Below, in pieces: positions 1-64,000 of a DNA stretch of 64,000 nt. The notes beneath the pieces were generated by a model. It saw only the letters and a program-made list of their open reading frames with translations. It had not been told where the DNA came from and did no database searches. Origin of the DNA: Panagrolaimus kolymaensis (taxonomy: Eukaryota; Nematoda; Chromadorea; Rhabditida; Panagrolaimidae). Where the stretch lies: NCBI GenBank assembly GCA_028622995.1, contig JAJQJQ010000078.1:124001-188000 (forward strand). The letters are read 5' to 3'. Every line of letters begins with the position of its first letter. The stretch's first letter is position 1. The position numbers and the translations under genes were made by a program.

Positions 1-828
1 ACCAGAAAAAAATCTAATGTTTTAAATGAATGGAAAAGGAGACAAATATTTTTGTTGCAAAAATTTGTAGGTCACTTAGGTTTTATTTAACAAAAATTTG
101 CTTAAAGGAAAGTTTTTGACCTCAACCGAAAGTTTTGTTTTTCATAACAAAAAATATTTTAAATAGCACGGCGGTATAGCTTCAATGAAAAAGTGAAGTT
201 CAAATGGAAATGAAAAATTTGGTCGTTGGTGGTCGAATTGCCAAAAACCAAAGGAAAAGCTATTTTTTTAGTAAAAAATGTCTGTTTTTTTGCATATTTA
301 ATTATAATTCTCTACGGATATTCAGTTGAAAAATATTGAAACTCTCACAGAATATGTAATCGAATATTGCGGATAAGATCGTGAAGATAGATTTTCATAA
401 AAAAATCAATGAGCCGAAATCCTAGCGTAAGAGTTTTGAGCATTTTGGTCATTTTTACGTTAGAAAAAGTGATTTTTTTTGGAACTTTTTCAGAAACAAT
501 TATGGCTAAATTCATTAAGTTGCTTTAATTTTATTCTGTGACATTGAAAATCTATAATCTTATCTTGCCTACAAATTGGTGCAATCAGTTTTTCCGAAGA
601 CAATCTTTTTCCGAAAATCCTTACGTAAGAGTTTTTGGAATGCATGGAAACATAGCTTCTGCTTTGAAAAAAAGCAAGAAATTGTGATATTTTTTATTTA
701 TTTTTTAACCAAAATACATATTTAAAATAATAAAAACATTTTTTTCCATTTTTATGTGCACTTTTCTATAATATATGTATATAAAAAAATAAATCAATAA
801 CAATTTAATGTAAAAAATATTCAAAATT

Positions 829-1456
829 TCAATCGAAAAAGTAAAATGAAACATTTTTTTCAACACCAAATATTGAATTTTTAAATAGAAAATCTAGGAT
901 GCCATTCTTTTCTTTTGAGCTAATTCCTACTTTTTTGATAACATTAGTATCCCTGTTTACTTCAACAAAAATAGGAGCAACCTAAATATAATTTAATAAT
1001 CGATTAAATAATTATTTTAAAAAATTACCAATGCTGGGCTTTTATATAGGCAAGCAGAAAGAATCTTTTCAATACTCAACCGCGATTTTCCATTTTCTTG
1101 CATAACTACACAAAGGATAAAAGGATTGTTTAAGGTAAGTTTTTTTGCTTCTATTAATTCTAGCAAGGCATCGAGGTTATTGGGAATAACAAATTCATTA
1201 TCGTTGTCGATCTAAATGTTTCAACAATTATGAAAATATATGAATTATTAATAAATATACTTTTACTGATAAAGAAGAAAGAAAAGCTTACTTTAAAAAT
1301 ATTTTCTTGTATAAATTTCTTCCAATCTTTGCACTTTTTAATTTTAAATTGAAAAGTGTTATCTTCAAGGCTTAATTTTTCTTTCCAATAATTAAATGAA
1401 AGAGTAATCATTTTGTAATCACCATCTGATTTACTAATACTTTCGGTAGCATCCAT
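829..1456 (-). CDS. Cargo gene of the 2.8-kb transposon, 166 aa, unknown function
   Basis: The gene has three exons (1292-1456, 1029-1211, 829-981), all joined in phase 0. The first intron begins GTAAGC and ends TTTAG; the second begins GTAATT and ends TTTAG. The product begins MDATESISKSDGD and ends FYFFD before TGA. It is lysine-rich and probably soluble, with no signal peptide, membrane segment or metal-binding cysteine pattern. I do not recognise a family. It is not obviously a transposase, since no DDE pattern or zinc finger is visible. The same gene with the same translation lies in copy 2 at 48291-48918. An open frame preserved through two clean introns suggests a real expressed gene rather than chance. 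Confidence 0.65.
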
Positions 1457-1942
1457 TTTACTAAAAATATAATTATGTGCAAAAAATTATAAAAAAATGT
1501 TTAGCAATCAAAAATTCGCAATTTAATAAGTCGATTATGTTTGGAATATAAATATTAAAAAAAACTCAAAGTAAATCAGTTATATATAAATATCAGTAAA
1601 ATAAACAAAAAATATAAAAAGGAAAATGTTTCCCGCGCTTGTAAGTTCGCATCATATTTACAATCAAAGATGTAAACAATGAAGACAAAATACGATTTTT
1701 TTGGCGCGCGGTTTTTTTAATATTGATTGAATAAAATGTTTTTGGCTTGGTATTTGCTTTTTGAAAGAATGGCAACCCATGTGTCCCAAAAAAAAAAGAA
1801 AGTCAATTTGAAAAACAAAATAGCTCAAAAGTGTGTATCATTTGTACATCATTTTTGCTGTTATTTTGTAGAATATATCCTTAATACTTTTTATTACAAA
1901 ATTTTGCATTTTGCTTTGTTAGTTTGTATATTTTATTTTTAA

Positions 1943-2129
1943 ATGCAACCATCAAAAATTGTTAGCGGTGATGATTTTCTTCGAAATGCTGACCAACCAA
2001 GGAAACGAAGTTTGAGGGATCGAGAACAAAAAAATTACGATGGTAAAGAAATAATTATACTTATATCTGATAAAAAGATTGCCATTTTTAGAAACTAAGC
2101 AACTTTCAATTATTTTTCTGAACAGATAA
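1943..2129 (+). CDS. Possible short two-exon gene inside the 2.8-kb transposon
   Basis: An ATG at 1943 opens a basic peptide (MQPSKIVSGDDFL...) that runs to a GTAAAG donor at 2043. An acceptor at 2090-2091 gives a ~45-residue product ending at 2129. An acceptor at 2124-2125 instead gives a slightly longer product with two cysteines. A different frame stays open from about 2126 to 2305, so the exon structure is uncertain. No family is recognised. It diverges from the minus-strand cargo gene, and the region between them (about 1457-1942) could be a shared promoter. Confidence 0.3.
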
Positions 2130-2305
2130 TCGAGCATATGCATTCTGTAATAAAACAATGGCTAAGAAGAATTGCCACTCATGATGAGAAAAAATTATGT
2201 TTGTTGGTAATGAGCTGGAGCTGGGAAAGGAATATATGCTTCGATGAAAAAGAAAGTTTACCAAATGAAGAAGTCAGAGGCTTAGCTGATTCACAATTTC
2301 TTTGA

Positions 2306-3311
2306 ATTCAAAGATAAAGTTTTATCATAATTTCTGTTTTTGAATTTTTTTATAATTCCCATGATTAAAAAGATATAAATTAACATATTACAGCCGAATT
2401 TTGTTATTTTTATATAAAATATTTTATGAAACTTTTGTATTTTGGTTAAAAAATAAATAAAAAATATCACAATTTCTTGCTTTTTTTCAAAGCAGAAGCT
2501 ATGTTTCCATGCATTCCAAAAACTCTTACGTAAGGATTTTCGGAAAAAGATTGTCTTCGGAAAAACTGATTGCACCAATTTGTAGGCAAGATAAGATTAT
2601 AGATTTTCAATGTCACAGAATAAAATTAAAGCAACTTAATGAATTTAGCCATAATTGTTTCTGAAAAAGTTCCAAAAAAAATCACTTTTTCTAACGTAAA
2701 AATGACCAAAATGCTCAAAACTCTTACGCTAGGATTTCGGCTCATTGATTTTTTTATGAAAATCTATCTTCACGATCTTATCCGCAATATTCGATTACAT
2801 ATTCTGTGAGAGTTTCAATATTTTTCAACTGAATATCCGTAGAGAATTATAATTAAATATGCAAAAAAACAGACATTTTTTACTAAAAAAATAGCTTTTC
2901 CTTTGGTTTTTGGCAATTCGACCACCAACGACCAAATTTTTCATTTCCATTTGAACTTCACTTTTATACCGCCGTGATAGGCTAGCAACTTTCTTTTTTA
3001 TAAAAACAATGAGAACGAGAAGTACAACTTTTTTAAGTGGCATTCAAAAAAAAAAGAAGCACCAACAAATAATTTTGGTTTTGACATTTCCTTAAAAAGC
3101 AGACGATTTTTTGAAGAAGAAAAAAATGATTCTTTTATTAAACTTTTTGCTATGACAATATGCCAAAAAGAATGCTAAGAATAAAGGTTTTTTTCAACAA
3201 AAGAACTTTATTTTTCTTTCAATTAGTGATTCATTTTATTTTTATTTTACAATTAAAAACCCATTTTTTCACAGTCATTTTTAAACTATATTTTTTTAAC
3301 AACATAAAATT
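2306..3311. other. Transposon right TIR and gene-free spacer
   Basis: Up to 2976 this is the right inverted repeat of transposon copy 1. From 2981 to 3311 it is AT-rich spacer, probably the 3' flank of the GT14 gene. Nothing else is seen. Confidence 0.6.
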
Positions 3312-5879
3312 TTAAAAATAAAAATTAATTTCATTGATTGATTTTCCTTTCGAAAGTTGAACTTGGGGCAGCCATGAATAATAAGAAGCATCAAAAGCTT
3401 TTTGATTTTTTAAATTTAATGCTCGAAGTCGAATATTTTCATATAAAGCAAAAAATGCTGCTGGATGATCTTTGAGATAAAATTTATGTGCCACGAGTTC
3501 GGGTCTTTTCAAAAGTTCGGGAAGGTCGCCAATTCCAAATACGCACGAATCATTCACATATGTTCCTGTGCAATTTTGTTTTCCGCCATTCCAAACTTGA
3601 TAACGAGAAATATAATAATCATATAATGGAAATCGTTGAAATTGATTGTTGTTGTTGGGATTGATTTCAGGAAAGAAGATAGTATGATTTTCATTTCCAT
3701 CTAAAATCTTTTCAAGAAAATCTTTTGCATTAAATTCACCAGGCATTTTAAAGTCTAGAATTAAATAAAATTATTAATTTTTAAAAAAATGTATCTAATT
3801 TTAGAATTTTTTTAAACCTGGCATTCGGTAACAAATTTGATTCAATTTTTTGGTAAAGAATTTTTTTAAAATAAATTTGTCCCACCAAGAGATTTAAAAG
3901 GTTCAGATATTTAAAATTTGGTAAACTTTTTTGATGCGAAATGTAAAACGTGGAAAAAAAGATTCGAAATCAAAATTTTAATTCGCTTTTAAAGTTTTTA
4001 AATTAAAAGCGTTTCACAAAAAAAGTTTTTAGTCTTAAATTTTGCATTTTTTTAAAATAATTTTTACAAGCCCAATGATATCTTTAAAAATAAGGAAATC
4101 TCCCAAAATGTTTTTATTTGGATCACTTTGCAATGATTCTCTTCAAAAAAATTTTAATACTTTTAAACAAACAAAAAAATTGCGATGACTTTCGAAATTG
4201 TAATAATTTCAAAATAAATGAAAGTTTTTTTTGAACTTACGATCAGGATTTCCAGCAACTGTGGTCCAAATGGTTTCATCCGAAATATGTGTCTTTCCAT
4301 CATATAAATATTCAAGAAGCTTATATGTTAGAGGATTTTTTACTATAGCATTTGCGGATTCACGTGAAAATGTTGCAGAAAGGGATGATTTCCATAAAGG
4401 CAAAGGTTCTTTGGCGCCTTTCTAAAAAAATATTTTTTTATTAAAAAGTTTTGTTCCCTAAATTCTCAACAAATAAAAAAACTAACTATTTTTGAATATC
4501 GATGATCGGGCAAAACTTCAACTGAAGCATGAAAAGTTCCATTGAGAGTTTTAAGAATTTTAACCATTTCCAAATTAGTTTTAAGGGGCAAATCAAATCC
4601 ACTCAAATATTGATAATATTTCCATGGATGATTGCTATCAGCTAATTTTTGAAGGCATGAAATAACTGATACAGTTATTTGGCGGCCACCATATTCAATT
4701 TCTCGAGTTCGCTAAAAAAAAGACAAACGTTGAAAAAAAAAATTACTGTTGATACCCAAAAAATTTTAATTAACTAAAAAAAGCTTTCTGAGAAAGAATT
4801 TAAAAAAAAAATTGTACATAGAAAGAATTTTTTCAAAAAAAAAAATAAAGGTTTTCAACGCAAAAACTTTTGACTTCTAAAAAAAAATTTTAAATAAACT
4901 CAATCAAATGAAAATAATTTTTTACAGGGATTCTTATCTCGAAAAAAGAAAATATTCTCCCCAAGTCAAACACTTTTGGTTTTAGCGACCCTGCATGAAA
5001 TTCTATATGATAAAATCCTTTTGAAAATACACCATTATTTTCCTCAAAATTAAGATATATGTTTAAATACTTACATAAACATGAACATTTGGAAAGCATT
5101 TGGAAACTTGTTGCATTCTTAGTTTAAATTTTTCGGATGCTTTGTCATCAATTGCAATGCAATAAGCATTTTGGGGATGATAAAATGCGGATAAAATATG
5201 CAATAATTGTTCCAAATCTTTATAAACCAACATTCCATAAGCTAAAGCATATTCAGCTTCTTCAAGGGTCAAAGGTTTAGCAAAAAATGAAAATCGTTTT
5301 TTTAAAACTTTACAAATGGTGGAATTATTTTCCCATTCATTCCAATTTTCATAATCCACTCTTTGAAATTCCCATTTTTCTGCAGTTTTTAAAGCGCTTT
5401 CATATTTTGGATTTTCGGGTTCAAAAAGAATTTCGGTGTTCACAAATTTTCGAAAGTTTTTTAAATTATCCACAACTTTTGGAATTTCATATTCATATAG
5501 CGAAAGTTCGGCCGGAGAATATGGAATTATACTTTTTGGTTTTTGTTGATCAAAAGTGTAACTAAATAAATGAATGGTAAAAAAGTTAATTTTTATTTAG
5601 GGTTTTTTGTATTTAAGTTAAAAATTTTTTTACTAACTTTATATCACTTTTCAACCAAGTGTTTGAAACTTCTTTCAAACTTTTTCCATCATCTTCAAGC
5701 TTTAGCGAACCTGGAATCTAAAAAAAATAAAATGAAATATTAATTTGTTTTTTTTGTAGCTTTATTTAGTCAAAGCAAATTTTAATTTTAGTTTTAAAAA
5801 AACTTACAACCGAAAATATAGCTGCAACAAAAAAGCTTGGCCATGTTGGGATTTTGTATTGTGTAACAAATAATTTCAT
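3312..5879 (-). CDS. Core-2/I-branching beta-1,6-N-acetylglucosaminyltransferase-like (GT14)
   Basis: Expected to be a Golgi type II enzyme adding beta-1,6-linked GlcNAc branches to glycans. Exon 1 (5808-5879) encodes 24 residues from MKLFVTQYK, with a short hydrophobic stretch that may act as a signal anchor. Later exons carry family landmarks: the stretch with PQNAYCIAIDDKAS (about 5160), WKYYQYLSGFDLPLKTNLEM (about 4590-4640), SDETIWTTVAGNPD (about 4250) and then MPGEFNAKDF (about 3740). The last exon contains CVFGIGDLPELLKRPELVAHKF, with the family's typical spacing, and ends at 3312. Introns are short and follow the usual donor and acceptor. Length (about 440 aa) suits C. elegans GLY-family proteins. 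Family assignment is firm; substrate is not. Confidence 0.82.
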
Positions 5880-6724
5880 CCCGATAACAGACGAAAAAAA
5901 GCCAATGAAATAAAATTAAAAAAAGGGGGTTTAAAATGAATCAACAAAATTTATAGTAAAGAATTGTGATTGGAAATTGCCGCTTTTATATGATTTTTTT
6001 TAAAGCTTTCTTCTTCCGGGATGATCGATAAAATAAAGAAATAATATTGGGCATCACGAGACAGACGTGTGAAAGATTGGTTTCATAGTCCGTCGAATAT
6101 TCTGCAAAAAAAATGACGAGAAGATGAGTAAAAAAATGAAAAATATTAGTGCATAATTATGATTCAACAAACAAAAAAATCACTCTTCCATCTTTCAAAA
6201 AAAAGGACTGTCGACAGTTTCGGCAGCGACGACAAAAAAAACAGTGATGCATAAAAGAATAAAATGTATTTAAAAAAATAAAATAAAATAGCGAAAAAAA
6301 AGATGGATGAAAATGAAAAATTTTATTATGTAATTCAAGGTACAAAGGTTAAAACATATTTACTTCATTCAGTTCTGGAAATAGTCGGCTTTTAAAATGC
6401 TACTTTCAGAAGAAATATTTTTTTTCGGGTTTTGTGAAATCCTCAAATTATCCAATAAAAAAGAAAAATAAGTACAAAAATAAATAAACAAAAAAATAAT
6501 TTCTTTAAAAAACACAACAATTTGCGGGTTTCAATTCTTCTTATTTGTTTATTTTGTAGTTTTTTTGATGCGTTAGAAATTAAATATTTTGTGTTTATTG
6601 GTTTCATGAAAAATTTCAAAAGTACTAACTAAATCAAAAACAAAATTAATTCATGCGAAAAAATTTTTTTTAAAGAGAATGAAAAAGTTTAAAAAAACAA
6701 CGAGTTTAAAAGAATTTTTCGCCT
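5880..6724. other. Intergenic spacer
   Basis: This AT-rich spacer lies upstream of the GT14 gene and downstream of the next minus-strand gene. It includes a slightly GC-richer patch near 6200-6250, but no gene, repeat or RNA was seen. Confidence 0.5.
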
Positions 6725-8468
6725 TCAAGTATAAAAACTTGGTGCTTTTGATTTTAATAAATTAATTTGGCATTCATTAAATATAATATTATCATAAACA
6801 CTTCCAAATGGAATTTCCCAATATAATGAAGGAAAGATTGTCATTGCTGAAGAAAAACTTAAATCTAAAAATTTTACTAATTGATCCGATAAAATTTGGA
6901 GGCATTGAGCATCCGTGGTTCCCGAAACAATTTGTTGGACGAGAGAATTATAAACATTTTTAGCTTGGCCTTTATTTGTGGTAGAAATATTTGCAGCCAT
7001 ATAATTTCCAACCATTTCCAATATTCGAAAACATGTTAATTGGCCCGAGGGATAATAAGCTTGAGCGATGCGTAAAAATTGATTAAAAGTTATTCCATTC
7101 GGGAGTTTCAAATTTAAAAGATAGGTTCGATACTCTTCAGGGAAATCATAAATAATATTTACCATTCGAGAGATCATTGAAAAAGACATGGAACATGGAA
7201 TATTTTGAAGGTACAAAGAATTATGGACTCGGGCATTATCGATTGTTAAATCCAAAAGGATATCATAAATTTTACAATCGGTCGTGGATCCAGCAGAAGT
7301 GGAATAATCCCAAAATGTATCAATATTATATTCATCCGTGATATAAAGAAAATTACATAATGGACCCCAAAATGAAATATTCTAAAATATAAAAACTTAC
7401 ATAAAAAAATTAAAAAGATAAAAAACTGTCAATTGGATTATAAAATTTTGGAAATGAATTTACATAAAAATTTTAAGGGGTTTTGGTTTTTTGAATTTTT
7501 CCAAGTCGAATTACCAGAAAATCAAGGTTGTCGTAGAACTTATAAAAAAATTCTATCAAATTCAAACCCAGTTTTTTTCGATTTGATTGATTCTAGGTTT
7601 AAACCAAAAAATTTAATCAAATCTGTATTTTTAATTTATTAAATTTCATTCAACCCTGAAAAAAATTCGCGAGAAAATACTATTTGCTTTTTTGAATTAA
7701 ATAAAGGCATTTTTACAATTTTTAGACAAATATTTTCTTTTTGATTTGTAAACCAAAAAATTATGTTAAATTAAGAAAATTCTGTTAGTTAGAAATGTTC
7801 GAGAAATTTTAAATCTTTGAAATCAGCACAACAAAGGTTTTCAATAATTCGAAGATTTTAGAATTTTCGATCGAAGCTTGGTCGTAGGTTTATTCAAGAT
7901 TTTTCAGTTTATAACTTTTTGGACATAGAAAAAGGATTTTTTAAAACTATAAAAATCATAAAAAAAATTTAAACAAATCCTGCTAATTTTAAAGCATTTT
8001 CCAATGCCTGTCATCAATGACAAAAAAAAACTTAAAGAAAACTATTACTTTGAACAAAATATTGCTAAAAATGGTTGGTTTCTCAATGGAAAATTGATTT
8101 AAAGCTGTTGAAATTTTAATTAATTTTGTTTGAGCTGGCGTAATTGAAGAATTTTGAATTATTCCATTTTCCACTGAATTTATCCAATCATTTAATTTAG
8201 TTTTATCATCGGATGAACTTAGAGTATTTGAAATTGCATAAAGCCCATCAGAAAAATACGAATATGTGGTTCCAGGATTTAGCAAATTTGTTATATTTGC
8301 TTTTTGAATATTATAACGATCAGTAAAAGCTGACGTGGCTGAAAACAAAAAAAGAATTTTTTTAACAATAATTTTGATACCAAAAATAAATAAATAAATT
8401 TCTTTCTTACTTCCAAAATCCAAAAAATTTAATAATAAATAAAAAAGACTAAAAAATAATGGTAGCAT
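6725..8468 (-). CDS. Secreted protein of unknown family
   Basis: The start at 8468 gives a strongly hydrophobic leader (MLPLFFSLFYLLLNFL), a likely signal peptide, interrupted by an intron beginning GTAAGAAAG. Exon 2 (about 8052-8340) and the last exon (6725 to about 7383) encode a roughly 330-residue ectodomain. It contains N-glycosylation sequons (NIT, NSS, NIS) and several cysteines, for example TTDCKIYD, NIPCSMSF and TDAQCLQIL. The intron between exon 2 and the last exon is about 670 bp, long for this window, and could hide a further exon. No catalytic motif or known domain is recognised. The protein is probably secreted or luminal. Confidence 0.6.
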
Positions 8469-9350
8469 TTTTTTCTTATTTTTCACTAACAAAAATTTTC
8501 GAGAAAAGATGTTGTTGCATATAAAATAAAAAAATACTTTTCTATCATTTTTTTAGTTTTTATTCCAAAAACTTTTTTTTGAATAAATAATTTAAAAATA
8601 TTTATTTGTACATAAGTTTGTAACCAAGGATGGATGTGTCGTTGTCAAACGTAAAATCATAGCAACCATTAAACCTTTCGTTTTTTTGACGAGCTTTTTT
8701 TAACACAAAAAAAGAAGCAAAAATTGCAACATTCTGGATTTAATAAAAAAATGGCTACAAAAAATATATAAAAAAAACACACACCTTATAAATAATCAAT
8801 AACAACTTGAGTTGCTATCATTTTTACAATATTATAAAAATTCAAAAATATGAGAAATCATAAAAAAAATGTTTTTTGAATCACCAAACCTCGAATGGAC
8901 GTCAAAAAATTGGAGGATCAAAAAATGTCTTACATTCAAAGTTTGCAAAATGGTAAAAAATAGTCGTTATTTTTTGTTATCGGTTAAAAAGAGATTCAAT
9001 AAATATATTTTAAAGTCTATTAAAGAAATTTGAATACCGCTTCTTTTTTTTATTGAAAAACTTTAAAATTTAGTAGTGATAATAAACATATCAAACAAAG
9101 CTCAAATAGAATTATTATTTGTAGTAGAAAGAACAAGGTTCATCATTACGCTTCACGAAGAAGAAGAAAATAAGAAAGAAAGAAAAAAGTTTCAGCTTCA
9201 AAAAAATGGTTACAACTTTTTTTTAACGAACGAAGAACCAAGCTTTCATTCATGAAGTTTGAAATCGCGCGAAAAAAAAAGTTAGCTTCCGACGCTTTCA
9301 AAAACAAAAAAGCGTTTGAAATATTTTTTTTTGTTTGAACTTTTTTCATT
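8469..9350. other. Intergenic spacer before the MULE/envelope element
   Basis: This is AT-rich DNA with poly-T and poly-A runs. No gene or clear repeat was found. It ends in a T tract (9353-9360) that forms part of the element's target duplication. Confidence 0.5.
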
Positions 9351-9369
9351 CCTTTTTTTTGATTCTGCC

Positions 9370-9497
9370 AGAAAAGGGCCGAATCGAGAAAAGGGCCGAA
9401 TCTAAAAAGGCCAAATGGAGAAGAGGGCCGACTAACGAAGGCCGCAAGGAGAAAAGGGACGAAAAATTAGGGACAAATGGAGAAGAAGGCCGAATCT
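9370..9497 (+). repeat. Left GC-rich inverted repeat arm of the MULE/envelope element
   Basis: The arm contains several short units resembling GAGAAAAGGGCCGAATC in direct array, far richer in G and C than the surrounding DNA. Its inner half matches the reverse complement of 17467-17540 base for base over most positions. Such subterminal arrays are commonly transposase-binding sites in MULEs; that role is inference. Confidence 0.88.
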
Positions 9498-10284
9498 TTT
9501 TTTCTTTACCAACATAATTTTAATATTCTTTCTCTATCATTTTTTAAGTGTTTTATTTTTAAACTAATCTTTTTGGGTTAAGGGAAAATATAAAAAATTA
9601 TAAATGCTTTCATGGTATCCATGTCAAGACTGGTGCAAAAGTATTGATAATGTAATATCACACATTCGAAAGTTCAAACTAATAAAATTTATTAAATTGC
9701 CCATATAATTTTGAAGAAATATGAAAATACATTCAACGAAAAAGATATTTTAGATAAAAGAAAAATACATAAAGGGATAATGAAATACAATGAAACAATA
9801 AAAAAAATAAAGGGCATAAAATTGTATCGGAGTCAATACAATCATTTGTAGCAATGTATTTCAGTTTGCACCGATCGATATAAACAAAAAATCCCATTAA
9901 CTTTTAACTTTTTTTAGAAAACTACGAAAATTTTTAAAGTTTGCTAATTTTTATGTTGCTAAAACTGTCAAAAAAATTTTTTTTGTAGCATCGTTTAAAC
10001 TGGTGCGAACTGACTACAAATGATTGCCTTGATATTTTATATAGCGTTGTATTGGGCTATCACTTGCGGGGTTTCTTTTTGGTAGCTGCTGCAGATGTAC
10101 CTGGCGAAAATCGGGTGTATGGACTAAATGATAATTATAATGCTTGTTATTATGTGTTTCTAATTTCTTACCCTTTAGTTGCTTTAGTTTTTTGAAGGCG
10201 AAGTGAAGTACGAGTTGTCGGAAGCTGAAACGATCGTGAAGGAGCCATTGAATGAGGACGGCTGATGTTATTATTCTGTTGAAT
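9498..10284. other. Element interior: AT-rich spacer with a small palindromic repeat
   Basis: The spacer has no gene. It contains an imperfect inverted repeat: 9832-9872 (gtcaatacaatcatttgtag...) is complementary to 10002-10033 (ggtgcgaactg...actacaaatgattgccttgat). This may be the remnant of a small nested MITE or a terminator-like structure near the transposase 3' end. Confidence 0.45.
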
Positions 10285-13200
10285 TCATGCGGAATTGCTA
10301 GGATGATTGATCAATGTTGAATGGCTTGAAGAACGCCGGAGAACGGGCGTTGTAGCACGAGGAGCGACCGGGGTTGATGGACGGGGTTGAGTTGCGGTTG
10401 ATCGAAGAGGAAATTCGCGATATGTTGGTTGATAACCAATACCTTGAGTAACGGAGTTTTGAGAAAATTGTGGAGCTGGTGGTGGTACTGAACGAGGAAG
10501 AAAGTTTTGCGTCGCATTAGGTTGAGGAAAACGTTGATCAGGTAAAAATGGCATTGTTGTTGGTGGTGCTCGAATTCTATTAATTGTTGTTTGTGTTGGC
10601 CAATGGGTTTGTTGAAATGGAGGCATTTGTGAAGCTATTTGTTGGCCTTGACGATTGAAAGAAGTTGTGTTCAATGGAGGATTTACATTTTGTGATGCAT
10701 GAATTTGTGAAAGAGTTGGCGGTTCATGGAATGGATTATTTTGATAAGCTGTTGGCAAATAACGACCGATTTGATCATTAAATGAAGAACGAGGTGGTGA
10801 CAATACAGTTAAATTATAATCTTCACCTTCGTTGGTTGGTGATTGGAAACTCACACGACGAGGAGTTGTTGGAGCTTGATAGGCATCAAAAGAAGTTTCG
10901 TTGGTGGGTGATTGGAAGCTTGGATGACCCTGTTGGACTTGATGTTGATTTGAACCAAAGTTATCATACATAAAATTGTCTTCTTCGCGATATTCAGGAT
11001 CATTATAATGCTGTTGGTTCATTTGAGGATCAATGTGATTTCCAAAATCATTTTCTTCGAGGCCATCAAATCTAGGATAAATGTTACCGCTAGCTCGTTG
11101 TTGTTCTCCATTTTCATCAAGCCTAGGATAAATGTTACCGCTCATTTGTTGCTGGTCTCCATTTGGTTCGTCGAACGATGGTGGTGGATTATTATAATAT
11201 CCTATAAATAATTTAACCGAATAGGATTTGAATGTGAATAATAATTTACCTTGTAAAAAGGGCAACTGATCCAAGAAATCCTCTTCTTGAATATCGCGCA
11301 CAACATTAAATTGAGGTGAACTAATATGGCTTAAGTATCTGCAAACGAGTTTAAGTTCTTCAAAACTTAATTCATTCCCATTTCCATAATGAATATCCAT
11401 TCTTTGTCGAATACCTATGATTTTTCTTTCTCTAATCCGGTCGACGGGGACACGAAGTGGCAAAATTCGACCTTCATTTCGTTGAAACCATTCAAGAAGT
11501 GTGGTGGCCAATAGCTTCTTTAATTTCAAAAATACATCTGTGAAAGAGACATTGGTATTTCTAAAAGAAATGTATCTTATTGATTAAATTTAATAGAAAT
11601 TTTACCCGCCAAAGATCACATTAAATTTGTTGTGTAGCCCTTCGGCGTTATTTGATGTGCGTGGACCATCGTTTAAGTTGAAATTCAAATAATCAATACG
11701 AGGAGTCCACCACCGTTGAAAGTAGTTCACAAATTCCACCAATTTTGGTTCGAGATGGAGTGGAAGTCGAGGAAGATTATGAATTGACAATGATTGGGCC
11801 CAAAATTGTTGATGTAATTCTATTGGAAGATGAAGGGAACCTAAATTTATTTTCCGTTAGCTAAGCATTAAATCATGGCGTTACCAATGAGTGAGTTTTT
11901 TAAATGCAAAAAATCTGGGTGTTGATTCAATTCAACTGCATCATTAGTATGATTGTAATCGTAAAGATTCTAAAAATTTTTAATTTTTAATTAGCGTAAA
12001 ATATTTTTAATGAGCTTTCACGTCCTATAAAAATTTTTATGACTTTTTTTTTATCCAAGTAAGCAATTTGACATCTTTCGTTTATAATTTCTAAATTTTT
12101 AGCTTTATGAGAAACTATGGAATTATTTTTTTTAAAGATGAACCGAAAAGTAAATAATACTTTTTTTGTTATTTATAAATATAAAATTTTACCTTTGCGA
12201 AATGGAATAGGCAAAGTTTTACTCGAGATTCAGGAAACACCCTTTCAACGGCATTAATTGCTGCTGATTCGCAATCCAAGTGGAATATTTTCGGCTGACC
12301 GATATCACCGAATTCGGATTCAACTTCACCACGCAACAAATTAAATAATTGTAAATAAGTATTAGTATGTTTATCAGGCAGAATTCCAATACCTGAAAAA
12401 ATAAACTTTCAATATACATATATGGTTGAAACTTTTAAGATTAACGTACCGATTAAGTAACCAGCGGAGCGATCAGGTAAATCAGAGAATACTGCAGTAA
12501 AAGTATAAATTTGCTTAAATTCTGTAGGAGAATATTGGAAAGTGCCATCTATGACAATATGGCGAGCTTGACGGAAAATTGAAAGTAAATGATAATCTAT
12601 CATAAATAAAAAAGGAAACACTGGACCAGGACGCAGAAAACGAACGATAAAATTTGGAATATTATCAGGTCGAGGGACGGATGATAGCTGAATTAAATAA
12701 GGTTTTATGTGTTTTTATTTTTCACCTAACAAACTTTTAATTCCTCCGGAATAAAAAAATTTGTAACAGAGATGGCTGTTGATTTTTTAGCATGGTAGTC
12801 GGCGTTCTTCCGCCTTGCATCCTGAGAAGGCAATGCACGGGCGATGTCAATAAAATTTTGAGGATGCTGAGTGGTAATGCGTTCAGTCAAATTTGATATT
12901 GCCAATGAAGCTGGGAGAGGATTAATTCGTTGAGAAGTGTTTGCTTGGCTAAATTTTTGAATTTAAATATTAAAAGATTATTGATAAATTTGGTTTAAAA
13001 AATATACCGTATAATGTTTCTAGCTGTTGTTTGCGTTTCATTCAAGCGATACCCTTCACAAATGTGGGGGAAAAGATCGGGGTCAGTTGTGAAATAGATT
13101 TTATCTTCAACATAAAGGGTTCGAATTTGACCACTGTGACCTTGACGTTTAGCTGCCCTGCAGCTACTACAATAATAGGCGTCCTTTTTGCTTTTGTTTT

Positions 13201-13501
13201 CGCGTTTACGGATGAATGTATACATTGTTCCAGGGTGAATTCGGGAGGTGTAATCCAAAGCAGTTTCATTTAGTTGACCAGTAAGAGCAGGTCGGCCTTG
13301 ATATTCAGTCTAAAGTTAAATTATTTAAATTTTTATTCCACAAATACTATTTAAACGTTGTACCTGTCTTTTTCGCCGTCCACCTCGTGAAGATCCACTT
13401 TTTTCTTTATCTAAATCACCCATGAAGATATCGCCATCACCTGGCCCTCCAGTTTCAGCCTCATCCTCTTCTGAAGGTGCGGTTGGGATTCTAGAAGCAC
13501 C
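10285..13501 (-). CDS. FLYWCH zinc-finger MULE transposase
   Basis: I infer exons 13364-13501, 13008-13309, 12735-12948, 12450-12687, 12193-12392, 11885-11969, 11606-11840, 11250-11560 and 10285-11201; every junction keeps the frame. In order, the protein has an acidic/basic linker, a FLYWCH-like zinc finger (CSSC ... HICEGY, about 13050-13180), then a MULE catalytic core. The core shows IVIDGTFQYSP (first Asp, about 12560), GILPDK, IFHLDCESAAINAV (second Asp, about 12270), LCLFHFAK and RTSNNAEGLHNKFN (Glu, about 11620). The long C-terminal tail (10285-11201) is low-complexity Gln/Asn/Pro. The transposase appears complete and intact. The first exon has an internal ATG (MGDLDKEK), so it may start there or be spliced in frame to the glycoprotein exon upstream. 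Confidence 0.88.
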
Positions 13502-13568
13502 CTTAAAATAAAAAAGTTTAACAGCGTTTGCAAATCAACGAAAGATACAGAGAAGAAAAAAAGCTTAC

Positions 13569-15260
13569 ATTTCGTTTTTCTTGCATGAATTTGAAAAATT
13601 GAATTATTTTTGGTACAACTAATATCCATTTAACTGCAACAGCGGCAGGATGAGGGATGTAAGGCAATATGGCCGTCAAAAAAGTAGCGAGGCCTGTAAC
13701 ATATGTCAATATGTTATCCCAAGAAAAAGCTCCTGGCCCCATATTTTTTGCAAGTTCGAGGCCATATTTTAAATCATTTTCGTCCATTGCATTACCACTT
13801 AAAATATCGTTTAATTTTGAAATGGAGTAAGATGTTGATTTAACTTCTTGTTTGTAAGACTGGGAAAATAAATTGTGAGCTGTTGGGTATTCAGATTTTT
13901 TGACGCGATAATTTTGATTCCGTAAAAATTCAGTGGAAGAAGAAATATCTGAAGTCAGCATTATCTGGGATGGTAATGCAAAGCTGGAAACTACTCCAGT
14001 TACTTGGTCAAAACTGAGTAATGCTGTTTCCTCTCTGATATAAATAATGCCTTTGGTTGTACAGGGAACATAATCAGCATATAGCTCAAGAATTCCTGAA
14101 AGAGGGTTCAAAAATGCCTTTTCCGTTCCGTGCAAGTGTTCAATCACAACTGGCAATTTATTGAAACATCTATTTTCCAGTTGATATTCCACATTAACCG
14201 TATAACAGCTTTTAGCTTCTAGGATTCCTGGGGCTACCGTTGTTGCTGTAACAGATGAATCGTTCAGTAAAAGACGAATAAGCTGGTTGGGATCAGAGCT
14301 AGATAAGGATAAAGCTATTTGTAACAACATGGAAGATACCGAACAATGGTTATGATATAATGAAATGAATCCATTCATAAACATATTTTCAAATCTATAA
14401 ATAACTGCTTGTAACGCTGCATTGTGTTCTTCAACGGGAACCAAATGAGACAGTGCTCGCTTTTTTCTGGCAAATACCAATTCGCTTTCAAGTACAGCAT
14501 CTCCTTGCTCCGACAATATGAAATTGGATCCACATTCAGAAAATGTTTCATTATAATGACCATCAACAATATTGAAGGTTAGTGAAAAAAGTGAATTATC
14601 AGAAACAAACGTTGATCCATCAAATTGACCTTGATGGGATATTACAAACTGATAATCACACAATCCAGCTTTTGTTGTGTTCCATACGACAAACCCTTGC
14701 TCAGCGATACAGTTCCCTTGCTCATATGTGCAATTACTTGCAATTGGAGTGTTGGACACAGCAACATTATTGTGTCGCCGTATGCTTGCTTCAGAGTAAA
14801 AGCAATTATCCACCGAACTTTCTAAAGTCCATACAAATAAACGATTAGCTCGTTTCCATTTAAGCTCATTTGTTGTGACAAAAAGATTTTCTTTTTTGAC
14901 CATCGTGGATCTGACGACATTCGAATAATGATTTTCTACCATAAACACACAATCTGCAGCGCTTATTTCGATTTTTATTGGAGGCTGATATTCAATAGCT
15001 CCATATGAGCGAAACCCATTATCCCTTTTCGCTTTCAATTTATAACATTGGCAATGGTAACCAATAGTATTAACTTCAAAAAAAGGAAGTCTATAAACAT
15101 TTAAAGAAATTTTCACTGGAGCTGTTTTAGTTTCATTTTTTAATGGTGGGCAAGTGAAGTTAGTAGGGAGCATCAATAAAGTCGTTGCCCCATTTGGCGG
15201 ACAAAAGAGGGCTTTTAGAGAACATGCTCCACCAAAAAGCAAAATAAATATAACAAGTTT
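13569..15260 (-). CDS. Envelope-type membrane glycoprotein (fusogen-like)
   Basis: One long exon of about 560 codons is bounded by an acceptor (CTTTAG at ~15261) and a GTAAGC donor at 13568, so a small 5' exon supplying the ATG is missing from my model. The exon opens with a signal-peptide-like stretch (KLVIFILLFGGACS). The ectodomain has many cysteines and N-glycosylation sequons, then a furin-type RKKR (about 14457-14468). Further on comes a conserved-looking block with CYTVNVEYQ ... NPLSGIL ... VPCTT, and a long hydrophobic region near the C terminus (13600-13720). This is the architecture of viral class I/III-like entry glycoproteins. Relatedness to arthropod/nematode negative-strand RNA virus or Maverick fusogens is a guess. 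No gag, pol or LTR lies nearby. Confidence 0.72.
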
Positions 15261-17466
15261 CTAAAGAATAGCAAGATAAAAATTTTTACAAAACTTTCTA
15301 TTTTATCTCTATAAAAGTTTTTAAGTGTCATTATCTTCCCTAAATCATACTTCTAAATATGGGTAATGAAAATTAGAAAAATTACGAGATAAAACCTTAA
15401 ATATTAATTTAACTTCGCTTTTATTTTTCAGAAAAATAAAAAAATAATTTAGAGAAAAATAGTATCGCTTTAAAAAAATATAATGCAACTAAAAAAGACT
15501 TTTTATAGTTTAAGTAAAAATAAAAATTAAGTTCAAAAATATATGGCCTTTGTAATTATAATTAGAAACAAAGTTTTGTCAGTTGAAATCAAAAAAAGAA
15601 ATGAAAATAGAGTCAAAGAATTTCTTGTTTTCTTTTTTGCTTAATGTTAATTAATTATTTAAATTTAGATTGTACAAATTCAAGAGAAAAAAAAAAGAGA
15701 TATGGAATGGCTAAGCAGGGCTTTTTAATATTTTGAAAATTTTGAGAAATTAAATGCATCCAAGAATTTGTTAAAAGCATTAATTTAAAAAAAATAAAAA
15801 AAGAGTAAACTAAATAACTTATCTCTTTGTCCATTCTAAAAAAAATAAAAGCTATAGGTAATGAATGCCTTATTAACTTTTGTCATTTTCTAGAAACTTT
15901 TTCTACTGGCTGTTTAGTTTATAGAATAAATATACAAATCACTTTAAGAAATGTGAGTTTATAGGTGAAAGTAAATTAGATTAAGTGATAAAAAAAAGGA
16001 AAAGAAAAAAGAATTTTTATCACTTTCTCAAAGAAATAATATAAACAAAACTCATGCTCAAAAAAAAACAACTAAAGTTTTATGATAAAAAAATATAAAA
16101 AAGTAAACTGGCCTTCAGCATCATACAAATTCAACGTCCATCCAATCCGAAATTTCACCGAGAAGGAAAATAAATGAGCGACAGTACACAAAATATTTAT
16201 AAAAATAAAAATCAAACCAAATGGTAAAAATAATTTTCAACCAAATGAAAAACTATATGAAGTTGTTTTTTCAAAGCCTTTATATATAGTTTTTTAAGAA
16301 ACTTTAGCTTTTGATGATGATAGTTGCAGATGGTAGTAGCACAATATATTTCACCACCTGGCATTACATATCCTTATAGATATTTTTTGTAAAAATATAT
16401 TCATCATTAGTTGGGAAGATAGACAGGAAAAAAAACTTTTTTCATTCGATGCTGAAAGTTTTTTTGGTACCAGGCATAAAGCAGCAATGAATAATTGCTT
16501 ATTTTTTGTAAATAAAATTATCCCACCTAATAGTTTTTATTGCTCATCATTTTTTAGTAACAAGGAGATGATCATCTTTGGTTGGTACAATAGACTGAAA
16601 AAAAATTTTCGCAGCTGAAAGTTTTTGGTACTAGCTGCATTTACGAAATTTTTAGTCGTCGCTTTTAATGAACAAAAAAAATACACATTATTTTGTTATT
16701 GATGTTGATCGTTCTTCAAGTAAAGTTTTTTAGGATGACATAAAATTGTTGATACATATTCTTTTCAGACCTATTTTCGAGTGGTAAAAAATTGCAAAGT
16801 TTAAAAAATAACATTTAAATTAAAAGGACAAAAAAATGACATTTTTAATGTTGTTCAAAAAACTCAACATATTTTGACTGGTAAAATTAAAGATCAAAAA
16901 GATCTTTCATAAATAAATTTTTATATTCGGAACATACGGGAATGCAATGATTGCAACATTTTGCATAATCCAAAATATTTGAGGTTAAGAGTATAATTAA
17001 AAAAGAAAAAAAACATAATTATGGGTTATCCTTAAATTTTTTATCCAACATATATGATTGTTACAAAGCCCACTGCATTACAACTATCCATATCATTAAT
17101 TTTGTTGCATAGCATTTATATTCAACTACCATAGAAAAAGAAAAATGTGGTAGAAAATTATCGGAAAGTTATTTTTAAACGATTAAGATATTTAAAATAA
17201 ATAAAGATAAAAATATCGAAAACAAAAATTGCTTTTCGAATTTTCAAAGCTGTTAATGTATTTGTATTTTTGGTTACTTTGGTCTTTTTCTGCGTTCATC
17301 CTTCTTTCCTTACAACATGTAAAAAATAACAGTAAATAATAAATGGTAGTAACTACAAAAATATAAATTACTATGAATAAAATAAGATTTAAAAATAAAA
17401 TAAACAATCGAAAGATTTCTGGACTTCAGAAAGTCTTCAGTTAATATTTATTTATGCTTTTATTGC
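15261..17466. other. Element interior without recognised gene
   Basis: About 2.2 kb of AT-rich DNA lies between the glycoprotein exon and the right arm. The missing 5' exon and promoter of the glycoprotein/transposase transcript should be here. Two related blocks around 16390-16480 and 16560-16640 share features such as 'gctgaaagttttt...ggtac' and look like an imperfect duplication. A hydrophobic minus-strand open frame (17192-17407) lacks an ATG. Confidence 0.45.
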
Positions 17467-17600
17467 ATTCGGCCCTCTTCTCCATCTGGCCCTTATTTCT
17501 CGGCCCTTTTCTCCTTGCGGCCTTCGTTACTCGGCCCTTTCCTCAATTCGGCCCTTTTCGCCGCGGTCCTTTTCCCGATTCGGCCCTCTTCTCCCAAGAC
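17467..17600 (-). repeat. Right GC-rich inverted repeat arm of the MULE/envelope element
   Basis: The arm is in inverted orientation to 9370-9497. It has repeated TTCGGCCCT units and the shared core TTTTCTCCTTGCGGCCTTCG. It is followed at once by CCTTTTTTTT, the presumed target duplication. Confidence 0.88.
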
Positions 17601-17765
17601 CCTTTTTTTTCGAGCTTTTTTTCCTCCATGAAACTTCCTTTATTTACTTTTTTTATTTCATTCGAGTTTACCTTTTTCATAGCAATGTACTTCCGTTAAT
17701 TGTGTGTTTTAATAATCTTTCATTTTTCAGGTTTCAAAACTTTGTCATTTATTGTGTGCAAAATT

Positions 17766-18359
17766 ATGGCTACAATTCTTTATGGAAATCTTCTGCCTCG
17801 TATTCCTGATCCATTTGAAAGACATCTTGATTTCAAAGTTATGATACCGAAAAATGCAATACGAATATTTTTATTCATTCACATCGTATCCAGATCGCTG
17901 ATGCTTCAAATTGCTTTTTATAAAAATATACGAACTATTGAAACTCTAACATTTATGGATTATTATCATATTGGTATGGGTTTTTGGTGTATGTTTTGCA
18001 TCCTTCCTTGTCTTGTGGATTATCTTCTTGGTGGTCATGATTGGAATGTTATTGGAGTTATGGTATCTGTTTTAGTAAGTTTAGTTACATTTTTCAATCT
18101 TTGTAAATCCAATTTTTAGTCTGCTGATTTCATCTTTTCTGTTGCTGAACTTCTTTCGTATCTTTTCTATGGAATTACCCTAGTTTCTGGTCAACTTGTT
18201 TATTTTTATTTTGGTAATCAACTTATGTTTCTTCATTTCTGTGGCTTTTCTGCATATCAAGCTTATGAATGGAATATCGCTTCAAAGAACCTGAAAGAAT
18301 ATCAACATGGAACTCGTCATCGTATTTCAATCATCCCAAAGAATATCAAAGGTGCTTAG
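17766..18359 (+). CDS. Small four-helix membrane protein, paralog A
   Basis: Two exons (17766-18074, 18120-18359) are joined in phase 0. The product (~182 aa) starts MATILYGNLLPRIPDPFE, has four likely membrane segments and ends with the family tail around YQHGTRHRISIIPKNIKGA. It is the most divergent N terminus of the group. No known family is recognised, and no signal peptide precedes the first helix. Its promoter region abuts the right end of the MULE/envelope element, 155 bp away, which may have altered its regulation. Confidence 0.7.
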
Positions 18360-18724
18360 ATTTAATCATTTTTCTTTTTATTGTACATATGTTTTGTGTT
18401 CTTATAATTTCATTGATAAATAAGTTTTTATGCTTTACCTTTATAAGATAATGTGGATTGTAGCAAAGGTTGTTAAAGATGAGGTTTATCTGTCCTGTTA
18501 CTCTGATTTTGCCTAAAATAAACCATCGTTCAATGAAGAAGAAAAAAGTGTTCTAATAAGGCGAATCCTTTAACGATTCGCTAATTTTTCGTGGCCAAAT
18601 GCGATAAATCTTTTTTTGGTGAACCTTGTTTTTTGATTGCTTTGCTTTGACTTTGTCATTCCTTTATTTTCAACTTTCAACATAATTCTATCAAGTTTTA
18701 GATTCAGTTGGTCATACTGTAAAT

Positions 18725-19321
18725 ATGGTTACAATCTTCAATCAAAATCCTCAACCTCGTGTTCCTGATGAAATTGAACAACGTCTTGAAGAACAAATGT
18801 CATTAGAATATGCAAGTGCTGTAGAAAATTTGTTCATGAATTTTGGATTAAAATTTGTTACATCTCTTCTTGCTTATTTTTGTGGATTTATTCATATTCA
18901 AAACCCATCAACATTCTTGGATTATTACTATATCTCTACCAACGCTTTTTTCATATTCTTCCTTGTGCTTCCATTTTTTGGTGATGGTTATATTCTCCTC
19001 ATGATTTCAATGTTAACTATACCTGTTCATGTTGTAAGTTTATTTTATTTTTATGTTTCTCTATTAAATGCTTGTTTTTAGATTGCTGAACTTGCCATTC
19101 TTCTTTTTACTCTTGTTCATCTCTGCTCAAATGGATTTATGTTACTTTCTTCTCGATTATGTTTTTTATACATTTATGATCAATTAGTCTTCATCTTCTT
19201 CTTTGTTCGTGCAATATCTCATGTTTATGAATTCGATATGGTTGCAAAGGATTATGAACAATATCAACATGGAACTCGTAATCGTATTTCGATCATCCCA
19301 ACGAATATCAAAGGTGCTTAG
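18725..19321 (+). CDS. Small four-helix membrane protein, paralog B
   Basis: Exons 18725-19033 and 19082-19321 join in phase 0. The N-terminal signature is NPQPRVPDEIEQRL. Next come two hydrophobic segments, with DYYY between them, then two more segments in exon 2. The polar C-terminal tail ends YQHGTRNRISIIPTNIKGA. The conserved ends and variable helices suggest a membrane protein with cytosolic binding tails; function is unknown. The gene and its 3' flank are repeated in paralog C, about 975 bp downstream. Confidence 0.72.
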
Positions 19322-19699
19322 ATTAAATCATTTTCCTTTTTACTGTACATATGTTTTGTGTTCTTATAATTTCATTTATAAATAAATTTTTATGCTTTAC
19401 CTTTATTAGATATTGTTGTTTGTAGCAAAGGTTGTTAAAGTTCAGGTTTATTCACCCGTTTCTTTGGTTTTTGCCTAAAATAAGCAATCGTTCGCAGATA
19501 ACAAAAAAAAGTGTTCTAATCTCCTGATTCAGAATAACGCATTTCCTTTAGCGACTTCCTTATTTTTCATGGCCAAATGCGATAAATCATTTTTTTGTGG
19601 AAGCTTGTTTTTTGATTGCTTTGCTTCGACTTGTCATTTTTTCATTTTCAACTTTCATTTTGTTATCATTTTTAGATTTCAGCTGATCATTCTGTAAAT

Positions 19700-20293
19700 A
19701 TGGTTTCAATTATTTATCCTAATCCTCAACCTCGTGTTATTGATGGAATCGAACAAGATCTTCAAATTCAAGTCAGAATCGCATATGAAAGCTTACAAAC
19801 AATTTTGCTAAATCATTATGGTTCAAAATTTCTTTCAATTTTGGTGGCTTACTACAAAGGGCGTCTTGATTTTCAAAACCTAACAACATTCTTGGATTAT
19901 TATTACATCTTTATGGGATTCTATTGCTTATTCTTCATATTCCTTCCAACTGTAATTTTTTTGTTTCGTCAACGCCTTATGTACATTAGAAATTTTGCTA
20001 TGTATCTTTTTGTTGTATGTTTATTTTGTTTTATGGTTTCTCTCTTACATGCTTGTTTCTAGGTTGCTGATCTTGTTATCCTTCCTATTGCGCTTGTTCA
20101 TTTCTTCTCAACACATTTTCCTCGTCGATTACGTACATATTATCTTCTTGACCAATTAATGTTCATCGTCGCTTGTGTTCGTTCATTTCATCAAGCTTAT
20201 CAAGGATATCTCGCTTCAAAGGATTTAAAACAATATCAACATGGAACTCGTCATAGAATCTTTTATGTGCCAAAGAGTATCAAAGGTGCTTAG
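19700..20293 (+). CDS. Small four-helix membrane protein, paralog C
   Basis: Exons 19700-20014 (donor GTATGT) and 20063-20293 (acceptor TTTCTAG) join in phase 0. The start is MVSIIYPNPQPRVIDGIEQ and the tail includes KQYQHGTRHRI and ends SIKGA. It has four hydrophobic segments, two per exon. Paralog E resembles it most closely in the DYYY...FYCLFFIF helix and the RQRLMYIRNFAMY segment. It is unrecognised outside this family. Confidence 0.72.
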
Positions 20294-20417
20294 TTTTTTC
20301 TGTTATTTATGTCTGTAATTGTTGTTAATGCTTGCTTGTTTTTATTGTTTGATAAATTTATTTTTTGTTTCTTTATCGTTTTCAACCTATGTTTGCTTCG
20401 TATTCCACTCTTTACTG

Positions 20418-21043
20418 TAGGGATGGGCAAGAGCTTCAAAAACGTTAGTGTTCCCTGCCCTTTTTTTCGTCCATATCTTTTTTTTTCAAGCGGGTGATGG
20501 TAGAATTTTTTTGTTAGTTTTATTATTTATTTCCTCATGACTATAATATGTAATTTTTAACGCTGATTTTAAATATGTAGCTCTAAAATACGTTGTTGCT
20601 TCAAAGTTGCAAAATACACACATTTTTAGCTCGTTGACCCACACCTCCTTCCCCTTTCGACAAGCCACTTATACCATCGGATAGAAAATCAAATTTTACA
20701 TTTATAAAAAAAATTACAGCTTCGCGAAACATCGCGAAGCCATTCATTTTAAAGAAAAACCAATATCGTAACGTAAAAATCCTTGAAAAAATGTTTTTTC
20801 GATATAAAAAACTAGTGGCATTCTGCGTCAAAAGGAAAAAGCGCCTTTGATGAAGTGATGCAAAAGTGTCACCTGGACGAAAAAAATTTGATTTTTAAAA
20901 ATTACAATCGCGTTTTTCATATACTTTTTAATTAGCTTTCATTTTTTCGTTAATACAAAAGTTATTTCAAATGAGCTAACTTATCTTTTTAGATAGAAAC
21001 CAAAAAATTCTGTCGATTTTGAAAAAAACGCTGCCCATCCCTA
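20418..21043. mobile_element. hAT-type MITE, 626 bp
   Basis: The element starts TAGGGATGGGCA and ends TGCCCATCCCTA, a perfect 12-bp terminal inverted repeat typical of hAT elements. It is flanked by an exact 8-bp duplication CTTTACTG (20410-20417 and 21044-21051), the hAT length. It has no transposase and is non-autonomous. It is inserted between membrane-protein paralogs C and D. Confidence 0.93.
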
Positions 21044-21525
21044 CTTTACTGCAGACAAAAACAAAAGCTAGTGGTTGTCAACTGCATTATTGCTTTTCTC
21101 AAACTTCTTTCATTTGATGGTTATTACTAAATGCAACTATTTTGTTATAAGTTTTACTTGCATTTATTCAGTTTTTGAGTTTTTTTGATGCACAATTTGC
21201 TTACCATCGAATTAGAGAGACGTCTCCACAAACATTTGTGACTTATGTATCTTTTGTTCCCTTTCTTCTAAAAAGTTTGAGAAGTGTTAATATTTTGCCA
21301 TTTTCAAAGTTTATGTTATTCATCAAATTTTGTCAGCATTTTTAGATTTTTCGAGAAATAAATGCATGCAAATTTTTTTATTGCTTCACTTTCTTCCTTT
21401 TTTTCGATCATTCCCTCTTACATATTCAGTTTCTTGTTTGCTGCTTGCTGACGATCGATCAATCTCTGCATTATTTTCTTCTTCTCTCTAATCCTTGGAC
21501 AATTTAATCTTCATATTCTTCAATT
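21044..21525. other. Spacer upstream of paralog D
   Basis: About 480 bp of T-rich DNA lie between the MITE and the paralog D start. It probably includes the promoter; no other feature was seen. Confidence 0.45.
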
Positions 21526-22140
21526 ATGGCAATGATCGTTAATCAAAATCCTCCTCAACCTCCTGTTCCTGATGAAATAGAACAACGTCTTCAAAATCAA
21601 GTTAGAACCGCATATTTGAGTTTTAAGGTCTTTTTGTTCGCACATGCTGGATCAAGGTTTACTTTTCCTATTATTCTTGTTTATTTTATTGGATGGATGA
21701 ATGATCAAAAACCGACAACATTTTTGAATAATTATTATATTTATATCGGATACTATTGCTTATTTTTCATCCTTCTTCCGATTACCGCTGTAATTTGTTT
21801 CCATGATCGTTTATCTATTATGAATAATGATTGGATCTTATATTACTTTGCTGTAAGTTTATTTAGTTTTTTTTAACTATTTTTCTTTATTTATTCTCAT
21901 TTTTAGGCTGTTGAATGTGGTTATATTTCTATGACACTTGCTCACATTCACTTCCATGGAATCGTATTTTCTCGTGATTATCTTTATTATTCCTGCGCAC
22001 AAGTACACTATTCTTACCAAAGTGTAAATCTTTTATCCCAAGTTTATCCAGGATATCTGGCTTCAAAGGATTTGAAACTATATCAACATGGAACTCGTCA
22101 TCGTCTTTCTTATCTTCCAAATGGTGTCAAAGGTTCTTAG
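21526..22140 (+). CDS. Small four-helix membrane protein, paralog D
   Basis: Exons 21526-21852 and 21907-22140 join in phase 0 (donor GTAAGT, acceptor TTTTAG). The start is MAMIVNQNPPQPPVPDEIEQRL, with one extra proline compared with the others, and the tail ends QHGTRHRLSYLPNGVKGS. It has four likely helices. Its final residue is S instead of A. It is the last of the four tandem copies and is separated from C by about 1.2 kb containing a hAT MITE. Function is unknown. Confidence 0.72.
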
Positions 22141-22675
22141 ATTATTTCAATTATAATGTATGTCATTACTGATTAGAAAAAATAAATGGATTTGAATTTT
22201 TTGATTGTTTTTTTTTTTGTATTTTCACCATCGAAGTTGCTCATGTAAAAAAGTTAACGAAAAATTGATTCATCGAATGAAACTTTCAAACATGGTTATT
22301 GAGCACAAAATGCCAATATGTGTGTTTGCGATGAAAAAAAAAGTTTTGGGTTTTTTGTTTGATAGTTTTTTCTTCAAAGTTTAGAAATTCATTGAAAAAA
22401 TGTGTCACATCTTTGTTTTTTAATGCCTCAATTACTTCCTTTTTTTACTGATGTTAGCACTTTTGCTACTTGATCCTTTATTTTTATCGAATGTTCTTAT
22501 TACTGCTATATTTGACCTTCTTTCCAGAATCTTACCTCTTCATTTTTTGCGTGATTCCTCTATTTTTCGTTTTTCATGCTTTATTCGTGCCATTTAACTA
22601 CCTTATTTTGTTTATAAAACACTTTATTAACCTTTTTACTTTTAGTTCTCAGCTGTATTATTTGTCAATCAAAAA
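22141..22675. other. Intergenic spacer
   Basis: This T-rich spacer lies between paralog D and the NOP53-like gene. An open frame running from 22470 into the next gene is out of frame with it and looks like chance. Confidence 0.5.
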
Positions 22676-24182
22676 ATGGGAAAATCTCGTAAGAAGAGCT
22701 GGAAGAAGATCCCTCGCACAGCTGATGAAGAGTTACCTCGAGTTCATCAAAAACAACAGCTCAAAAGAATGCATGATGCTGAACTTTTTGAAATCAATGA
22801 TGAACCAACGCCAGCAACATTTTTGACACTCAAACAGAAACGAATTCAAGCTCATCGTGATAAACTTTCAAAGTGGGTTTACTTTTACTCATTTTTGGAA
22901 TATTAAAATCATCATTTCTTTATAGGCTAGGCGAATATAAAGATGTAAAGAAGTCTATTAAAACTATTGCAAAGCGTGAAACAATCAAGCTTCCATCAAG
23001 ATTAGAACGAGCAAAGAATCTCAGAGCTGCTAAAATTCTTCCAACTGGTGTTAAAGTTAATCTTTTGAAAGATCCATGGGCTGAAGGTAAGTTGTCTGAT
23101 GCTTTAAATGGAGCTAATATAACGTTGATTACTAAGTCATGTATCTAATAGCGAATCATTTTTAGAAGATGTACATTCAGGTGACAATGAATTCATTAAA
23201 GATGGAAAAGTTCATGATTTGAAAATCCGTGGAATTATGAAACCAAAACAACCTAAATCTCGAAAGTATATTCCAAGTTTGCTTTCCGCTACTAAAGTTG
23301 CTAATGCTGGTCAATCGTATAATCCTGAAATGGAAGAATATATGGTTTGTTACTCTTACACTCATCTTAATCTTTACACTGTTCTTTCGTTTTTAGGAAT
23401 ATGCAAACAAGATTGCTGGAGAAGAAGTTGCTCGTGATAAGGATGAAGCAAAACTCAATCGAAAGCTTGGTCTTCCTCCTGGAATGAAACATGTTACAGC
23501 AGAAGAGATGCAAGATGAAATTGAACAAGGTTTCTTTGAAGGATCAACCGATGAAGAAGATGATGTTAAGGATGATGCTAAACCTGAGATCTTTGGTCCT
23601 AAGAAACAACCTAAACCAAAATCTGATAAACTAAAGAAACGTCAACTTCGTCGCAAAATTGCTGAAATGGAGAGAAAGAGTAAAAAAGAAATGACAAAAC
23701 TTGAAAATATTCATCATACAAAGTAATCATTTATGCTGTTTACCACATTCTAATCCCTTTCCTTCTTTTCAGCCTCAAAAAGTTATACAAAGAAATTGAT
23801 CAAAAACTTGTTGAAAGTACAGAAAAATCTGCTGAACGTGCTGCTACTAAACTTCTTGATAGCGTAACAAAACGAAAAACTCTTGGTCGTGGTAAATTTG
23901 AAAGATATGAAGAACCTATTGCACTTCCAAATGAAATCAAAGGTAGTCTACGATTGGTTAAAACTGAAGGATCGTTAATGGCTGGTATGTTTACAACTTT
24001 GTTCATTGGCTTCTTTACTTTAACCAATCATGTCTTTAGAACAATTGAAAAGTCTTCAATCTCGTAATATTCTTGCTATTGCTGGTGAAAAAGAAACTCG
24101 TCATCTTCCAAAACGACTTAAACGTAAATTTGTTGAAAAACGTGATGTTAAAGAAGTTACTGCAGAATCGAAGCATCGTTGA
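22676..24182 (+). CDS. NOP53: NOP53 (GLTSCR2/PICT1)-like ribosome biogenesis factor
   Basis: NOP53 is a nucleolar factor of the pre-60S particle that recruits the exosome-linked helicase Mtr4. Here the N terminus is MGKSRKKSWKKI. The central part contains PSLLSATKVANAGQSYNPEMEEY, matching the family's hallmark SYNP motif with flanking residues, then EEVARDKDEAKLNRK. Next is an acidic stretch (STDEEDDVKDDAK, about 23545-23580), followed by a very basic coiled-coil-like C terminus rich in KKRQLRRK and ending HLPKRLKRKF...SKHR. Six exons with short introns are visible; the first intron starts at about 22874. Length (about 400 aa) suits the family. It converges on the raptor gene, whose 3' end is only 235 bp away. 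Confidence 0.83.
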
Positions 24183-24417
24183 TGATCATGTCTTTGGTTT
24201 ATTTTTTGTTTGCTATGTTTTTGTTGTTGAGTTTAATAAAATTTAGTTTATTATTGTTGTTGATGTTTTATTACAGGAATAAATGATAAATATTTTGTGT
24301 GTTTGTTATGATTAACTTTTATGTACAGTTTTTATGGCAGATAACGGGAGAATAATTAACAGTTTGATATGTATGTTGCAGTCTTTTAAAACCCAATGTG
24401 AAACTTTTAAGAATTAT

Positions 24418-27400
24418 TTAGTTGATTACATTATAAATTCCAACAACATTGTTTGATGTTGCAAATGCTAATTGGATTCTTTGGGAATGAAAATTCATCG
24501 ATGAAATAGTTGAAGGTTTTGAGTTTAAATCTTTTCGTGAATGGAAAACATGGTCCACGAATTTATGCTTTATACCACTGATATCAAAAAGGCGTATGCT
24601 ACCATTATTCATGGCACAAGCAACTAACTAAAAGTTTATTCGATAAGTATTAAAACTAAGGAACTAAAGAACTTACATTGTTGGTAGGCTGAATAACCAT
24701 TTTATTCATGGCTAAAGTTTGTGGATTACTCGATTGAAATATATTATTTGGATTAACATTTTCCAATTCCATTGTTGTTGTTGAATTAAAAATTTCTAAT
24801 GGTTTTTCAAATTGTCTTGAATCATAAATTTTTACGATTCCATCTTCATAACCAATTGCAAACCTCGGTTCTGTTGTTTCATCAAAGAATGAAGTTCCAA
24901 CAACTTTCGAATATGTATCATTCTTTATTTTTCTAATATTGGAAAATTTTGAGGGAATTCGAATGTCATAAATATTGGAAACTCCACTATCAAACCCAAC
25001 ACAAACAATCGCGTTATTGAAATCAGAACAAATGGAAGTTGTTATTCCATCTTTTTGTTCCAATTCCATATCACATTTATTTTTTTCTGTCCATGCATCC
25101 CAAATTCGCGCTATTTTAACATTTCCTCCACAAAGTAATTCCCCAGCGTTTTGATTCCATCTAAAAAAAGTTTTTCTTTAATGTTTGGTAGAATTTTAAA
25201 GTAAGTATGATAGTTGCTATTAAGCCTTTGGCACTTCGAATCAAAAAAAAAAACTTACCGATAAAGTGTATGATTGCTATTTACATATTTGATTTTCGAT
25301 AAGCTATTATTTTCCTCGAACATTGTTCGTCGCTGTTTTTTCTTTGGATAATTTTTTAATGAAAATTTGTTGCAATTATAAATTCTTGTTTGATCATTAA
25401 AAATATGATTAGCCGTTAACATTTTAGATTTTCCAACAATTATTTCATGAGAATGTTCATTAAAATTTGGATTCCATATAGAAATTAAACCATTTTGAGT
25501 TCCCATTAATATAAGTTCATAATTTTTTTCATTTACTATTATTATTTCTGTTAATGGATCATTTTCGACAAAAATTGGATCATCATTTACGAGAATTTCA
25601 AAATCTGGCTTTAGTAATTTGGATTTAACAATATTTTCTGGATTTGGGTTGCTAATGTTAAAAGTATTATATGCTTCAACTTTCCTTCCATCACAAATAT
25701 AAATATATGGCCGCAAATATGAGAATGCAAGGCAATGAATTTTTTTTTGATCATTAAAATTGATTTTGAAATTTGTTGGTTCAATAGTAGTGCCTTGTTT
25801 TTTGTGAAGTTTAATTATTTCTTTTTCTGATTGTTGTTCAATGCCTTCCGAAGTGTGTAATGCCCAATCAGATGGCATCAAGGTTGTAAAAAGTTTATCG
25901 TCGCCCGCTTTTCCATTTTCATAAAGAATATTGTAAATTTTTTGATAAAATATTTTTTGATTCCATTCAACAAATTCTGTTGTAATTATTGGTTTTAAAA
26001 TATCGCAATTTTCCAATGTTTTTAAAAGTTTTGGTGAATCAGAAACTAATAATTTTCGTTTGGGAGTATGTAATCCCGAAAATGGAGTTTGTTTATCTCG
26101 AAGTATTTCAGCTTCCAAAATTACATAATCAACAAGTTTTTTAGCTATTTCTCGAACTTGCATCATTGGATCAAAGCTTAATCGAAGGGCGATAAGCCAA
26201 ATTCGTTCAAATAAACTTAAAATTGATTTTTTCTCGAGTAATTGCCATTGTTGATAAATATTTTTTCGACAATTCAATCTTCCCGATGGATCCATATTGA
26301 AATCTGAGGAATTTATGAAGGTCTAAAAAATTATATAAGCTTTTATAAAAAAAAAAGTACATATTTTTTGAATGAATTCCAAAACAAACAAAGATAAGCT
26401 GAAAAAAAACTAAAGCTATTCGCTGGCTTTTTAAAAATTGTTTAGATTTTTTGTGAAATAAAATTTCTGTAATTCCATGTTTTAAAATTTTTATGAATCA
26501 AAGCCGACAAATTTCTTGGCTATTTTAATTTTAGTGGAATGCCATTCTTTTTCCCCAGTTCAGTGTTTTCTTTCAAATTGCTCCTTTTTTGGATCAAAAA
26601 AACATAGGAAACAGCGACGAACCTCATTTAAAATTCGTTTATCAAGTTCCAAACATGTTTCAGAAAACTGTTTTTGATAATCAACAATAAACCATTGAAT
26701 TGCCACAACTAATTCCAATCGAACTAAAACGCAACCATCCCAACCGCATTGATTTGAAATTAATAAATCACATATAATTCCATTTATATTTGTTGCAAGT
26801 TCATCATTAAATGATTTATTTTTCATTAATTCGCCTAAAGCATAAACGGCGGCGGCACGAATTTCAGGTATATCATTTTTAAGATATAATGAAATTTCAT
26901 TAAATCCATTTATTCTAATTGCCAACCATCGAGCTTTATCAAAATTATTCCATAATTTTCCAAGGATAATTAAAAGCCAAACACATAGCATTGGACATTT
27001 TTGAATTTCTGGTTGATTTAAAAGTTGAATACAAATTTCAATCAAATTTTCCCAAAAGAATTTTTCTTGAGCTTTTCTAAAAAAATTTTTAAATAAATAA
27101 TCTTTAGTTTTCAAAAATCAAGTTTGCTTTTTTTCATAAAAATAAAAATATTCTAATTATTTCTCTTCGAGACTTGAGTGCTTCGTGTTGGGACATAAAA
27201 AATCGTTCTAAGAATCGTTTTTATAAAACAAAAATTTACAAGAAAGAATTCTTTGTTTTCAGCAAATGAAAGCCTTTTTTGTGTTAATTTTACTTTTTTT
27301 TTGGCTCAAAAGAAAAACATTAAAATATTCGACTAACGTCGGTTGCTTTTCTATGTGAAACTTACCTTCCATGATAATTTAACAAAGCACAAATAACAAA

Positions 27401-29373
27401 GCATGAAGCAATTTTAAATCGAGGTGCCACATTTGGATCTTTAATAATTTCAATAAAATATATAAATCCATCCATATTTAATAAATCTTCGCAACATTTT
27501 GAATCAAAAATTAATATTTTTGCCCAAATAAAACTTAATGGAGCTTGAATTTCTCTGGAATCCGATTGAAGAAGTTTTAAAAGAAGCGGAAAAAATCCAA
27601 CTTCAAGGATTTCTCTAATTGCCCAAAATCCAAGGTCCACGAATTTTGCAACCAAATCCAATGCTTGAGTTCGATGAGTTTGAGTTAGCAAAATTTGTAA
27701 AATAATTGGAAGTTGATCGGGTGGTTGAGTTTTTATGGTGGAATGATCAAATTTAAGCCAAATTTCCAATGCTTTTAATTGGTTTATAAAAAAATTATTA
27801 TTGTTGCAAGAAAGAATTTTTTCATCTTCGTTAATTGTATTTAATTCAACCAACACTAAAAAAATTTTTAAACTAAAACTATAAAACGCAGTTTAAAAAA
27901 ATTCTTGGACTCACGCGAATGCATTAAAGCCGACTTTCTAAACCAATCGTTTGGATTGATTTGAATTGCCTCAGATGGTTGATGTTCACGATTATATAAA
28001 TTAATTAAACTCAATTCAATTATATATTCCCAATATTCCCATAATGGATGATCATGCATTGGAGGCAATTCAGGATTGGAAACAACATTGCAACCATAAT
28101 CTTTCATAATTTTTTCAGCTAATAAATAATTTCTAAATAACCCCGAAATCATTAAATCATGACGAAATAATTTTTTAAACATTTTTCGAGGAAGTCGATT
28201 CCAGGCAATTGCGTCTGTGATGGCAGTGAAAATCCAATTTAATTCACCCAAAATTGTTTTTCTATCCTTCAAATTTCCAGGAATACAATGAATCATGGAA
28301 ATATTAAAAAATTTATTGTTGCTATTTTTATTTTTTTGTTGTTTGGTTTTTTTTAAAATATACCATAAAATTGAAGTTTGAATGGGTGTAGTTAAACATG
28401 AAGAAAATAAATCTGCTGGCAAATGAGGATTTGAAGGTAATAATTGATTTTCTTCACATGCCGCAAAATGAATGGATTCAGTAAAATCGTCAAAAACTTT
28501 TTTTTCAACGGCGGTCGTCGTCGAGCTGTTGCTTTCTGGATTTTCATCGTTTTTGAAACTTTTGGAATCATTGGTTCGTTGAATAGCAAAATTTTTAAAA
28601 TGCTTCACTATTTTTCCCGCTGAATGACAATCCCAAACATAAACCGTTGGAGTTTCCAGCCATGTTTGTAAATCATAAATTGAAATTGGCTGTGACTAAA
28701 AAAAACTTTAAAATTATAAAAAAGACAATCAAAATTTAAAGTAAAAAAAACCTTTTTCATATCTTCTTGAAACACCCAAATTTCTCCTAAATCACTGGGA
28801 ATTGAAGTTCCATGGCCATTGTAATGAAATAAAATTCGATTGTTTTTAGAATTTTTTCTTAATCCAAGACATAACTTTTTTACTTGAGCTACAGTAGGAT
28901 CCATTAAAGCTTTATATCTAAAAAAACTCCAACTAACTTTCAGAATATATAATTTTTACAATATTAAAATTAAAAAATTCCCAACCTTGCTCGAGGTTCT
29001 AAAAGTTCATAATTTTGTTGTAAATTATTAATAATAAGTTTATGAATTTTTCTTGGATCCATCATTAATGGATCCACCCATGCTTCAGTAGCTTTAGCAC
29101 ATGGCTCTGGTTTTATTGTATTTGTTAGATTATTGCCTCCAATATTGAGACATAGCACCAAAGCAACCGAAACTGTTTTTGTTGTTGAATCATAATTATT
29201 AGGGCGCCTGAATTTGAAAACATTTTTTTTTTAAAGAAGTTGGTTGGAAATAAAACAAAACAAGCAAACCATTTTTCGTGATTCTGATTTTCTGGTGATG
29301 ACGATGGATCACCGAGAATCTTTTCAATATGCCGAGCTTCATGAAACCATGTCTTCAATGGTTTTTCTAGCAT
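24418..29373 (-). CDS. RPTOR: Raptor, TORC1 scaffold subunit (DAF-15 homologue)
   Basis: Raptor presents substrates to TOR kinase and docks TORC1 on lysosomes. The start at 29373 opens with MLEKPLKTWFHEARHIEKIL. The raptor N-terminal conserved (caspase-like) domain follows: NNYDSTTKTVSVALVLCLNIG, WVDPLMMDPRKI, RILFHYNGHGTSIPSDLGE (about 28800-28850), PISIYDLQTWLETP and VYVWDCHSAGKIVKHF (about 28600-28650). HEAT-like repeats cover about 26.5-28.6 kb, including RAAAVYALGELM. The C-terminal WD40 propeller spans about 24.4-25.8 kb, including SGVSNIYDIRIPSKF and GYEDGIVKIYDSRQF. Order and domain content match the complete family. Several introns interrupt the gene; no frameshift was seen. Confidence 0.93.
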
Positions 29374-30161
29374 TTTTTATTTCGTTTTTAAGTTTCAATA
29401 TTTCATAAAAAAACTTTGCTGAAGCAAATAATTCAAAAAAAAAACGATTGATCCCACACACTTTTTGTAAATCGAAGCCAACAAAAAATGGCTTTAGTAA
29501 ATAATGAAATAAGAGAAGAGAAAAATTTATTAAATAATAAAACTATCAGCTGATTTTTAGTGTATTTAGTCTAGTCTCAGACGACAGACATCAAGCAAAG
29601 CATAGACACGAGATAAAGAATGGTGTATGTCAGCGTTTCGCATTACACCAAAAATTGGTAGGGAAAAAAAGCAAACAGAACTATTTTAAATTTGGTTAAC
29701 CTTAAAGTTAAAAACAACAGTAGTTACAATAATCATGATAAACTATAGATGTTAACACGCTTGGTGTTGGTAGAAAAAAGATTATAAAGTTAGCGACATT
29801 TGAAAATGGATGAATCTTATCATTGACAAAGGTTTAGTGTGTAATAAATAATATTGTTTAATATTTAGGTGCTTTTAGAATTAGTGTAAAACCAAATAGT
29901 GATGATGGTATTGCAAAGCCAAAAAATTTTACATTGAAACATATTTACTTTAAACAAAAAAATGTTGCAATTTTCAAAACAGTAAAGCACGTTGGAAATT
30001 CTCATAGCGATTAGAAAAATTGGCGCGAATGTTGCCTAAAAAAAGCTTTGAAAGGAAGAAAGCATTTTTTTGTTCATTGTTTTTTTCTTCTTCTTCATTG
30101 TTGCTTACATTTATTGTCAAATTTCATTTTTTAGTTAGCTGTTTCAACACTAAAAACAAGG
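29374..30161. other. Divergent promoter region between raptor and a BTB gene
   Basis: About 790 bp separates the two divergent starts. It is AT-rich with a small GC-richer patch near 29570-29640. No gene was seen; both promoters should lie here. Confidence 0.5.
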
Positions 30162-32000
30162 ATGTCTGGTGAAAAACGTCTATCTGCTCGACTTGCATCA
30201 AGAAAAAGTTCGTCAAATACTGATGGAGGGGGTAATGCTGCTAAAACTCCTGGTCGTGCTCGTAAGCGACCTTCCGCTACTCCAAAGCCTTCTTCATCTC
30301 ACAAACGAGGACGCATAACTAAAAATGTAAGTTTATTTTTCTGTTTGTTTTCATCATAGATTTATTTGTTATTAATTTTTAGGAACCAATTGTTCAATTC
30401 GAAAAATCATGGAAAGTTCCGAAAGCAATTTTTGAAGATGAAAATGTTGGAAGTCATGGCTGCCGTAATTCTGAAGTCGATGGTTTCCCAAACATCAAAT
30501 ATTCCATTTTTACTGAACTGTTTCCTGAAAGATCTGATGGAAATGTTGAAGTTGGTCTAAGTGTTCAATTTCCTGAAAGCACAAGTCTTCAAGCTGATTA
30601 CTCCATCAACGTAGAATCTGCTGGCTTCAAAAAAGATGTCTCGGAATTATATCATAATTCTCTTTTTTCTGGAGGAGCTGAATTCAATCTTGATACAATC
30701 CTTGATCCAGCTCAATCATATTTCGTAGATGGACAAATGGAAATCACAATCAAAGGAACCTTCAAGATTCTTCCAAAGCAAAAGAAATCCAAGTTTGCCG
30801 ATGTTCCCGCTGCTAAAGATGAATGTGATGCTGATTATTCATTTAATCCTGATGTCGTTGCTGTTGAAGGTCGAAAGATCAAGGTATATTTGCTTATCTT
30901 CTACTATGAATTTTGTTATGATTTTGCTTTTAGGCTCATAAATCGCTTCTTCCTCAAAAGTTTCTCAACATCGCCTCAACTTTCAACTCAGATGCTGGTG
31001 AATTTGAAATCAACGATTTCCCGTTTGAAGTTGTCAAAACAGCTGTTTCATATGCTCATGGTCATTCTCTTCCTGCGCTCAAGATTCCTGAATTCGTTCA
31101 ACTCATGAAATTTGCCCAACATTATGGAAGTGACGATCTTAAAGTAAGTTTATTCTTTTTGGAGTATCTCTAAAGTCGTATCATTTTTAGAACAACGTTG
31201 AATCATCTTTAGCTGGTATGGTTGATGACTCCAACGTTCGTGAACTTGAAGCTGTTACTGATACTGTCGATGCTCCTGTACTTAAACAACGTTGCTTGGA
31301 ATATCTTGATAAAGCTCGACTTAATGGAAGTCATAACGACATCGACATGGAACCCATGAATTCAGTTAACTCCAATGATTTCGATCATCCCGCTCCTATC
31401 GACACTCTTGATCATGCAAATACTTCAAATGATATGAATGCTTCAAATGTTCCTAACGCTGATGGTAAACCCAATTCTGGTCATGCTATGGAAGTTGAAA
31501 ACCCTTCTCACACTATGGATACTTCAAACTCTCAAAATGCTACCGTTAAATCTGCAGCTGATGAAAATCCTATGGTTGCTACTGCTGATGTTCCAAGTGC
31601 TCTTGTTAAACCAGGACCGGATGATGGTATCAATGGTGAAAAGAGTTCAAATACTATGGATACTTCAAACGCTCAAAATGTTACAATCAAACCAGAAAAT
31701 CCTTCAATTGCTGCTGATGATGTTCCAAGTGCTGATGTTAAACCAAAACCTGTTGATGCCGATACTGAAGATCTTCCAAGTGATAAGAATGAGTTATCTT
31801 TTCCACCTCTTGCTATTCAACCAGAACCTATCGATCGTATGGATATTGAAATCATTCCTATGGTTACATCACATGCTCACATTGCTGTAATCGAAGAAGA
31901 ACTTATCCTAAGTCCTATGGTTGATGCTGCTGGTGATGTTCCAATGAATTTGAATGATGTTATCCAACCACAAATTGAAGATGGAGAACTTTCTTGTTAA
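30162..32000 (+). CDS. MATH/BTB-like protein with long acidic tail
   Basis: Four exons: 30162-30326, 30383-30883, 30934-31143 and 31191-32000. The basic N terminus (RARKRPSATPKPSSSHKRGR) could be a nuclear localisation signal. A MATH-like beta domain follows (FEKSWKVPKAIF ... FKILPKQ), then a BTB-like segment: VEGRKIKAHKSLLPQKF, INDFPFEVVKTAVSYAHG and FAQHYGSDDLK. BTB proteins of this kind are usually substrate adaptors for CUL3 ubiquitin ligase. The last exon adds a ~230-residue disordered tail with degenerate repeats of TMDTSN-QN and VPSA-VKP types. That tail is unusual for MATH-BTB proteins. Domain call moderately firm; target unknown. Confidence 0.65.
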
Positions 32001-32371
32001 TGTTAATTAGTCATCAACACTTTATTTTAATTGTTTGTTTTTGAAATTTATACGTTTTTGTTTCGTATTTGAGATACTTGTATCTTTTATAAAGTTTTTT
32101 TCTTGTTATTCTCCTGTTGCCTATTACATACATACAAACAAAAAAAGCATAATTGCTTTGATTTTCATGAGAATTTATTCCTTGCTTTTATTTGCAGTTT
32201 GTTAACGGGTTTAAAAGTTTTTACATCATGGAAGTAATGTCTTCATGAACATCCAAATAAATATCTTTCATCCATGTTCAATGGATTCGTTCAAGATTGT
32301 ATGGCTGCTTGAGCTTGATTTAGTTATTGTTTTCTTTGTTTGCTATGCATTTGTGAAGTGTGTGCGGAATT
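32001..32371. other. Intergenic spacer
   Basis: This AT-rich DNA lies between the BTB gene and membrane-protein paralog E. No feature is seen. Confidence 0.45.
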
Positions 32372-32971
32372 ATGGTTACAATCCTCAATCGAAATCCTCA
32401 ACCTCGTATTCCTGATGCAATCGAGCAACGTCTTGAAAATCAAGTTATAATCGAAAATGAACTTTTTCATGTTTTATTATTCAGTTGTGCTGGTGGAAAA
32501 TTGGGTGCTATTATTGGTGCAAACTATATGGGATATTTGAATATTGAAAACCCAACATTTTTTGATTATTATTTTATATTTATGGGATTCTATTGTTTAT
32601 TTTTCATCTTTCTTTCAACTGTAATTTTCACTTTTCATCAACGCCTTATGTTCATTAGAAATTTTGCTATGTATATTTTTGCTGTAAGTTTATTTTGTTT
32701 TATGGTTTCTCTCTCAAATGCTTGTTTTTAAGTTGCTGAATTTGTTCTCATTCCTATTGCATTTTCATATTTATATTTCTATGGATTTACTCCTGCTTAT
32801 ATGAACATCCATGGATATTATTTTGGCCACCTAGTTGGATGCGTTGTTATCTTTGGTTTTCTTGCAAATCGAGCTTATCAATGGTATCTTGCTTCAAAGA
32901 ACTTAAAACTATATCGACATGGAACTCGTCATCGAATTTTAATCATACCAAAAAATATCAAAGGTGCATAA
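32372..32971 (+). pseudogene. Membrane protein paralog E with a damaged splice acceptor
   Basis: This is the fifth member of the four-helix family, isolated about 10 kb from the others. Exon 1 (32372-32683) starts MVTILNRNPQPRIPDAIEQRL and ends at a normal GTAAGT donor. The exon 2 frame is fully open to TAA at 32971, with the tail YRHGTRHRILIIPKNIKGA. The acceptor, TTTTTAG or TTTCTAG plus exon in the siblings, reads TTTTTAAG here. The only AG therefore overlaps the first exon base, and splicing there would shift the frame and stop early. Otherwise the gene is intact, so the damage is recent or an unusual acceptor is used. Confidence 0.6.
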
Positions 32972-32999
32972 ATTATAATTATTTCTTGTTATTATTGTA

Positions 33000-34344
33000 T
33001 GTATGTTTTGACCATTGAATAAATGTTTCAATTATGTTTTTGTCTTTCTAAGTTACTAGGTTTATTATATGGAATATTTGCTTGCGTTGTTAGAGGATAC
33101 TCAAATTCATGGGTTTTTTGTTTCATTGTTTTGTACAGTAAGTGTGATAGTGAAGAGCAAAAGAAAAACATGAAAATTTTTAGTTTTTTTCATAAACTTT
33201 TTTTGCCTGATTTTGATATAAAGTTTTGTTGTTTATCTACCAAGAAATACCATAATAATTTTGTAGATGCATTAAAAAATAATGAAAAAATTAGTTGATC
33301 GACAAAGGTTAATATTTTACCATTAAATTTTATTCATATTACTATTTCATGGTGCACTTGTTGTTTGACTATTTGTGTTTGACCAAAGAAAACCAAAAGC
33401 AATTTCATTATAACCCATTTATTTTATTATCGCTTCCTGTTTGTTGTAATACCTACCATACATAGCAAGAAAGAAAAAATATTAACAAAACTAATGAAAA
33501 AAGAAATTTAATTTGAGAGCATTGAAAGATGGTGTGAGAAGAAAAAAAAGTTTTACACTTGATAAAAGAAAATATCAACATTTTATTTAAAAAAAAAAGA
33601 AAAGAAGTTGTTGTTCCCCTGTAGATTATTTTTTGTTTGTTTGGAAGATAAAAGAATTATTGACTAGCTAAAACAAAAGACGTTTTTTAGTAAAAAAAAT
33701 AATAAAATAAAATTAACTGACCGTAACTTAAGTACAAAAAGAGGGAAGAAAGAATTAAAAAGAGAATATACAAAAAATAAAAAAGATTGAATGAGAATTC
33801 AAAAAAAAAATTGAGAAGAAAGAAAGTTTTCGAAAGGAAAAAAAAAGATAAATGTGACTTACAAAAAATTATGTTTCTCAGCTGTCATAATTCTGAAGAA
33901 TAACAAAATTCTGAAATCGACATTTCTGGCATCCAACAACCACGATGGAGCCGAACTAAATTTTTTTTAGCAAACAACTGTATCATCTTTCTTTTTCTTA
34001 GTTTGGCACAGTTATAAAAAAAATATTTGAATAAGTGGAGTAAGTACAGTACATACATGAAAGCGCAATCAATAATAAAAAAAAATTTTAAAAAAGTAAG
34101 AAAAAGTAAAGAATCAAAGACTGTATTTATTTTTTGAGAGTTAGAAGAAAGAAAGGACAAAAAAGTGAGCAAAAATATATGAATTTTTTTTGATTTGTAA
34201 AAAAATAGCAATGAATTTAAAAATCACTGAAATTAGCCTTTTTTTTACAAAGACAGAAAAAATTTTTTGAAGACAGAGTTTTAATTACCAAAAACTTAGA
34301 TTTTTAGAAACTCAAAAAGACGGATAGACAAATTTTTTGAGAGA
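33000..34344. other. Long intergenic spacer
   Basis: About 1.3 kb of A-rich, low-complexity DNA lies between paralog E and the 3' end of the next minus-strand gene. Open frames are short and unbounded by convincing splice sites. Nothing supportable was seen. Confidence 0.5.
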
Positions 34345-37221
34345 TTATGAAGTCGAAGAAGATGAATCAATTCGATCAATATGATTATTTTTAGCAATAA
34401 ATTTTTGTAATTTTTTCCAATCTCCCCTTGTTGCATGTTTAACCAATTTTCGAACTTTAAATGGTGAATCTTTTGGAGCTTTAAATGGATTTAGTGGAGT
34501 TTGATTATGAGCATTTAAAAGGGTATGAGCCACATAAACTGCGTTAGTATCTTGCTCAACTTTTCTTCCAGATCGATTTTTTTGTGATGCCGCAACCCCA
34601 GAATTCAAATCTGTTGTCTTCGTCTTCGTTGTTGATGATGGAGGTGGAATAGGATTATTTTCAGCTTTTTGTTGTTGTTGTTGTTCATTGAGTTCATTAA
34701 ATAAATTTGCTCTTCCTGCTAAACGACCATAAAAAATTTCATTTGAATTTGTTGATTTTTTTGATGTCAATCGAACAATATCCATTCGGCGTTTATATTT
34801 TTGAATGATATCAGAAGTTAGGGTTAAAGCAGCCTAAAAAAATTTAAATAAATAATTGAAAGAGCAATTTTGAAAAGATAATTTTTTTTTTCATAATAAA
34901 AAATTTGAAAAATCAAAAAAAAAACTTTATTATAACACTTTTTTTTTTAAATTCGATCTGCAAAAAGGAAAATCGCACCAACAAATTTTTTTCTGATTTT
35001 TACAGAAATAAAAATTTTTTTACGAGGTTGGCCTTCCATTTTTACGAAGAAAAAAAATTTAAATATTTAAAACAAACATTTAGATGTTCTGGAACAGGTG
35101 AACCTGGACTCCCTCCTGCTATGGCTGAAACATTTAACGACGAAGAAGACAAATCTGCAGCTGCCTGTTTTTTGAATGGAGATCTTAAACTTGGCGCTGA
35201 TGCAGCTGAAATCGATGATAGACTCTTCGTGGATGAAACTCTTGAAAGAGTTGCTAATGAATTTGAAAATCTTCGAAGTTGTTGTTGTTGTTGAGATTTA
35301 GGTTGTTGAGAAGCTTGTTGTGAAGACTCAATAATAATATTTTGACTGTTGCTACTTGATGATGCTTGAGAACAGCCATTATTAATTTGAGAAAAATTCA
35401 AACGTTTTGATGCTCGCCGTTTTATAGTAGAATCAGATAAAATTCTTTTTAGCTCTTCAGCACTTTTCTTTTTTAATCCTCCTTCTAAAACATTTGAATT
35501 AACTTTTTTTGAAGTTTTTCTTTTTTTAATTGGGATTAAAATTTTTTTTAGAAATTTCCGAAATACCATAACCAAAAAATAAAAGTCACTTCAAGTCCCA
35601 AAACAAAAAAAAATCCATAAATTCAAAGTCACTTAGAGAATCACAAAAATTTCAGAAACTTGGATATTTTTTTCCAATTTTTTTTAAGAAAAATAATTTT
35701 CGATTTTCTTTCAAGAATCCCAAACAATAATAACTTACTTCTCTTAATTTTATCAAAAGGTGTTTGAGCGACGACTTCATTGAGTCCATTATTTTTTGAA
35801 TTTTCAACGCATTGTTTTTTAGCTAACTTTTCTTCTGGTGTTTCAGCAACAAATAATTTTCTTTTTCTATTATTTTCTTCTCCATTCTTTGTTGGAGTTT
35901 CATTTTTTGCTGCTCTAGGCCTTGGTAAACTTTTTAATGGAGAATATGAAAGTGGAGGGCGACTTTTGCGCGGAGATCGCCTTAATTCGTGTTGTTGCTT
36001 TTGTTTTTGCTTTTCATTTTGTTGATGCTGCTTCTTTTTAATTTCCTCATTTTCTTGGGAAGGTTTTAATTCTTGAATCATAATTTTTAATTTTTCTTTT
36101 ATTCCATTTTTTGAATTTTTTAATATATTCAAACTTTTTTCTTTTGGTAATAATAAATCATCGTTTGCTTCATCATCATCACCTTCATCGTCGTCTGCTT
36201 CTTCGTGAATTTGATTTTCAAGACTTTCATATTTTTTTAATTCCTTTGGAAGAGAAAATTCCAATTCCTCGTAAATTTGAGTTAAATAAAGTGGAATATC
36301 AATTAAAAATTCATCACAAATTGTTCGATCAAGAAATTCATGGATTTTGTTTCCTCGATGAGCGAAAAGATATCTCAATTTTTTGAGTATATTTGTTTGA
36401 GACAATGGTCGAAGTTTGGATCGAAGAATAAAAAGTTCGGTGAGAAGCATCACCTCGCATTCCAAACATTTTTGCTCTATCGAAGTTATTGGATTTTCTT
36501 TAATTTCTTGTGCAGTTTGTAAAAATTCATCGGAAAGAAAGTTTACGGCTCTCGACTGAAAAAAAAAATTATTTAATTTAAAGTTTGAGATTTTTTTAAA
36601 AATGTTTGTAAAATAAATTTTTTTAGAGTTTAGATTGCTAATTTTGGGAGTTTCGAATATATAAGATTTTTTTAAGTTTTCTTGAGTCAAAAAAAATAAA
36701 AAGGTTTTTTGATTAACTTTTTATTTTTTCGGTCTCCAGGGAAACAACAACAAAAAAGCCTTATTTCAGCTTACTTTTCATTTCCTCATTTATTTCCTTA
36801 TTAATAAAGCCTTCCTCATTCATTTAAAAAACAAGACTCAAAAATATTATATTAAGAAACAAACACTCACCATGACTTCATTATTTTCAGAACTATTATT
36901 ACTTTCTTCTTCTTTCGCAAAATATACGATAACAGAATTAATTAAAAATTTATATAATGTTAATGCATCCTTTTTTTGATTTAATAATAATATATAATTT
37001 GAATCAAAAGTTGATTTAAATTCATCAGCTGATGATGTTGATGAGCCACCACCATCACTTTCATTTGCTGCAAAAAAACAAGAAAAATGAAAAAATGAAA
37101 GAAAAACAATAACAAAAAAAGTTTCTTTTTTTGGTTTTTTTGGAATATAAAAAAAAACATGGGTGTGCTAAAAGAAAGAAAAAAACTTACGTATTAAAAA
37201 ATGATCAAAATCTGTTGTCAT
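34345..37221 (-). CDS. Nuclear protein rich in CDK-type sites; treslin/SLD-3-like candidate
   Basis: The start at 37221 gives MTTDFDHFLI before a GTAAGT donor. Exon 2 (about 36872-37070) contains DALTLYKFLINSVIVYF. Exon 3 (about 35739-36560) carries a helical segment (AVNFLSDEFLQTAQEIKENP, LECEVMLLTELFILRSKL), an acidic run, and a basic region with LRRSPRKSRPPLSYSPLK, FVAETPEEK and VAQTPFDKIKR. The latter two resemble proline-directed kinase sites. Further exons (about 35090-35560 and 34345-34833) are Ser/Gln-rich with polyglutamine. The helical-then-S/TP-rich layout and repeated VA-TP motifs recall treslin/TICRR (C. elegans SLD-3), a CDK-regulated replication initiation factor, but identity is unproven. 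Confidence 0.45.
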
Positions 37222-37283
37222 GGTAGTTATTTATATTCTTTTTTTGGGGGTTTAATCATTCAAGAAGCTAAAAACATTCTTAA

Positions 37284-39030
37284 AGGACCCTGCTCATTTC
37301 ATCTTTTTTGAAATTTGTTTTCAAAACCGCGGCTGGATATTCCATCATGCCGCAACGTTGCAAAAGGCTGAAGCGGCAGTTTTTCATACTTGAATTTTTT
37401 GTCAATCAAAAAAAGCATTTCTCAACAAAAAAGCATTTCTTCTTCTTCTTTTTCCACCTTTTCTTTAAGATGAATACATAGTTTTTTATTCCCCTTATAA
37501 CCATCACTGTTTGAATGAGGTTGAAAACAATTAGCATGTATGTAATAATGTTATTAATCCACAATTTAGTTACTCATTGGAAATTTTTCTTGATTTTCTC
37601 CTCGTTTTCCTCGAATTTTTACACCCAAAATGCTTTTTCTTGATTTCATACATCGATTACCTCTTTGCCTTTTATTCCAACCTATGTTACTTGTTGCTTT
37701 TTACTTCCACAAGATATTTGACATCGCTGATCTCTAATTTTGGCTCAATCATAAACGTTGCATTATTCCTATACAACCAATAATTCATATCTAAAGTTAT
37801 GAGGTTGTATAATTCCACCATTTCCCTTTCAATTGTCTCCAAGAATTAGTTATTACAGCCTTTGTGGTTCAATACATCTTCGAATCTAGATAGTGATGAA
37901 ACTTTTTTCAACTTACGGTTAGCATGCGCACAAATGTCTTCTTTCAACTTGGGCGATGGAATAAAGATACTTACTTTTTTTACTCGCAGCTATAATACTA
38001 AAACCAAAACTACAAGTTTTAGCTATTTCACTACTTCGCCATCAAACTAATTAGACTTTTCGATGTTACTCGAAGCCCCAGTCACATGAGTTTATCTCAA
38101 CTATAAAGATTTCGGTTTTTTACATCTTTATAAGCTATTGTTCATATTTCGATTAACTAAAACTGCCATCTAAATACAACAAAAGTTCGGTTTCATTGAA
38201 AACGCAATGTAAAGATTCGAAGTGGCAAACAAAAGTTGAATGAACAACAATTTTTGGTTAGCATTTACATTCTTCTTGGAAAGTAAAAGCATTATTGAAA
38301 TTACATTCGGTGATTATTGTGTAATAGAAGCTGTTTTTGAAGTGCCAGTCATCTCATCATAGCAAAGAAAATATGTAATAAATAAATGAGTTCAGTTATT
38401 ACATTATTCAGCACAAACGGCCGTTTTTATAGTAATCATACTTCGTGTAACATTATTGTAATTGGCATATGTATGGAAGAAAAGTTCGATACTATGATCA
38501 ACCAATAATAAAATGTTTTGGGTTGTTGATAAGAAAATGTTTATAACCAGTGTGGTGAACAAAGAAGGGCGGATTAACTTTTCATCTTATTATACTTTTA
38601 CGTTCAAAGCAAGTTACGGCAAAACATCTATCGAATTCAAGATGAAGATCATCTCATACTTCCGTGCATATAAAAATGTAGCCATAATTCCACCACTAAC
38701 TACAAAAAAAATGTCAAAAACGGAATAAAATAACCAACGAGTAGCCGAAATGTAAGCTAATAGTATTGTTAATACCTACCAATATGCTATAAAACCAATA
38801 GATACCTTGAAAATAACAACTAAAAGTGTAAAATATGTATTCATCATAAAGAAAAGGTGGAAAAAGAAGAAGAAGAAATGCTTTTTTGTTGAGAAATGCT
38901 TTTTTTGATTGACAAAAAATTCAAGTATGAAAAACTGCCGCTTCAGCCTTTTGCAACGTTGCGGCATGATGGAATATCCAGCCGCGGTTTTGAAAACAAA
39001 TTTCAAAAAAGATGAAATGAGCAGGGTCCT
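37284..39030. mobile_element. TTAA-flanked DNA transposon, 1,747 bp, non-autonomous
   Basis: Terminal inverted repeats of about 195 bp (37284 to ~37480 and ~38838 to 39030) begin AGGACCCTGCTCATTTCATC. Each end is flanked by TTAA (37280-37283 and 39031-39034), the target site of piggyBac and Kolobok elements. The interior (~1.36 kb) has only short, unconvincing frames and no transposase. Its left end lies 58 bp upstream of the ATG of the treslin-like candidate gene. Confidence 0.92.
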
Positions 39031-39034
39031 TTAA

Positions 39035-40555
39035 GTAAAAATCAAAAAAAAATAAAGAACAAAATAATCTTTGAAAATTTTTTTATAGAAAGTTTTCTTT
39101 TATATTTTTTTTATTTGAAAAAAACCACGTTTGATCGAACACAAAAAAAAAGAGTAATGAAGAAAAATAAAATTCGTTATGGGAGTTCTTTAGTTAAAAA
39201 CATAGTTAAAGAAAGTTTTGCTATTTGGAAACTAATTTTCTTCGTGGTTAATTTTTACAGAATTATTTCTAATAAAATTCTTTAATTTTGAAACAAAAAT
39301 TGTTTAAAAAGTTTAGAGAAATAATAACCCAAGAAACCTAGCAAACATTATTATTTTTCTTCACTCAAAGTCAGCCTTCTTTTTTTGTTGCAAGCTAGCA
39401 CCCATATAAATGAATCAATATATGAAAAAAAAGGCAAAAAGAAAAAAAAAAGGAACAGGGAAGGACAAAAACAAACGAAAACATATATTTCTAATGCCAA
39501 TGTCGTTGTCGTCGCCGTTGACTAGTCTAGTCTCATTTAGGCTGCAACAACGGCGAAAGAAGTCTCTCCTATTGGGTTTTTTTTCATCTGCGCAAAGCTG
39601 CTGTTCATCCTTCTTCGTTGTTGTTGAAATCCATAAAATCCATTTTAGTCGTCCTCCTCTTCCACACATTCAAATTTTTTGATATTTTTATTATTTTCTT
39701 TCCCGTTTTTCCCTTAAAGCTTTTTTTCTAAAACTCTTTGGCATTGATTTGAATGAAAATTGAAAACTGATGACAATTAGAAGAGGGAAGGAAGAGGAAC
39801 GAGATATTAATCTTTTTTATTTAATGAAAAAAGTTTTGTTATTTTCAAAAAAATATATACAGGTAGTAGAGAGAAAAAAAAAGAAGCAAGGTCATTTTTA
39901 GAAAAGTTTTTCATCCAAGAGTTTAATTGAAAAAAAATTGGAATTAATAATAATAAAACATAGTTAAAAAAGAAACTAAGCATTTGGTTAGAAAAAATTA
40001 AATTGCAAAACAGGAAAATTTAGGAAAAGAAAAAAATTGCGTTAAAAAGATTAAAACTTTAACCAAATTCTTTCATTATTTATTTTTTAGTTAATCATCA
40101 ACTTCAGCAATAGTTGATTATTAAAAAATTAGTTAAAGACGAAAGGAAAAAACTTAATGAAAAATAAAAATGAAGCTGTAAATCAAAAAAAACAGCATTG
40201 AACTATTTAGTAAAAATTTGTTGTAAGAAATATCAAAAATTAAAATTCTTTTAAAAAAAAGATCAACAGCTTTTTCCTTGAAAAAATAAAGCCCTTTTTA
40301 TTTTTTTACAATGCATTTTAAATTTTTTTTTTCTCTTGAAATTCTTGCTATCGAACTTACGATAGTTTTTATCCACTCTAATTGACTTTTTAACCTTATC
40401 ACCACCACTTGTTGCTGCGAAAAAATGGCAATAAAAGTTATGCAAATTTCCAACTTTTACTTTTTTTTTCACTTTTTTGTTTCTCGTCGTTTTCATTTCG
40501 TTCAATCATCCTTTTCCTGAAAGGTCGTTGTTTCATCGAGTTTCCTGTTTCTTCC
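39035..40555. other. Intergenic spacer with one possible isolated exon
   Basis: This is low-complexity DNA. A minus-strand stretch at about 40363-40421 (TSGGDKVKKSIRV) is bounded by a good acceptor (TTTTTTCGCAG) and a GTAAGTT donor, so it could be an exon of an unannotated gene, but I could not find partners. A GC-richer patch at 39495-39660 has no assignable role. Confidence 0.4.
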
Positions 40556-40563
40556 ATTTGAAT

Positions 40564-42051
40564 CATACATGGGCAAGTGGGTGTGTCGAGATTTTTTTTC
40601 TAGCGGTACCTCAAGAAATTTAACAAAGTGTTACGAAGTGTAACGAAGTTTAACAAAGTGCTACAAAATCTTACAAAGTTTAACAAAGTTTAACAAAGTG
40701 CTATAAAGCTTTGTAATATTGCGCAAATCGATAAAAGCAATATGCGAGTATTTTCCACGTTTTTTGTTTTTAATATTATATTAAAGTTTCCTTATTCTAT
40801 TTGTCAAAAAGAAAATGATACCATTAAAATTAAACTTTTCATTATTTTATTCTTGTAATGCTTGTATGCTTTTACTTAATGAACTTAATAGCCGTTCTAT
40901 TTCAAACTTGGCGGACGGATAATGAATTAGAGAATTAGTTTATAAGCTTAAACTTAAGGGTTGCAAATTGCAATGTAAAAATGATGATTCTTACACAATT
41001 CTGCTTTTTAAATTGCATCCGAAAAACACAAAGCCATTAATGACCCCGCATTTTGCTTATAACTGATTTATTTAAAAAAGATTTTATGGTAATTCTAAAT
41101 TTGAATTCAAATTTGACGATAGCAAGCTTAGTTATTTCGTAGAAGGTAAGAGACAGAAAACAATGATCGAATTTTTTAATGCAGGAAGGCAAAACACAAA
41201 TGATGACCATGCAATCCATCCTCATGCTTTAATATAATTAAAAATAAATAAAAATGACAACTCAATTAGTGCAAAGCTTAATGATTTTAAATATGCTCAT
41301 CTTGATGCTCATGGAGATCCAAAAAAATAAGGAGTGATCTTAATTTAGTTTTTGTTTTGTTTATTTTTAATCATTTGAAATAAATCTTAGAAGAAAAAAG
41401 AAAAATAATTCACTGTTTTTTTCTTATTTTTGCTATGAAAGAAGAGAAAAAATAAGTGATAAATTCTTTTAAGTAATGAAAAAAATAAAAGAAAAAATCC
41501 TAACTTTTTGGAGAAGAGTATATGCTTCGACTTTGACTCTCTAATCTTCGAATAAAAATGCGCTCTTTAAAAAAATATGTATTGCGAAAATTTGATTCTT
41601 AAAAATTATGAATTTTGAGGCAATAATGAAGGATTGAGCGGACTTTTACTTCTGAAAAAAAAGTTCTATGTAAAAAATTGGAAAGTCAAATATTTTCTTT
41701 CTTTCGTTGAGAAAAATACAACCGACGACTTTTTTGTTTTTATCAAAAAATGAAAACGACAAATAATAGAAAGGAAATATGGGGAAATATTAGTTTAAAA
41801 AAAGAATTTTGTTCCATTTTTAGTAACAAACTAATGAAAAAAGATGCTCAAAGTTAACAAAATAAATTTTTGAAATTTTTTAAATATAAATAAACTTTTA
41901 GTTTTTTTGGAAAAAAACTTTTTTGCTGGAAAAACAAGCATTTTTCGAAATTTCTAAAATTTTTAGCGGTACGTCGGCAAAAAACCCAGCGGTACGCCGG
42001 TACGTCAGGGTGTGTCAAAACACACCCTAACACACCCTGTGCCCATGTATG
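40564..42051. mobile_element. hAT-like MITE, 1,488 bp
   Basis: The element starts CATACATGGGCA and ends TGCCCATGTATG, a perfect 12-bp inverted repeat followed by related GTGTGT/ACACAC sequence. It is flanked by an exact 8-bp duplication ATTTGAAT (40556-40563 and 42052-42059). Near the left end is an 11-12-bp tandem array of the TTTAACAAAGTG type (40617-40712). No transposase is recognised. It ends 77 bp upstream of the MATH-BTB gene's ATG. Confidence 0.9.
40617..40712 (+). repeat. Short tandem repeat within the hAT-like MITE
   Basis: About eight imperfect units of 11-12 bp vary around TTTAACAAAGTG and GTTACGAAGTG. Iterated subterminal motifs like this can be transposase-binding sites. Confidence 0.6.
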
Positions 42052-42128
42052 ATTTGAATGTTTCTTGGTTTATAAATTGTATGTAAAGAATCAAGAATAA
42101 TCTGTTACCGTATTTTGGAAATAAGAAG

Positions 42129-43282
42129 ATGGATTCAGCTTCACAACTTTCAACTTTTGTGAGTTTTTACTTTTTTACTTATTCGTTTAACTTCCTTTTT
42201 TCAGATGCTTGAATGTCCTTTCGCCGTCACATGGGAAATCGAAGAAGAGAAATTGGCTTCTTTGAAGGATTCAGAAAATGGACGCTTGGAAACACAATAT
42301 TTCGATGCTTCAAACATTCCTGATGTTCAATTTTATTTTAGATTTTATCCTAACGGAAACAATGAAGAAAAGCGTGGAAAAGTATGGTTTGGCTTGATGA
42401 TGGAGATTGGAAATGAAAAGAAGGTCAAAGCTGATTATAAATTTTTCATTGAATCTGCTGATGGTATCTATAAGTTCATTCATGAATTTGACAGATCTTA
42501 TGGTCATGGAGGATATGGTTTCACCACTGCTGAACTTTTCGATCCTGAAATGAAGTTTATCAACAATGGAAAACTCATTCTCAAATGTGAAGGAACTTTA
42601 TATGTTGAAAGAGAATATCAATCAGATTTTGAAGAAACTAAAAAAAGCTTTTTGAGTAAATTATGGAAAAGAAATGACAAAGATTTCACAATTATTGTTG
42701 ATGGCAAAAGTATCAAAGTAAGTTATTTACAATCTTCCTCTACTACCTTTATTTACCACAAGTATTTTTATAGACTCACAAAAATGTTCTTGCTATTTTA
42801 TCTGATGTCTTTGAAGCAATGTTCAATTCTGGAATGAAAGAAGCTGTTGAAAACAAGATGGAAATTATTGATTTTTCATATGAAACCGTCAAAATTGCCA
42901 TTGAAATTATGTATGATCGAAAAATGTCAACTTTGAAATTGGAAGAAAAGATGGATGTTCTCAATTTTTTCGACAAATACTGTATTTTGGATCTTAAAGT
43001 AAACCTTTTTGGAGCTATGCGTTTATGTTCTTGTTATTATTATATGTTATTTTATAGGATTTATTAGAACTTTCATTAGCTGAAAACATTTCTCTTGCAG
43101 CCGTGATTCAAATAGCAAATTTTTCACTTTTCTTAAATTCCACCAATCTTCAAAAACGATGCATGGATTTTATTATTGCTTCCTTTCGAATGAATCAACT
43201 TATCGACGATTTTGATGATCTCAATGAATCTTTTGCTTTCAAAATTCTTAAACATTCTTACTATAATGTCACTAAAACTTGA
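42129..43282 (+). CDS. MATH-BTB protein
   Basis: Probable CUL3 ubiquitin-ligase substrate adaptor. Exons are 42129-42158, 42205-42717, 42774-42998 and 43058-43282. The MATH domain fills exon 2 (FAVTWEIEEEKLASL ... GHGGYGFTTAELFDPE, then FTIIVDGKSIK, which leads into the BTB). Exon 3 carries the BTB core: THKNVLAILSDVFEAMFNS, DFSYETVKIAIEIMYD and FFDKYCILDLK. Exon 4 is the C-terminal helical part ending HSYYNVTKT. The canonical MATH-BTB order and length (about 330 aa) are kept. An hAT-like element sits directly upstream. A damaged duplicate follows at 43905. Confidence 0.85.
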
Positions 43283-43904
43283 TTTATCTGTTTGATTTTT
43301 GTCTTTACTTTTGCTTCACCCATAAAAATGTGTAATAAAAACTTTACTTTGTATATTTTGATTTATGGAAAACTCATTTTAAGAATATAATTTTGTAATT
43401 TTCTTACATTTCTTTGTTGGGATAAATAAATGCTTATTCCTACCATCAACTTTTCTTGATCGCGATTTATACCATAAGCATAATAAGCTGTTGCAGAAGT
43501 TGAAACTCTTGGAAAAATTTCAAATTATTGTTTAACAAAAGGTTTTTTGAAAATGCCTAACTGTTTGCATAATAAAAAAGTAAAGCTTGGAGAATTAAAA
43601 TGCTATTGCCCTAATTTATGAACTTATTTTTTAAATGCAATGAATTGTAAGCACATGAAATTCGAAAGCGTTAGTAAAGAGTTCATAAAAACAAACAGAA
43701 AATATTGGTGGCAAAAATCCTTTAAAAATGGTTTTAACAACGAATTCAGAAATAATAAAGTTTTGTTATGCCAAATCCAGCAATTTCTCTTCCTTTATTT
43801 TTTTGTTTGTCATTATTTTATTTCGCTCAAAGGCTGCAAATCAAATGGCTTTCCTTCTTTCATTTTTTAAGAAAAATATTTTATCGTCTTTTGGTAAAAA
43901 GAAG
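43283..43904. other. Spacer between MATH-BTB paralogs
   Basis: AT-rich DNA. The last ~40 bp resemble the 5' flank of the first paralog (GAAGATGGATTCA), as expected from duplication. No other feature was seen. Confidence 0.45.
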
Positions 43905-44624
43905 ATGGATTCAACTCATAAATCTTCAAATTTTGTTAGTTTTAACTTTTTTTTTCTCGCTCAAGTTTATTTATTTTTTAGATGCTTGAATGTCCTATCG
44001 CCGTCAAATGGAAAATCGAAGAATACAAGTGTGTTGTTTTGAATGAATCAGATTATGGATATTTGAATGCAGAATTGTTGGATGCTTCAAATACTCATGA
44101 TGTTGATAGCAAATGGAAAGGGCGAGAATTTATGGGTCGTTTATGGAAGCGAAATGACAAAGATTTCACAATTACTGTTGATGGACAAGATATACAAGTA
44201 AGTTTTTCATACATATATATGCTCTTTATAAAAGTTGGCTTACTTTTAGGCTCATAAATGTATGCTCGCTGTTAATTCTCCTGTTTTTGAAGCAATGTTC
44301 AATTCTGAAATGAAAGAAGCCACTGAAAACAAGATCAAAATTACTGATTTTTCATATGAAACTGTTGAACTCGCTTTGGAACTATGCTATAATCGAAATA
44401 TTCATTCTTTAACTTTGGAAGAAAAACTTTCAGTTATTCCTTTCATGGATAAATACGACATTCAAGATCTCAAGGTAATTGATTTGTTTGTAACTTTTCT
44501 CAACAAACATTGTTTTTAGGACTTAATTGAAGATTCAATGATCGATGAAATCTCAACTTCCGATGTTTGTCAAATTACAAATTATTCAGTCATCTCAAAT
44601 TCTATCAAACTTCAAAACGAATGA
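43905..44624 (+). pseudogene. MATH-BTB paralog with MATH deletion and early stop
   Basis: Exons 43905-43934, 43982-44197, 44250-44474 and 44520-44624 mirror the neighbour. Relative to it, exon 2 lacks about 100 codons of the MATH domain (between SNTHDV and the FTITVDGQDIQ end), although the frame is kept. The BTB core (AHKCMLAVNSPVFEAMF ... FMDKYDIQDLK) is intact. In exon 4 the sequence equivalent to LQKRCMDFI has changed by a small deletion and now reads LQNE then TGA. About 45 codons of former coding sequence remain downstream. It may be a dying copy or a short BTB-only protein. Confidence 0.7.
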
Positions 44625-45776
44625 ATGGATTTTATGATCGCTAGTTTTCGAATGAACCAACTTATTGATGATTTCGATGATCTTGGATACTGATTTTGCT
44701 TTGAAACTTCATAAAAATACTTTCTCCGATGTCATCAAAACTTGATTTATTTTTCTTTACTTTGTTTTTGTTATTACTTTTGTTTCTTTTTTTAGTTTGT
44801 TATTTACTTTTTATAAATATTTTTTTGTTTTGAATATGAACTATCAGAAAGTTTGAGTAACTGTAGTTTGTAATAATGAGATTACTTTACATGTGTAATG
44901 AAGAGTTACATAACATTATCATTCCAATCTCTTTCTTTTATTTTCTTGTTTGCCAACCTAAAGTTTCTAAATCAAAGTTTGTTTGAACTACCCACTTTTG
45001 TAAGGGCTTTGGTACTCATTCCACAGCTATCGTATAAAATAATTCAAATGCACAAAATTATTCGCGAATTGAAGGCAAAAATGAAGTTTGCTAATGAGTG
45101 AATTAATCCATTCTTTTATGTCTAAAATCATTAAGGTTTGAATCCATATACTCGGAAACAATACTTTTTTGTTGTTGTAATTAATCAACTAATATTCTGC
45201 TGCCATTATTTTTTAACATTTTTATAATCTTATGAAGCTAAACAAGTTTCTTTTCTTCCCACAAACTCCACCGTATCAAGCTTTATAAAATAATCACAGC
45301 AGTAAAAAGCATCAGCTAAAAAAAGTTCACTTGCAAGAAGCTTGTCGAAAATGCTTTCTTTTTTTGATTTTCATTCAATAAAAAGAAATTTTAGTTGATG
45401 CTTCCACTTTTCTCCATGAAAGCAAAGATTTTTGAATCGAACTAAAATGGTTTTGAAGTGTACATAATAATGCAAAAAAACTTTTTAAATATAAAGCATT
45501 TCAAAACAATGTTGCAAGAAAATTTTTTTGCACACAATTTTGTGATTTTTTTTTCTTTCATTTTTATCACTAAAAGCATTTTTACAGAAATTTTGTATAT
45601 TTAAATCAAAAAAACTTAAAGCGTACGTTTACTAATATTTATAAAAAAGCTTTTAAAAACTTTATTAAAATATTCAAAATTCAATGAAGCATTGTTGAAA
45701 TTATTTAATACTTAAGGAATTTTATTTCTTCTGAAAACTATTATTTCTGGTTGTTTGGAAGAAAAAAAGAAAAAGG
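44625..45776. other. Intergenic spacer
   Basis: The first ~120 bp are the relic 3' end of the truncated MATH-BTB paralog. The rest is AT-rich with no gene seen. Its final ~60 bp resemble the flank cut by transposon copy 2 upstream of the second cysteine-rich gene. Confidence 0.5.
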
Positions 45777-47089
45777 ATGAAGCTTCTTATTTTCTTTGCC
45801 CTTTGTTTCGGTGTTGCATCTGCACGTTTTTTCCATTATTGCCATAAAAATTCTGATTGTGGTTTACAGGGAGTTTGCAAAGGTATCCGTTGTGAATATG
45901 TAAGTTTTTATTTTAAGATTTAATTGTTATAGCAAAAGAATGAAACGTAAATCTAAATTTTTATTATTTTAGCCACCAGATCCAAAGCATGATGGTGAAG
46001 CATGTAAAACAAACAAAGACTGTCCACATCCGGAAGACCAATGCGTCGACAAAAAATGCGTTCATAAATTTCATCAAAGCAAAGAGTCATGCAAAACTGA
46101 TCATGATTGTCCACATCCTGAAGACAAGTGCATTGATGGCAAATGCGTTCATAAAAAAACAATTCAAGGAAGTGAACTTTGCGGTTTTAATAGAATAGTT
46201 TGCCCTAAAGGAACAAGATGCGGAGGAGATTTTTGTTTTGTAAGTTATTTTGTAAATTTAAACCTTTCATAAAATATTTAAATAAAATCTTAATTACTTT
46301 TTATTATAGCCTATAATTCCTCCAAAGAAGCATGATGGCGAAGCATGTAAAACAAGCAAAGATTGCCCACATCCGGAAGACCAATGCATTGACAACAAAT
46401 GCGTTCATAAGTCACCTAAATTAGATGATGTTGCATCTAATCTTCCCCAAACATGTGTAACGGTTAAAACTTGCCCCTCAGGAACCACAGCATGCATCAA
46501 TAATGTTTGTTATGTGAGTTTTATCTTTAAAAATTCAAATTTTAATAAAAGAAACTTCGATAAAAATTATTATTTTACAGCCACCAATTGATCCAAAAAA
46601 GAAGGATGAGAAAAAGCATGATGGTGAGAAGTGTGAAACTAGCAAAGATTGTCCTCATCCTGAAGATAAATGCATTGACAACAAATGCGTTCATAAAAAA
46701 GTTCATCAAAGTGAACATTGCGGTCATAGTTTGGAAAAGTGCCCCAAAGGAACAAGATGTGTAGGAGATTTTTGTATTGTAAGCTTTTTTTTTAAATTTA
46801 AATCTTTTGTAAGATATTAAAGAAAAATCTAAATTATTTTTTATTATTATTATAGCCAAGAAATCATCAAAAGAAGGATGAAAAAACGCATGGTGGCGAA
46901 CCTTGTGAAACAAAAAAAGATTGCCCACATCCTCACGAAGACCGTTGCATCAATAAGAAATGCATTCATAAATCCCATGATGGTGGACCTTGTGAAACAA
47001 GACACGATTGCCCTCATCCTGCAGATCAGTGCATCGAAAAAATATGCATTCATCATCACCCTTTTGGAATTATTGGGATTCATCCTTAA
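45777..47089 (+). CDS. Secreted cysteine-rich modular protein
   Basis: The signal peptide is MKLLIFFALCFGVASA. Five exons (45777-45899, 45973-46239, 46310-46513, 46581-46778, 46856-47089) all join in phase 0, most starting with a PP or P codon pair. The mature chain is built of repeated modules with spacing C-x5-C-x6-C-x4-C, typified by CKTNKDCPHPEDQCVDKKCV. There are about six copies, alternating with a second module containing CPKGTRC-GDFC. It resembles EB/knottin-like nematode repeats, but I cannot assign a named family. It is probably extracellular, cuticular or an effector. A shorter paralog lies at 50468. Confidence 0.78.
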
Positions 47090-47628
47090 TAATTTAAAAA
47101 TTATTCATGTCAAAAATAAAATATTTAAATAAATAATTATCAAGCAAAAATTTTTAAAAACCCACTCATAATTATAGGTACTACTAAAACAAGAAGAGTC
47201 TTCAATCAACAAAAAAAAGTGAACAAGTTTTATATCCATTTTTAAGTTTGAAAAAAACAAACAAAACTATCAGAATTTGAAAAGAAATTTTTCTAAACGT
47301 TAAAAAAAGTAAATTCTTATCATTTGGAAAGGAAAGCCTAAGTTTGTGCAAATCAAAAAAAATATAAGACAAGCAATTTATTTTGGTTTTTTTTATTATC
47401 ACAAAATGGAAAATCATATTATTGCAAAAAAATATGAGATTTTTTATTTTTAAAAGCATTTTACGAAAATTTTGTTTAATAAAATCAAAAAAAAACTTCA
47501 TTCTCTGATTTACTAACTATTTATTAAAAAAGCTTTTAAAAACTTTATTAAATATTCAAAATTCAATGAACCATTGTTAAAAAAAGATTTATTTAAGAAG
47601 TTTTGTTTCTTCTGAAAACTATCATTTC
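47090..47628. other. Spacer between cysteine-rich gene and transposon copy 2
   Basis: The last ~130 bp (about 47490-47628) closely resemble 45600-45750, the upstream region of the first cysteine-rich gene. It is therefore the interrupted promoter of the second paralog. Confidence 0.6.
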
Positions 47629-48290
47629 CACGGCGGTATAGCTTCAATGAAAAAGTGAAGTTCAAATGGAAATGAAAAATTTGGTCGTTGGTGGTCGAAT
47701 TGCCAAAAACCAAAGGAAAAGCTATTTTTTTAGTAAAAAATGTCTGTTTTTTTGCATATTTAATTATAATTCTCTACGGATATTCAGTTGAAAAATATTG
47801 AAACTCTCACAGAATATGTAATCGAATATTGCGGATAAGATCGTGAAGATAGATTTTCATAAAAAAATCAATGAGCCGAAATCCTAGCGTAAGAGTTTTG
47901 AGCATTTTGGTCATTTTTACGTTAGAAAAAGTGATTTTTTTTGGAACTTTTTCAGAAACAATTATGGCTAAATTCATTAAGTTGCTTTAATTTTATTCTG
48001 TGACATTGAAAATCTATAATCTTATCTTGCCTACAAATTGGTGCAATCAGTTTTTCCGAAGACAATCTTTTTCCGAAAATCCTTACGTAAGAGTTTTTGG
48101 AATGCATGGAAACATAGCTTCTGCTTTGAAAAAAAGCAAGAAATTGTGATATTTTTTATTTATTTTTTAACCAAAATACATATTTAAAATAATAAAAACA
48201 TTTTTTTCCATTTTTATGTGCACTTTTCTATAATATATGTATATAAAAAAATAAATCAATAACAATTTAATGTAAAAAATATTCAAAATT

Positions 48291-48918
48291 TCAATCGAAA
48301 AAGTAAAATGAAACATTTTTTTCAACACCAAATATTGAATTTTTAAATAGAAAATCTAGGATGCCATTCTTTTCTTTTGAGCTAATTCCTACTTTTTTGA
48401 TAACATTAGTATCCCTGTTTACTTCAACAAAAATAGGAGCAACCTAAATATAATTTAATAATCGATTAAATAATTATTTTAAAAAATTACCAATGCTGGG
48501 CTTTTATATAGGCAAGCAGAAAGAATCTTTTCAATACTCAACCGCGATTTTCCATTTTCTTGCATAACTACACAAAGGATAAAAGGATTGTTTAAGGTAA
48601 GTTTTTTTGCTTCTATTAATTCTAGCAAGGCATCGAGGTTATTGGGAATAACAAATTCATTATCGTTGTCGATCTAAATGTTTCAACAATTATGAAAATA
48701 TATGAATTATTAATAAATATACTTTTACTGATAAAGAAGAAAGAAAAGCTTACTTTAAAAATATTTTCTTGTATAAATTTCTTCCAATCTTTGCACTTTT
48801 TAATTTTAAATTGAAAAGTGTTATCTTCAAGGCTTAATTTTTCTTTCCAATAATTAAATGAAAGAGTAATCATTTTGTAATCACCATCTGATTTACTAAT
48901 ACTTTCGGTAGCATCCAT
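48291..48918 (-). CDS. Cargo gene of the 2.8-kb transposon, copy 2
   Basis: Same three-exon structure and 166-residue product as 829-1456 (exons 48754-48918, 48491-48673, 48291-48443). No difference in the coding frame was found. Function unknown. Confidence 0.65.
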
Positions 48919-49404
48919 TTTACTAAAAATATAATTATGTGCAAAAAATTATAAAAAAATGTTTAGCAATCAAAAATTCGCAATTTAATAAGTCGATTAT
49001 GTTTGGAATATAAATATTAAAAAAAACTCAAAGTAAATCAGTTATATATAAATATCAGTAAAATAAACAAAAAATATAAAAAGGAAAATGTTTCCCGCGC
49101 TTGTAAGTTCGCATCATATTTACAATCAAAGATGTAAACAATGAAGACAAAATACGATTTTTTTGGCGCGCGGTTTTTTTAATATTGATTGAATAAAATG
49201 TTTTTGGCTTGGTATTTGCTTTTTGAAAGAATGGCAACCCATGTGTCCCAAAAAAAAAAGAAAGTCAATTTGAAAAACAAAATAGCTCAAAAGTGTGTAT
49301 CATTTGTACATCATTTTTGCTGTTATTTTGTAGAATATATCCTTAATACTTTTTATTACAAAATTTTGCATTTTGCTTTGTTAGTTTGTATATTTTATTT
49401 TTAA

Positions 49405-49591
49405 ATGCAACCATCAAAAATTGTTAGCGGTGATGATTTTCTTCGAAATGCTGACCAACCAAGGAAACGAAGTTTGAGGGATCGAGAACAAAAAAATTAC
49501 GATGGTAAAGAAATAATTATACTTATATCTGATAAAAAGATTGCCATTTTTAGAAACTAAGCAACTTTCAATTATTTTTCTGAACAGATAA
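49405..49591 (+). CDS. Possible short gene in transposon copy 2
   Basis: Identical counterpart of 1943-2129, beginning MQPSKIVSGDDF. The exon structure is just as uncertain. Confidence 0.3.
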
Positions 49592-50467
49592 TCGAGCATA
49601 TGCATTCTGTAATAAAACAATGGCTAAGAAGAATTGCCACTCATGATGAGAAAAAATTATGTTTGTTGGTAATGAGCTGGAGCTGGGAAAGGAATATATG
49701 CTTCGATGAAAAAGAAAGTTTACCAAATGAAGAAGTCAGAGGCTTAGCTGATTCACAATTTCTTTGAATTCAAAGATAAAGTTTTATCATAATTTCTGTT
49801 TTTGAATTTTTTTATAATTCCCATGATTAAAAAGATATAAATTAACATATTACAGCCGAATTTTGTTATTTTTATATAAAATATTTTATGAAACTTTTGT
49901 ATTTTGGTTAAAAAATAAATAAAAAATATCACAATTTCTTGCTTTTTTTCAAAGCAGAAGCTATGTTTCCATGCATTCCAAAAACTCTTACGTAAGGATT
50001 TTCGGAAAAAGATTGTCTTCGGAAAAACTGATTGCACCAATTTGTAGGCAAGATAAGATTATAGATTTTCAATGTCACAGAATAAAATTAAAGCAACTTA
50101 ATGAATTTAGCCATAATTGTTTCTGAAAAAGTTCCAAAAAAAATCACTTTTTCTAACGTAAAAATGACCAAAATGCTCAAAACTCTTACGCTAGGATTTC
50201 GGCTCATTGATTTTTTTATGAAAATCTATCTTCACGATCTTATCCGCAATATTCGATTACATATTCTGTGAGAGTTTCAATATTTTTCAACTGAATATCC
50301 GTAGAGAATTATAATTAAATATGCAAAAAAACAGACATTTTTTACTAAAAAAATAGCTTTTCCTTTGGTTTTTGGCAATTCGACCACCAACGACCAAATT
50401 TTTCATTTCCATTTGAACTTCACTTTTATACCGCCGTGTTTCTTTATTTTGAAAAAAAGGAAAAAGG

Positions 50468-51152
50468 ATGAAATTTCTTATTTTCTTTGCCCTTTGTTTC
50501 GGTGTTGCATCTGCATGGAGGCACTGTAATGCGAATACAAACTGTGGTATTATTGGATATTGCAAAGATGGTCAATGTGTTGTAATCTTTTTTTTAAATA
50601 AACTTAAAAAATGCAGCTCTTAAATAAATAGATATTTGTTTTATTTTTTAGAGTGGTTTACATCAACCACCACCACTTCAAGAGAAATCAGCTGGTGGAA
50701 TAAAAAATTGTGAAAAGCAATCAGATTGTGGATCATCAGGAGAAGAAGCTATTTGCAAATATGGTAGATGTTATGTAAGTTTTTTATTCTAAATATGTTT
50801 TTTAACTCTCCCATGGTATGATATTATATTACAGTTTCGTCCACCTTTATTGAAATCAAATCGAATCGAATTCGGATCATGTTTGAATTCAAAAGATTGC
50901 CCCAAAGGAAAAATGTGTGTTAGAAATTATTGTTTAGTAAGTTCTTGTTTTTAAAATTTAAATCTATCGAAAAAAATATTTAAAATAAAAACTAAATTAT
51001 TATGTTTGTTTTTTTAGCCACCAATTCCTCCCAGAGAAAAACGCTATGTCATCGGAGGAGGTTTAATTCATTGTGAATCAAACAAAGATTGTCAAGATAG
51101 TAAACATAGTCAAGATTATTGCAAAAATAAAATATGCTATCATCATTATTGA
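50468..51152 (+). CDS. Secreted cysteine-rich protein, shorter paralog
   Basis: The signal peptide (MKFLIFFALCFGVASA) is nearly identical to that of the gene at 45777. Four exons: 50468-50581, 50652-50774, 50835-50936 and 51018-51152, all phase 0. Mature sequence has cysteine modules such as CNANTNCGIIGYCKDGQC, CEKQSDCGSSG and CPKGKMC, and ends in a CESNKDC-type module. The signal sequence is far more conserved than the mature part, which suggests fast-diverging secreted proteins. The 2.8-kb transposon lies directly upstream, with its end 29 bp before the ATG. Confidence 0.78.
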
Positions 51153-51260
51153 AAAACAACGTAAAAATAAAATTTAAATAAATGTTAAGCAAAAATTTTT
51201 TTTTCATATATTTTAGATTAACAAATAAATATATAATACTTAAAAAATAATGCATTAAAA

Positions 51261-51614
51261 ATGAAGCTAAATTTGTTTGGTGTAAGTTTTCAGAAAATTA
51301 AAGGCATATTCCAACAAACAAACAAAACAAAACAAAAAACAGCTAAAATTAATTAAAGAAATTTTTCAGAAGGAGCAACAAAATATTTTAATGAAACAAC
51401 AACGAGAAATTTTTGGATTGGTTTAAATAATGTTACGAATCCAGGAAATTGGATTTGGACCGACCGCTCAACTTTGGATTTCACTGAATTTTCCTCAGAT
51501 TTTGAACCAAATAATGTTTCATGGAATTGTGCGGCATTAAATGTTCAAACAGTATTGTGGGAACCTAATGACTGTCTTGAACCAAGCCCATATGTTTGCA
51601 TGTGGCCAATTTAG
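51261..51614 (+). pseudogene. C-type lectin-like domain, C-terminal fragment
   Basis: The exon at 51370-51614 encodes the second half of a CTLD: NFWIGLNN, NWIWTDRSTLDF, WNCAAL, ..NDCLEPSPYVCMWPI, then TAG. The WIGL, WxWTD, Cys and terminal Y-V-C landmarks are present. The first half with its cysteines and any signal peptide is missing. A tiny candidate first exon (51261-51279, MKLNLF) with a GTGTAAG donor would join in frame (phase 1). Either this is a severely truncated gene or a fragment left by rearrangement. Confidence 0.62.
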
Positions 51615-52084
51615 TTTTAAAATTTGTTGGAGAAACAAAAAATAATTACAAAATTTTATTTTACATTCAAAAATCGAAGAAAAAATACGTGCAAAAATTT
51701 CTATTTGGCTAAAATTTAAAGCGGAAACACCATTTCTTGTACTTTCTTATCTTTCTTTTTTTAACTTCTCTCTCATCATATGTTTTTTTAGTGGAAATGA
51801 TAATAAAAGAAAATGGCTAAACAAACATTTAAAAATTAAACCTTTTTTTGAACAAAAAAATAAACCAAAACTAAAACTAAAATGAAGTAATTCTCAACAG
51901 TAAGAGTCTTTTTTGGCATAATGTTTGCTTTTGAAAAACAAATTTGCAGCTTTTGTTTTTTTGCAAACTTTTCTTTCTACGTTTCAAGTTTATCTTTTTC
52001 AATTCTCTCATCAAACTCGTGTTTTAACATTTTTATAAGAAAGCAGAAATTTGAAAAGTGTAAAGAAGAAAACTTACAAAAGAA
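51615..52084. other. Intergenic spacer
   Basis: AT-rich DNA between the lectin fragment and the PRORP-like gene. No feature is seen beyond a probable promoter. Confidence 0.45.
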
Positions 52085-53434
52085 ATGATTTGCTGTCAAG
52101 CAATGGTGCTTTCTCGTCGTCATCCAGCAATTAAATCTTTGTTTAATCATGTTTCAAAAATGCAGCCATCTCAATCTTCAACTCAACTATTCTTGGGAAC
52201 AGCAAATTTATCGTTGGATAGCAAAAAAGAAAATGATGGTTTGGTTAAAGCAAATAGTTCAATCGCGATTACAAGAAAAGTTAAATATCTTGATCTCATT
52301 ACTCATGCTTTTCAACAACGTGATATAAAAAAAGTGGTAGAACTATTATTTAAGTCTCCTATGTTATTTGATTACCACGATGCTCAAATGTTAAATGAAT
52401 TGCTACTATGGATTGAAGAATCGCCAACAAAAGCTTTAAATCTTCTGCAATTATTTATGCATCAATTGGCTTACAAATATTATCAACCTTCAATCGAATT
52501 TGCTGAAAACTTTATTCAACCGTTTAATAAGTTTGTTTCTTTTGCTAAATTTCTATGTAACCTTCATTTGTTTTTTAGAATATCTCATTTGCCACCATTT
52601 GTAAAAGTCAAAGTTGGAGATGATCTTAAATGTCCTAATTGTTCATCAAAATTTGATCCAAAGCCAACATTCACTGAAGAAGGGTTAGCTGCATTTTCAC
52701 GAGCTCTAAATGATTATGCTAAAGAAGAAAAGGTACCATCAAAAGAAATTGAAAAGCTCCAATCTTGTGCAATCAGTTTATTGGAATGCAAAGAAGGAAA
52801 TTCAAGTTCGTCACCTATTTGTTTGGCTGATGTTCCCAATATTATTCATAATAACATTGAAGGCTCCAATCATTTAGCAGATCTTCGATACCTGCCACTT
52901 TTCTTAGATGAAATGTTACCAAATTTTTCTGCTGTTGGTTTAATTTCAAAGTTTGATTTGCCTGATGACACCATTCAAGAACTTGAAGATATGAAAAGAG
53001 TTTTTTATTATAAAGCATATAAGACTGAGTAAGTATTTTTTTTTGGTTTTGTTTTTAATTAACCAAACATATTTTAGCTATAGCCATGATCTTATTCTAC
53101 TTTTGATGTTTACCGAATGTGGTAAAGACACTTATGTTGTTACAAATGATAAATATGATGATCATATGTTAAATCTCATAAAGATGAAGCTCTCACTTCC
53201 TATAACTGAATTTTTTGGCATTATTGGAAGCAGATGTTTGAAGTTCAATAAAAGTACTGGTGTTTTAGAGGTTTGACTTTATGTTTCTATTACTTGAATA
53301 AATGTTTGTGATTTTAGAAACCATGTAAAATATCGCCATTCGTTAATAAAACATCTACTGGTTATCATCTTGCTATTCGACGTCCTTTTAATGAAAATGG
53401 AAATGCCTATTATTGCTGTGATAAATTATTTTAA
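52085..53434 (+). CDS. PRORP/MRPP3-like protein-only RNase P nuclease
   Basis: PRORP removes 5' leaders from mitochondrial tRNA precursors. Exons are 52085-52530, 52579-53028, 53078-53270 and 53318-53434; intron phases agree. The N-terminal half is helical (PPR-like). A zinc-type motif LKCPNCSSKFDP follows at about 52630. The NYN-type metallonuclease pattern is then seen in ICLADVPNII (Asp, Asn), YSHDLILLL (Asp) and VVTNDKYDDHML (three Asp and a His). Near the end are YHLAIRRPF and YYCCDKLF, fitting the second zinc site. Spacing fits metazoan MRPP3, although sequence identity is low and the family's VDGLN motif is altered to ADVPN. Confidence 0.62.
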
Positions 53435-53685
53435 TATTCGTTTACTTTGTTTTTGTTCGACAAATATATAATAAATTTTTTTTTTCTAAAATTTACTTTT
53501 TTATTGTCCATTTCAAGCTAAATGTTTGTTTTAAAGCAATCTTATTTGACGCATTATCATCTGCATTCATTTTTATCATGATCAATATTAAGCTTTTTTT
53601 TTTCTTCAGCAGAATAAACTTGTTGCTCCTTTATTTTTGCATAGTTTATTGATTTATTTTTCTTTCCTTTAAAATATAAACAAAT

Positions 53686-54448
53686 ATGGTTTGGCACGTT
53701 GGAATAGATTCATTTGGTGAAATTGTTTCAGTTTATGAAACCGAATCAAAGCGACAAAACTCAATTTCAATTCGAGCACGTAAGTTTGTAACTGCGAAGT
53801 TTCTAGTTTAAATTTTAAACCTTCAATAAATCAAGCAATTTTTCAGTGGAATTCGATGACGATGGATACATTGATAAATTATTTAAAAGCATTAAAGCCC
53901 AGATTCCAGGCGACCTTGGTTGCTGTTGCATTTGTTTGCATTTCGATTATGGAGAGGAAATAAAAAATCAACTAATTCAAAGTGGAACAAATTATGGATT
54001 TTCCAAAGTTGAAATCATCGATGAACGAATAGTTATTGGTTGGTATGGTTTGGCCCAATCAGGATATAAACCAAAAGAAAATGACAATATTTGGATTATT
54101 AATAATACTAAATTTTATAAATGGACAAAAATTGAAGGAAAATTAAAACTTCTGATTGAAGTGGAATGCGTCGAAGTTTTGACTGAAACAAAATTAAATA
54201 AAATGAAAAAAGATTATGGAAATCCTGCCATTATCGTTTATTTCCACCCAGATAAATTGTTCCGAATGATTTTGAAAAAACAATTTCCACAATGTTTTTT
54301 ATTTTTTGTAAATTATTCAATTTTTTTGGCTGATCGACACTATTATGAATGGGCTTTAAAAGAAGCTTTAATTATGGCTGGAGGCAACATCGGGTCTGAA
54401 GATGGAAAACCAATAGTTAGCTATTCTTCTAAGTTAAGGTTTTTATAA
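53686..54448 (+). CDS. Uncharacterised protein
   Basis: Exon 1 (53686-53779) starts MVWHVGIDSFGEIVSVYETE. It joins in phase 1 to an exon from 53847. The open frame ends at 54448, or slightly later if a very short intron after 54436 is real. The N terminus (HVGIDSFGE) and a late ALIMAGGNIGS segment faintly recall actin/Hsp70-fold ATPases, but the phosphate loops are not convincing. A CCCICLHF cluster is notable. I do not recognise the family. Confidence 0.5.
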
Positions 54449-54787
54449 TAAAAATTCTTTTTTAGCTTTCTGAAAGGGAGAAATTACTTTTAAGCCAGCC
54501 AAGCGAGAAGATCGCTCCTGACTTTGATGTTATAACAAAAGAAGATATCTTTTGAAAAATGGAGTTGTATTTAACTAAATAATTATTAGAGGGTTTGGTT
54601 TTGATTATTTCTACACCGTAATAGTCGATTATCCTTGTAATAATCCATTGTATTTTTTGTGTAAAAAAACCCGCTTAACTAAAAGTTATGAATTCAGATA
54701 AACCATTTTAAATTTTCAAAAATAAATTTTTATTTTACAAAAAAAAACAAACAAAATAAATAAAAATAAAGATATTTAAAAAGAAAT

Positions 54788-57700
54788 TTATTCAGAATTT
54801 TGTAATAAATTTTTAATTCTCTCGATTGATTCTTTCGCGGCTGTAATTGCAATTTTTTCTGGTTGCTTTCTCGCAAGAGTCAAACTTGAATTTATTGAAG
54901 CTCTCGATTGGCATATTTTAATTCCTTTTTGAATTATTCCAATTATTCCATCTCTCGCAAATTCTAATTTCTTTGCCATTAATTCAAGGGCTGGAAGAAT
55001 TTTAAGTAAAAATAAAACTTTTTCATGAGTTTCAAGAAAAGCCATTTGATTTTCAATTACTAATAAAATCATTTGAGCTAAATGAACGTGTTTTGGCATA
55101 GGAAGGGAAATAACAATATTTGAAATTAAATATATCCCAAAAATTCTCCGAGATATATCACAATGCCTAATTAATTCATCCATGTGTTCAACCATAACAA
55201 AAATCGAAGGAACCAATTCAACCATGTATGGAATATATTTAAGTGGATAACCTTGATAATGAACGGTTAAAATTACATTGGGAGCAGTGAGAAATATTTT
55301 CTGTATAAAACCCATAGAAAGTTGACGAATTTCTATGATGCTTTCACAAGGATTTTCTGTTTCATCCGAAATTTCAAGTAGGAGGTGGATGGCAAGAGAA
55401 TATTGACATTCAGATGCTGCATTTTGCATTACATTTATTTCATCGTGAGCTTTGGAAAGAGCTCTAAAAATTATTTAAGAATAAAAAATATAGCTCAAAA
55501 ATGTCAGAAATAAAAGTTTAAAAAAAGTTAAAGAAACGAAAAATAATTTCGTATTGACGGCAACCGTTGTAAAAAAATTTTTTGGTATATTTTCAAACTA
55601 CTGTATTTTTTTTTGTATTTTTGAATTTAAAAAAAACGATATCTCAATCTAAATTTTTGAAAAAAAGAAATAATTTTCAGTAGCTGCTTTTTTTATTATT
55701 TATGGTAGGCAAAAAAAAAATCGCTTAGGGAATCGTCGTTAAAAGGTTTAATAATGTTTTTTAAAGTACAGTTTTTTTTAATTCTTAGATTAAAAAGTTA
55801 GGGAAGCTCACTTAAAAATTTTAGGAAAAAATCCATTTATAAATTTTAATGGTGAAGAGAGTTATGAAATTTTTTTTCTTGATTTTACGAAGCTAGCTAT
55901 CGTTTGCTTTCTCGATTTTTGTTACTTTTTTAAAATAAAAACTTACTTTTCATTATTAAATTTCGAGAGATATTTAACTTTTATAGCTTTTTGATAACTT
56001 CTTAGAGCTTTTAAATAAAAATCTAAAATATTCAACAAAATTTGGAAATGTTTTGGAGATTTCAGCACTCGAGGATCAACTCTTAAAACTCTGGTAGGTT
56101 CTTGAACCATAAAATCATGTTCAATCAAGGCTAATTTAATTTTGGAATCACCATTTGAAAACCAATATTTTAATGTTTCTACGTATAATCGTTGAGGGAC
56201 TATAGTTTCAATATTATTAAAAAGTGGAATAATTTGATTTAAAATTGTTTTTTGAAGCGGCAAATTTTCAGTTTCAAGAGTTTTAAACATTAAAAATGCG
56301 ATGGGTTTATAAAAATCTGTTGCTAATTGTTCGGCGGAAAGTTTCTTCAATTTTTGAATCATTTTTAAACAACTTTCATAATTTTTTGGAAAATTTTGAA
56401 TTAATTCCATAACATTTTTTATTTGTGGGACATATAATCCATTTTCATTGGTCTCCTCGCCACGATGACGATGAAAATTAAAAAACATTTCATTCGTGGA
56501 TTTTCTGAGATCGTCTTCAATGGTTGGAATCATATGAAATTGATTTTCCACAGAAAATATTTGAATTTTAGTTCGCAAATTTTGATATAATTCGGGCGTT
56601 TCATCCATCAAAGAAATTAAATGTCGAATGGGAATGAGCGAAACGAGATCGGAAGAATATAGTTTCGTCGAAGAATGCGGCGTCATAATAGATCGTTGAG
56701 GAGGAGCTTGAATGGCAGTGGAATTATAAACAATCACAAAATAAAATGAAAGTAAATATGGAACAACATTTTTTTCAATTAAAACATTTCGAGAAAATAA
56801 GTCCTGAAAAAATTATATAATTTTTTAGGGGAATTAAAAAAATCAAGAAAAAATTCAGAAGAAACCCGAAATTAAAATTCTTTTTTATAATTTTGCCAAA
56901 ATTTTCGGAGTTTATAATCAAATAAAAAATTTTACTTTAAAAAAACGGAAAATTAAAGAAAAAAGATAGAAATTTAGAAAAAAAAATCAAAAAAGATTTT
57001 TGAGCAAATTTGTTTTTGTAATTCTAAAGCCGAAAGACATCTTTAAAAGTTACTTTTTTTATTAATCTTTTAACTCCATTTCCCTCTCATTTTATTAAAA
57101 TGCATTATTATTTCTCCAAAACAAAGCTAAAAAAAATAAACTTATTCCATTTTTTTTAAATAAAAAATTTGTGAAGGAAATTAAAAAACAGAAAACGCGC
57201 CTTTTATTTTTTCAAGCAAACCCAACAAAGAAAAAAAAATAGACAAACTTACTCGAAAGAATGTTTCATTAATTTTTTTATTACAATTTACAATATTTTC
57301 ATCAAATGCCACACAAGAAGTTGCATATTTTCGAATAATACTCACAACTATTGGATGAACGGGTGAACAACATTCGAGAATTTGTTTCTGGAGCCAATCC
57401 TAAAAATTTTTATTTCGTATTTTTAGTCAAAAACTAATCCAAAAAAAAAGACGAACTTCGATCGAAATGCTAAATCTTGAAAATGAACGATTATTTAATA
57501 AATAATCTATGCAATGAACGGGCAAATAACCAGTTACATGAGAATTTAATTTAAATGTTACACTTATTCGAGAAGCCAATTCCACGATATCTCGTTCAAG
57601 TACTCCATAACGAAGGAATATTTTTGCTATGTCTGTGTAACGATTATAGCCAGTTTGGACCTGAAAAAAAAAATGGAGTAAAACTTTTTAGGGAATAAAT

Positions 57701-60019
57701 AACAAAAAAGTAAAGTTTTGGTAAAAGTTTTTACAACTACCTAATTTTAGTTTTAAAAAAGCTATAAAAAAGTGAAAACTTTGAATGATTTTATATTAAT
57801 TTTTTCCATATATTTTTTTAAGAAATTTTAATTCAAAAACTTGGGTGTTAAAAGTAAACATTATTAGACTATTTTTTGGTAAAAACAATTTTTTTTTTAG
57901 AAAATATCCTAAATAGTTCTTGAGAAATTTGACACATTATTAATTTTAATGTCTATTGTTCGCTAGCAATCTAAAAAACCCCAACAAAAAAAATCACCGC
58001 TTACTTTGAATCCCAAAGCGGTGGATAAAAGTTTATTTAATTCTTCTTCATTTAATTCTCTTGCTTCATGTTTATTGTTGCTTCGAGTTTCATAACTTTC
58101 CACCAAAGATTGAAAATGAATTGCGAGAAGTAATAAAAATTCATTAAATGAAGAAAATTCATCCATGTTTTTAATAATTAAATTATGCAAATTTTGAAAG
58201 AATTCTGTTGCAAGCGTGAAATTTGTTTGTTCTGAATTATGTCCATTTACAAAACAAATAATAAATGCAGAAACTAAAGTTTTAAGATATCCATCATTTT
58301 TAGTTTTAAAATGAGTAAAAAGTTCTAAAACAAATTGAATTCCCGATGAACGAAATGCGCGATGTTGAAATAATTTGGTTAAAATTACAGTTAATTGTGA
58401 AGCAATTTCATCCATGTTTTCACTGAAAAATATTGTTAAATTTTTCTTATTCTCTTTTTTGATGTTAGTAAGCAAATTTGTAAAGAATATCATTTAAATT
58501 TTTATTACTCTCTTTTTTTGATGTTAGTAAGCAAAATTTAAAAAATATTGTTAAGTTTTTATTACTCTCTTTTTTGGATGATAGTAAGCAAACGTTAAAA
58601 AATATCGTTGAAATTTTGTTACTCTCTTTCTTTTAGAAGTATAGTAAACAGAATTTTAGATAAATTGTTAAATTTTTGTTACTCTCCTTTCGAAAACGAT
58701 AGTAAGCAAATTTGTAAAGAATATTGTTAAAATTTAATTATTTTCTTTACTTACGTCCTTGCATTAGCAATCTTTTTAATTTTTTCAAAAACCATTGAGC
58801 CACTTTCAGATTTAGTTAAAAATTTAACAAATTTTCCATCTGATGATGATTGATTCGATAATGTTTTACCAAAAGTAACAATAAACATTTCATCGCTAAG
58901 CAAATTTGAGCAAAGCACTTTAGTTGCAAGATGAAAATGATTTTCAGATTGAAGCAATAAATTTAAATATTCTCCAACGCAATCATGTCGAAGAGTGAAA
59001 AGCTAAAAAAGATAAATCATGGGTTTGTTGGATAAAAAAAATGATAATGGGAGTTAGCAAACCTCAAACATAACATAATCCCTTTCATGACAAACAAAAA
59101 CATCCGAATGAAATCGAAGTTCAAGAAATGTTTGAAGGACGTGATCGATGGTGTTACTTTGATTTAAAACGAGCTAAAAAAAATTAATGATCGATCATAA
59201 AATTTTTGGAAAGAAAAAAAGAAAAAAGTTTGTTTCCCAAAAATTTCTCTAAACTGGGGCATTCATGGATCTGAGCGTTTACCGTATCTTTTTGACACAA
59301 GCTTCCCCCCTATTTTTTGTTTGTTTATTTTATGAGTAACTTACTTTAACTAATAATTTTGCGCCATTTTTATAATATAATAATCCACAAGCTAATCGAA
59401 CCAAATTAATTGTCATAGGCCATATATGACAAACGAGAGTAATAATACACACGACTTCATCATGAAATAATTCTTGATCAAATGGTTCAAATTCTCGATG
59501 ACTTGTTGCAGATAACATATTTCCATAGATTTTGCCTTAAAATGGGTTTAATATTTGAGGAAAGAGAATTAAAGGCATAAAAACTCACTAATTGCAATGC
59601 ATTCTTTACAAACATAAATCATTTTTTCACGATTATCCATTAAATTATAATTTTGTCGTTCAACTGTTGTTTCATTAGCTTTAAAAAAGCTTTGAATTTC
59701 ATCATCCATGGATTGAAAATCCACGGCAAAAAAACTTTTATATGAATTTGAAATGGAAAAATCAATTAGTCTGCTTCGAACTAGATCCTAAAAGCACACG
59801 ATAATATGGGTTTTGGAAGGACTCAAAGGCTTCAAAAAAAAGGTTTCTTTTTAACTTTTTACATACCAATTCTCCTGTACCATCATCACGAGTAAATGAA
59901 GTTAAAGTCCACATATAAGGAAGAAAAGGAGCAATTTGTTCATTGGAAAAATTATTTATATCTATCGCTAATGTTCCATCAGCAATGGAATCACATACAG
60001 GGGCGAGATCATTAATCAT
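54788..60019 (-). CDS. INTS2: Integrator complex subunit 2 (INTS2)
   Basis: INTS2 belongs to the Integrator core that cleaves snRNA precursors and terminates promoter-proximal Pol II. The start at 60019 gives MINDLAPVCDSIADG. The gene has about ten exons and helical repeats throughout. Family landmarks: FNEFLLLLAIHFQS (about 58120), QRLYVETLKYWF (about 56190), RVLRVDPRVLKSP with a following helix (about 56060-56100), and the C-terminal block VHYQGYPLKYIPYMVELVPSIFVMV (about 55170-55260), which aligns with the conserved HFQGYP region. A large intron near 57.7-58.0 kb and one with a minisatellite (58436-58745) are notable. It diverges from SF3B6, 381 bp away. Confidence 0.85.
58436..58745 (+). 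repeat. Intronic minisatellite
   Basis: About five imperfect units of ~62 bp, each with a pattern like TTTTTATTACTCTCTTTTTTG...TAGTAAGCAAA, fill most of the INTS2 intron between exons near 58.43 and 58.75 kb. Confidence 0.75.
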
Positions 60020-60400
60020 TTTATTGTTTATAAAAAATATCACCTTCAACAAGAAGCTAGTCGTAAAATTTTATTATTCAAAAAGAGAGTTGAAGAAAGT
60101 GGAACTAATAAACAGCAACAATGGTTTTAGATTTCTTCTTTCAATTCAATTTTCGAGGAAAAAAAAAGGTTGAAAGATTTATCTAAAATTTGAATGTTAG
60201 CAAAAAATGCGCACTCTATTTTTTCGTTATAAGAAATTTTTTTGAAACTTGAAACTCTTTCATTTTTTTTCTTCAAAGTTTTTTCTCGATGCTTTTGAAA
60301 TCCGCGATCCTTCAAATTTTGTTGCGTGTTTTAACCATTTTTTACAATTTGCTTTATTGCATTTCATTTTTCAGGTTATTATCATCATCAAATTCTAATT
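60020..60400. promoter_or_regulatory. Divergent promoter between INTS2 and SF3B6
   Basis: About 380 bp separate two divergent housekeeping genes, both in RNA processing. A TTTTTCAG at 60367-60374 could be a trans- or cis-splice acceptor just 27 bp before the SF3B6 ATG. Confidence 0.5.
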
Positions 60401-60949
60401 ATGGCAACTCCTATGCGTGCTGGACTTGGTGGAGGCGGAGGAGGTGGTCGAAGTAATCGTCTGCCACCAGAAGTCAATCGAATCTTGTATGTCAAAAATT
60501 TGCCATATAAAATTACTTCAGAAGAAATGTATGAAATTTTTGGTAAATTTGGTGCCATTCGACAAATAAGAGTGTAAGTTTTATTGCTTTCATTGATTAC
60601 TAACAATTTTTCACGTTTTTATGTTACTTGTTTATGTATGTAATTTTGATACTAATGTGTTCCGTTTTTTAGAGGAAGTACACCTGACACTCGTGGAACA
60701 GCTTTCGTCGTATATGAAGATATCTTTGATGCTAAGAATGCATGTGAACATTTGAGTGGTTTCAACGTTTCAAATCGGTATCTCGTCGTACTTTATTATC
60801 AATGCACAAAAGCTTACAAACGAATGGATACTGATAAAGCTCGTGAAAAACTTGAAGGAATCAAATCTCGTTATAATCTTGGTGGTGATCTTGATAAAGA
60901 GAAAGAAAAAATATTGCAAACACCTCTTCGAACTCCTGCTCGACAATAA
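60401..60949 (+). CDS. SF3B6: SF3B6 (p14/SF3b14a), branch-point RRM protein
   Basis: SF3B6 contacts the branch-point adenosine within U2 snRNP. Two exons (60401-60573, 60673-60949). After a short Gly-rich start come the RRM landmarks [36 protein letters not shown] and [16 protein letters not shown]. Then follow [25 protein letters not shown] and a helical tail. RNP2 (ILYVKNL) and RNP1 (GTAFVVYE) are both visible. The tail ([23 protein letters not shown]) is longer than in vertebrates and has two TP sites. Identity with animal p14 is very high. Confidence 0.95.
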
Positions 60950-61109
60950 GCTTGAATATATTCTCACTTTTTTGTTTGCTGTATATTTATTTTTGTTTTG
61001 AACTTGTTGTTTGATTGTATTCTATTTTTTATTGTATCAACACCATTTTTCTTCTGCTTTGTTATTACTTTTATGTTTAATATGAAATAAATTTACTAGT
61101 ATGTGTGTA

Positions 61110-61385
61110 ATGGCGAACCAATCTCTCGAGCAGCACCCAATGGAATGAAGCCAGCGACAGTAGCGGGGATGCCCATGTTAGTGAAGCGATATAAAAGGCA
61201 AGACCACCTCTTGTTAAACAAATTAGTCCTATCTTAAATACAAGCACAACTCGCATTTAAAGGACAATCATCCTCATCGCAGTCTCAGCCCGAGACGCGG
61301 ATAGCCTTAGGCAGAGCTGTGAGGCATCGAAACTCGAATTCGGCTAGAAACTCGACAGCTCTGCTCTACGTGCAATGCTTACTAA
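61110..61385. ncRNA. GC-rich hairpin-rich island, candidate structured RNA
   Basis: This ~270-bp block is strikingly GC-richer than its neighbours. It contains several perfect stems: GCAGAGCTGT (61311-61320) with ACAGCTCTGC (61355-61364), GTCTCAGCCCGAGAC (61282-61296), and CAAGA...TCTTG (61199-61213). Read as minus strand, a Sm-like AATTTGT precedes the last small hairpin, which is followed by TTTT. Read as plus strand, a TATAAAAGG occurs at about 61190. I do not recognise an snRNA, SRP, RNase P or MRP core, so strand and class remain open. Confidence 0.4.
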
Positions 61386-61615
61386 AAACACTTTCTTTCA
61401 AGACAATTTGGGTCTTAAAATGAAAATATCCTTGAATAAAATGCTTCTTGTTTTTCTTTTTTGTGAATTGTTTGAAACAGAAAACGTTCATTTCATTATT
61501 TATTTTTTGCGTTTGTTGTTATAATCAAATATTTTCTCGCGTTTTTTGTTTTTCAATCAAATTAACTTTATTTGCGTGGCGTGCGATTACTAATAGCTTT
61601 ATTTTTTTAGCAAAC

Positions 61616-62517
61616 ATGGCAGAACTTGATCGTCAACATCGTCCAAATCGTGAAATGATTAGATTCAACGAAGACAATATGAAACGACAATATACGGCTT
61701 TTCCATATCCTCACATGTGCTATGTTCGAGAGAATGCTGATGCTGAAACTCAACTCAAACTCCGTCAAACATGCAAATACTTTTACAAAATGAATCGAAA
61801 GTTCATTGTTGAGAAATTGTTCTTTGGACGTGCTCCGTCATCAGATGCTGGCAAATTGGATATTTATGTTCAAAATTTTTATGAAATGCCAATGATTGAT
61901 GTCGTAATCAATAAAATTGAATGTTATTCTTCTGATAAAAGAATGGTCTCAAAGATTCGTCATTGTGAAGCTAAAGTAATCGAGTTAATTCATTGTGAAC
62001 TTTCGATGGACCAATTTCTCTTTTTTACTCAATCTGGTATGGTTCAAAAATTGCGCTCATTTTTAGCTACTATTCGGGATGAAAACGGTAAACTTATTTC
62101 CCTTGAAGCTTTGTTGCTTCATTTACCAAATGCTGAAATTGTTAGGTATGTTTTATTTTATAATTTTGGATATCATAAGTTTGTTTTTAGAGCCAAAGTT
62201 CAAGATGTCACTCGAAATGCTTCTCCTCGAATTGTTTCATCAAATAACAATATCAAAGAGCTTGTTCTTGATTTTCATGGACCAATCAGCACTGATCAAT
62301 TTTATGAACTTCTCAAAGTTTGTTTTTTACTTTTCATCGTTTACATTATTATTCAAATTTTTAGAAAGTTCTTGCTCCTGATGCTCGTCTTTTTATTCTG
62401 TTCAATGGTTTAACAAATAAAACTTATTTACCAACTTTCAAAGCTGAAATGGATGCAAAAATGAAAACATGGGCTCCTCAAAATGAAACGCCAACTATTT
62501 ACATTTCTGAAATTTAA
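61616..62517 (+). CDS. F-box-like nematode protein
   Basis: Exons 61616-62145, 62191-62317 and 62365-62517; junctions keep the frame. A TTTTTTTAG lies 5 bp before the ATG (MAELDRQHRPNREM), a plausible trans-splice acceptor. The N-terminal part has QLKLRQTCKYFYKMNRKF, like the second half of an F-box. The remainder (KVIELIHCELSMDQFLFF, KELVLDFHGPISTDQFYELLK) looks like the degenerate repeat region of nematode F-box proteins. If so, it would be an SCF substrate adaptor; the F-box is weak. Confidence 0.5.
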
Positions 62518-63269
62518 TATTATTTTCTTCTTCTTGTTGTTCTTTTAAACTTCCATTTATTGTGCTTTATAATTTCTTGTCAATGTTTTGTTCTCTTTTT
62601 CTTGTATTTCCAAAATGCTTTTAAATAAAATAAATACAGTTTTGTTACATATAGTTTTATTGTTTACAAAGTTTGAGAATTTGTAAGCTATTCGGTACAA
62701 ACATTTTCATTGATTTCTCTAACAAAGAATATACATACATTCGATACCTTCTTTGTTTCTTTTTTCATTTTGGAATTTACCAGTGGCATTATTATGGCTA
62801 AGTTTATTTATTTTTCACGCAGCTTCTGATAATTTAGTTGTTGAGAGAATTTGCTATTAAAATGATGAGTATTCACATCGCTTGATAGTTGATTCCACAT
62901 TTGCTTTGCTATGGGCGTTCTTTTTTTCTGATAGCTTTTGAGTTGCTGGTTCTTCTTTTGGTGATTCTTCTTTTTTGGTTATTGATGGTGCAATAAAATT
63001 CCCACAAAGTTGTAAAGTAAGAACAACGAAACAAATATTTTAAAAAAGCTTTACTTTATAGCTAAAAATACCGAGTGGAGCTGATTTTCAGAGTGCAGAA
63101 ACATAAAAAAGACTCATAAATTTTCCAACATCTTTAGTCATTATTTGTGCGACAATGGTTTGAAGATAGGTTTTAACAACAGATAACTCATCTTGAAAAA
63201 AGCTTATAACAAAACAATGAAAAATCTTTTATTACAACAACCCGATTTAAACACATACAACAACAAAGC
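62518..63269. other. Intergenic spacer between convergent genes
   Basis: T-rich DNA between the F-box-like gene and the OS-9-like gene's 3' end, which point toward each other. Nothing supportable was seen. Confidence 0.5.
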
Positions 63270-64000
63270 TTAATTATAAATGGCATTTAAAGGCTTTTTC
63301 TTTTTATCTTCATCTGTTTCTTCTTTCTTTTTGGATTCACCACTATTCAGTATTTCTTCAAATTCTTCTTCGGTAATATCTTTGATAATGAATTCAGTTT
63401 GAAACGATTCTAAATATTTCTTGGTGGTTTTGATATTTTCGACAACTTTTTTAACTGATTCATCATCACTTTGAACTTCATTAAATTCAGCATTAGGATC
63501 CATGAGTCCATCGTTATCAAGCATTTGAAGACCATCACATAATAATGCAGATTCAAGAATCAAAGTATATTTGCAAGTTTCAAATTCTTCAAGAGAAAGA
63601 AATACAATTGATGGAGATTCTTTTGCAGATGGGATTCGGCAACGAAGTTGAACTTCGACTGATCTAAAACAGAGATAGTTAGTTAAACAATGATATTATT
63701 TTGCGAAAATGATAAGTACCTTCTTTCACCAGTTTCTTCACAAACAAAACCATTTCCATAAAAATTTGTTACTTGTTTAAGGTGGTGATCATCATCATAC
63801 ACAAAAGCTTTCTCTCGATTTCTTAATAACCATTTCTGATGGATTTCAGGATCATATTCACCAAGAATGTTTTCCTTCGTTCTTTTGCCTCCTTCAAGAT
63901 GAAATTGACTAACCTAAAAACGAAAATATTTTAACGGCTCACGCAACAAAAACAAAAAACCAACTTTGTTATTATAACAAAATTCATAAGTCCAATATCC
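63270..64000 (-). CDS. OS9: OS-9-like ER lectin (MRH domain), partial at the right edge
   Basis: OS-9 binds trimmed N-glycans on misfolded proteins and delivers them to the HRD1 ERAD ligase. Three exons are visible: 63964-64000 (incomplete), 63720-63912 and 63270-63664, joined in frame. The MRH domain shows YWTYEFCY ... VSQFHLEGG ... ILGEYDP, YGNGFVCEETGERRSVEVQLRC and LEEFETCKYTLILESALLC. The conserved W-TYEFC, Q-H, G-R and C-R-C positions match the OS-9 mannose-6-phosphate-receptor-like fold. A downstream acidic tail follows (VQSDDES, DITEEEFEEIL). It ends at 63270 without an ER-retrieval HDEL (ends NAIYN). The N terminus lies beyond the window. Confidence 0.82.

What the first reader, a model, noticed from the sequence alone, without database searches (positions are those of the whole stretch)
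9351..17610. An ~8.2-kb cut-and-paste element that carries an envelope-type glycoprotein
The sequence shows inverted GC-rich arms at 9361-9497 and 17467-17600, CCTTTTTTTT on both outer flanks, an intact FLYWCH/MULE transposase with the Asp-Asp-Glu motifs, and one long exon with a signal peptide, furin-like RKKR and membrane anchor. MULEs are not known to me to carry entry-type glycoproteins. Nematode Mavericks are known to have gained a fusogen, so a MULE that has done likewise would be a new type of potentially transmissible DNA transposon.
Basis: partly seen in the sequence, partly recalled or inferred. Interest (0 to 1): 0.93.

Follow-up and report, generated by a model that had tools for sequence, protein, structure and literature searches.

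The report
Jumping gene carrying viral fusion protein
In a nematode genome, a cut-and-paste jumping gene carries between its own ends, and probably joined to its own transposase, an intact virus-type membrane-fusion protein, which may make it a DNA transposon able to pass between cells or animals.

Summary
The element is 9361-17601 (8,241 bp) with a 9-bp duplication, CTTTTTTTT. Two more full-length copies, over 99% identical, sit at other sites with their own perfect 9-bp duplications, and all three sites have counterparts lacking the element. The transposase matches Pfam MULE; the glycoprotein matches Pfam Monjiviricetes_fusion, chuvirus-type. A second family, 49% alike in the DDE core and 37% in the glycoprotein, has the same gene order between similar arms, at four distinct sites with 8-9-bp duplications. 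So the glycoprotein is an old resident of this MULE lineage, not a nested insert, and its frame is under purifying selection.

New here: in the four lineages with a membrane-protein exon upstream of the transposase, that exon joins the next one in phase 0, and in two of them the exon after the join has no Met. I infer one glycoprotein-transposase reading frame. One lineage has a retroviral-type protease at the join.

Not shown: expression, the first exon, fusion activity, horizontal transfer. Some distant relatives of the transposase lack the glycoprotein. The genome is probably Panagrolaimus kolymaensis (inferred from size and contig count).

The parts
9352..9360 (.). target-site duplication, left copy, CTTTTTTTT
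   Evidence: copy comparison; empty site
9361..9497 (+). left terminal inverted arm, GGCCGA-type subrepeats
10285..11201 (-). transposase exon 9 (P/Q-rich C-terminal part)
   Evidence: copies differ at the stop
11250..11560 (-). transposase exon 8
   Evidence: matched in family B
11606..11840 (-). transposase exon 7, E of the DDE triad (NNAEGLHN, 11652-11629)
11885..11969 (-). transposase exon 6
12193..12392 (-). transposase exon 5, second D (HLDCESAA, 12282-12259)
12450..12687 (-). transposase exon 4, first D (DGTFQYSP, 12549-12526)
   Evidence: MULE domain
12735..12948 (-). transposase exon 3
   Evidence: matched in family B
13008..13309 (-). transposase exon 2, zinc finger
13364..13501 (-). 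linker exon: acidic stretch then basic RRKR, in frame with both neighbours
13502..13568 (-). 67-bp phase-0 intron joining glycoprotein to linker (predicted)
13569..15260 (-). glycoprotein exon to the predicted donor (the open frame runs on to 13518 if unspliced)
13593..13712 (-). hydrophobic membrane-anchor segments
14457..14468 (-). furin-type RKKR
15261..17466 (-). 5' region; must hold the promoter and first exon (not identified)
17467..17601 (-). right terminal inverted arm
17602..17610 (.). target-site duplication, right copy

Best explanation
An apparently autonomous Mutator-like (MULE) cut-and-paste transposon whose lineage took in a chuvirus-type membrane-fusion glycoprotein long ago and kept it under selection. 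Shown: the whole 8.24-kb unit, glycoprotein included, inserts as one piece with a 9-bp duplication, and the same order is shared by a second, deeply diverged family. Inferred (about 0.65): the glycoprotein exon is spliced in frame through an acidic-basic linker to the transposase, so that at least some transposase is made as the cytosolic tail of a membrane-fusion protein; free forms would come from cleavage, intron retention or another start. Inferred (about 0.45): the glycoprotein helps the element spread between cells or animals, for example from soma to germline or on vesicles that carry transposase with bound element DNA.
For: Three full-length copies, each with a 9-bp duplication, and empty counterparts of each site. 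MULE domain, viral fusion glycoprotein domain. Family B: same order, similar arms, four distinct sites with 8-9-bp duplications. Older copy C61 already holds pieces of both genes. Glycoprotein dN 0.32 against dS 1.81 between A and A'; glycoprotein and transposase have similar dN between A and B, 0.64 and 0.53. Phase-0 joins in A, A' and B and in lineage C, where a membrane segment and a retroviral-type protease precede the transposase. Conserved IPTAP upstream of the first Met in A; no Met in the A' linker exon.
Against: No first exon found. No expression data. The Pfam match covers 228 of 580 residues; no relative found in protein, PDB or viral-contig searches; the structure model was useless (pLDDT 33). 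Synonymous sites are near saturation, so ratios are rough. C39's frame is broken and C63's glycoprotein exon holds an insert. Relatives without a detected glycoprotein exist: L038, and C19/C14/C56, for which no MULE domain was shown. Lineage C shows no ectodomain in what was read. The A' copies lack the finger and DDE exons. Family B's linker has a Met at its third codon, so it could start there.
Confidence: 0.72

Rival explanations
1. Two genes, not one frame: glycoprotein and transposase are separate products of one pre-mRNA, split by spliced-leader trans-splicing or made from separate promoters.
For: Family B's linker exon has a Met at its third codon and A's has one 26 codons in. The unspliced glycoprotein frame ends 8-15 codons after the donor in A, A' and B. 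Trans-splicing is common in nematodes (general knowledge).
Against: Phase-0 joins in 4 of 4 lineages; no Met in the A' linker exon nor, in lineage C, between the acceptor and the finger; an open, partly conserved frame upstream of A's first Met. The chance of no stop there is not small for A alone (0.23) but 0.05 for A'.
Confidence: 0.3
2. Passenger: a viral or retroelement env gene caught between MULE arms and carried without a role (Pack-MULE-like).
For: MULEs are known to capture genes (PMC6431247, passage); retroelement env of a related kind exist in this genome.
Against: Kept open across two families at saturated synonymous distance with dN well below dS; same place in both families.
Confidence: 0.1
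3. Membrane tether or regulator: the glycoprotein serves to hold or control the transposase, or to block superinfection, and not entry.
For: A transposase made as the tail of a membrane protein would be kept out of the nucleus until released (inference).
Against: Conservation spans the ectodomain, with many invariant cysteines and a furin-type site in all three glycoproteins, more than a tether needs.
Confidence: 0.25
4. Chance arms or a nested insertion of a viral gene with its own boundaries, or an assembly join.
For: One family-B locus (C3) does look like a recombinant or assembly join.
Against: Three independent insertions with duplications and empty sites and a second family with the same order.
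Confidence: 0.01

Closest known systems
Tm1 and Phantom-type MULEs (PMC3169594, passages; PMC6446971, passages)
   Same: MULE domain with an N-terminal finger; composite arms of tandem subrepeats with asymmetric outer ends; 9-bp duplications
   Different: the transposase-coding Tm1 element is 2.6 kb with a 496-aa protein and no glycoprotein is described; Tm1's repeat motif is absent here as an exact match
Anakin: BEL/Pao retroelements with a chuvirus glycoprotein (PMC7642597, passages)
   Same: a mobile element that took in a chuvirus-type glycoprotein and spread with it
   Different: a retroelement with LTRs, gag and reverse transcriptase; here a cut-and-paste DNA transposon
Nematode Mavericks with a fusogen (PMC10680173, one passage; the original paper was not held)
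   Same: DNA element of nematodes with a viral-type fusogen
   Different: Mavericks encode capsid proteins and a DNA polymerase and use an integrase; none of these was seen among the frames of this 8-kb element, and its transposase is a MULE
Burro retroelements of planarians (PMC6431247, passages)
   Same: env in frame within a polyprotein, upstream of the enzyme that moves the element
   Different: giant LTR retroelement
Teratorn (PMC6431247, passage; PMC10175614, listing only)
   Same: cut-and-paste transposase combined with viral genes that include an env glycoprotein
   Different: a fusion with a whole herpesvirus, about 180 kb; here a single captured gene
Pack-MULEs (PMC6431247, passage)
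   Same: MULE arms enclosing a captured gene
   Different: Pack-MULEs hold gene fragments and are moved in trans; here an intact gene beside an intact transposase

Membership tests
Mutator-like elements (MULE) | DDE transposase of the MULE family | tested here: met
   PF10551 E 8.8e-11 above cut-off; motifs in order
Mutator-like elements (MULE) | terminal inverted repeats | tested here: met
   126 nt, 85%; repeated at other copies
Mutator-like elements (MULE) | 8-11-bp target-site duplications | tested here: met
   9 bp at 3 of 3 full-length copies; 8-9 bp at 4 of 4 distinct family-B sites
Phantom subgroup of MULEs | FLYWCH finger and place in the Phantom clade | tested here: inconclusive
   no Pfam FLYWCH hit, only a weak RYYR-CCHC match; no Phantom reference sequence was compared
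Pack-MULE | gene fragment without own transposase, moved in trans | tested here: not met
   intact transposase in the same element
Chuvirus-type (Monjiviricetes) fusion glycoproteins | match to the family profile above cut-off | tested here: met
   A: 40.3 bits; A': 32.1, cut-off 27. B's whole protein gave no hit but 36.4 bits in the genome search
Class III viral fusogens | class III fold with fusion loops | tested here: inconclusive
   model pLDDT 33; only the retroelement env of L076 shows a glycoprotein B match, E 1.5e-7, below cut-off
Maverick/Polinton | capsid genes, DNA polymerase, integrase | tested here: inconclusive
   the coding exons found are accounted for by glycoprotein and transposase; no dedicated search for Maverick genes was made
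Transmissible (infectious) element | passage between cells or hosts | not testable with these tools
   no other eukaryote genome and no expression or particle data could be searched

The most novel reading that the evidence does not exclude
A new class of mobile element: a cut-and-paste DNA transposon that encodes its transposase as the cytosolic tail of a viral-type fusogen. One polyprotein (glycoprotein, membrane anchor, in one lineage a retroviral-type protease, then DDE transposase) could load transposase-bound element DNA into vesicles and deliver it to other cells without a capsid or a replication cycle. The order env-protease matches retroelement frames in the same genome, so the module may have been taken from such an element.
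Probability: 0.3. Interest if true: 0.97.

Novelty: new variant of a known kind. Interest (0 to 1): 0.9.

Why it matters
DNA transposons move between species often, and how they do so without any infectious apparatus is an old open question. An 8-kb transposon that keeps its own fusion-type glycoprotein under selection makes one answer directly testable. It would add simple cut-and-paste elements to the retroelements, Mavericks and Teratorn as takers of viral entry genes, and the in-frame join to the transposase suggests a capsid-free way to couple DNA to a membrane.

Tried and rejected
Nested insertion and chance arms: rejected. Protein database: glycoprotein alone and as a three-row alignment, none at E 0.001 and 0.01 among about 8,000 scored candidates each; transposase, 1 hit, a MULE protein at 27%. 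PDB by sequence: 0. IMG/VR scan: 153 stretches matched a pattern, none a relative. Structure of the glycoprotein from one sequence: pLDDT 33, not used, so no fold search was made. Profile comparison with two retroelement env: weak, probabilities 0.3 and 9.1 percent, E 0.18 and 0.0036. First exon: several candidates, none clearly shared by the families. Root-knot nematode origin: the exact Tm1 motif has 0 hits, which alone does not exclude it. The 13 frames of 460 aa were first thought to be independent copies; they are near-identical and lie on contigs of 18-85 kb or within about 12 kb of a contig end, so probably one deletion derivative in an amplified repeat. Lineage C was first counted as having nothing upstream until its exon was read. 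A count of all MULE genes (PF10551) did not complete.

Full report
What is in the sequence. The interval is a complete transposon. Its arms align over 126 nt, 85% complementary, 7,971 nt apart, and are built of GGCCGA-type subrepeats (printed). The genome that holds the window (G000, 265,843,910 bases, 807 contigs) could be searched; the left arm has 12 matches there, right arms included. Fetching around them gave three full-length copies: the window (C77), C31 and C39. The other two align to the window end to end at 99.66% and 99.59%; pairs differ by 21, 26 and 15 mismatches and 2, 8 and 6 gap columns. Outside the element the flanks differ, and each copy has a perfect 9-bp duplication: CTTTTTTTT, ATTGTTTGT, CTTATCACC. 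This fixes the element at 9361-17601.

Empty sites. Joined flanks with one duplication copy were searched in the same genome. For C39, contig C90 matches all 235 bases at 100%. For C31, C115, C24 and C27 match across the junction at 91, 90 and 88%. For the window copy, a second place on C77 and places on C48, C33 and C50 match across the junction at 86, 86, 87 and 81%. Six junctions were fetched and read: all are continuous without the element; the single duplication copy is unchanged in C115, C24, C90 and C77 and altered in C27 and C48. The unit that moved is therefore the 8.24-kb interval, glycoprotein included.

Other copies of family A. Five more loci are partial. C63 is cut on the left and has a 656-bp insert in the glycoprotein exon. 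C6 is an internally deleted copy without both genes, and its flanks show no duplication. C61 (95% and 93% identical over two pieces) keeps parts of both genes, so the glycoprotein was already there in older copies. C1 has one 95% copy with the transposase side only in the 10 kb read, and one piece of 148 bp. All 3 copies with a complete transposase carry the glycoprotein; in C39 its frame is broken.

The proteins. The transposase, spliced from nine exons, reads 879 aa and matches Pfam MULE. The glycoprotein exon matches PF24664, Monjiviricetes_fusion, over residues 174-401. With the linker it has 6 N-glycosylation motifs, 15 cysteines, RKKR at residue 265 and hydrophobic segments at both ends.

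A second family. Of 18 places that match the zinc-finger exon, 4 are family A, 7 family B (six plus C674, a decayed copy 99.3% identical to B over 2.7 kb) and 7 more distant. Family B (L039, L041; about 9.1 kb in the C3 copy) has the same order: arm, glycoprotein, transposase, arm. Its glycoprotein is 37% identical to A's, its DDE core 48.8%, and its arms are of the same subrepeat type. Aligned ends, six left and five right, show four distinct sites, C202a, C202b, C89 and C10, with 8-9-bp duplications that I read by eye (ATTTGAGC, CTGGTAAC, ATCCATTT, TACAAAACG). C683 shares C89's left flank. C3 has C202a's left flank and C202b's right flank, so it is a recombinant or an assembly join.

All PF24664 places found in the genome. 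There are 29 (lower bound by the tool's own note): 4 in A, 6 in full-length B frames, 13 near-identical deletion derivatives of B, 2 on C98 (lineage A', 59% identical to A) and 4 in retroelement frames where env lies upstream of an aspartic protease; two of these four reach the cut-off. The C98 copies keep the glycoprotein and linker exons and then go to the C-terminal transposase exon, without the finger and DDE exons.

Selection. Nei-Gojobori estimates for the glycoprotein: A-A' dS 1.81, dN 0.32; A-B 1.97, 0.64; A'-B 1.52, 0.58. Synonymous sites are near saturation, so ratios of about 0.18 to 0.38 are rough. Transposase exons 2-5, A-B: dN 0.53, dS saturated. Both genes look similarly constrained.

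One reading frame. In A the glycoprotein exon ends at a phase-0 donor (13569) and the next exon opens at a phase-0 acceptor (13501) after 67 bp; in A' the intron is 77 bp and in B 186 bp, phase 0 in both. The A' linker exon has no Met; A shares IPTAP with it upstream of A's first Met; B has a Met at the third codon. All three linkers are acidic and end in R-x-K/R-R next to the transposase. From the basic residues after the anchor I take the tail as cytosolic and the motif as a likely nuclear signal, though it also has the form of a furin site. Lineage C (C9 and C11, identical over 3,255 bases; C68) has, just upstream of its transposase, an exon with a hydrophobic segment, a retroviral-type aspartic protease (RVP 3.3e-8, above cut-off) and an acidic stretch, again joined in phase 0, with no Met between the acceptor and the finger. 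Further upstream C9/C11 and C68 differ and no ectodomain was seen in what could be read. By contrast L038, another relative, has a Met shortly before the finger and no glycoprotein match in the 1.47 kb read upstream. In a five-sequence tree A and B group with support 0.996. The remaining three distant places (C19, C14, C56) show no glycoprotein match, and no MULE domain was found in the three frames tested from C19.

Mechanism. Shown: insertion of the whole unit with a 9-bp duplication, and long conservation of the fusion-type glycoprotein in it. Inferred, about 0.65: the two are one spliced frame, perhaps beside an intron-retaining glycoprotein-only form. Inferred, about 0.45: the glycoprotein serves spread between cells or animals. 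How transposase would be freed from the membrane is unknown; lineage C's protease is a hint.

The host. The paper on Panagrolaimus kolymaensis gives 856 contigs, 266 Mb, triploid, and 49 mitochondrial contigs (PMC10374039, passages); 856 minus 49 is 807, the contig count of G000. This is an inference from numbers, not a sequence match.

What is known. Nine searches of an open-access library with terms on MULE, Mutator, transposase, fusogen, envelope, glycoprotein, chuvirus, Maverick, nematode and Meloidogyne listed no paper that by its title or abstract start describes a MULE with an envelope-type gene; some lists were capped (20 of 28, 20 of 110, 8 of 130, 12 of 17). In two MULE surveys the words glycoprotein and envelope do not occur in the main text (PMC6446971, PMC13359780; passages). 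Most subscription papers are outside this library and no bioRxiv preprints are held as such. I file the element as a MULE by tested features and call the glycoprotein-bearing lineage a new variant.

Noticed in passing
L035, L036, L037 (G000 C9, C11, C68): A third lineage of MULE transposase preceded in frame by a membrane segment and a retroviral-type aspartic protease.
   Followed up: partly
L076, L077, L078, L079 (G000 C34, C48, C65, C7): Retroelement frames in which a chuvirus-type env lies upstream of an aspartic protease in one long frame; L076 also shows a herpesvirus glycoprotein B match below cut-off.
   Followed up: partly
window 189-2965 and 47651-50427: Two units of about 2.8 kb with perfect 530-bp inverted ends and the same spacing; probably copies of another transposon.
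   Followed up: no
window 37279-37484 and 38830-39035: 206-bp inverted pair, 99% complementary, 1,345 nt apart; probably another small element.
   Followed up: no
window 45985-47055: Six imperfect 83-bp copies that appear to encode a cysteine-rich repeat protein.
   Followed up: no
L057-L069 (13 loci): Family-B deletion derivative whose deletion joins glycoprotein to transposase in one 460-aa frame, in near-identical copies on small contigs and contig ends.
   Followed up: partly
L015 (G000 C6) and L019 (G000 C63): Family-A copies with secondary inserts of about 1.35 kb and 656 bp, each with an 11-bp overlap at the insertion point, suggesting other transposons.
   Followed up: no
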